Below, piece by piece: positions 1 through 34,731 of a stretch of DNA of 34,731 bases. The stretch is taken from the NCBI GenBank assembly GCA_003252385.1, contig QKEH01000149.1:1-34731 (forward strand), read 5' to 3'. The notes under the pieces are model-generated. The model did no database searches and was not told the origin of the DNA. It saw only the letters and a program-made list of their open reading frames with translations. The stretch is from Bacteroidota bacterium (lineage in GTDB: Bacteria; Bacteroidota; Bacteroidia; Bacteroidales; UBA10428). The translations under genes and the position numbers were made by a program. The number at the start of each line of letters is the position of its first letter. Position 1 is the stretch's first letter.

Positions 1-1
1 C

Positions 2-2417
2 TGCGAAACGGCACAGTCTGCCAGTGCCGGCTCCAATACCCTACCGGCCACCGATAGCTCGGAGTACTGGTACAGCTATACCATGGCAGGCGATAACATG
101 CTGATTATTGAAACCGATCTTGGAGGAGGCTATTTCTCCGTCAACAGTGGCTGTAGCGGATACATTTACCTCGAAGGCGGGTGGAGCCCGGTTGTTACAG
201 AAGATTTATCTGCCGGACAGGAAGTTTATATTAAATTCGAAACCTTTAGTGGGGGCGATTTCAACTGGACGCTAACCGAGCACCCCGTACAAAAAGGCGA
301 TATTTGTGCTATCCCCGATACGGCACAAAAAGGAACCAATACTCTGCGCAGCACACCGCTTGAATACTATTGGTATCGTTATATCATGCCCCGCGATGGT
401 AAATTGGTGGTTTCTTCAACGGCCAATGAATATGTAAGTATTTATAACGATTACTGCACCAATTGGCCTGAGTCCCTGGCCGGTGGTTCTCGGCGGGCGG
501 TAACGTCCCAATTTTGCCGGCGAAGAGCTTTTTATTCGTTGGGAGACCCAGGGAGGTGGCGATTTCGAATGGAACATTAGCATCGAAGAGATTGCCGATG
601 GCGACAAACCATCAGGAGCCATTCCGGCATTAGAAGGAACCAACACTGTGCCGGCAACTACCAGCAGCTACTACTGGTACGCTATTCAGGTTCCGGCTGA
701 AGGGGCGCAATTAAACATCACGGTGCCAACCTATAGCAGCATTACGCTTTATCAGGACTTCTGGAATCCGTATTATTATTATTCCCAGGCGTATGGCACC
801 GAAGTTACCTTTAATACGCTGACACCCGGAGAGACTTATTACCTGAAACTCCCTCTCGGAAATGGTGGCGATTTTGACTGGACCCTGAGCTGGTCGGCTT
901 TGGAAACGGGTGAAGCATGTTGGTCGGCAGCTACTGCACAATTGGGCCGCAATTCGGTTCCGGCTACCGATAAGAATTACTATTATTATAGCTATGTGAT
1001 GCCGCAAAATGGAAAACTTATGGTATCCAATGACGATAATAAATACGTTCACCTCCATGTAGGTTCCTGTTTGCTATCAGGTAATCAAAGCTATGGAAGT
1101 GGAAGTGTTACCCTACCGGAACTTTTGCTGGGCGATACAGTAATCATTACATGGGAAACCTATTCGGGGGGCGATTTCGACTGGGAATTAAGCGTGGGTG
1201 CCATGGAGGCTGGTGAAGCATGCAGTGTTGCGGCCAATGCTACCGAAGGGGTAAACCATGTTCCCGAAACCAATGCCAGTTATTATTGGGCCACCGCTAC
1301 TATTCCGGAAGGCTCCAAAGCCATTATCACCAGTACTGACGGAAATTATTTCCATACCCATCTGGGTACCTGCGACAATTATTATAGTGTGGATGCCTCC
1401 AGTGGCACAACCGTAGTTGCCAATTATCCTGAACCCAACCTGCTTTTGGAGTGGGAGGCTGATGGCGGCGATTTCGACTGGAACCTGCAGTTTGCAGCAC
1501 TCGAAAGTGGCGATGTATGCTCCCTGGCCGTAGCTGCTCAAAGTGGCACCAATACCCTGGCCACCAGCAATCATCAGGAGTATTGGTACACCTATACCAT
1601 GCCCTCGGCAGGCAACCTGGTGATTACCTCCGATGCTAACAACTATGTACGGATGCAAAAAGGCACCTGTGAATTGGCTACTTCATACGTTAACGGCAAA
1701 AACCGGGTAGAAGCTACCAACCTGTCCCCGGGCGATGAAGTCTATATTGTTTGGAGCTTGTATGGTCAGAATGTTAATTTCGAATGGGATTTGGCCATTG
1801 AAGCCCAGCAGTCAGGCGACAATTGCAGCCTGGCAGTAGGTGCCACGGAAGGAACTAATACCCTTCCTGTGACCGACAATTACCAATACTGGTATACGTT
1901 CACCATGCCCGAAACAGCCAAGCTGGTGATTGATTCCGAAACCGAAAAGTATGTATCGGTATATACCGGCAGTTGCGATGTGTTAAATTTTAAAGGGAAT
2001 AACAGAAGCTCATTGGAAATTACCAACCTGGAAAGTGGTGATTTGGTTTCCATAGCCTGGAAAACCGAAGGTAGTGGAGATTTCGATTGGACGCTATCGA
2101 TCGAAGCTTTGGAAGCCGGCGACAACTGTGAACTGGCTAAGACTGCGGAAGTTGGAGTGAATCTGATGCGCGGGATAGCCCTAAGTAATCACTGGTATAC
2201 TTTCACCATGCCCTATGAGGCCCAATTGCAATGCAATGCCTATGAAAGTATCTTTCTTTTCGGTATGACAGGTAGTTGCGATTCATTATCTTATAATACT
2301 TATGGCTATTCCTCAATGCAAACCGAAAGCTATACAGCAGGGGAAAATGTGCTCATACAGGTACAGCAAATGTATCCGGGAACTGTGGCCTGGTACCTGA
2401 ATGTGCAGCGCACACAG
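2..2417 (+). repeat. Tandem coding repeats of about 303 bp
   Basis: Repeat units begin with the Cys (or equivalent) codon near 2, 305, 609, 918, 1221, 1518, 1824 and 2127, giving a period of 297-309 bp. Conserved positions are GTNxLP, the aromatic cluster YYWY, a TMP turn, GxC, and GGDFDW at the end of each unit. The third unit has lost its first Cys, and the eighth has lost the GGDFDW ending. The units have diverged in nucleotide sequence, so this is an old protein-domain duplication. Confidence 0.85.
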
Positions 2418-2906
2418 AGCATTAGCTTCCCGGCCATTCCCCGTCAGGATATCGATGCCGACTCACTGGTGCTGAATGCAAGCGCTTCGTCCGGGCTTCC
2501 GGTAAGCTACCGTATTATTGATGGCCCGGTTACTCTCAATAGCAACATGGTACATTTTAACGGTATTGGCAACGTAACCATCGAAGCCTACCAGAACGGT
2601 AACGATACCCTGGCTGCCGCCACCCCGGTACGCCAAAGCTTCCAGATTGCCAATATCAATTCCCTGGAGCAGGAACTGCTGCCGGAGCTTACCCTCTACC
2701 CCAACCCGGTATCGGAAAGCTTTTACCTGAATACCGGTAGCATTCATGCCGAACAACTGGCACTCTACACTCCCGATGGACGATTGGTACAACGCCTGAA
2801 CCCGGCCGAAAATCATTTCGATGTTAGTGGCCTTAAACCCGGCATGTATGTACTGCAGGTGCAGGTTAACCAATCGCGCTTTAGCTATCGTTTGCTGAAA
2901 CAGTAA
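2..2906 (+). CDS. Giant secreted repeat protein with type IX sorting domain; 5' end outside window; frameshift near 500
   Basis: The reading frame enters from the left edge with no start in the window. The protein is a chain of about eight repeats of roughly 100 residues, each with a Cys at the start, a YYWYxYTMP-like strand, a GxC, and a GDxVxIxW...GGDFDW ending. After the last, divergent repeat comes an Ig-like stretch (SGLPVSYRI), then a C-terminal domain starting LTLYPNPVSESF and ending in FSYRLLKQ, typical of Por/type IX secretion cargo. The frame changes between about 497 and 510. Before it the repeat reads in the frame of base 2, after it (NFAGEELFIRWET) in the frame of base 516. Two missing bases or one extra base would explain this, so the protein is either broken or carries a sequence error. 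The repeats look like beta-sandwich modules on the cell surface. The function is unknown; adhesion is only a guess. Confidence 0.85.
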
Positions 2907-2932
2907 ACCGCAATAATCTGATTGAAACACGA

Positions 2933-2966
2933 AGCTGCAGGAAATCAATTTCCTGCAGCTTTTTCT
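2933..2966 (+). terminator. Rho-independent terminator after the repeat protein
   Basis: A perfect 13-bp stem (arms 2933-2945 and 2948-2960, AGCTGCAGGAAAT and its complement) closes a two-base gap and is followed at once by TTTTCTTT. It lies 27 bp after the stop codon of the secreted repeat protein. Confidence 0.85.
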
Positions 2967-3260
2967 TTGCCTCAAAGCAACTTTCCGCCTATATTTAACA
3001 CTTTGAAACCCGTTGGAAGGAAAACCGTTTTTTGCCTGTCTCAGGAACAAAACATCATGTTCCTGTATATTTTTTCGGAGCCTTAAAGCCTTCGGCTCCT
3101 TGGTTATTTCCACTATCTCCCTTTTTGTTTCATCGTGTTTACACAAACCTTTTCATGGAGGCTTACTATACCCACCTGAATTCGCTGGTGAATAAAAAAT
3201 AAAACGAATACGCCCATCTGGACACCCCCTTAACTGGCTAAACCCCTAACTGGCCGATGT
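2967..3260. other. Intergenic stretch, no gene recognised
   Basis: About 290 bases lie between the terminator and the end of the leftward gene cluster. The only short open frames found (for example MEAYYTHLNSLVNKK at 3154-3201) lack a start context or family features. A small hairpin GGAGCC...GGCTCC lies near 3077-3099 and could help end leftward transcription. The missing 3' part of the truncated TrmO/TsaA gene was looked for here on the minus strand and was not found in any frame. Confidence 0.5.
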
Positions 3261-3476
3261 TTACCTGATGCGATGAAAGTGGTAGAGTAACGTAATGTGC
3301 GAAAAACCTTCCAGGTCGTCCAATCCTTCGGCATACTCCGGAAACAGTTCAATGGTACCCTTCACCACTTCGGCGGCAATGGGCTGTATGGTCATATTGC
3401 GCACCTCGGTAAAGGGGGTATGGATAATGCCAATCGGGTGCAGTTGTATCGCGGGTCGTTCAGTGGCTTTTTTCAT
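3261..3476 (-). pseudogene. trmO: Truncated TrmO/TsaA-like tRNA methyltransferase (N-terminal part only)
   Basis: The 71 residues match the N-terminal half of the TsaA/TrmO family: PIGIIHTPF, KGTIELFPEYAEGL and LEGFSHITLLYHFH are family hallmarks. TrmO methylates N6-threonylcarbamoyladenosine at position 37 of tRNA using S-adenosylmethionine. Family members are usually about 140-160 residues, and the second half (GVFATRxPxRPNxIGLS, DGTPLLDIKPY) is absent here. No downstream frame restores it. The start lies 7 bp after the stop of the COG1237 metallo-hydrolase, so the two are co-transcribed. In other anaerobes TsaA-like domains are found next to COG1237 hydrolases (from memory of gene contexts). 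It is probably a non-functional remnant, though a short expressed domain cannot be excluded. Confidence 0.75.
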
Positions 3477-3483
3477 AACAGAT

Positions 3484-4278
3484 TTATTTCACGTGATCCA
3501 ATTGCAAGCGCATGCCGGTTTTCAACTGACGGCCTCCAAAAGCCCTATAGAATGCCGCCATAGCCGGTAATTCAGTACAGTGCGAGGGGTACACCTGTGT
3601 TACTCCCAACTCCTTCAGGTAGCGGATGGTTTCGTGGGTTTGTTGGTTTTCTTTCTGCAAATGCAAGCCTCCGGTAACTGAAAGCACCCGCCTTTGCCCG
3701 GTAACCTGTATGGCCCGTTCAATGGTGTTACAGATCCCCGAATGCGAACATCCCCCAACAACGTGAATGCCGTGATCCTCGATACAAACCAGAGCCGAAT
3801 CGTCCGGCACAAAGTCGGGTTGGCTGTCGGCATTGACAAAAGCGGTGGTTTGTGACTCAAAAGCATTCAACCGGGGAATGCTGCCTAAAAAAACTATGGA
3901 ATCGCTAATAAAAAAGGGGTCGGCCGTAACCAGCAACTCAAAGCGTTCTTCCAGTTCGTGACGCGTAAGTACAAGGCCCAGATTCCGGTCTTCGCCGGGA
4001 TGGAAACGCTTCACAAAGGCATCGGGATGCAAAACCAGTTTCTTGTCCGAAATGTACCGCAATCCGTTGCCATGGTCCCAGTGACCGTGGCTTAGCACCA
4101 AACAATCGGCCTGCTGCTCCAGATCGATCCCCAACAGGCGGGCATTGTGCCGATACACATCGGTACTTCCGGTATCCAGGAGCACACAGCTTCCCTGATG
4201 TTCCACCAGGTACGAAAGGCCATGTTCGGCCAGAAAGCCGGCTCCGGCCACATTATCGGTTAAAATCGTTATTTTCAT
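3484..4278 (-). CDS. COG1237-type metallo-beta-lactamase-fold hydrolase
   Basis: This 264-residue protein has the metallo-beta-lactamase fold signature HGHWDH (in LSHGHWDHGNGL), which binds two metal ions. It also has the later GGCSHSGICNTIE and GGLHL elements typical of the COG1237 subgroup, annotated in archaea as dihydropterin-linked phosphate synthase-like. It is cytosolic, with no signal peptide. The substrate is unknown. COG1237 members often occur beside NifX-like proteins and ferredoxin-containing MinD ATPases in anaerobes, as in this cluster. The start overlaps the end of the upstream thioesterase gene by 26 bp, which indicates translational coupling. A TrmO/TsaA remnant follows 7 bp downstream. 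Confidence 0.85.
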   Translation of the reverse strand: MKITILTDNVAGAGFLAEHGLSYLVEHQGSCVLLDTGSTDVYRHNARLLGIDLEQQADCLVLSHGHWDHGNGLRYISDKKLVLHPDAFVKRFHPGEDRNLGLVLTRHELEERFELLVTADPFFISDSIVFLGSIPRLNAFESQTTAFVNADSQPDFVPDDSALVCIEDHGIHVVGGCSHSGICNTIERAIQVTGQRRVLSVTGGLHLQKENQQTHETIRYLKELGVTQVYPSHCTELPAMAAFYRAFGGRQLKTGMRLQLDHVK

Positions 4279-4786
4279 CGTTTCCAGGTTTTTCGTTAAG
4301 TAAGGGCTGCAAGGTATCCGGGCAGATTGTAGCCAAAAAACTGACCGACCTTTCGACCCGAAGCATGGAATTTTCGTCGTGCTTCCATGCCCGATTCAGT
4401 GCTTTTTTAAAGAAATCAGGGGCTCCCCGGGGATAACGCGACCGGCTATCCACAAATACCACGGTCGATCTGGCTTTGCTCAGCAACTGCTCCTGCTCGT
4501 TGAAGAATTCAAATTCGAACTGAAAGCGTACCTCCGGAAAGACCGGTATCAAGGTACGTATGGTAAGGAGCTCATCGTAGCGGGCGGGTTTTTTGTAATC
4601 GATCTGAAACGAGATTACCGGCAGCATCACATGATGAGCCTCAAGCACCTGATCGTGCACCCCCAGCTTCCGCAACAGTTCGGTGCGGGCCTGATGGCAA
4701 TAGCTTACGTAGTTGGCATGGTAAACATAGCCCATTTGGTCTACTTCGCCATAGCGCGGTCGCAGGTGGAGGGTATCACAAATCAT
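4253..4786 (-). CDS. Acyl-CoA thioesterase of the hotdog (4HBT/YbgC-like) family
   Basis: The N-terminal half carries the 4HBT signature: RYGEVDQMGYVYHANY, with the Asp and the following HANYVSY helix start expected for YbgC/FadM-type thioesterases. These hydrolyse acyl-CoA or acyl-ACP thioesters. The family core of about 130 residues is complete, and the last 40 or so residues are an extra tail. It sits between a flavin split-barrel gene (10 bp upstream) and the metallo-hydrolase (26-bp overlap), in one transcription unit with a FabH homologue, which suggests some link to acyl chain metabolism. The actual acyl substrate cannot be read from the sequence. Confidence 0.85.
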   Translation of the reverse strand: MICDTLHLRPRYGEVDQMGYVYHANYVSYCHQARTELLRKLGVHDQVLEAHHVMLPVISFQIDYKKPARYDELLTIRTLIPVFPEVRFQFEFEFFNEQEQLLSKARSTVVFVDSRSRYPRGAPDFFKKALNRAWKHDENSMLRVERSVSFLATICPDTLQPLLNEKPGNDENNDFNR

Positions 4787-4795
4787 AGCAGCGTA

Positions 4796-5170
4796 TTATA
4801 GCAATTTTTCGGCTCCCGAATACACACTCTTAACTTCCAAAACGGCTACGCCAAATCCTGGAAGGTCGGACCGGTTCCAGGTCTTCATATTATCGTATGC
4901 TGCGCCATGGGTATCGTAGCGAACTTTTCCCTTGATCTGATACGCCTTACGTTTCGAGGTGATAAACAAAACGCTGGCCTGATCGTTGGCGGAGATATTC
5001 CGCAGGGTTTTATCAAATTTATTATTGGCCACCAGTACCTTATCGGTATCAAAAAGCGACACACAGGTAGCATAAATCGAATTGGGTACTCTATCTTCCG
5101 AAATGGTGGTCAATACAGCAGGACCTTGCATATCGCCCCAGGCTGCGGTTACTTCTTCAGGTATTTTCAT
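4796..5170 (-). CDS. Pyridoxamine 5'-phosphate oxidase-like FMN-binding split-barrel protein
   Basis: A 124-residue protein starting MKIPEEVTAAW has the compact split-barrel pattern: GPAVLTTISEDRVPNSIYAT, then LVANNKFDKTLRNI, then KAYQIKGKVRY. Such proteins bind FMN and often act as flavin reductases or redox sensors; PdxH activity is not implied. An upstream in-frame start at 5266 would add a Cys-rich leader (MPCCGAG...GCICP), but the family homology begins at the later Met, so 5170 is preferred. It is the gene after fabH in the leftward cluster, 136 bp downstream of it. Confidence 0.75.
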   Translation of the reverse strand: MKIPEEVTAAWGDMQGPAVLTTISEDRVPNSIYATCVSLFDTDKVLVANNKFDKTLRNISANDQASVLFITSKRKAYQIKGKVRYDTHGAAYDNMKTWNRSDLPGFGVAVLEVKSVYSGAEKLL

Positions 5171-5306
5171 GTTTTCATTTTTGATTTGTGGACAGATGCA
5201 CCCAAAATGCACCCCTCCGGTATTTGAATTGAACTCAGAGCCACTGCCGGCGCCGCAACAGGGCAAAAGCTCCTGTAGAACAGCTATTGCCGCGGGCAGC
5301 TATAGA

Positions 5307-6308
5307 TCATCCCTTTGAATTGTAGGCCCACTTAAGATAGATGGACCCCCAGGTAAAACCTCCTCCAAAGGCAGAAAGTATAAGCGAATCGCCCGCTTTC
5401 AGCACAGGCTCCAGTTCCCACAGGCATAAGGGAATGGTTGCCGCAGTGGTGTTGCCATAGCGTTCAATGTTAACCATAATTTTCTCGCGGGAAAGCCCCA
5501 TACGGGTTCCTACGGCTTCAATAATGCGCAGATTGGCTTGATGAGGAATATACCAGGCCAGGTTTTCCGGTGTAATGCCGTTTTTTTGCATCATGGCTAC
5601 CGATACATCGGCCATACGCGAAACGGCTACCTTGAATACCGATTTTCCTTCCTGGTAAACAAAATGTTCACCGGCATCCACGGTCTGGTGCGATGCGGGC
5701 TTCAAAGATCCTCCGGCCCGCATGTAAAGGAAATCTTTCCCGGAACCGTCTACATGCATTTCGTGATCCAGCAGCCCCAGGGCTTCCGTGGACGGTTCCA
5801 ACAGGGTAGCCACAGCTGCATCGCCAAATAGTACGCAGGTGGTACGGTCGGAATAGTCTGTTATCGACGACATTTTATCGGCAGCTACCACCACCACTTT
5901 CCGGTATCGCCCCGATTCGATAAACTGTGCCGCTGTTTGCAACGCAAAAAGGTAGCCCGAACAGGCTGCACTCAAATCGAAACCCCAGGCATTTTGCAAG
6001 CCCGCTTTCTCGGCAATCAGGCACGAGGTGGCTGGAAACATCATGTCGGGAGTAATGGTAGCGGTAATAATCAGTTCTACCGCCCCGGCCGGAGTATTGG
6101 TCTTTTGAAGAAGTCCCCGAACCGCTGCTGCTCCCATATCGGAAGTAGCCAGGCCTTCACCTCTCAATATCCGGCGTTCCTTAATACCCACCCTCTTGGT
6201 AATCCACTCATCGGAAGTGGCGACCATGGCACTCAATTCCTCATTGGTCAGGACATAATCGGGCAGATAAGCTTCAATACCCGTTATTTTAGCATAGGTT
6301 CTCTCCAT
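5307..6308 (-). CDS. fabH: 3-oxoacyl-ACP synthase III (FabH)
   Basis: From the preferred start (MERTYAKITG) the protein is 333 residues, the normal FabH length. The catalytic triad is visible: Cys116 in AACSGYLF, His256 in YIPHQANLR and Asn286 in ERYGNTTAA. The C-terminal GGGFTWGS loop is also present. FabH starts fatty-acid chains by condensing acetyl-CoA (or another acyl-CoA) with malonyl-ACP. An upstream in-frame Met at 6377 would add 23 polar residues without family match. In Bacteroidota the housekeeping fabH often sits with plsX and rpmF. This copy instead follows a TonB-dependent receptor and precedes a thioesterase, so it may be a second copy with a special acyl role (inference). Confidence 0.93.
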   Translation of the reverse strand: MERTYAKITGIEAYLPDYVLTNEELSAMVATSDEWITKRVGIKERRILRGEGLATSDMGAAAVRGLLQKTNTPAGAVELIITATITPDMMFPATSCLIAEKAGLQNAWGFDLSAACSGYLFALQTAAQFIESGRYRKVVVVAADKMSSITDYSDRTTCVLFGDAAVATLLEPSTEALGLLDHEMHVDGSGKDFLYMRAGGSLKPASHQTVDAGEHFVYQEGKSVFKVAVSRMADVSVAMMQKNGITPENLAWYIPHQANLRIIEAVGTRMGLSREKIMVNIERYGNTTAATIPLCLWELEPVLKAGDSLILSAFGGGFTWGSIYLKWAYNSKG

Positions 6309-6537
6309 ATTTTTGGTATTAGCGGTGTGATCTTTTTTCGCAGGGATATGGCTGCGATCCGTGGTGCTTTTGAGCATGACATCCTGCTGTAAACATACCT
6401 GCCATTCTCAAAACCAGTATGCACAAAGGAATTTTGATGGTACGCCGTGGTTGAAAGCCGGTACCCGGTAGCAGCTTCCGTGTGCCGGGTGTAGGGGGGT
6501 ATGTCTTGTGGGTCATAAGCGTTACCTATCTATCTGG

Positions 6538-8766
6538 TTACCATACTACTCCCAATTTGAAACGTACCGAACGACCCGTATCGTAGAAACCCAATTCGTG
6601 AATGGTCGACAAGTGGTCATAGTATACGGTATTCAACAAGTTGCTGGCATACACGCCAAGTTGCAATGTGGTTTTGTTCAGGTGAACTTTTGCCTGGATC
6701 AGGGCATGCAACAGGAGATATCCGGGAGTTTCTTCTTCGAAGGCATGCGGATGATGCTGTCCAAAGGCGTATACCGGGTTAATGGCCGCTTCCAATTGAT
6801 GCCACTTGCCCATTTTTTCCCTGCGCAGCGACAAGTTCAACTGAATTTTATCCTGCGGAATAAAAGGAAGGTATCCTCCATCGTTCTGACGAGCCAGCAC
6901 ATGGGCATAGGAACCCTGTAAACCCAGTACCGATACCGGCCGCCACTCCGTTTCGGCTTCCCAACCATACAGGGTCGCATCCTGTTGCCGGTATTGGTAG
7001 AGCTGTAAGCCCTCCGGTGTGCTATCGTGGGTAGGCATTAAATCGATATAGTTGAATAGCCGGTTATAAAATCCGGCCAGGTCGATTTTCAGCGCTTCAC
7101 GGTGCACGTGTATGCTGATATCGCCCTCCACGTTGCGTTGGTTCTTCAGGTTGCTGTTGCCCTGTTCGTAACGGTTGGCATGAATGCCATCCTGGGTAAG
7201 TTCGGCCATGGTTGGGGTACGATAAGCCGAAGCAATATTGGCCCGGAATAACAGGAATTCCAGTACTTTCCAGGTAGTACCGGTAGAAAAACTCCAATTG
7301 GTGTAGCTACGGTTGAGTTCGTCGAAGTGGTAATTTCCATTCGTATCCAATTGGGCAGAAATACGGTAGCGCTTGTAATCGTAGCGGAACCCCAGCTGAT
7401 AAAACACCTCAGGAGTGAGCGCATACTGCCATAAGGCAGCCATAGCATGGCTTTCGCTCACATAATCGGGCAACACCCGTTGTGGAGCCGTGGCATTGCG
7501 GTTTTCCTGCCACATTCCCTGGTATACCCATACGGCATCGCTGCGTTCGGAGAACTGATAGCGGGCCTTAAGCTGACCAGTGACGCTCTTCAGCCCCATA
7601 TCCACCAGGTTGAATGCCGGTGTGCTTCCCGAACCGCACAGCTGCCGTTCATTTTGCTGGTAGCTCCAATCCATGTAAATTTTTAACGGGCCATAAAACA
7701 GCGAGGTATTCGAGGTAAGCAGATGATTGTGCAGGTTCTGATACCAGTACTGATTCTGGTAACTGGTACTGGTAACTTCCGATAATGCCTGGGGAATAAC
7801 CAGTCCCGGGGTGAACTGGTTGTACTGGTAATCGAACCGGAAAAGTCCGTTTCGTAAACGCATACCGGACTTGGCCTGCATGGAATAAGCCGTATAGCGC
7901 GAATTGATCACCCGGGCACCCGCCCCGTCGCGAAAGTCCATGGACGACGACTGGCCCAGCTGCAAACCTCCAAACCAGTTTTCCCGGCTGCCGTCCACAG
8001 CAGCGCCATAGGAATACCCCCCTCCGTTGGTACTATACTCCGAATGCCAGCGAGCGTGAACACTGTTTACCGATGCCGGAGGATAGGGCAGGAAATTGAT
8101 AACGCCCCCCACGGCATCGGAACCGTAGAGCAACGATGCCGGCCCTTTACTGATCTCCACATTTTGTACCTGATCTTCGCTCACCAGGTAGGGATGATTG
8201 GTCGAGAACTGGTAATGTTCCAAACGAACCCCATTATTCAGTACCACCAGGTTAGCGGTCGATAAGCCACGTATCACCGGGAAAGCTATGCCGGAACCCT
8301 TGGTTACAACGTCGATACCGGGCACACGGGCCAGTTTCTTTATCAGGTTGCCCTCTACGGCACTTTCCAGAACGGTTTTTCGCACTTGTTCAATTTTAAT
8401 GGCATTTTCGTGCTGGGTGGCAGTACGTCCACCGGTAACAATCACCTCCTGCGACTCAATGGCCAACACTTTCAGCTGCTGGTCGAGTACGGCCAAAGGC
8501 TGATTAAACTGATACGGCACCATGCTGGTTTCGTAACCCATGTGCGAATACTGTACGGTAAAGCGACCACCGGGAATACCCTGAATACGGTAATGCCCCG
8601 AGGTATCCGTTACGGTTCCCTTTTGCAATTCGGGGAAATACACCGCCACTCCCAGGAGCTTTTGGTGGCTTGCTGCATCGCTTACCACCCCTTCGAGCAC
8701 ATACTGGCCATGAACCATGAAAGTTATACAGCATAACCCCGCCAGAATACGCAACTTTTGTTTCAT
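6538..8766 (-). CDS. TonB-dependent outer-membrane receptor with carboxypeptidase-regulatory-like domain
   Basis: The start at MKQKLRILAGLCC gives a signal peptide and a mature receptor (about 742 residues in all). The upstream in-frame Met at 8862 is not used, because it would bury the signal peptide. Domain order: carboxypeptidase-D regulatory-like beta-sandwich (about residues 22-105), plug (EVIVTGG, LARVPGIDV, VIRGLS, NNGVR, ISKGPASLLYGSDAVGGVINF), then a 22-strand barrel with the final strand FDTGRSVRFKLGVVW-like. The plug and the late loop with GQHHPHAFEEE resemble receptors for metal ions or metallophores more than glycan (SusC) receptors. The ligand cannot be assigned. It follows the Mrp ATPase gene by 113 bp on the same strand, inside the ORP-like cluster. 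Confidence 0.9.
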   Translation of the reverse strand: MKQKLRILAGLCCITFMVHGQYVLEGVVSDAASHQKLLGVAVYFPELQKGTVTDTSGHYRIQGIPGGRFTVQYSHMGYETSMVPYQFNQPLAVLDQQLKVLAIESQEVIVTGGRTATQHENAIKIEQVRKTVLESAVEGNLIKKLARVPGIDVVTKGSGIAFPVIRGLSTANLVVLNNGVRLEHYQFSTNHPYLVSEDQVQNVEISKGPASLLYGSDAVGGVINFLPYPPASVNSVHARWHSEYSTNGGGYSYGAAVDGSRENWFGGLQLGQSSSMDFRDGAGARVINSRYTAYSMQAKSGMRLRNGLFRFDYQYNQFTPGLVIPQALSEVTSTSYQNQYWYQNLHNHLLTSNTSLFYGPLKIYMDWSYQQNERQLCGSGSTPAFNLVDMGLKSVTGQLKARYQFSERSDAVWVYQGMWQENRNATAPQRVLPDYVSESHAMAALWQYALTPEVFYQLGFRYDYKRYRISAQLDTNGNYHFDELNRSYTNWSFSTGTTWKVLEFLLFRANIASAYRTPTMAELTQDGIHANRYEQGNSNLKNQRNVEGDISIHVHREALKIDLAGFYNRLFNYIDLMPTHDSTPEGLQLYQYRQQDATLYGWEAETEWRPVSVLGLQGSYAHVLARQNDGGYLPFIPQDKIQLNLSLRREKMGKWHQLEAAINPVYAFGQHHPHAFEEETPGYLLLHALIQAKVHLNKTTLQLGVYASNLLNTVYYDHLSTIHELGFYDTGRSVRFKLGVVW

Positions 8767-8879
8767 TTTTATTACAATTTTTAACGGATCACTGCCCGTA
8801 TATCCACCGGACAGGCGGTCATGCTGTTTTTTGGTTTCATTCCCTACAGGGTTCTTGGGCAAGGGTCTTCCCCCTTCTA

Positions 8880-9671
8880 TCAGATTAGTACATCCATTTC
8901 GTGCCGGATCGTTTCGGACAGCAATTCAAAAGCCGCTACCAAAGGAGCGCTGGTACTGGCAAAAATGGTCTTTCCACAGTCGCCCAGATCGCAGGCATCG
9001 CTAACCAAAGGAATCTGAGCCAACAGGGGCACGTTAAGTTCGCCTGCCAGTTCGGCTCCGCCTCCCTGACCAAAGAGGTAGTATTTTTCATCGGGGTGTT
9101 TCTCGGGAGTAAACCACGACATATTTTCCACCACCCCTAGAATTTCCACATCGATACCCTTGGTACGAAACATGGTGGCAGCCTTCCGGCCATCGGCCAC
9201 AGCCATTTGCTGGGGCGTAATAACTACCAGTGCTCTGGCTCCGGGCAATTGTTGTGCCAGGGTGATGTTAATATCACCGGTTCCGGGAGGCATATCAATC
9301 ACCAGGTAATCCAGTTTTCCCCACAGGGTGTTCTGCAGCAACTGTTTAAGCGCATTGGAAGCCAGTGGCCCCCGCCAGATTACTGCACTTTCCTTGTTCA
9401 TTAAATACCCCAGCGACATGGTTTTAACCCCATAATTGCTAATGGGCGAAAATACCTCGCGATCGCCTTGTTTCTCCGTTATAGGATGTTGCCCGCTGGT
9501 GCCCAGCGCAAGGGGTACTGAAGGGCCGTACAAATCGGCATCGAGCAGTCCGGCAGCATAGCCGTTGCGAGCCAACGCCACAGCCAGATTGGTTGCCACC
9601 ATTGACTTGCCCACGCCTCCTTTTCCCGAGGCAACCAACACAATATTCTTCACTTCTTCCATTGTATTCAT
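8880..9671 (-). CDS. Mrp/NBP35-family P-loop ATPase, short form
   Basis: The Walker A motif SGKGGVGKS (residues 15-23), the DADLYGPSVP switch and DMPPGTGD identify the Mrp/NBP35 group of iron-sulfur carrier ATPases. The protein is 263 residues and lacks the N-terminal MIP18/DUF59 domain found in the housekeeping Bacteroidota Mrp of about 360 residues. The usual CxxC near the C-terminus is replaced by NMSWFTPEKHPDEKYYLFG, a form also seen in Bacteroidota Mrp proteins, while Cys residues remain in VSDACDLGDCGK. An Mrp protein is part of the Desulfovibrio ORP complex. The gene starts 11 bp after the second MinD-type ATPase, so the three ATPases are co-expressed. Confidence 0.88.
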   Translation of the reverse strand: MNTMEEVKNIVLVASGKGGVGKSMVATNLAVALARNGYAAGLLDADLYGPSVPLALGTSGQHPITEKQGDREVFSPISNYGVKTMSLGYLMNKESAVIWRGPLASNALKQLLQNTLWGKLDYLVIDMPPGTGDINITLAQQLPGARALVVITPQQMAVADGRKAATMFRTKGIDVEILGVVENMSWFTPEKHPDEKYYLFGQGGGAELAGELNVPLLAQIPLVSDACDLGDCGKTIFASTSAPLVAAFELLSETIRHEMDVLI

Positions 9672-9682
9672 AACATGTTAAT

Positions 9683-10579
9683 TTAATCGTATTTCTTAGG
9701 GGACAAACAGACCTCGTTTTTCAGCGCCTCCCAAATGCTCCGGATTTGATGGCTGACGGGCGACTCAGGCCGGTATTCCAATATGGTTTTACCGGCTTCC
9801 ATAGCCCAAACCACCTCCTCATCGAAAGGAATGCGAGCCAACAGGGGCACGCCTCTTTCGTTCAGGGAAGCTTCAATTTCACTTGAAATCTCGGGGCTGA
9901 TGTCGTACTTATTAATCACCGCACACAGCCCGGTTTGAAAAGTGGCCGCCAAATCCAGCAACCGTTCCGCATCGTGCCAACCGGAACGCGTGGGTTCAAT
10001 AACCAGCAACACCTGATGGGTGCCCGACAGGGAAGAAATGGTGGCACAACCAATTCCGGGCGGGCCATCGCTCAGGATGTAGTCCCGATTTTCGTTGCGG
10101 GCTAATTCTTTGGCTTTGGCACGTACCTGGCTGACCAGCTTTCCGGAGTTTTCTTCGCCCGGATCCATATGGGCATGCACCAATGTTCCGAAACGGGTCG
10201 ACGATACGTACCAGAAATTATCGCTGTTACGTTTAGAATAAATGGCCTGTTGCGGGCACACGCGTTCGCACAGGCGACAACCTTCGCACTGAAAAGGGTT
10301 AATGTAATATTCTCCCTGGCTGTGGGTATGTATCGCCTCAAACCGGCAATGCTGGCTGCACAAGCCACAGGCTTTACAAAGCTGCGGATTGATGGTGGCC
10401 GTCCAGCCGCTGATAAACGTATGTTCTTCCTGAACGGATGGATGTAAAACCAGATGAAGGTCGGCCGCATCCACATCGGTATCGCAAAAAACACCCGATT
10501 CGACTACCGTAGCCAAAGCGGCCGTGATACTGGTTTTACCGGTTCCGCCCTTACCGCTGAGTACGGTGATCTCCTTCAT
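9683..10579 (-). CDS. MinD-superfamily ATPase with inserted 2[4Fe-4S] ferredoxin domain (second copy)
   Basis: The protein is a COG1149-type ATPase of 298 residues. It has the deviant Walker A motif SGKGGTGKTS (residues 8-17), the switch VDAADLHL, and an inserted bacterial ferredoxin domain with Cys68/71/74/78 and Cys98/101/104/108. DGPPGIGC then follows in the Walker B/switch region. Such proteins occur in pairs in anaerobes next to NifX-like proteins, and two are part of the ORP complex of Desulfovibrio vulgaris. The start overlaps the end of the partner ATPase by 29 bp, consistent with heterodimer formation. The ATP-dependent target is not known. Confidence 0.92.
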   Translation of the reverse strand: MKEITVLSGKGGTGKTSITAALATVVESGVFCDTDVDAADLHLVLHPSVQEEHTFISGWTATINPQLCKACGLCSQHCRFEAIHTHSQGEYYINPFQCEGCRLCERVCPQQAIYSKRNSDNFWYVSSTRFGTLVHAHMDPGEENSGKLVSQVRAKAKELARNENRDYILSDGPPGIGCATISSLSGTHQVLLVIEPTRSGWHDAERLLDLAATFQTGLCAVINKYDISPEISSEIEASLNERGVPLLARIPFDEEVVWAMEAGKTILEYRPESPVSHQIRSIWEALKNEVCLSPKKYD

Positions 10580-11447
10580 GTTCTTTTATTTTATGTTGAA
10601 CCACCTCCAGTAAGCCGGCATATCCTCCGGCAACCTCGACAGGCAATGTTTCCAGGAAGTTTCCCCGAGCATAACCCGATGCAAATTCGCGGCTAAACGG
10701 AATCTCGGCCAACAGGTCAATGTGTTCCTTCTCCAGATAGCTGTATACTTCGCTGCCGCCCAGTCCTTTTTTATTAATCACCACACCAAAAGGCAAATTC
10801 AGTTTACGCACCAAGGCTACCATCAACTTTAAATCGTTAACCCCAAAGCGGGTGGGTTCAGTTACCAGAATCACATAGTCGGCATCGGCAATGGTTTCCA
10901 CTACTGGGCAGCTAGTTCCGGGCGGTGCATCGTAAAGTATTACTTCCCCTAAAGGGGAAATAGCCTTTTTCAATTCACGGATCAGCAAAGTTTGCATGGC
11001 CGAACCAATTCGAAGCCGCCCTTCGGTTAAATGGGCCAATTGACCCAGTTTATAATGATGGACGGCACCAATGGGCTCGGGACGCTCGCTGATGGCTCCG
11101 TACGTACAAGCCACCAGGCAGGCTCCGCAGGAATGGCACAAACTGGCATTTACCTGAGCAAACTTTACCGGAGGAATCACCACAATGGCATTGTACTCGC
11201 AGTACTCGGCACATTTTCGGCAAAATGTACAGCGATCGGTATCAATAGCCGGTATAAGCTGTTCAATTCCCTTTTCACTTTCCAGACAAGCTGCATGCTG
11301 AAAAAGCAGGGCATTAGGTTCTTCCACGTCGCAGTCGACCAAATGCACCTCCCTGCCCGCTTGTTTAAACTGATGAAATAAATTGGCCGAAATACTGGTT
11401 TTACCGGTTCCGCCTTTTCCACTGGCTATGGCAAGTTTATACGGCAT
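10551..11447 (-). CDS. MinD-superfamily ATPase with inserted 2[4Fe-4S] ferredoxin domain (first copy)
   Basis: This paralogue of the downstream ATPase is also 298 residues. Walker A is SGKGGTGKTS (residues 9-18), the switch is DCDVEEPNALL, and the inserted ferredoxin domain has Cys73/76/79/83 and Cys104/107/110/114. The nucleotide-binding DAPPGTSCPVV and TEPTRFGVNDLKL follow. Cys39 within VDCDVEEP is a common feature of this group. The overlap of 29 bp with the next gene and the equal length suggest a pair that evolved by duplication and works as a complex. Context is that of the ORP/MTH1175-type clusters of anaerobes. It is cytosolic, with no membrane segment. Confidence 0.92.
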   Translation of the reverse strand: MPYKLAIASGKGGTGKTSISANLFHQFKQAGREVHLVDCDVEEPNALLFQHAACLESEKGIEQLIPAIDTDRCTFCRKCAEYCEYNAIVVIPPVKFAQVNASLCHSCGACLVACTYGAISERPEPIGAVHHYKLGQLAHLTEGRLRIGSAMQTLLIRELKKAISPLGEVILYDAPPGTSCPVVETIADADYVILVTEPTRFGVNDLKLMVALVRKLNLPFGVVINKKGLGGSEVYSYLEKEHIDLLAEIPFSREFASGYARGNFLETLPVEVAGGYAGLLEVVQHKIKEHEGDHRTQR

Positions 11448-11552
11448 ATCTTCTTCTATCTTCTTGTCCTACCCTTCTTCAGGCTTGACCATGCAGGTTG
11501 CCAGGCACTCAAAACAAGCGGTAAGGCAATCGCTGCTGCGAATGGTTCTTTG

Positions 11553-11894
11553 TTAATGGTCGCAATAGTTGGCTGTAAGTTGCAGAGTTCCTTTCAAATG
11601 ACTAATTACCAATACATTGGCATGCAATGATGGCGCTCCGACAAAAACATTCACGCCAACCTGATTGAACAGTTCAATGGCTTTATGCCCCATGCCTCCG
11701 GCTATGATATCCGTTACCCCCAGTTCGGAAAGCCAACGGGGCAACAAGCCAGGTTCATGAGGTGGTGCAGGAATCTTTTCTTCCCGGGCGATGTTATCGG
11801 CCTCAATGGTGTGCAACGCAAAAAATTTACAATGACCAAAATGCCCATCGAGGATGCCTTCATTGTTGACTGGCACAGCTATTTTTGTACGCAT
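11553..11894 (-). CDS. NifX/NifB C-terminal-fold (PF02579-like) metallocluster-binding protein
   Basis: At 113 residues this is the length of stand-alone dinitrogenase-cofactor-type proteins. MRTKIAVPVNNEG, DGHFGHCKFFALH, LPRWLSELGVTDIIAGGMG and AIELFNQVGVNVFVGA match the ribonuclease-H-like NifX fold. HFGHC and the C-terminal NYCDH are possible metal or cluster ligands. ORP, which binds a Mo-Cu-S cluster in Desulfovibrio, has this fold. Just after the stop codon the same frame continues with a Cys-rich stretch of 27 codons (to 11472), reported separately. The gene is 105 bp upstream of the first MinD-type ATPase and 156 bp downstream of the DUF5320 gene. Confidence 0.88.
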   Translation of the reverse strand: MRTKIAVPVNNEGILDGHFGHCKFFALHTIEADNIAREEKIPAPPHEPGLLPRWLSELGVTDIIAGGMGHKAIELFNQVGVNVFVGAPSLHANVLVISHLKGTLQLTANYCDH

Positions 11895-11932
11895 CGTTAC
11901 TTTATTAAAAACGGTTTTACCTGTGTATTAAA

Positions 11933-11958
11933 TTCCTGCTTCCGCATGGAAGCAGGAA
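11933..11958 (-). promoter_or_regulatory. Strong hairpin in the leader of the NifX-like gene
   Basis: A perfect 11-bp stem, TTCCTGCTTCC with GGAAGCAGGAA around a 4-base loop, lies 39 bp before the start codon at 11894. No real T-run follows, so it is more likely an mRNA stabiliser, a processing site or an attenuator than a simple terminator. Confidence 0.5.
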
Positions 11959-12050
11959 GACTGCACTTATGAACTTATCATAGAACTCAAAGGGTGTAGT
12001 GGTCTGAGAGCGCCCTAACCCTGGAGTTGGAGCATTCTGCGGAAAGCCGG

Positions 12051-12245
12051 TTAATTGTGTTGGGAAGACCTTCTCTTCCCATGACCATGCCCGGCACCTG
12101 CGCCCTGGTGTTTACCCTGGCGTAAGCCTAAGCGGGTTTCATCTGCCTCCAACTTTCCGTTGCGGTTTTCGGGATTGCATTTACCTCTTTTTCGGCCTGT
12201 CTGGGATCCTTTACCTTCGGGGCCTGTTCGATCAAATCCTGGCAT
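12051..12245 (-). CDS. DUF5320 small protein
   Basis: The 64-residue protein begins MPGFDRTGPEGKGS, followed by TGRKRGKC, the hallmark of DUF5320, a family found beside DUF134 and NifX-like genes in anaerobes. The rest is Gly/Lys/His-rich and probably disordered (GAGAGHGHGKRR), which could bind metal. A GTG two codons upstream lies inside the ribosome-binding site. The strong AGGAGG is placed about 6 bp before the ATG at 12245, so that ATG is the start. Such a good Shine-Dalgarno sequence is unusual for this phylum. The biochemical role is unknown. Confidence 0.8.
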   Translation of the reverse strand: MPGFDRTGPEGKGSQTGRKRGKCNPENRNGKLEADETRLGLRQGKHQGAGAGHGHGKRRSSQHN

Positions 12246-12267
12246 ACTCACCTCCTTTTTTTAGTTA

Positions 12268-12588
12268 TTACTCGTGTTGGAAACGGTTGACAATGTCCTG
12301 CACGGTGAGTGATTCATCCTGCAGAATCACCATTTGTATTTCAAACTTATCCAGCAAATCCTTGGCCTTGGGGCCAAAATCGCCGGAAATTACTTTTCCG
12401 ATACCCAATTCCACCATCTTCTCTGCGGCTTTGGTGCCGGCTCCGTTACTGGCTTCCACCAAAACGTTCTCAATGAATTCTTCTATCTGATTGGATGCAT
12501 TTAACACACAAAACCAGGCTCCCCGGCCAAATCGCCGGTCGAAAGCACTGTCGGCGGTATTGCCTGCTGCAGTTATTACTGTTTTCAT
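12268..12588 (-). CDS. NifX-fold (PF02579-like) protein, second copy
   Basis: A 106-residue stand-alone NifX-fold protein: MKTVITAAGNTADSAFDRRFGRGAWFCVLN, EASNGAGTKAAEKMVELGIGKVISGDFGPKA and a final DESLTVQDIVNRF. SAFDRRFGR is the common N-terminal form in MTH1175-like proteins, whose role in metal-sulfur cluster handling is inferred from the Nif relatives. It shares only fold-level similarity with the other NifX-like gene of the cluster, so the two probably have different partners. It is the second recognised gene of the cluster after the DUF134 regulator and is followed 22 bp later by DUF5320. Confidence 0.88.
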   Translation of the reverse strand: MKTVITAAGNTADSAFDRRFGRGAWFCVLNASNQIEEFIENVLVEASNGAGTKAAEKMVELGIGKVISGDFGPKAKDLLDKFEIQMVILQDESLTVQDIVNRFQHE

Positions 12589-12602
12589 CTGCTTACTTAT
12601 TT

Positions 12603-12713
12603 TTAGTTGTCTGGAGAAGCATCCGTGTGCATAATCGTATTATCCCCGATTTGCAGGGATGTTTCATCCGGTTCGCATGTATTGGTCCATTTTTGTATCG
12701 GTGTCGTGCACAT
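12603..12713 (-). CDS. Candidate small protein of 36 residues between DUF134 and the NifX-like gene
   Basis: An open frame starts ATG at 12713 (MCTTPIQKWTNTCEPDETSL...) and ends 14 bp before the downstream NifX-like start. AAGGGG lies about 8 bp before this ATG, a plausible ribosome-binding site. An earlier in-frame ATG at 12740 would give 45 residues. It has two Cys residues and an acidic C-terminus. I do not recognise it. It fills most of a 174-bp gap in an otherwise dense cluster, which is the main argument for it. Confidence 0.3.
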   Translation of the reverse strand: MCTTPIQKWTNTCEPDETSLQIGDNTIMHTDASPDN

Positions 12714-12762
12714 GGCTTCGCCCCTTACAGGGATATGCATAGTCACAGAACGACTGGTAACA

Positions 12763-13167
12763 CTAATTTTTTAAAGGTTCCACACATTCCGATGCACAAA
12801 GCGGGCAGCTGTTTTGTTTGTGGCTGCGCGGAATGGTAAACCGGGCATGACAGCTTAAACACTCGTACCAGCTTTTATCGAGTACGGCATTACCATACAC
12901 CGCTTTTATTTCGCGGGTTTCCACCAGCGCCTGGGCAATTTTCCGGCGGGCACTTTCATAAATCCGGGCAAAGGTGGGTCTTGATATCCCCATCAACCTG
13001 GCCGCTTCGGTATGGTGCATCAGATCGTAATCGGCCAGTTTAATAGCTTCGTATTCCTCGTACAGCAATTCAACACGCTCGCTGCAAAGCCCATTTACCC
13101 CGTAGGGTCTAAAACCTTGAAACCGGGGAGGTGCCACCACTTTTCTCAAACTTATTTTTCTGGGCAT
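12763..13167 (-). CDS. DUF134 family DNA-binding regulator
   Basis: From MPRKISLRKVV the protein is 134 residues, and an alternative Met lies four codons upstream at 13179. FQGFRPYGV and ELLYEEYEAIKLADYD are DUF134 signatures. HHTEAARLMGISRPTFARIYESARRKIAQAL is a sigma-70 region-4-like helix-turn-helix. The C-terminus adds a zinc-ribbon-like pair, CLSC and CPLC, not needed for the family. DUF134 proteins are found with NifX-like and DUF5320 genes in anaerobes and are presumed transcription factors. The gene lies directly behind a promoter with two identical palindromes, so autoregulation and control of the whole leftward cluster are likely (inference). Confidence 0.88.
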   Translation of the reverse strand: MPRKISLRKVVAPPRFQGFRPYGVNGLCSERVELLYEEYEAIKLADYDLMHHTEAARLMGISRPTFARIYESARRKIAQALVETREIKAVYGNAVLDKSWYECLSCHARFTIPRSHKQNSCPLCASECVEPLKN

Positions 13168-13188
13168 ACGCAGGTTCAATTGCTTATT

Positions 13189-13236
13189 GAGAATATTCTC
13201 GATACAAATATAATGAGAATATTCTCATTTCAAAAA
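13189..13236 (-). promoter_or_regulatory. Promoter of the ORP-like cluster with twin GAGAATATTCTC operators
   Basis: Reading leftward there is TTTTTG (13231-13236), 18 bp, then the perfect Bacteroidota -7 box TATATTTG (13205-13212). Two copies of the 12-bp palindrome GAGAATATTCTC lie at 13189-13200 and 13215-13226, 26 bp apart. One lies between the -33 and -7 boxes and the other near the transcription start. This is a classical layout for a dimeric repressor. The obvious candidate is DUF134, but an iron- or redox-responsive regulator is possible. Confidence 0.75.
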
Positions 13237-13335
13237 CTTTTTTCGACTCCGTGAAAAACTAACCTTACCAAGTGCCAGCCGGATAGCCAGTCCAACTGCC
13301 CACGAGAGAATCAACAGAAATTTCTGTATCCCCAT
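13225..13335 (-). CDS. Candidate small membrane peptide of 36 residues (weak)
   Basis: An open frame encodes MGIQKFLLILSWAVGLAIRL, then a basic tail ending RKKFLK, which would be one transmembrane helix with a positive inside end. No ribosome-binding site is visible, and its stop lies inside the operator of the DUF134 promoter, which speaks against it. Listed because the hydrophobic/basic pattern is clean. Confidence 0.2.
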   Translation of the reverse strand: MGIQKFLLILSWAVGLAIRLALGKVSFSRSRKKFLK

Positions 13336-13846
13336 GGCAACCCTGGATTAACGCTTTTGAACCAACCGGAGAGTTACCTTAATCCAACGCATCGTATTGC
13401 ATGCATCCAATAAACCGAATCCGATTTTAAGATCAGGCGCTTCCATTCGTGGTTGATGCTTCTGTTTCACGAACGGTATTTTCTATTGCCACTATTAAAA
13501 CTATCTTACGCTTTTCAGCATTATTTAGGAACTCGTTTGAACTTTTGCTGATTTTTTGATCTATTAAGGCATTTTCATCGATACCGCTTACTGTTTGTCG
13601 TACATTAGAGGCTGTTTTCTTGTGTTTTTTAGTACTAGGCGATGATGAAATATAAAAAACAGCATGCTTCCCTATACCAGCAAATGGGTTGCTTTACTCG
13701 CACGTTTTCAATTTTAGTATCGAATCAAATGCCAGTTTCAGATTAAACCGGGAAAAAAATTTCAAGAGATATTACTATGCCCTTGGTGGATTTCCATGGA
13801 ATAAACAGGATAAAATGACAGCACCTAAAAAACCACGAAAACAACT
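13336..13846. other. Long intergenic region, no gene recognised
   Basis: About 510 bases separate the leftward cluster from the rightward hydrolase gene. The stretch is AT-rich with many stops in all frames. Two weak inverted repeats are visible: TTCGTG/CACGAA near 13447-13474 and GCTGTTTT/AAAACAGC (13611-13618, 13656-13663). No TAnnTTTG box was found for the rightward gene. It may hold a promoter or small RNA, but nothing specific can be supported. Confidence 0.4.
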
Positions 13847-14644
13847 ATGAAATCCACCTCTGCACCCAAAACAACTCCCCATAAGGGATATACCGTTCGA
13901 GTGAACCACCTGGAGCTGTGCTACGAAGATTATGGAGTGGGAAAGCCCTTGGTCCTCCTGCACGGATTTGGTGGATGTACACAAAACTGGCATCCCTTTG
14001 TTGCCCATCTCTCGGAGCACTACCGCCTGATTGTGGTCGATTTGCGCGGCCACGGTTATTCCACCAATCCTGGTAACACCTTTACACACCGGGAAGCTGC
14101 CCGGGACGTGTTCCTCCTGCTCGAAAAGTTAAGGATTGATCGTTTCTCGGCCATGGGAATGAGCACAGGAGGCATGGTACTGCTGCACATGGCCACCTGC
14201 CAGCCCCGGCGCATCGACTCCATGGTGCTCATCAGTGCAACGACCCACTTCCCCGACCAGGCACGTGCCATCATGCGCAGAGCCTCGCTGAACACCATGC
14301 CCCAACCGGTGCAAGCTATGTATCGGGAGTGTGCCAAGCGCGGAGACGAACAGATAAGTCAACTCATCTCCTGGTTCAATGCTTTGCACGATAACTGCGA
14401 CGATATGAATTTTACAACAACCGATTTAGCCGCTATAACCGCTCGTACCCTGGTAGTGCATGGCGATCGCGACCACTTTTTTCCCCTTGAAATTCCAGTT
14501 CAGCTCTACCGTTCGATCCCGGATGCTTGCTTATGGATTATCCCTGGAGGCGACCACGTTCCCATTTTCGATGCCACGGTGCCATTCGCCAGCACAGCCC
14601 TGCACTTCCTCAATGACTCGGAAAGCACGGGAGAAACCTCATAG
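13847..14644 (+). CDS. Alpha/beta-hydrolase
   Basis: The 265-residue protein has the full alpha/beta-hydrolase core. The oxyanion loop is LLHGFGGCTQNW, the nucleophile Ser lies in GMSTGGM, the acid Asp in VVHGDRDHFFP, and the His in GGDHVPIF. VDLRGHGYSTNP precedes the nucleophile, as in esterases and C-C hydrolases. There is no signal peptide, so it is cytosolic. The substrate is unknown. It is transcribed away from the ORP-like cluster. The helical-repeat gene follows 121 bp downstream on the same strand. Confidence 0.88.
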   Translation: MKSTSAPKTTPHKGYTVRVNHLELCYEDYGVGKPLVLLHGFGGCTQNWHPFVAHLSEHYRLIVVDLRGHGYSTNPGNTFTHREAARDVFLLLEKLRIDRFSAMGMSTGGMVLLHMATCQPRRIDSMVLISATTHFPDQARAIMRRASLNTMPQPVQAMYRECAKRGDEQISQLISWFNALHDNCDDMNFTTTDLAAITARTLVVHGDRDHFFPLEIPVQLYRSIPDACLWIIPGGDHVPIFDATVPFASTALHFLNDSESTGETS

Positions 14645-14765
14645 TTTCATGTTCTTCAGGAAGAGCTATCCGGATGCATGGACTGATGGCGTCTCCTCAT
14701 TTCGCTTTATTCTTTTTTATTCCCCACTTCTTCCCTATTTTCGTGATCTGCCACCAGTACTCTTT

Positions 14766-15302
14766 ATGCGCGAATACGAACGAAAACTTTTCGACAGTTC
14801 CCGAGCCATTGCCGACATGCTTACGGATGATATTGGCCAACATCCGGAGCGTTTCGAAGAAATGCTGGTATTATGCTTTCGCGATGAATACCCTTTGTCG
14901 ATGCGTGCAGCACGAATTGTGGCCTTATGTACCGAGCGGCATCCCTTCTTGGCCCACCCCCACGTTTCCCGGTTGATTTCGGAATTGCCCACTCTGAAAA
15001 CTGAAGGAGTGCGTCGGGGAATCCTTAAAATGCTGCTCGATGCCCATCCCCCGTTGCACGAAGACGACCTGGGCCTGCTGACCGATTTGTGCTTTCGCTG
15101 GCTGGCCAACCCCAAAGAAGCTATGGCAGTGCGTTATTACTGTATTGAATGGTTACTGCGGGTTACGGTAACGTACCCCGAACTAGGTATGGAACTCATG
15201 GAAATTCTGCAGGAAGTAGGCAAGTCCGATTCGGCCGGTTTGCAAAGTGCCAGTAAAAAAGCCCTGCAGGAATTACAGCGGAGCAACCCCTTGCTTAAAT
15301 GA
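14766..15302 (+). CDS. Helical-repeat (HEAT-like) protein of unknown function
   Basis: From MREYERKLFDSS the protein has 178 residues and is almost wholly alpha-helical, with repeating units such as MRAARIVALCTERHP, VRRGILKMLLDAHPP and VRYYCIEWLLRVTVTYPELG. These look like HEAT-type helix pairs. The open frame extends further upstream, but that part overlaps the hydrolase gene and has no protein-like pattern, so the later Met is preferred. HEAT-like proteins are protein-binding scaffolds; no partner is indicated. I do not recognise a named family. Confidence 0.65.
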   Translation: MREYERKLFDSSRAIADMLTDDIGQHPERFEEMLVLCFRDEYPLSMRAARIVALCTERHPFLAHPHVSRLISELPTLKTEGVRRGILKMLLDAHPPLHEDDLGLLTDLCFRWLANPKEAMAVRYYCIEWLLRVTVTYPELGMELMEILQEVGKSDSAGLQSASKKALQELQRSNPLLK

Positions 15303-15555
15303 GGCATATCATTGACAGGTTGCGTATCAATCATCTGCCAACCCGGAAAGAATGCAATACGCTTTGGTTAAATTTATTGAGTGTTGGCACGAAAAGCAAC
15401 CGTTTTTACACTCACCCTTCTGATCCCCAAATAAGAAAAACCAGCCCATTCTGGTCTGAAAATGGTTTTCCTGATCGGAGTTTATGGAAGGAAATAAGAG
15501 AAAAATAAAGTTTTAACGAGTTTTTGTGCAAGTACTTACCTAAATCCTTCCGGTC

Positions 15556-17460
15556 ATGAATGATTTATGCCCTGTAGTTAAAGTCGATTCCGATCTGTGT
15601 GTCAATTGCCATGCCTGTATCACCGCCTGCCCGGTAAAATTTTGTAACGATGGCAGTGGCAATTATGTCAAAATTAACGACAATTTGTGTATAGGTTGCG
15701 GCAGTTGTATTGAAGCGTGCACGCATCAGGCCCGCAAACCCATCGACGATTTTGAACGCTTCCTGTATGCCCTGAACCAGGGTAAACCCATGGTGGCAGT
15801 GGTGGCACCGGCCGTAGCTTCAAACTTCCCCAACCTCTATCTCAATCTGAATGGATGGCTAAAACAAATGGGGGTTCAGGCTACGTTCGATGTAAGTTTT
15901 GGTGCCGAACTCACGGTAAAATCCTATTTGGAACATGCCAAAACGGATCCGGGCACCATCATTGCGCAACCCTGTCCGGCCATTGTCAGCTACATCGAGA
16001 TTTACCGACCGGAGCTGTTGCCCTATCTGGCTCCTGCCGACAGCCCCATGCTGCATACCATTAAAATGATTAAAACCTTCTATCCCCAATACGCCCAGCA
16101 CGAGGTGGCGGTTATTTCACCCTGTTTGGCCAAACGTCGCGAATTTGATACCACGCAAATGGGCGATTACAACGTCACCCTGCGAGCCATTTCCGACTAC
16201 CTGGAGCAATCCCAAATTTCATTGCGCTCCTTTCCCGAGGAAGACTTCGACCAGCCTCCTGCCGAGCGTGCCGTACTGTTTTCCACACCCGGTGGTTTAT
16301 TACGCACTGCCCTGCGCGAGAACCCCGAATTGGGCCAGGTAACCCGCAAAATCGAAGGTAAAGAACACATCTATCCCTATCTGGATCACCTGCATGCCAG
16401 TATTTCCAATGGGCATGCACCGTTCATTATCGACTGCCTGAATTGCGCCATGGGCTGCAACGGTGGCCCGGGAACCATTAACCAGCATAAATCGCCCGAC
16501 CAAATCGAATACTTTATAGAGCAACGCAAACAACACATGATCGAAAAACATGGCATGAACCGCCTAAAACCCGCACAACGCCGCCGTCAGAAGGCCAAAC
16601 TCGACAAAAGCATCAATCGCTACTGGCAACCCGGTTTGTATGCCCGCACCTACCAGAATCGTGCTGCCTACAACCAGTTGAAACTCCCCACACCCAACGA
16701 GCTGCAAACCATCCTAAACAGCATGGATAAGTACTCCCAGAATGACTTGTTCAACTGCTCGTCCTGTGGTTATGGTTCGTGCCACGATATGGCATTTGCC
16801 ATTCATAACAAACTGAACTCGCGTGAAAACTGCCATCACTATAAAAGTAATATGTTGGTAAAGATGGCTATGGAGGTTTCCGATACCCTGAAAAAAATAA
16901 GCGATAACCTGCAATGTGTCAACGATATCATTGCCAAGTTCAGTTCTCTGAGGAGCGATTTTGCCATACTGAACCAGTCCATTGGAAAACAGGAGGAGCT
17001 CCTTCACGATTTTCAGGACATCGCCCATATGATATCCGGTATTTCCTTCCAAACCAACCTGTTGTCGCTGAATGCTTCCATTGAAGCCGCCCGCGCAGGT
17101 GAAGTGGGAAAAGGTTTTTCCGTGGTAGCCGCCGAAGTGAAACGTATGGCCGATCAGAGTGCCTTTGAGGTTCAAAAAATCGGCCCGTATTCCGAGAAAC
17201 TAAAAACCCTGTTCAACGAAGTTTCCAACAAAGTGGCCAATGCTTCCGGCGAATTTGATCTGGGCACGCAAATGTGTATGTTGGTAGCTGCCTCGGTCGA
17301 CGAAATACAGCTACTGGCAAGCAACCTGTCGCAAAAATCGGAGGAAATTGCCAGCATCGAAAAATCACTGAGTAAAAACGTTCAGAACACCTCCCGGAAT
17401 AAAACGCTGAATTTGAACCATTCCCAACACACCCTACGTTTTATCAATTACTTGTCGTAA
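15556..17460 (+). CDS. Putative sensory [FeFe]-hydrogenase fused to a chemoreceptor signalling domain
   Basis: The 634 residues carry, in order, two [4Fe-4S] ferredoxin motifs (Cys15/18/21/25 and Cys45/48/51/55), an H-cluster domain (about 75-320), an Fe-S domain of PF04060 type with Cys401/404/409/426, and a chemotaxis signalling hairpin (about 440-560; tip [20 protein letters not shown]). All four H-cluster Cys ligands are present: Cys140 (QPCPAI), Cys190 (SPCLAKRRE), Cys297 and Cys301 (CAMGC). The proton-relay Cys of catalytic enzymes (TSCCP) is Pro139, which fits a sensor with low turnover. There is no membrane segment. It resembles the group C putatively sensory hydrogenases. It probably reports H2 or redox state to CheW/CheA. 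Maturases HydEFG are not in the window. Confidence 0.87.
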
Positions 17461-17545
17461 TTACTTCCTGCTTTTTACAAGGAAAGTAACAAACTCCTTT
17501 TATCTATAATGCCCCATGCCACGGAAAGAGCATCTGGTGCGCTTT

Positions 17546-17665
17546 ATGCTTTTTAGTATATAACAGTACCTGATTATCGGTAAAACTGCATCCACCAACA
17601 ACTCTATATCTTAGTGATATAAAGCTATTTTGAATCACCCACAGGTTCTGTTATATACCAAGCAT
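17546..17665. repeat. Long imperfect inverted repeat
   Basis: The left arm 17546-17572 and right arm 17642-17665 pair over about 24 bp. GTATATAACAGTACCTG matches the complement of CAGGTTCTGTTATATAC with one mismatch, and the outer ends ATGCT/AGCAT pair after a small bulge. The inner 69 bases contain a second palindrome, TATATC...GATATA. It lies between two converging genes, so it could be a bidirectional terminator or a remnant of a mobile repeat. No flanking duplication was found. The rest of 17461-17750 shows no gene. Confidence 0.6.
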
Positions 17666-17750
17666 TAGCAATGGAGCATTACATTAAGATTTACCCCAAA
17701 AACCCTCACACTAAAAGTAAATCAACTGACTCTAATATAGCAACTTATAA

Positions 17751-18050
17751 CTAGTTAAGTGATAAGTTAATGTATTTCTTAATCAGTTCTTTTTGCGTAG
17801 TATCAATTTTTGCCGGTTTTTGCATCTTATCTAAAATCTGAGTCCATTCCTGCTTTGAATATTGAGTGGGTAAATACAAATTATGGCAGCTGCCGCACCG
17901 GTTCATATACAATTCCCTACCGGCAATGAGCGTGTCTAGCGAAACACTCTGACTCTGTGCGTCAGCCTCTGTTGGTACATACAATACCGTTGCACAACCA
18001 AACAGTCCCAACAAAATTAAAAACACAGGTATTGTATATCTAAAACACAT
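17751..18050 (-). CDS. Monohaem c-type cytochrome lipoprotein
   Basis: The start MCFRYTIPVFLILLG gives 99 residues with a lipoprotein signal (lipobox LFGC) and one haem c motif, CGSCH. Met residues follow in LDKMQKP and could give the axial ligand. It would be anchored in the periplasm. An upstream Met at 18089 would break the signal peptide. The start overlaps the preceding outer-membrane gene by 11 bp, so the pair is translationally coupled and probably acts together, perhaps in small electron transfer at the envelope. The patch is clearly more AT-rich than the neighbours. Confidence 0.8.
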   Translation of the reverse strand: MCFRYTIPVFLILLGLFGCATVLYVPTEADAQSQSVSLDTLIAGRELYMNRCGSCHNLYLPTQYSKQEWTQILDKMQKPAKIDTTQKELIKKYINLSLN

Positions 18051-18834
18051 AGGAAAACAGTAATCTAAATTGAAGTTTTTCAAACTCATTTAAGTTAAGT
18101 GATGTATTGGTTTGCCCTTTAAATGATTTAATCTGTGGTAGTGCGGTCAGATTTATCCAGAAGTTTTCCATGGCATACGAAATTCCTAATCCAGAATACA
18201 AGGCACTATGTTCGAGTTCGCCACCTTCAATCACATTCTTATAAGAATTCTCAAGGGTTAAAGCAAATGCAGGAGAAAACGAATAAGCAAGAGCCAAATT
18301 GAAATCAGCCTTCTGTTCCTTTTCCCATTCCATTTCACCATGTTCAAATTCAGGTTCAACTTCAAGTTCATAAATAGCGTTAGCGGCAATGGTAATGCGA
18401 TTTACTTTTTTATCCAGTATTAATTTCCCTTCCAATTCATATTCTTTGCTTCCAATACTATATTCACCATAAAGAGCTAATCCAAAAGGATTTACCACCG
18501 GATCCAGTAGTTTTAACTTCCACTCATTCGAGAAACTGATTTCATTTTCTGTATCAAGAAATTTAATTGAATCATCCTGCTCTGAAGTGGTCTTTGATGT
18601 CAGATTAAGATAAAACGCGGTTTGCAGCTTTCCGCCCAAACCAATTTCAAACTCTGTCCTTTGGTCAATGCGTGAATAAAAATCTTCTCTCCCGGTTCTC
18701 AATGTATTCCATATTTCCAGTTCTTTCTGCCCTTTACTTAAAACTGTACTCTGATACGTGTACGTAAACAAGCGGTCCTGTGCCGAAATCGTTAATGCAT
18801 TCACCAGTAATCCAATCACTAAAATCCTTTTCAT
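18040..18834 (-). CDS. Outer-membrane beta-barrel protein, DUF6662-like
   Basis: From MKRILVIGLLVNALTISAQ the protein has a signal peptide and 265 residues, then alternating beta-strands ending in a terminal FRLLFSYVF, the aromatic C-terminus of outer-membrane barrels. DRLFTYTYQSTVLSKGQKELEIW and RIDQRTEFEIGLGGKLQTAFYLN resemble DUF6662 proteins, an assignment made from memory. It is followed in overlap by the haem c lipoprotein. Upstream in-frame Met codons to 18936 are ignored, because they precede the signal peptide. The function is unknown; an envelope redox pair is possible. Confidence 0.75.
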   Translation of the reverse strand: MKRILVIGLLVNALTISAQDRLFTYTYQSTVLSKGQKELEIWNTLRTGREDFYSRIDQRTEFEIGLGGKLQTAFYLNLTSKTTSEQDDSIKFLDTENEISFSNEWKLKLLDPVVNPFGLALYGEYSIGSKEYELEGKLILDKKVNRITIAANAIYELEVEPEFEHGEMEWEKEQKADFNLALAYSFSPAFALTLENSYKNVIEGGELEHSALYSGLGISYAMENFWINLTALPQIKSFKGQTNTSLNLNEFEKLQFRLLFSYVF

Positions 18835-19197
18835 CATCTGTGCTTTTAAATCATTAAACAATGATGCAAATATGGATAAGTGTACAAAATCATTGAATCC
18901 CAATTTATAGGGATTTTCAGATCTTGAGTTCTTCATGCAGATATGGCAGCATATGCCAACTTTTTGACCTTCGATAAGAAATAATTAACTGAATGATTTC
19001 TTCCACAAATTAGTGCCAGCCTTTGAATATAAGAGATGCTTGTTGGTTGGAGGTATCCGAAACTGGTCTGTTGCGCCAGCATCCTAACACCGACTACCGG
19101 TCACCTGAATTTCAGTATCTTCCAATTGGGTATTTTAAAAGTGCACCATGCACCTGTCCACCCGGATGCCCTGACATTGCTATCATAAAAGCCCCTA
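18835..19197. other. Intergenic region between the barrel gene and larE, no gene recognised
   Basis: About 360 bases. An open frame on the plus strand from 19023 runs mostly as the antisense of larE and has no family features. A weak promoter-like CATATTTG lies near 18867-18874 upstream of the barrel gene, one base off the phylum -7 box. Nothing else is visible. Confidence 0.4.
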
Positions 19198-20019
19198 TCA
19201 AGGTGTATCCATTGCACTCAGATTACCCCGTTGGTAACCCTCGGGGTTCACACGCAAGGGGAGCAGGGCCCATTGGTACAATTTTCGGTACACCGTTTCG
19301 TCGGAAAGTTCGGCTTTCAGCTCCGAAACCTGATCCGGACGCACTTCCAGAATTACTTCCTCCGGCATCATCCGAGCCCGTACATCGCGATAGCCGCGCG
19401 AAACCAGCCAGGCTTCCAGTGCATCGATACGCAACAGCTTTTCACGGGTAATGGCCAGCCCGTGGGGAATGCGGGTAGCCAGACAGGCTAATGCATCTTT
19501 ATCCCAGGTAGCCAGGCCTGCCTGCCTGCTCAGTGTTCTGATCTCCTGTTTGGTTAATCCCGCCTCCAACAGCGGACTACGCACGCCTCGTTCCTTCAAG
19601 GCCTGCTTACCAGGCCGATAATCGGACTCATCATCCAGGTTCGATCCATCCACCACCGTGTAAAACCCATAAGCCTGAGCCGTGAGAATCAGTTCGTCGA
19701 AAAGCAATCCTTTACACAAGTAGCAACGGTTTTGAGGATTTTTCCGAAACGCTTCGTGCGATAAATCTACTTCGCCAACCCGTAACAGACGGGCTCCTGT
19801 ATCCCGTGCCAGCTCTTCCACCCGATTACGCTCCCGTTCCTGCATTAAAACCGAATCGTAATAAATTCCCACGGCATTCGATCCCAACACCCGGTTTGCC
19901 ATATAGAGAAGAAAGGTACTATCCACTCCGCCTGAAAAAGCAACTGCCACCTTTTCCATGGATCGAAGCAGATTCTCGAGGTAAAGTAACTTTTCGCCCG
20001 TGTTTTTTAGATCCACCAT
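19198..20019 (-). CDS. larE: ATP-dependent sacrificial sulfur transferase LarE
   Basis: The 273-residue protein has the PP-loop SGGVDST (residues 29-35), NPQNRCYLCKGLLFD (Cys99, Cys102), VDGSNLDDESDYRPG and ACLATRIPHG (Cys179). The last Cys matches the one that donates sulfur in Lactobacillus LarE during synthesis of the nickel-pincer nucleotide cofactor of lactate racemase. With Cys99, Cys102 and Cys179 present, the protein may instead bind a [4Fe-4S] cluster and recycle, as proposed for three-cysteine LarE forms. No larA, larB or larC is in the window, so it is an isolated copy. It has its own promoter. Confidence 0.92.
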   Translation of the reverse strand: MVDLKNTGEKLLYLENLLRSMEKVAVAFSGGVDSTFLLYMANRVLGSNAVGIYYDSVLMQERERNRVEELARDTGARLLRVGEVDLSHEAFRKNPQNRCYLCKGLLFDELILTAQAYGFYTVVDGSNLDDESDYRPGKQALKERGVRSPLLEAGLTKQEIRTLSRQAGLATWDKDALACLATRIPHGLAITREKLLRIDALEAWLVSRGYRDVRARMMPEEVILEVRPDQVSELKAELSDETVYRKLYQWALLPLRVNPEGYQRGNLSAMDTP

Positions 20020-20048
20020 TTCTTAAACTTAAAGTGTGTTATCCGCTT

Positions 20049-20056
20049 CAAAAGTA
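20049..20056 (-). promoter_or_regulatory. -7 promoter box of larE
   Basis: TACTTTTG on the minus strand matches the Bacteroidota consensus TAnnTTTG exactly and lies about 30 bp before the larE start codon. The -33 element is not clear. Confidence 0.5.
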
Positions 20057-20150
20057 GAACATGCAGGGTATTAATCCTAAAAATTGCACCGTTAATCCCG
20101 CATCCTTCCCCATTTATCAAAGGCTCGCTTTTAAATTGACTTTCAGGGTT

Positions 20151-20158
20151 TAACTTTG
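20151..20158 (+). promoter_or_regulatory. -7 promoter box of the secreted repeat protein gene
   Basis: TAACTTTG matches TAnnTTTG exactly and lies 88 bp before the start codon at 20246. T-rich sequence (GCTTTTAAATTG) lies at the expected -33 distance. It probably also drives the following secreted protein gene. Confidence 0.5.
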
Positions 20159-20245
20159 ATTTCCCATGAATGAGAACCTGTTAAACCCCTTCCCTACAGT
20201 ACGCTTCCAATGTATTCCAAGGAAACCTTCCTCAAATTGAGTATT

Positions 20246-22441
20246 ATGAAAAACCAACCCATTTTTCCCTTATCCATTCGTGCTATCGCCCTGCTTGGTC
20301 TGATGTGTATCGAATGGTGGGTCGTCCATCCGGCCTGTGCACTTCCTTTTGAAAAAGAGTTAACCATTAGCAATTGCTTCTGGACCACTACCACCGATTG
20401 CGATGAAGACAGTTACGCCAGTGCCCGCTGGCTGGTGGTGGATATGTCAGGGAACAGCCCTTCCAATACGGCCTATATACAGGTGGTGGCCTACTACGGT
20501 GAGGTGGAAGATGTTTTGGCACAAACCTCCGTTTTTTCAACACCGCTGGTGCGCCGCTCATTCTGGGTGTATGGCATTAATCATTTTCAGGGAACTATTG
20601 CCGTATTCATACGCGACGGGGTATCGAACGAAGCCATGGCAACTTACGGCTTTTCCGCCACACGCTTTGAATCGCCGGAGAACGATAAATCCGTAAGTCT
20701 GGCGTTTGGTGACTGGTCGACTTTCGATTACCGCGATGATGATGGTGACGGTTACTATGCCTACCATCGTCTCGATGTAAATTACAACCTATGCCCCGAC
20801 AACGTTTCGCAGGACATTTATTATATGGTATCGGCCTGTAAGCATCCCATTATGGCAGGCCCTTGTCCGTATTATTACACCCCGTCCTACTCGCTGGATG
20901 AAGCCGGAGAACTTCTCAATGTAATGGTTGGCGGAACCAATGGCGAACTCGATTCCGGCCTGTACCAAATCGATGTAGTCGCTTACGATGCAACTACAGA
21001 CGATCAACTTACCGGATTTAGCATGATCCAATTCGATAAGAAGCTCGAAACTGCAGCCCAGGATGCCACGCCGCCGGTCAATTTCTCCATCGGACTGGTC
21101 TATCTCGACGATTACCAGACCGATATGGACGGTGATTTGTACAGTCGCGCGCGCGATTTGTATTTCGATGCCAATGTGAGTTCCGGAACCTATACTCTTA
21201 CGGCAAAAGTCCTGTATAAGATCGCTTCGGAAGCGGCCTATAATAACTACTATACCTTGGGCGAGTTTACCATAAGCGGAAGCACCCAGGAATTTCAGTC
21301 GATGACGCTGGGTGTACCTACCGGACAGCTGGATTCCAATATTTACGACTTTAAAATTGAGCTTTACCTGGGAACGGCTCTGGTTGCCCAAAAAGATCAG
21401 ACCGATGATAACGACTTGAACGACCAATGGTTCGAAACGCCCTTACAGGATGCCTCACTGCAAATTGAATCGTGTACCTGGGCAGAAACCTATGATTTCG
21501 ACCACGATGGCACCCCAAGCATGGGCGATTTGCATGTGGAGCTGAATACCATAGCAGATGCGGACGATGTCTACCTGACCCTATTTAGCGTTTGCGGCGA
21601 TATGGTATCCTATCAAGACACCACCGGTATTTTTCTTCTCGATGGCAGTATGGACACCACCTTCCGATATGGATTTTCGTCCCTTGCCTGTGGCGGACAG
21701 GTACTACTGATACGTGCTTCGAGCAACGACGTGGAAGATTATTGCTCACTAGGCATGACTCCCAGCTTTGAATCCATGGCCAACGATACCTATTACGAGA
21801 TCGATTCCATATACTGGGCCGATACCATCGATCAGGATCACGACGGCTATTACAGCGCTGCCAAACTCATTGTCGATGTTGATGGCGGCCCCTATAGCCA
21901 GGAAATGTACATTCCGTTGTCGTTATGCAAGCATCCCATTCTGGCAGGCCCCTGTCCTTATGATACGGTTTATTTTGTGGTCGACAGTGCAGGCCGTGCC
22001 GATTCCTGCGTACTGGAAATTGGATGGCCCGGAGACGAACTGCTCTACGGAAGTTATCAGGTGGCCTTTACCGTGAACCATCCTGTAACCAACGACTATA
22101 TCATAGCTTGGCAATATCCCGAAGACTCCATGCGCTTTGAACCACGCAGCACCGATCTTGTTCCGGAGCTTTGGGGATCCATGGCAGTGGAAGCCATCGA
22201 CTTGTTTCCCAATCCGGCCAACCAGGAGCTTTATCTACAGTTTCAGAAACCCGTAACCGGTACCTGCAGTATTTATATTATGGATACCCAGGGAAGAGCT
22301 GTATACCAATACCTGCTAACAGCATCTGAGCAATCAGCTCCGTTCCGGCTACCAACCGCATGGCTCCCGGAAGGTTTGTTTGTTCTGACCGTACGAACTC
22401 CACAGAACAACTACACACATAAACTCTGGATTCAACATTAA
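20246..22441 (+). CDS. Secreted modular protein with five DxDxDG-type modules and a type IX sorting domain
   Basis: The start MKNQPIFPLSIRAIALLG gives a signal peptide and 731 residues; the Met 12 codons earlier is not needed. Five modules of about 130 residues each begin with an acidic, probably calcium-binding loop: DCDEDSYASARW, YRDDDGDGYYAYHRLDV, YQTDMDGDLYSRARDL, YDFDHDGTPSMGDLHV and IDQDHDGYYSAAKLIV. Modules 2 and 5 share CKHPI(M/L)AGPCPY. The end is a type IX sorting domain (DLFPNPANQELYLQF ... HKLWIQH). The layout resembles 'choice-of-anchor'-type repeat proteins, but I cannot name the family. It would be a surface or released protein. The SGNH-like gene follows after 50 bp and is probably co-transcribed. 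Confidence 0.8.
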   Translation: MKNQPIFPLSIRAIALLGLMCIEWWVVHPACALPFEKELTISNCFWTTTTDCDEDSYASARWLVVDMSGNSPSNTAYIQVVAYYGEVEDVLAQTSVFSTPLVRRSFWVYGINHFQGTIAVFIRDGVSNEAMATYGFSATRFESPENDKSVSLAFGDWSTFDYRDDDGDGYYAYHRLDVNYNLCPDNVSQDIYYMVSACKHPIMAGPCPYYYTPSYSLDEAGELLNVMVGGTNGELDSGLYQIDVVAYDATTDDQLTGFSMIQFDKKLETAAQDATPPVNFSIGLVYLDDYQTDMDGDLYSRARDLYFDANVSSGTYTLTAKVLYKIASEAAYNNYYTLGEFTISGSTQEFQSMTLGVPTGQLDSNIYDFKIELYLGTALVAQKDQTDDNDLNDQWFETPLQDASLQIESCTWAETYDFDHDGTPSMGDLHVELNTIADADDVYLTLFSVCGDMVSYQDTTGIFLLDGSMDTTFRYGFSSLACGGQVLLIRASSNDVEDYCSLGMTPSFESMANDTYYEIDSIYWADTIDQDHDGYYSAAKLIVDVDGGPYSQEMYIPLSLCKHPILAGPCPYDTVYFVVDSAGRADSCVLEIGWPGDELLYGSYQVAFTVNHPVTNDYIIAWQYPEDSMRFEPRSTDLVPELWGSMAVEAIDLFPNPANQELYLQFQKPVTGTCSIYIMDTQGRAVYQYLLTASEQSAPFRLPTAWLPEGLFVLTVRTPQNNYTHKLWIQH

Positions 22442-22491
22442 GATGAGCTTTCAGAATACTAACAAAAAGAATACGAGCTTAACCTGTAAAA

Positions 22492-23688
22492 ATGAATAAA
22501 ATCCCTGCAAATAAGCTACTCATCGCGCTCACTTTCCTGGTTCTTCCACGGGTTCTTACTGGCCAGATTACGATAGATCATACCTGCACCGATATCACCA
22601 GAGTTCCTCAGTGGGCCATCGATTCCGCAAGGTCGAAACTGCACATTGCTTACGCCCATACTTCGCATGGCAGCCAGATTACCGAAGGAATGCGTAATCT
22701 GGTGGCTTTTGCCAACGACGGAGGCAAAGGCTTGAACCTAGCCGAAAACAGCTTCATCTATTCCAACGGTGGCTATCAGGGCTCCCTCGACCTGCACGAT
22801 GGGTTTACCCCGGGCGATGCAGGTTATTTTCCCCTGTGGTACAACAGCACCATAGCCTATCTCGAGAAACCCGAAAATGCCGATGTCAATGTGGTAATGT
22901 GGGCCTGGTGCGGTCAGGTCGGAGAAAAATACCAGGAAGATTCCTTATGGCTCACCTACCTGCTGCCCATGTCCCAACTTGAGGCTGCCTATCCGCAGAT
23001 CAAGTTTGTATACATGACCGGCCATCTCGATTTTAACAAACGATTGACGACTAATCCGGGTAACGATTCCATACGCAGTTTCTGCCGCAATAACCACAAA
23101 GTGATGTACGACTTTGCCGATATTGAAAGCTACGGCCCCGACGGTACCTGTTACAAATACAACGGCAGCGATAACTGCAGCTATTACAGCCCAACCGGCG
23201 ACTCCCTGGGAAACTGGGCGGTGGATTATCAAAACAGCCATACGGAGGGGGTCGATTGGTACAATTGCCTTTCGAGACACAGCCAGCCCTACAATGCCAA
23301 TCTGAAAGCGTACGCAGCCTGGTGGCTCTACGCCACCCTGGCCGGATGGACCAACTGGTTTCCCACATCGCTGGAAGAAGGAAATCCGGAAACGGAGGGG
23401 GAAACCCCGGATGCAGCCGGGACAGAAGAACCGAAACTGGAAGTGGTATCCGAAAACCCGGCCACCCACCAGGTGTGCCTTCAGCTGAACCACCCCACAA
23501 AAAAGACTGTTTTTACCACCCAACTGATAGATACCTATGGAAGAATCCATCCGAACTGCATTCAAACCGAATCGTTTTCTGAAACTTCCTCTATTGTGGT
23601 AAAAACCCGGGGATTATCCGCCGGAATCTACTACGTTTGGGTACAATACGGAAAGCAAGTACTCACCCAAAAAATCATCGTGATCTAA
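22492..23688 (+). CDS. Secreted protein with SGNH-hydrolase-like core and type IX sorting domain
   Basis: The 398 residues start with a signal peptide (MNKIPANKLLIALTFLV). The core begins KLHIAYAHTSHGSQITEGM, continues with WAWCGQVGEKYQEDSLWLTYLLPM and KFVYMTGHLDFN, and reaches VMYDFADIE. This block order is like SGNH/GDSL hydrolases, but the classical GDS Ser is replaced by the THSHGSQ-type region, so activity is unproved. Six Cys residues suggest disulfides. After an acidic linker (NPETEGETPDAAGTEEP) a type IX sorting domain ends in KQVLTQKIIVI. It lies just after the five-module protein, so the two may act on the same external substrate (inference). Confidence 0.75.
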   Translation: MNKIPANKLLIALTFLVLPRVLTGQITIDHTCTDITRVPQWAIDSARSKLHIAYAHTSHGSQITEGMRNLVAFANDGGKGLNLAENSFIYSNGGYQGSLDLHDGFTPGDAGYFPLWYNSTIAYLEKPENADVNVVMWAWCGQVGEKYQEDSLWLTYLLPMSQLEAAYPQIKFVYMTGHLDFNKRLTTNPGNDSIRSFCRNNHKVMYDFADIESYGPDGTCYKYNGSDNCSYYSPTGDSLGNWAVDYQNSHTEGVDWYNCLSRHSQPYNANLKAYAAWWLYATLAGWTNWFPTSLEEGNPETEGETPDAAGTEEPKLEVVSENPATHQVCLQLNHPTKKTVFTTQLIDTYGRIHPNCIQTESFSETSSIVVKTRGLSAGIYYVWVQYGKQVLTQKIIVI

Positions 23689-23758
23689 TTCCCTCCTCCG
23701 ATCAGGATAAAACAGAACCATCCATTTGGGTTTATACCGACCCAACGTGTCGAAACTT

Positions 23759-25432
23759 TTACAGTTGTCGGGCAATACTATCTGCCACGCGAAAGGCATT
23801 GGCATATACGGTCCAGGTTGGTGTAACACTGCCCCCGGTGGGCATAAAACTGCCATCGGAGATAAAGAGATTTTCTACCTCGTGAGCGCGACACTCCGAA
23901 TCGAGCACCGATGTCTCCGGATCCTTCCCAAAACGGCATCCTCCGGCAACCAGATTGGGCGAAGGGCTTCCATTAATTGAAGCGCTTACCTCCTGCGCAC
24001 CCATCTGCCGAAGTAACTCCTTGCCCTTTTCTGCCAAAAATTCTCCGGGCAACAGATCGGCCGGATGATAACCTGTCCGTATCTGAGCCACCGGCAATCC
24101 AAACAGATCCTTAACCCTTGAGCTCAGGCTGATAAAACAATCAGGATTGGGATGCCAGTCGCAAAACACCTCAAAATTGAGCCGAACCCGTTCCCTGAAT
24201 TCTTCGACAAGCGCCTGCTTCAGGCCAGAACCCCAAAGAAGTTTTTCTTCCTGATTCTTCACTTGTACTGCCCGGCGTATCGGGTTGGCATGAGCCTGGA
24301 GGAAGTCGATGGTACCTCCTTTGATCCGACCGGTTTTTTCGGTGTCAATTACATACCAATCCTGCAAGGCCCGGTTCACAAACAAGTGGTAATCGTTCAT
24401 GGCACTAAATTCGTCTGCCGGATAATCGCCGGAGCGAAACACTCCGCTTCCCAATCCACCACCGGAAAACAACAGGTTTTTACCCACCTGCCCCGACCGG
24501 TTGGCCAAACCATTGGGAAAAGCCGAATTAGCCGACAGCAACAACAAACGCGATGTTTCAATTGCCTGACAGGCTACCACAAATATCCGGGCATCCACAT
24601 TCCGGCGTTTCCCCCGGGCATCAAAATACCGGACATGGGTCACACGACCCTTACGGCCGGTAACCAGCTGGTACACCAGCGAATGGGATCGAATATCGCA
24701 GTTCCCGGTTTGTATGGCCGCATTAAGCAGTGCTGCACGCGAACTGCCTTTGGCTCCAGTGGTACATCCGTAGCTGCCGCAATAGGCCGAATAGGAACAA
24801 GCATTTCGCTGGTTATGTGGAACCGACAGAATGGCTCGTGCCAACGGCAACGGAGTGTAGCCCAAAGCGGTTGCTGCCCGATCGAACTTTTCCGCGAAGG
24901 GATGTTCCGTCAGGGGCGGAAACGGATAATCGGGGGTAGACCGTGGTTCCAGGAAGGCGTGCTTTACTACCCGGCCAGATATCCCCACCAGGGATTCAAC
25001 CAGGGTGTAATAGGGTTCCAGGTCATCGTAGGTAATTGGCCAGTCGGTAGACGTATCGCCCTCGTATTGTCCAAACTCACTGGCCAAACGGAAATCAATC
25101 GGTTTAAGTCGATGAAAAAAGCCGCTCATCAGGTTGGAGGAGCCTCCAACCATACAGCCGTTCCAGAAGTCGGGACCGCTGCGGCTGTTGGAAACCGCTT
25201 CCCAGTTACCCTTTTGGTTCCGGGATTCAATTACCTGAGGTTCGTCCTGCAACGAGGGTGTGTAGGTACTCCGACGGCAGACGGCAATTTCGTCCTTGGT
25301 AAAGTCGCCCTCGTTAAACCAACTGCCTTTCTCCAGCACCAGCACCTTATATCCCTTTTGCGACAAGGTATAAGCCACAGGCCCCGCTCCTGCACCGCTT
25401 CCTATTATACACACATCATAATCCGTAGCCAT
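23759..25432 (-). CDS. GMC-family FAD oxidoreductase
   Basis: The 557 residues open with the FAD dinucleotide fold (CIIGSGAGAGPVAYTL ... VLVLEKG) and carry GGSSNLMSGFFHRL and the GMC C-terminal block GGCRFGKDPETSVLD ... NLFISDGSFMPTGGSVTPTWTVYANAFRVAD. A Cys-rich segment CSYSAYCGSYGCTTGAKGSS is typical of the gluconate/fructose dehydrogenase-like branch. The usual catalytic His before GTCR and the Asn of NPxxT are replaced here (NLVAGGCR, VTPTWT), as in part of the Bacteroidota branch. It overlaps by 17 bp with the Tat-signal partner subunit, so it is probably carried to the periplasm as a complex. The alcohol or sugar substrate is unknown. Confidence 0.88.
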   Translation of the reverse strand: MATDYDVCIIGSGAGAGPVAYTLSQKGYKVLVLEKGSWFNEGDFTKDEIAVCRRSTYTPSLQDEPQVIESRNQKGNWEAVSNSRSGPDFWNGCMVGGSSNLMSGFFHRLKPIDFRLASEFGQYEGDTSTDWPITYDDLEPYYTLVESLVGISGRVVKHAFLEPRSTPDYPFPPLTEHPFAEKFDRAATALGYTPLPLARAILSVPHNQRNACSYSAYCGSYGCTTGAKGSSRAALLNAAIQTGNCDIRSHSLVYQLVTGRKGRVTHVRYFDARGKRRNVDARIFVVACQAIETSRLLLLSANSAFPNGLANRSGQVGKNLLFSGGGLGSGVFRSGDYPADEFSAMNDYHLFVNRALQDWYVIDTEKTGRIKGGTIDFLQAHANPIRRAVQVKNQEEKLLWGSGLKQALVEEFRERVRLNFEVFCDWHPNPDCFISLSSRVKDLFGLPVAQIRTGYHPADLLPGEFLAEKGKELLRQMGAQEVSASINGSPSPNLVAGGCRFGKDPETSVLDSECRAHEVENLFISDGSFMPTGGSVTPTWTVYANAFRVADSIARQL

Positions 25433-25979
25433 AAGTTCCGTATTTAACGGTTAACGATGCCTGTGGATAACCGGCACTGTGATTCAGCCATTTCCAACCT
25501 GCCTGATTGCAATTTATCGCGTAAGCAGGTGAACCCAGTAAGGCCTCCATAAGATAGGTCATCAATTTAGACAACCAACGCTTCCCCTTTTTCTGGGCTT
25601 CCAGTTCGCGCAGTACTTCTTCCCTGGCTTCGGTACCCAAGCGGATGAATTCGGCATTGTACTTATCCTTGGCCACCTGACGCAGCCAACCGGTACCCTT
25701 TTTCAACAGTTCGCTACTCCGTCTTTCCAGTTTCGGGTCGTTCAGCACCCATTCCAGATAGTCTACCGGGCGAATTTGATCCAGTCCGGGACCGTTACCA
25801 TCGTCGGGAAAGAGATGGGAAAAAACAGCTTCCAGCAATTTCCGATCGCTGGTATTAAATAAAAAGTATTCGGGTGGGTCGGTAATTTTGAAGATTCGCC
25901 GACAAGCCTGCATGGGGATCAACACTACCCCCGAAACGAACAGGGTATTGCGTATAAACCGCCGGCGGCTCGAATGCAT
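25416..25979 (-). CDS. Gluconate 2-dehydrogenase subunit 3-like protein with Tat signal
   Basis: From MHSSRRRFIRNTLFVSG the protein has 187 residues. A twin-arginine signal (SRRRFIRN) is followed by a hydrophobic stretch ending PMQAC, a possible lipid-attachment Cys. The body contains the gluconate_2-dh3 pattern, DRKLLEAVFSHLFPDDGNGPG and YLEWVLNDPKLERR. Subunit 3 acts as the export partner of GMC dehydrogenases that lack their own signal. An alternative start at 26015 adds 12 residues, and both starts have the same ATGCATTCG context. A -7 box lies upstream at 26074-26081. A third, cytochrome subunit is not adjacent. Confidence 0.85.
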   Translation of the reverse strand: MHSSRRRFIRNTLFVSGVVLIPMQACRRIFKITDPPEYFLFNTSDRKLLEAVFSHLFPDDGNGPGLDQIRPVDYLEWVLNDPKLERRSSELLKKGTGWLRQVAKDKYNAEFIRLGTEAREEVLRELEAQKKGKRWLSKLMTYLMEALLGSPAYAINCNQAGWKWLNHSAGYPQASLTVKYGTYGYGL

Positions 25980-26073
25980 TTGTGGTACAGGTAGCTTATG
26001 AAAAAACGAATGCATAACTCTTAGATTCAATATCAGAGGGCAACTCGTAAACGAGGCCAATACCTGATTTGAC

Positions 26074-26081
26074 CAAATATA
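26074..26081 (-). promoter_or_regulatory. -7 promoter box of the GMC oxidoreductase operon
   Basis: TATATTTG on the minus strand matches TAnnTTTG exactly, 94 bp upstream of the preferred start at 25979 (58 bp from the alternative 26015). An inverted repeat GAGTAC...GTACTC (about 26096-26117) overlaps the region of the -33 box and may be an operator. Confidence 0.55.
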
Positions 26082-26260
26082 AGCATTTACGTACAGAGTA
26101 CCCAGTACTTTGTACTCACTACAAAAACAGAGAATGCCGCGCCCTCACTTGTACCTAACTCTTGAAAAAACTGATTGACGCCAACAACTTGCTTCCCTAA
26201 CTCAGAGCCACTCCCAAACTTGGATAGTATGCCTTTTGCCTTTCAACTATCGAAAAGCAC

Positions 26261-26293
26261 AAAAAGAAAAAGGCTGATCCGAAAGATCAGCCT
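26261..26293 (-). terminator. Terminator of the cold-shock gene
   Basis: A perfect 9-bp stem (AGGCTGATC / GATCAGCCT, 26271-26293) with a 5-base loop is followed on the minus strand by TTTTCTTTTT. It ends the short cold-shock transcript 33 bp after its stop codon. Confidence 0.88.
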
Positions 26294-26325
26294 CTATGAT
26301 TAAACGAATTATATATTATAACTAG

Positions 26326-26517
26326 TTATACCAGTTTAACATTTACTGCATTTAATCCTTTACGACCTTCTTTTAATTCGAAAGTTACATCGTCATCCTC
26401 GCTGACTTTGTCAACCAGTCCGGTTACGTGTACGAAGTGTTCTTCGCCAGTTTCATTGTCCTTAATAAATCCATAACCTTTGGATTCATTAAAAAATTTT
26501 ACTTTTCCTTCTTTCAT
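26326..26517 (-). CDS. Cold-shock domain protein (Csp family)
   Basis: The 63-residue protein starting MKEGKVKFFNESKGYGFI is a single cold-shock domain. RNP1 is KGYGFI and RNP2 is HFVHVTGL, both single-strand nucleic-acid-binding. An upstream in-frame Met at 26583 would precede the domain by 22 unrelated residues and lies above the promoter, so it is not used. The gene is a monocistron with its own promoter and terminator. It probably works as an RNA chaperone; whether it is cold-induced cannot be told. Confidence 0.93.
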   Translation of the reverse strand: MKEGKVKFFNESKGYGFIKDNETGEEHFVHVTGLVDKVSEDDDVTFELKEGRKGLNAVNVKLV

Positions 26518-26540
26518 AATAATAGTTAATAATAATGCAT

Positions 26541-26548
26541 CAAATATA
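26541..26548 (-). promoter_or_regulatory. -7 promoter box of the cold-shock gene
   Basis: TATATTTG on the minus strand matches TAnnTTTG exactly and lies 23 bp before the start codon. The 5' leader is therefore only about 10-20 bases. Confidence 0.6.
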
Positions 26549-26676
26549 TATGATTCTATGATAATACGTATCGACTTATTCAAAAATTCATTTCAAACGA
26601 ATAAGAATTTTATATCTACCTTGCCTGAGGTGACTGTGCAATGGATACTAAAGTCCAAATTCCCATGCAGATACAG

Positions 26677-27057
26677 CTATTCAAATGCTACATATTCAAA
26701 GGGGAAAGTAGCATCGGCTCGTAAATCGTCGCCCAGTTCTTTCATGTCGTCGTCGCCAAAACGATAGTACCAACTGGCCTTAATATCCTTTTTGTCCAGG
26801 TAGGCTTGCTCCATCAGATGGAAAAGTTCCTGGAAGATTTTAGTAGAGGATGAACTGATAAAATCCATTTTGAAGCTAAAGGTAGCATGAATCGAGGGTT
26901 GCTCAAGATAAGCCCTGACCTGCTCCATCACCGGGGCAAAAAAATCAAAAGAATTCGATGGTAACGAACGGCCCTCAATGCTAAATTTCCCGGTAGCGGG
27001 ATTAAAATCAACAGTAGGAGTGTCGTAAGTTCCCTTAATGTTAATGCCTGTAATCAT
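26677..27057 (-). CDS. SiaC-like (DUF1987) regulatory phosphoprotein
   Basis: From MITGINIKGTYDTPTVDFNP the protein has 126 residues, the usual length of DUF1987/SiaC. GKFSIEGRSLPSNSFDFFAPV and MDFISSSSTKIFQELFHLMEQA are family segments. In Pseudomonas SiaC is phosphorylated on Thr68 by the kinase SiaB and dephosphorylated by the PP2C phosphatase SiaA. The Ser68-Thr72 run here falls at that place. The open frame continues upstream to 27162 without family match. The divergent gene is a TPR/PP2C phosphatase, which would be the SiaA-like partner. A SiaB-like kinase is not present in the window. Confidence 0.82.
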   Translation of the reverse strand: MITGINIKGTYDTPTVDFNPATGKFSIEGRSLPSNSFDFFAPVMEQVRAYLEQPSIHATFSFKMDFISSSSTKIFQELFHLMEQAYLDKKDIKASWYYRFGDDDMKELGDDLRADATFPFEYVAFE

Positions 27058-27198
27058 AGGTTTAAATTTTCTTTTCCTAACTAATTTAAGAAAAGAAAAC
27101 CAGTAATAACAGTATTTTTTGCTGAAAAAGCACCCTAACGCCGGGCAGAATGGCAGAAGCACGGTACAGGGCTGTTTTTTGGAAGTTTTTTTCTATAT

Positions 27199-27347
27199 TT
27201 ATGTATCAATGTCGTTTAGTTAGTGAAAATATTTCAACCCCAAACCCCTAAAGGGGCTTATAGAACGGATGTTCAAGTCCCCTTTAGGGGATTTAGGGGT
27301 AAATTTAAAAGATCTAAAATCCTTACCTAAACGACATTGATTTATGT
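27199..27347. mobile_element. MITE-like element with 15-bp terminal repeats and TTATGT target duplication
   Basis: A 137-bp element (27205-27341) is bounded by a perfect 15-bp inverted repeat, ATCAATGTCGTTTAG and its complement CTAAACGACATTGAT. It is flanked on both sides by the direct repeat TTATGT (27199-27204, 27342-27347). Inside are two further palindromic arms, AAACCCCTAAAGGGG and CCCCTTTAGGGGATTTAGGGGT, which can form a hairpin. It has no coding capacity. The element sits 25 bp upstream of the phosphatase start, so it may bring or disrupt its promoter. The matching full-length transposon is not in the window. Confidence 0.75.
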
Positions 27348-27366
27348 ATAGTCAACTTTTCAGCAC

Positions 27367-30300
27367 ATGAATAGAAAACGGTCACGAATCCTCTCCCTGC
27401 TGCTGTTGCTGATCCTGTGTTCCTCGGGATTGCAGCCCGAGTCTGCTAACCAGGTGGTTGCCTTCGGTGTAGTTCGGTATCAGGGACAAAAACTGGGAGG
27501 AGTATCCGTTAAGGTTTATCAGGACGATCAATTGATTACAAAAATGGTAACCACCCCAAGCCGGGGCTATGGTTTTCAACTGGATTACAACACCCAATAC
27601 CGGATTGAATTTTCAAAAATAGGTTTCCTGAAACAACAGGTACTCATCAACACCCAGGTTACCAACGAGGTACTTAGCTATGGCGACCGACTACTCTGGG
27701 AACCAGACTTTAACCTGATACGGACCATTCCGGGTCTGAACACCACAGAAATTCCGGAACCCGTTGCCTGCTACCATTTTGATGAAGAATACTGGGGATT
27801 TGTGGAAAACCCGGAATACCAACTGCAAATGGCTCCCAAATTGCGGGCTTTACACGATACCCTGGCTCGATTCCAGAAAAGAATTTTTCTTACTGAACAA
27901 AACCGGGGCGACTCCCTCCTGAACGAAAAGCAATACCCCGAAGCCATTCTGGCATACAACAGAGCCAGCGAATATCAACCCAATGATACCGAACTGCGAA
28001 AGAAAATTAAATCGGCAGAGAAATTGCTTAAGGGTCAAAGCTCTGCCGATGAATCGTACCAGGAGGCTATTGAGAAGGCCGATACGTATATGGCTCAGCA
28101 GAATTACAACGATGCCGGCTCCTACTATCAAAAATCACTGCTGTATCAACCCGATGCTTCGTACCCGGCCAATAAGCTGTACGAAATTGATTCCATACAA
28201 TCCTATGCCTGGATAAAACAAAACGATGCGTACGAATCCCTTCTAGCTAAGGGCGATTCCTTACTTCAGCATAAACAATACGAACCTGCACGAAACAACT
28301 TTTGGAAGGCGGCTTCAATATTTCCGGAAGAAGCGTATCCCAAAAAACAGCTTGTATTCCTCGACAGCCTGCTGAAACTGGATGGTAACGGATACCAAGA
28401 GTTGCACCTGGTCGAAACCACAGCAGATCCGCACAGCAATTCCAAGAGTAAGGATAGCGTTCGTGTGCAAGCCTCAGCATCCACAACGCTCCGGGTTCAG
28501 GAAACACTTCCCGGAACCCAGCCCGCTATGCAAACCGTAAAAGACACTACCCTGCCAGTCCATACAATTCCCGCGGTGGAACAGAAAACGGAATTCCTTG
28601 CCGAAATTCTTGATTCTGCCAGTATCAAAACTACCATTCCTGCCAGTCCAATACCACTCAAAGAAACTACGGATGAGACCTTACATAGCTCCAACCGCCA
28701 GGAACCCGTAATGACTGAAGAAGAAATTCCGTTGGAAACCATTGCTCGCCTGCAAAAGAAACTGGCTGTGGTGAGGAAGGAAGGAAATCCGAAGGCTGAG
28801 GCCGGGATATACGATGAAATGGGTCGTTTGTACCAAAGCGAATACCAGTTAAACAAGGCCTTGGAAGCCTATAAGGCTTCGTTGAAAATTAAGCAACATG
28901 TGGGCGATAAAACGGGTGAGGTTCAGGTGCTCAGTAATATTGCATCCGTATTGTACGACTCCGGTCAGTACCAGGCTGCGGTGGCAGGTTTTGAACAGTC
29001 TCTGGACATGGCCCAGGCCCTGGACGACAAACCTCAAAGTGCCAACATTATGGAAAGCATTGCTATGGTCTACGAACATACCTACCGCTACGATGAGGCA
29101 CTGCAAAAATTACAGGAGTCGCTGGTAATCAAAGAGCAGTTAGGCGATGAGACAGCAGTAAGCGCCGTGCACGAAAGCATGGGATCCATCTACTACGAAC
29201 AAAACCAGTACGACCAAGCCATTGCCGCATTAGAAAAAGCTGCCCGCATAGAAGCACGCATTGAGAATAAAAACGATCTAAGCGCAACCTACAACAGCCT
29301 GGGAGCTGCATATTTTCAGAAGAATGATTTGAAGCAGTCGGCCGGATACTACGAAAAATCGCTGAACTATGCCCGCGAAACCAACAATAAGAAGCTACAA
29401 GCTCTTAGTCTGAACAACCTAGGAAACCTGAATTTTAGCAGCGAAAAATTTCAGAAAGCCATTGAATACTATCAGCAGTCGTTACATCTAAAGCAGGAAA
29501 TAGCTTTTCAGGAAGGCATTGCAGCCACCCTGCATAACATTGGGAATTCCTTTTATAGCATGAAGCAATACGGGAAAGCCCTGGAATACTATAGTGCTAG
29601 TCAGGATATTGCACTGAAAACCAATCAGTACGAAATACAATGGCGCAACTATCGCGCGTTTGCCAAAACCTATGCTGCCCAAGGCAAATTTAAAATGGCT
29701 TATGAGAATTACGAGCAGTATGCCACCTCCAAGTTCGACGAATACGGACAAAGCGGACAACTCATTGAATTGCGCGAAGACTATGAATCGAGTAAACTAG
29801 CGGTACGCAGCCTTAAGCGCGAACTCCAGAAACAGAGCCGCATTGCCCGATACGAAGCAGAGCGCAACCGCCGCGAAATGCAAATTGTTGAACTGGAAAT
29901 TGCCAACAAACAACAACAACTAAAAAAACAACGCTACGTAATCATCTCCTTCGTATTTGGTTCCTTTTTGGTACTGGCTTTTGCACTAATCGTTACCCGG
30001 CTGTTTCGCCTTACCCGAAGGGCGTATCGAATTGTAGCCAAACAAAAACAGGACATCACCCAGGGAATTTCCTATGCCGCCCGAATACAGAGTGCGGTAC
30101 TTCCACCCATGCAACTGGTGCGCAGCTTGCTACCGGAACATTTCATCCTGTATAAACCCTGCGAAGTGGTAAGTGGCGATTTTTACTGGGTGGGACAGCA
30201 TTTCGGAAAGACGGTGGTTGCCATATCCGATTGCACCGGACACGGAGTACCCGGGGGATTTATGAGCATGCTTGGCGTGGCTCTGCTCAACGAGATTATG

Positions 30301-30801
30301 ACCTCCGAACAACCGTTAGAAAGCCACGATATACTCACCCAGCTGCGCGACCGAGTGGTGGAAGCCCTGCATCAAAAAGGTGGCGATTCCGAATCGCTGG
30401 ATGGAATGGATATCTCCCTGCTGCTCTTTGACCCCCAATCGCGCGAGATTCAGTTTTCCGCAGCTTACCATTCTCTCTATATCATCAGCCGGGGCGAAAT
30501 GCGTAAGATCAAAGGCGACCGTATGCCTATCGGTTTTCACTTTAAAACCAAAGACTTCACTTCCGAAAAACAGCAACTGCTCCCCGGCGATGTACTTTAC
30601 ATGACCACCGATGGCTACCCCGACCAGATAGGCCACAAAGAGCAACGCCGGTTGATGTTGGCTCCGTTCCGAGATATGCTCCTGGAAATTCATCAACACC
30701 CCATGGACAAGCAACTAGACATACTGAATACAACCATTGAAGGCTGGCGCGGCCACCTGCCCCAAACTGACGACATGCTGGTGATGGGGATTCGGGTTTA
30801 A
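27367..30801 (+). CDS. TPR-repeat membrane protein with C-terminal PP2C (SpoIIE) phosphatase
   Basis: The 1144 residues start with a signal-like segment (LLLLLILCSS) and a small carboxypeptidase-regulatory-like domain (about 30-90). A first TPR block spans about 175-345, a linker about 345-460, and a second block of TPRs about 475-785. A basic coiled coil (785-855), one transmembrane helix (857-877) and a SpoIIE/PP2C phosphatase (about 900-1144) follow. Metal-binding Asp residues are Asp938 (VSGDFYW), Asp955 (ISDCTGHG) and Asp1015 (GMDISLL). The TPR part would be in the periplasm and the phosphatase in the cytosol. This is the common Bacteroidota SiaA-like layout; its likely target is the divergent SiaC-like protein. 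Confidence 0.92.
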   Translation: MNRKRSRILSLLLLLILCSSGLQPESANQVVAFGVVRYQGQKLGGVSVKVYQDDQLITKMVTTPSRGYGFQLDYNTQYRIEFSKIGFLKQQVLINTQVTNEVLSYGDRLLWEPDFNLIRTIPGLNTTEIPEPVACYHFDEEYWGFVENPEYQLQMAPKLRALHDTLARFQKRIFLTEQNRGDSLLNEKQYPEAILAYNRASEYQPNDTELRKKIKSAEKLLKGQSSADESYQEAIEKADTYMAQQNYNDAGSYYQKSLLYQPDASYPANKLYEIDSIQSYAWIKQNDAYESLLAKGDSLLQHKQYEPARNNFWKAASIFPEEAYPKKQLVFLDSLLKLDGNGYQELHLVETTADPHSNSKSKDSVRVQASASTTLRVQETLPGTQPAMQTVKDTTLPVHTIPAVEQKTEFLAEILDSASIKTTIPASPIPLKETTDETLHSSNRQEPVMTEEEIPLETIARLQKKLAVVRKEGNPKAEAGIYDEMGRLYQSEYQLNKALEAYKASLKIKQHVGDKTGEVQVLSNIASVLYDSGQYQAAVAGFEQSLDMAQALDDKPQSANIMESIAMVYEHTYRYDEALQKLQESLVIKEQLGDETAVSAVHESMGSIYYEQNQYDQAIAALEKAARIEARIENKNDLSATYNSLGAAYFQKNDLKQSAGYYEKSLNYARETNNKKLQALSLNNLGNLNFSSEKFQKAIEYYQQSLHLKQEIAFQEGIAATLHNIGNSFYSMKQYGKALEYYSASQDIALKTNQYEIQWRNYRAFAKTYAAQGKFKMAYENYEQYATSKFDEYGQSGQLIELREDYESSKLAVRSLKRELQKQSRIARYEAERNRREMQIVELEIANKQQQLKKQRYVIISFVFGSFLVLAFALIVTRLFRLTRRAYRIVAKQKQDITQGISYAARIQSAVLPPMQLVRSLLPEHFILYKPCEVVSGDFYWVGQHFGKTVVAISDCTGHGVPGGFMSMLGVALLNEIMTSEQPLESHDILTQLRDRVVEALHQKGGDSESLDGMDISLLLFDPQSREIQFSAAYHSLYIISRGEMRKIKGDRMPIGFHFKTKDFTSEKQQLLPGDVLYMTTDGYPDQIGHKEQRRLMLAPFRDMLLEIHQHPMDKQLDILNTTIEGWRGHLPQTDDMLVMGIRV

Positions 30802-30872
30802 CCTCGAATACCTTCTGCAGGAACAGCCATTACCTCACCTGCTCAACTCGAAAATATAGTCCTGCAAGTGAA

Positions 30873-31445
30873 CTACTCCTCCTTGAAAAACTCAAAGGGT
30901 TGCTTCGGAATTTTGGAACAAGGGACAGCTCCCCTCCGATCGCATTTGAGGGTGTACATAATGCCCAACTGAATGGAAGGATCCCACCACTTGGCATTAA
31001 GGCGCAGCTCGGCAAACGGATACCAGCACTTTCGCAATTTGGCATTCACCCCAAAACCAACCTCAAAGGCCCAGTTGGCCCACTGTGGGTTACTACGGTT
31101 CAGCGTATCGGAATGGTTTAACCAGCCGTTGAACCCCAGGTTGGCCAGGGCATAGGCATTCCAGCGATGGTAATGATACAGTCCCACATGCACATCGCTG
31201 CCCAGATAAAATTCCTGATAACGGCCGGCATAGTAAACCCCACGGGGCACCACCGATACCCACTCCACCGGTCGGTTCCAGTCAATGGATTCAATGGAAA
31301 ATTCGGCACGTAGCCCTATGCCGGGGCTTTTGGTACGAAAGTTATAATCCAGTTCGCCACCAATCCTGTTGTGATGCCCAAACAGGACACAACCCTGCAG
31401 TACAAGAAACAGGGAAATAACACCCACTTTTTTACTCCGGTTCAT
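30873..31445 (-). CDS. Outer-membrane lipoprotein of unknown function
   Basis: The 190-residue protein has a lipoprotein signal with the lipobox LQGC at Cys19. The rest has alternating strands rich in Tyr, Trp and Gly (VYYAGRYQEFYLGSDVHVGLYHYHRW), resembling a small beta-barrel, and ends with a charged tail. Two Cys residues near the C-terminus (CDRRGAVPC) may pair. It converges on the phosphatase gene with a gap of 71 bp, in which TGCAGGA...TCCTGCA could form a hairpin. No family name is recognised. Confidence 0.7.
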   Translation of the reverse strand: MNRSKKVGVISLFLVLQGCVLFGHHNRIGGELDYNFRTKSPGIGLRAEFSIESIDWNRPVEWVSVVPRGVYYAGRYQEFYLGSDVHVGLYHYHRWNAYALANLGFNGWLNHSDTLNRSNPQWANWAFEVGFGVNAKLRKCWYPFAELRLNAKWWDPSIQLGIMYTLKCDRRGAVPCSKIPKQPFEFFKEE

Positions 31446-31644
31446 GCCTATCCATTTCTGTATTTGAAAGCGTAAAAATAGCAGCTTTATTGCACAAAAC
31501 GTTTTTTATTTCGCCGATGCAAACCCGTGGGGTATTCTCCCTAAATCCGACTCCACCCTGCCCCATCATTATACAAACTACAAAGCGTTGCTTTAAAATA
31601 TTCAAAGAAAAGCGATCGAAAGCTGTGGTTTCAGCTTTAGCACG

Positions 31645-31652
31645 TATCTTTG
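31645..31652 (+). promoter_or_regulatory. -7 promoter box of cvfB
   Basis: TATCTTTG matches TAnnTTTG exactly, 20 bp upstream of the start codon at 31673. This also argues against the longer open frame starting at 31490. Confidence 0.6.
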
Positions 31653-31672
31653 CCTCAAAGAGAACAGGAACT

Positions 31673-32521
31673 ATGCTGGAAATTGGAAAAATGAACACCC
31701 TGCGGGTTGTAAAAGAAGTGGAATTTGGACTCTATCTCGACGGGTACGAAAAAGGCGAAATACTGCTTCCGAAACGGTATGTGCCGGAAGGAACCCAACC
31801 CGAGGATCAGGTTACCGTGTTTATCTATACCGATTCCGAAGACCGGCTGATTGCCACTACTGAAAACCCGCATGCCCAGGTGGGCGAATTTGCCCTGATG
31901 AAAGCTGTGGCCGTTAACAAGGTGGGCGCTTTTTTTGACTGGGGACTGCAAAAAGACCTGCTTGTACCCTATCGCGAGCAAAAAGGACCAATTGAAAAAG
32001 ACCAGGAATATGTGGTAGCTGTTTATCTGGACAGTACCACCAATCGCGTAGTGGGCTCCACCAAAGTGGAAAAATACCTGGACAACCTCTTCCCTGATTT
32101 TGAAGAAGGCCAGGAAGTGGATCTCTACATCTACGGACGGAACGAATTGGGCTATAAGGCCATTGTGAACAACCTGTTTAGTGGTATGCTGTATAAAAAT
32201 GAATTGTTTCAATCCCTGGAACGCGGACAGCGTTTAAAGGGCTTTATCAAAAAAATACGTCCCGACCAAAAGCTGGATTTGTGTCTGAACAAACCCGGCT
32301 TCGAAAAAATCGACAGTCTTTCCGAACGCATCCTAGCCGAACTGCACCAAGGCAAAGGATTTATTGCCCTGAACGATAAAAGCACTGCCGAAGCCATATA
32401 CCTGCGCTTTCAGGAAAGTAAAAAAACCTTTAAGAAAGCCATAGGAGCCTTGTATAAAAAGCACCTGATTACCATTGAGGAGGAAGGTATTCGCCTGGTC
32501 AACCGCAACAGCAAGCTATAG
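31673..32521 (+). CDS. cvfB: CvfB-like S1 RNA-binding protein
   Basis: From MLEIGKMNTLRVVKEVEFGLYL the protein has 282 residues. It has CvfB-type tandem S1 domains, then a winged-helix C-terminus (KTFKKAIGALYKKHLITIEEEGIRLV). AVNKVGAFFDWGLQKDLLVP is the family's second S1 motif, and LPKRYVP the end of the first. CvfB regulates RNA-related functions in Staphylococcus; its role in Bacteroidota is unclear. The upstream part from 31490 contains the promoter box and has no match to the family, so the later Met is the start. A 54-residue gene follows on the same strand. Confidence 0.88.
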   Translation: MLEIGKMNTLRVVKEVEFGLYLDGYEKGEILLPKRYVPEGTQPEDQVTVFIYTDSEDRLIATTENPHAQVGEFALMKAVAVNKVGAFFDWGLQKDLLVPYREQKGPIEKDQEYVVAVYLDSTTNRVVGSTKVEKYLDNLFPDFEEGQEVDLYIYGRNELGYKAIVNNLFSGMLYKNELFQSLERGQRLKGFIKKIRPDQKLDLCLNKPGFEKIDSLSERILAELHQGKGFIALNDKSTAEAIYLRFQESKKTFKKAIGALYKKHLITIEEEGIRLVNRNSKL

Positions 32522-32650
32522 GTTGACAAGCGGTTTTTGGTGTGGCACGGTTAACAAAACCTGAAGGTAAGCTTTTTACTCATCGTTTACTGGCAAGTGT
32601 GTATCTTCTTGACTACCTTTATAGGAAAGACAAATCAAAAACCATACGTC

Positions 32651-32815
32651 ATGAGTCATAAAAAAATTTCCGTACGCCAGTTTGCCGATGAACTGGAGAG
32701 CCGCCTGAATAAGAACCAAAGTGTGGATTGCTGTAAGGAAGAACTGTTAAACCTGGCCTCCATGGCTCGCGAAAAAATGGGTTCCGAACTGATCGAGGTC
32801 AGTTGGGTGGATTAA
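32651..32815 (+). CDS. Small conserved-looking protein of 54 residues
   Basis: The frame from MSHKKISVRQFADELESRL ends ELIEVSWVD. It is probably two amphipathic helices with a Cys-Cys pair (VDCCKEELLNLASMAREKMG). An upstream Met at 32597 is less likely. A weak -7-like TACCTTTA lies at about 32615. The family is not recognised, but the codon use and composition are those of a real gene. Confidence 0.6.
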   Translation: MSHKKISVRQFADELESRLNKNQSVDCCKEELLNLASMAREKMGSELIEVSWVD

Positions 32816-32895
32816 TGTGTAAACAGCCTCACTGAACATCCCCTCAAGGGTATCGACCGTTTATGGCGGTATCCCATCACTTCCATATCTACTTA

Positions 32896-33150
32896 CTATC
32901 GTTGGCAATTACCCCGGGCACAGGGACTGTTGGTAAACCAGAAGCCAAAAAAACCACCGATGAGGGCACTCTTAACCCAATCGGCAACCAGCAGCGCGTG
33001 TGCCTGCCTACCTTCGGTAAGGTAAAAGTAAAGTAAACCGGCTGCCATTCCAATACCAATAGCCTTGAGGGTACGCCTGAACTGAGCGGATTGGAACCAA
33101 CGCTTCAACGTTTGGGGCTCCTTTTTTATTTCGAGTTTCTTAAATTCCAT
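32896..33150 (-). CDS. Small inner-membrane protein of unknown function
   Basis: The 84-residue protein begins with a charged N-terminus (MEFKKLEIKKEPQTLKRW) followed by two hydrophobic helices (AIGIGMAAGLLYFYL and SALIGGFFGFWF). The end is NSPCARGNCQR with two Cys residues. No family is recognised. It has its own promoter with a perfect palindrome and is therefore probably not expressed with queF, which ends 53 bp upstream. Confidence 0.65.
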   Translation of the reverse strand: MEFKKLEIKKEPQTLKRWFQSAQFRRTLKAIGIGMAAGLLYFYLTEGRQAHALLVADWVKSALIGGFFGFWFTNSPCARGNCQR

Positions 33151-33156
33151 ACCTAA

Positions 33157-33184
33157 TGTATCTACTTATATAGATACAAAGATA
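33157..33184 (-). promoter_or_regulatory. Promoter and palindromic operator of the small membrane protein
   Basis: The -7 box TATCTTTG (33177-33184, minus strand) matches TAnnTTTG exactly. Directly downstream lies the palindrome TGTATCTA-N6-TAGATACA (33157-33178), which overlaps the last two bases of the box and covers the transcription start, a good place for a repressor. Confidence 0.6.
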
Positions 33185-33203
33185 AGTATTTACCTCGCCC
33201 TTC

Positions 33204-33674
33204 CTAGCGGTTGTTGATATTTTCTTTAACCAGGTCGTAGTGTTGCAAACGAAAACGAGCCATATCCTCATACGGAGTTCCCGGCCTACCATAGTTACAG
33301 TAAGGATCGATGGAAATGCCGCCACGTGGCAGAAACTTTCCGAGCACTTCCATGTAGCGCGGTTCCAGCAGAGCAATTAAATCGTCAAGTATCAGGTTGA
33401 TGCAATCTTCGTGAAAGGCTCCGTGATTGCGAAAACTGAACAAGTATAGTTTCAAGCTTTTACTTTCCACCATCTTCAAATCAGGAATGTAGGAGATAAA
33501 CACAGTGGCAAAATCGGGTTGATTGGTGATGGGGCACAAACTGGTAAATTCCGGACAATTGAATTTAACCCAATAATCGCGTTGCGGGTGTTTGTTCTCA
33601 AAATATTCCAATACGCTGGGAGTATAATGCACAGCATAGGTGGTTTTATTACCCAAATGACTTAAATTCTCCAT
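33204..33674 (-). CDS. queF: NADPH-dependent 7-cyano-7-deazaguanine (preQ0) reductase QueF
   Basis: The 156-residue protein is the short (unimodular) QueF. The active-site Cys47 lies in [16 protein letters not shown] with Asp54, and the NADPH-side motif [21 protein letters not shown] follows. QueF reduces the nitrile preQ0 to preQ1 for queuosine in tRNA. It is encoded 74 bp after queC on the same strand, the enzyme that makes preQ0. The queD and queE genes are not in the window. Confidence 0.95.
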
Positions 33675-33748
33675 TCTTCTGCTTTTTTATAAGATCGGGT
33701 CAGGAAGCAGTACTTTCTGCACCACTTCCTTAACCGTATCGTGTCCTT

Positions 33749-34417
33749 TCAGTCGGTTGACCTCTTTTGGTATTCGTCCCAACCTTTTTGGCGAAGCATA
33801 CAGGCAGGACAAGTTCCACACCCATCGCCGGGAATGCCGTTGTAACAGGTCAGGGTCTTCTCTTTAATAATTTGAACCACCCCCAACTGACCGGCCAGTT
33901 GCCAGGTTTGCGCCTTGGTGAGCCACATCAGGGGTGTGTGGATCTCAAAGTCGACCTCCATGGCCAGGCGCAGGGTTTGCTGAGCCGATTGAATAAACTC
34001 GTTGCGGCAATCGGGATAACCGCTATAGTCGGTTTGGCTCACGCCGATAACAATATCGCGAATACCTTTACTTTTGGCATAAATCCCTGCAAAAGTTAAA
34101 AAAAGCAGGTTCCGGCCTTCTACCAGGGTATTGGGCGGATTGCCATCCGGAAGTTTGGTTTCTACGGCAATAGCCGGCGAGGTGAGCGCATTCTTCGAAA
34201 CCGCACTCAGGGTATCGAGCGTCTGAACATAGAACGAAACTCCCGCCTGGTGAGCCAGTTCCGCAGCCAACTCCAATTCCAATTTGTGCCGCTGCCCATA
34301 ATCAAAACCCAGGGCATGCACCTCGCCAAATTTTTGGAGGGCCCAATACAGGCAGGTACCGGAGTCCTGCCCTCCGGAAAGCAATACCAGTGCTTTTCTT
34401 TCAGATTGTTCTTTCAT
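33749..34417 (-). CDS. queC: 7-cyano-7-deazaguanine synthase QueC
   Basis: The 222-residue protein has the PP-loop ATPase motif LLSGGQDSGTC and GFDYGQRHKLE. GVSQTDYSGYPDCR binds the substrate region. The zinc site is CYNG...CGTCPACMLR. QueC converts 7-carboxy-7-deazaguanine to preQ0 with ATP and ammonia. It follows the broken outer-membrane gene by 6 bp and precedes queF. The length is normal. Confidence 0.95.
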   Translation of the reverse strand: MKEQSERKALVLLSGGQDSGTCLYWALQKFGEVHALGFDYGQRHKLELELAAELAHQAGVSFYVQTLDTLSAVSKNALTSPAIAVETKLPDGNPPNTLVEGRNLLFLTFAGIYAKSKGIRDIVIGVSQTDYSGYPDCRNEFIQSAQQTLRLAMEVDFEIHTPLMWLTKAQTWQLAGQLGVVQIIKEKTLTCYNGIPGDGCGTCPACMLRQKGWDEYQKRSTD

Positions 34418-34423
34418 TCGAAC

Positions 34424-34731
34424 TTAAAAATAGAATTTACAGCCCAGCTGAGGAGTTTGAAGGATATAATCTAAAGACAATTGAGAAGCCATTTTATTCC
34501 ATGCCACATCGGCACCGGCCAATATGGTTTCGAGACTAAAACCTGGTGTAATGTAGTAGGTCAGTCCCAATCCTAAACCTAAATTCTAGATTCCGTCTTT
34601 CAAATAGTCAAAATTAAAACCGTAACCTGCATGGGGCTCAAAGTAAAAGGTGAAACGGTCAGCAATATCATTCTCCACCCGAGTGAACACTAACAATGAA
34701 TTGATATGACCTTCATAGAAAGAATTAGTAT
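34424..34731 (-). pseudogene. Outer-membrane barrel protein, 3' part, with in-frame TAG stop
   Basis: One reading frame runs from the right edge to a TAA at 34424-34426 and is broken by a TAG at 34586-34588. Both sides have the same barrel pattern: before the stop FTFYFEPHAGYGFNFDY, after it LGLGLTYYITPGFSLE and the terminal QLGCKFYF, an aromatic C-terminus. The gene begins outside the window. It would be upstream of queC in the same direction with a 6-bp gap. The TAG is either a recent nonsense mutation or a sequence error. Confidence 0.7.

Follow-up and report, generated by a model that had tools for sequence, protein, structure and literature searches.

DUF134 as the predicted repressor of an ORP-type gene block in a Bacteroidota genome: operator palindromes and a residue-base rule

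Our main finding concerns control: we describe predicted operator palindromes for the DUF134 family, and a rule that relates their bases to one residue of the protein. The window, that is, the whole stretch of 34,731 nucleotides analyzed here, comes from an anaerobic bacterium and contains a block of seven genes that is probably an autoregulated ORP-type operon, in which DUF134 would act as a repressor on TGAnnATATnnTCA palindromes, and whose products would handle an Fe-S or mixed-metal sulphide cluster. The operon, the family matches, the operator sites, the residue-base rule and the domain fusions presented below were all computed in this study.

A conserved operon related to the ORP complex

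The block lies on the minus strand, from 13167 to 8880, in the order DUF134, NifX-A, DUF5320, NifX-B, two ferredoxin-MinD ATPases and Mrp; a first-pass annotation had placed these families together, and Pfam matches confirm it. The DUF134 gene (12763..13167; DUF134, E 1.2e-19) is followed by NifX-A (12268..12588; Nitro_FeMo-Co, E 5.9e-10), an orange-protein-like product with an RFGR motif whose best solved relative is the D. gigas orange protein (2WFB, E 3e-12), then by the DUF5320 gene (12051..12251; PF17253, E 4.1e-10) and by NifX-B (11553..11894; Nitro_FeMo-Co, E 1.1e-14), which has an HFGHC motif and a terminal CDH. MinD1 (10551..11447) and MinD2 (9683..10579) each match PF01656 and PF00037 and carry a cysteine in a DxPPGxxC motif (Cys180 and Cys178, respectively), and the last gene encodes an Mrp-type ATPase (NUBPL/Mrp; 8880..9671; PF10609, E 9e-84). 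Scanning the window for Rfam families and tRNA genes gave no match.

Many relatives share the order DUF134-NifXA-(DUF5320)-NifXB-MinD1-MinD2-(Mrp), which is therefore not due to chance, and the conserved linkage on which the first-pass annotation depended is indeed observed. In a set of 60 genomes, made of the window's own genome and 59 relatives, MinD1-type ATPases are found in 26, DUF134 in 34 and both in 24, and two genomes (G012 and G055) have MinD1 without DUF134. MinD1 and MinD2 are separated by one old split with full support (80 versus 70 rows, in a tree built without any D. vulgaris sequence; here and below, row counts of ORP proteins include twice one locus, listed as L058 and L143). 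In a profile comparison with the genome's NifH, the alignment was confined to the P-loop or to a stretch at the C-terminus, so that the shared cysteine offset after the motif Asp is at most a candidate equivalence. Elsewhere in the window, a metallo-beta-lactamase-fold hydrolase (3484..4278, minus strand; PF00753) is a candidate associate only; its family recurs beside ORP cassettes.

Like the ORP complex of the sulphate reducer D. vulgaris (Orp3, Orp4, Orp5, Orp8 and Orp9, as presented in excerpts of PMC6345978), the block groups two ferredoxin-MinD ATPases, an ORP-type NifX protein, and Mrp and Di-Nase domains. The two ATPases are adjacent, as expected for the Orp3/Orp4 type, and NifX-A is a single-domain NifX protein related to the orange protein, as expected for Orp8. 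The NifX protein of the D. vulgaris complex holds a Mo-Cu-S cluster; those of the window are at most candidates for such binding. A fused two-domain MrpORP (Orp9) was not found, the NF041136 cut-off of 450 bits not being reached. Unlike in D. vulgaris, Mrp and Di-Nase are separate genes here (8880-9671 and 11553-11894), and Mrp has no CxxC ligand. Relative to the MrpORP model NF041136, Mrp matches the ATPase part (E 1.6e-74) and NifX-B matches positions 265-365 (E 1.8e-30, with a score far below the model's whole-protein cut-off), so that NifX-B is, by sequence, the MrpORP Di-Nase domain as a free-standing protein. For Mrp, the ApbC model gives a slightly better score (264.9 bits) than the MrpORP model (251.4 bits), both values being far below the curated cut-offs. 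The CxxC [4Fe-4S] ligand is absent from all 19 Bacteroidota Mrp rows (18 distinct loci) and present in 21 of 23 rows from other phyla; the current model of MrpORP cluster transfer depends on this motif, and its loss from the Bacteroidota protein counts against the cluster handling proposed below. By sequence, the earlier assignment to the ORP type thus stands for the two MinD ATPases and for NifX-A and NifX-B; MrpORP differs in being split and in having an Mrp part that lacks CxxC.

A further difference from the D. vulgaris complex is that the block contains DUF134 and DUF5320 and no visible sigma-54 control. No sigma-54 activator gene is present among the seven genes, and the 12 sigma-54-like sites of the window (2 of them inside operon genes) are at chance level, 10.1 being expected. 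An rpoN gene is located elsewhere: sigma-54 is present in the genome, and is simply not visibly used at the operon. The idea that a DUF134 regulator takes the place of the sigma-54/DVU2106 system is supported by these counts, and by the operator sites described below.

Predicted operator sites and a recognition rule for DUF134

Upstream of the DUF134 gene, a candidate -7 box of the TAnnTTTG type (TATATTTG; 13205..13212, minus strand) is flanked by two GAGAATATTCTC palindromes. The predicted operator O1, the perfect palindrome TGAGAATATTCTCA (13214..13227), lies between the -7 box and a candidate -33 element, TTTG (13231..13234, minus strand), located 18 bases before the box (consensus as quoted in a passage of PMC7366714); the predicted operator O2, CGAGAATATTCTCA (13188..13201), is 26 bp from O1. 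The window contains 2 exact palindromes compared to 0.03 expected, and the whole 3.9-Mb genome contains 3 GAGAATATTCTC sites, 2 of which are those before this DUF134 gene; the third, on contig 73, was rejected as a target, being inside an ORF of 1382 aa. The 26-bp spacing recurs at L077, L045, L083, L088, L079 and L043, and the -7 box starts exactly 1 base past the site in 18 of the 34 Thr/Ala-type DUF134 genes that have a site.

Similar sites precede many other members of the family. Among 88 DUF134 genes (matches devoid of the helix pattern were left out), 22 have a perfect 14-bp palindrome within 120 bp upstream, compared to 2.5 in shuffles and 3 downstream, and TGAnnATATnnTCA is present upstream of 43 (downstream 1/88, shuffles 0.95) and missing from 45. 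A new set of 69 genes, after 6 of 75 without the helix pattern were dropped, was not random, as it came from 58 best-match loci and 20 stretches picked for other families before sites were seen; it gave upstream sites for 22 genes (downstream 1/69) and none for 47, of which 28 belong to a single group, f55. In an archaeal sample of 28 genes (2 of 30 being duplicates), 25 had no site, mostly those encoding SRGTVWR proteins, with 1/28 in the downstream control. The 60 genomes hold 46 sites, 11 of them directly before DUF134 genes, and the reversed pattern gives 6; these 11 all reside in six genomes of one genus that hold 14 sites altogether. One locus search took in the genomes of 50 of 80 loci.

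The window's DUF134 protein (134 residues) is a clear PF02001 member (71.1 bits, for a cut-off of 27), with the helix motif SRPTFAR at residues 62-68 and a C-terminal Cys knuckle; in a structural model, the third helix (residues 63-83) opens with the motif. The nn of TGAnnATATnnTCA follow one residue of this recognition helix, X (Ala67 in the window): Thr or Ser goes with AC, Ala with GA, Gly with GC and His with AT. The fit was weaker in the first set (Ala with GA in 23/32 half-sites, Gly with GC in 8/12). The rule was set down before the new data, in which 41 of 42 half-sites fit in 21 new genes, compared to a permutation mean of 25.4, a value of 41 being reached once in 20,000. Independent changes are few (9 for nn, 12 for X), and a tree-aware test gave 2 supported pairs (p 0.5). 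Finally, the two DUF134 genes of the window's genome have differing sites, each matching its own helix.

By sequence, the nearest solved relative of DUF134 is DeoR of Bacillus subtilis (7BHY; profile match E 2.8e-4), with which it shares a related helix-turn-helix and a similar recognition motif, SRPTVSR. The DeoR operator half-site TTGAACA, with R34 and R39 contacting bases (as given in excerpts of PMC11229326), agrees with the residue-base rule. A fold comparison of the DUF134 model gave sigma region 4 as top matches (Z up to 7.4), and DeoR was not among the best 50 matches listed. Unlike DeoR, DUF134 has a Cys knuckle and lacks the C-terminal sugar-binding effector domain of the SorC family (about 250 residues); it would thus work like the DNA-binding domain of DeoR, yet is no SorC member, given its 134 residues. 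Where DeoR has its sugar-binding domain, other DUF134 members carry NifX (L026, L206 and L294) or DUF5320 (L295), and these fusions tie the regulator to the operon. The Cys knuckle is absent from 81 of 185 DUF134 proteins, which argues against a general sensor role.

In the papers searched for the family (PF02001, UPF0251, COG1342), no DNA target was found; the name search also catches DUF1340 to DUF1349, and one paper matched in this way, PMC10434189, concerns DUF1349. UPF0251 is named once, within a list of mutations, in PMC5886521, and the palindromes searched as words returned unrelated titles only.

Proposed mechanism and its alternatives

The most likely role of DUF134 is that of an autorepressor acting on ORP-type metal-cluster genes, with NifX perhaps as sensor. 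That it binds DNA directly, and represses instead of activating, is inferred, as are the signal and the chemistry of the cluster. The small repressor would bind TGAnnATATnnTCA palindromes with its DeoR-like helix, probably as a dimer, the conserved arginines of S-R-x-T-F-X-R reading mainly the constant bases and residue X setting nn; in the window, X is Ala and the predicted sites are GAGAATATTCTC. The two operator copies around the Bacteroidota -7 box would exclude RNA polymerase. Upon release, the orange-protein-like NifX, the free Di-Nase domain, the paired ferredoxin-MinD ATPase and the Mrp ATPase would be made; their most likely task would be the assembly, storage or movement of a cluster, either Fe-S or mixed-metal sulphide. 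The DUF134-NifX fusions make a protein of the NifX fold the likeliest sensor of cluster supply.

That DUF134 binds the palindromes yet activates the operon is unlikely: DVU2106 of Desulfovibrio, in the source excerpts, does act on orp operons as an activator and on its own gene as a repressor, but O1 fills the -33/-7 spacer and O2 closely follows the -7 box, and at the archaeal loci L331 to L334 the site adjoins the start codon, below a stretch that by eye is TATA-like. We give still less credit to the view that the palindromes belong to another regulator, such as a redox or metal sensor, with DUF134 as a mere passenger gene. The many siteless DUF134 genes of both sets are in its favor, as are 19 of 648 other ORFs at the same loci that also have a site, some of them, though not all, divergent partners or ORP-type genes. 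Against it, the site letters track the recognition-helix residue of DUF134 itself, new genes included, and do so separately for the two genes of the window's genome.

An equally improbable alternative is the partition machine suggested by the first-pass annotation, in which the MinD/Mrp proteins would position either a NifX scaffold or the septum of the dividing cell. MinD/ParA-type ATPases are present, and for Desulfovibrio excerpts of the literature report a polar localization of MrpORP (PMC6345978) and call the cell-division, or septum, role of the ORP system putative; however, no division gene was seen beside the ten operons listed, and the recurring neighbors of ORP-type operons have to do with metals or redox processes (ZIP, ARMT1-like, radical SAM, ArsP_2 exporter). 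A cassette serving mainly nitrogenase cofactor assembly is very improbable: there are NifX-fold proteins, and nifH occurs in the genome together with nif genes and a protein of NifB-NifX type (named by eye), but the nif genes are on a different contig, accompanied by separate NifX-type genes, and NifX-A is closest to the orange protein.

The DUF134-NifX and DUF134-DUF5320 fusions led us to favor, by a little, a broader proposal: in anaerobes as far apart as Bacteroidota and archaea, DUF134 would be dedicated to repressing the genes for metal-sulphide clusters of the orange-protein/NifX type, using a code set by a single residue (Thr/Ser AC, Ala GA, Gly GC, His/Tyr AT in TGAnnATATnnTCA) and receiving its signal from a metal- or cluster-binding NifX-fold partner or fused domain.

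A family whose job was previously unknown thereby acquires a predicted DNA target, a probable mechanism and a simple recognition rule, in bacteria and in archaea. Their rarity lets the sites flag other ORP-linked genes (radical SAM, TrmO-like, ARMT1-like, a metal exporter, archaeal Mrp), while a sensor role for NifX-fold proteins is suggested by the fusions. Both the site-linked genes and the fusions give an entry point for work on what the ORP complex does. The Bacteroidota version has an Mrp without CxxC, the motif that underlies the current view of cluster transfer. If DUF134 is indeed a dedicated repressor, the ORP machinery would be a regulated system of metal-cluster homeostasis, not a division machine.

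Composition and relationships of the operon

The operon occupies 13167 to 8880 of the minus strand and encodes, in this order, DUF134, NifX-A, DUF5320, NifX-B, MinD1, MinD2 and Mrp; Pfam and NCBIfam confirmed these families, and the gene list and coordinates of the first-pass annotation proved correct. Its contig, number 79 of the 182 in a 3.93 Mb genome, makes up the whole window. The best solved relative of NifX-A is the D. gigas orange protein (2WFB, E 3e-12), while NifX-B aligns with the MrpORP model over positions 265-365 (E 1.8e-30) and retains HFGHC and a terminal CDH, motifs reported for MrpORP's Di-Nase domain in passages of PMC6345978, with Asp replacing the leading Cys of CxHFGHCE. 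Mrp and Di-Nase form two separate proteins here, but a single protein in Desulfovibrio. The window Mrp has no CxxC ligand: in our alignment, a Cys-free loop occupies that position in all 19 rows from Bacteroidota, which represent 18 distinct loci, and 21 of 23 rows from other phyla have CPxC. In MinD1 and MinD2, the two ferredoxin-MinD ATPases, a Cys stands seven residues past the motif Asp (91/91 and 81/81 rows examined, respectively), an offset also found in this genome's NifH; this Cys may bind a bridging cluster.

Judged by its sequence, the operon is ORP-like, and this earlier designation stands: it is the 2WFB match, the NF041136 match and the shared gene set that tie it to D. vulgaris, the MinD tree containing no sequence from that species. 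The first-pass annotation had also named two findings that would tell against it, ATPases and NifX-like proteins branching outside ORP clades and no conserved linkage; tested in part, neither refuted the ORP reading.

Of 60 genomes, comprising the window's own and 59 relatives, 26 have MinD1, 34 have DUF134 and 24 have both. A search of named genomes gave at least 80 loci with a MinD1 relative; among the matches listed, these span Bacteroidota, Desulfobacterota, Chloroflexota, Planctomycetota, archaea and others, and mostly adjoin MinD2 and NifX-type genes. One fully supported branch of a 150-row FastTree tree separates MinD1 (80 rows) from MinD2 (70 rows), and the window's proteins group with Bacteroidota, each in its own half. 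This single split and the wide spread indicate that the paired ATPases are an old cassette, of which the Bacteroidota operon is one branch.

Other genes were noted in passing. An ARMT1-like/DUF89 phosphatase gene, absent from the window, often lies between NifX-B and MinD1 (L058:4107-4967, where PF01937 was confirmed in the one gene tested; similar genes in L067, L071, L083 and L088). Nitrogenase genes, nifH among them, lie on contig 142 (L014, L361), where the gene of a NifB-like protein bearing a NifX domain at its C-terminus precedes more NifX-type genes (all named by eye). In the window, a 634-aa protein (15556-17460, plus strand) combines two 4Fe-4S motifs with the large-subunit domain of iron-only hydrogenases (PF02906, E 1.2e-30) and a signalling domain of the chemotaxis type (PF00015, 2.9e-26), and is, from its domains, a sensory-hydrogenase-like fusion.

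The probable DUF134 operator and a residue-base code

Upstream of the window's DUF134 gene stand, in order, TTTG, TGAGAATATTCTCA, TATATTTG one base on, and another GAGAATATTCTC at a distance of 26 bp from the first; sections of PMC7366714 give TTTG and TAnnTTTG as Bacteroides promoter elements. The exact 12-mer has three copies in the genome, two ahead of this gene and one within an ORF. The 60 genomes together hold 46 sites of the window type (reversed pattern, 6), 11 of them directly ahead of DUF134 genes, all from six same-genus genomes holding 14 sites in total. The other DUF134 gene of this genome (contig 132, L013; helix SRPTLTR), clustered with two NifX-type proteins at 3627-5262, is preceded instead by TGAACATATGTTCA, the sole copy in the genome; a further protein of this cluster is presumably DUF1847-like.

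With no motif assumed, perfect 14-bp palindromes occur within 120 bp upstream of 22 of 88 distinct DUF134 genes gathered from relatives and named loci (shuffles, 2.5; downstream, 3/88). TGAnnATATnnTCA lies upstream of 43 of the 88, leaving 45 without a site, and downstream of one; in 18 of the 34 Thr- or Ala-type genes that have a site, the -7 box begins exactly one base past it. The variable bases nn track residue X of the helix motif S-R-x-T-F-X-R and its variants: half-sites were AC with Thr (28/30) and Ser (4/4), GA with Ala (23/32), GC with Gly (8/12) and AT with His (6/8).

This rule was fixed before new genes were drawn from Bacteroidota and the phylum of a Desulfobacterales genome. A site preceded 22 of the 69 new DUF134 genes and was missing from 47 (downstream control, 1), and the rule held at 41 of 42 half-sites in the 21 new genes whose residue X it covers, against a permutation mean of 25.4, and one permutation in 20,000 matched the observed value. 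Few changes arose independently (9 in nn, 12 in X), and significance is out of reach for a tree-aware test of the code. Outside the rule are SRPTVTR, most SRGTV-type proteins and 28 new genes of Bacteroidota family f55 (L252-L280 without L271), whose proteins, with a GRP-type N-terminus and a Gly-type helix, showed no site at threshold. In archaea, TGAATATATATTCA is paired with His (L334) and Tyr (L332, L333), in a sample where just 3 of 28 DUF134 genes have a site (downstream 1/28). TGTGCATATGCACA and CGTGCATATGCACA precede DUF134 genes with Gln-type helices (SRGTIQR, SRGTVQR; L328 and L302), hinting at one further letter.

The nearest solved relative of DUF134 by sequence is B. subtilis DeoR (helix SRPTVSR). 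Its operator starts ATTGAACA and ends TACATATGTTCAA, according to parts of PMC11229326 that also describe the bases contacted by R34 and R39; from their spacing, these would be both arginines of the helix motif. DeoR fits the rule, Ser at X predicting the AC that its operator has.

Fusions and possible further targets

Ten of 185 DUF134 proteins gathered have at least 190 residues, and all four tested are fusions, to NifX in L026, L206 and L294 (PF02579, E 6e-22 to 3e-14) and to DUF5320 in L295; these come from draft or metagenome assemblies, making the fused frames candidates pending confirmation. Fusion to the domains that adjoin DUF134 in the window operon is strong evidence of shared function, and suggests NifX as the sensor of DUF134. 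L026 and L206 also carry TGAACATATGTTCA.

That operator has 13 copies in the 60 genomes, the reversed pattern none. Assigned from neighbouring genes, with Pfam for some, its putative targets are DUF134 (3), NifX-A operons without adjacent DUF134, beside a heavy-metal exporter (2; the one examined with Pfam gave PF11449), DUF5320 with ARMT1-like genes (2), DUF4405-type genes (2, of which one was tested), a TrmO-like gene with ferredoxin, a radical SAM gene and, named by eye, one 4Fe-4S protein gene and one thioredoxin-like gene. This suggests that DUF134 controls ORP-type and metal or redox genes in trans. DUF134-type sites stand ahead of 19 of 648 other ORFs in the loci compared; these include divergent partners as well as NifX-A, Mrp, ARMT1-like or radical SAM genes, the latter in keeping with a regulon. 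TGAATATATATTCA-like sites lie upstream of two archaeal Mrp-type genes (L200:6266-7054, L358:1959-2750), as if these belonged to a DUF134 regulon.

Proposed regulation of the operon

The most likely course is that DUF134, produced in small amounts, occupies O1 and O2, the two palindromes bracketing the -7 box, and shuts off its own promoter, until a signal, perhaps a metal or cluster held by a NifX protein, releases it; the operon products would assemble into an ORP-like complex. A C-terminal Cys knuckle, present in 104 of 185 DUF134 proteins (41/43 Thr-type, 18/19 Ala-type), may contribute metal sensing, though the knuckle is not a general feature. The suggestion of a partition machine gained no support, and a partition role is unsupported; it is plausible that the operon products handle clusters. 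DUF134 very likely controls the operon, likely by repression, and that it replaces sigma-54 here, as first proposed, stands as the best reading.
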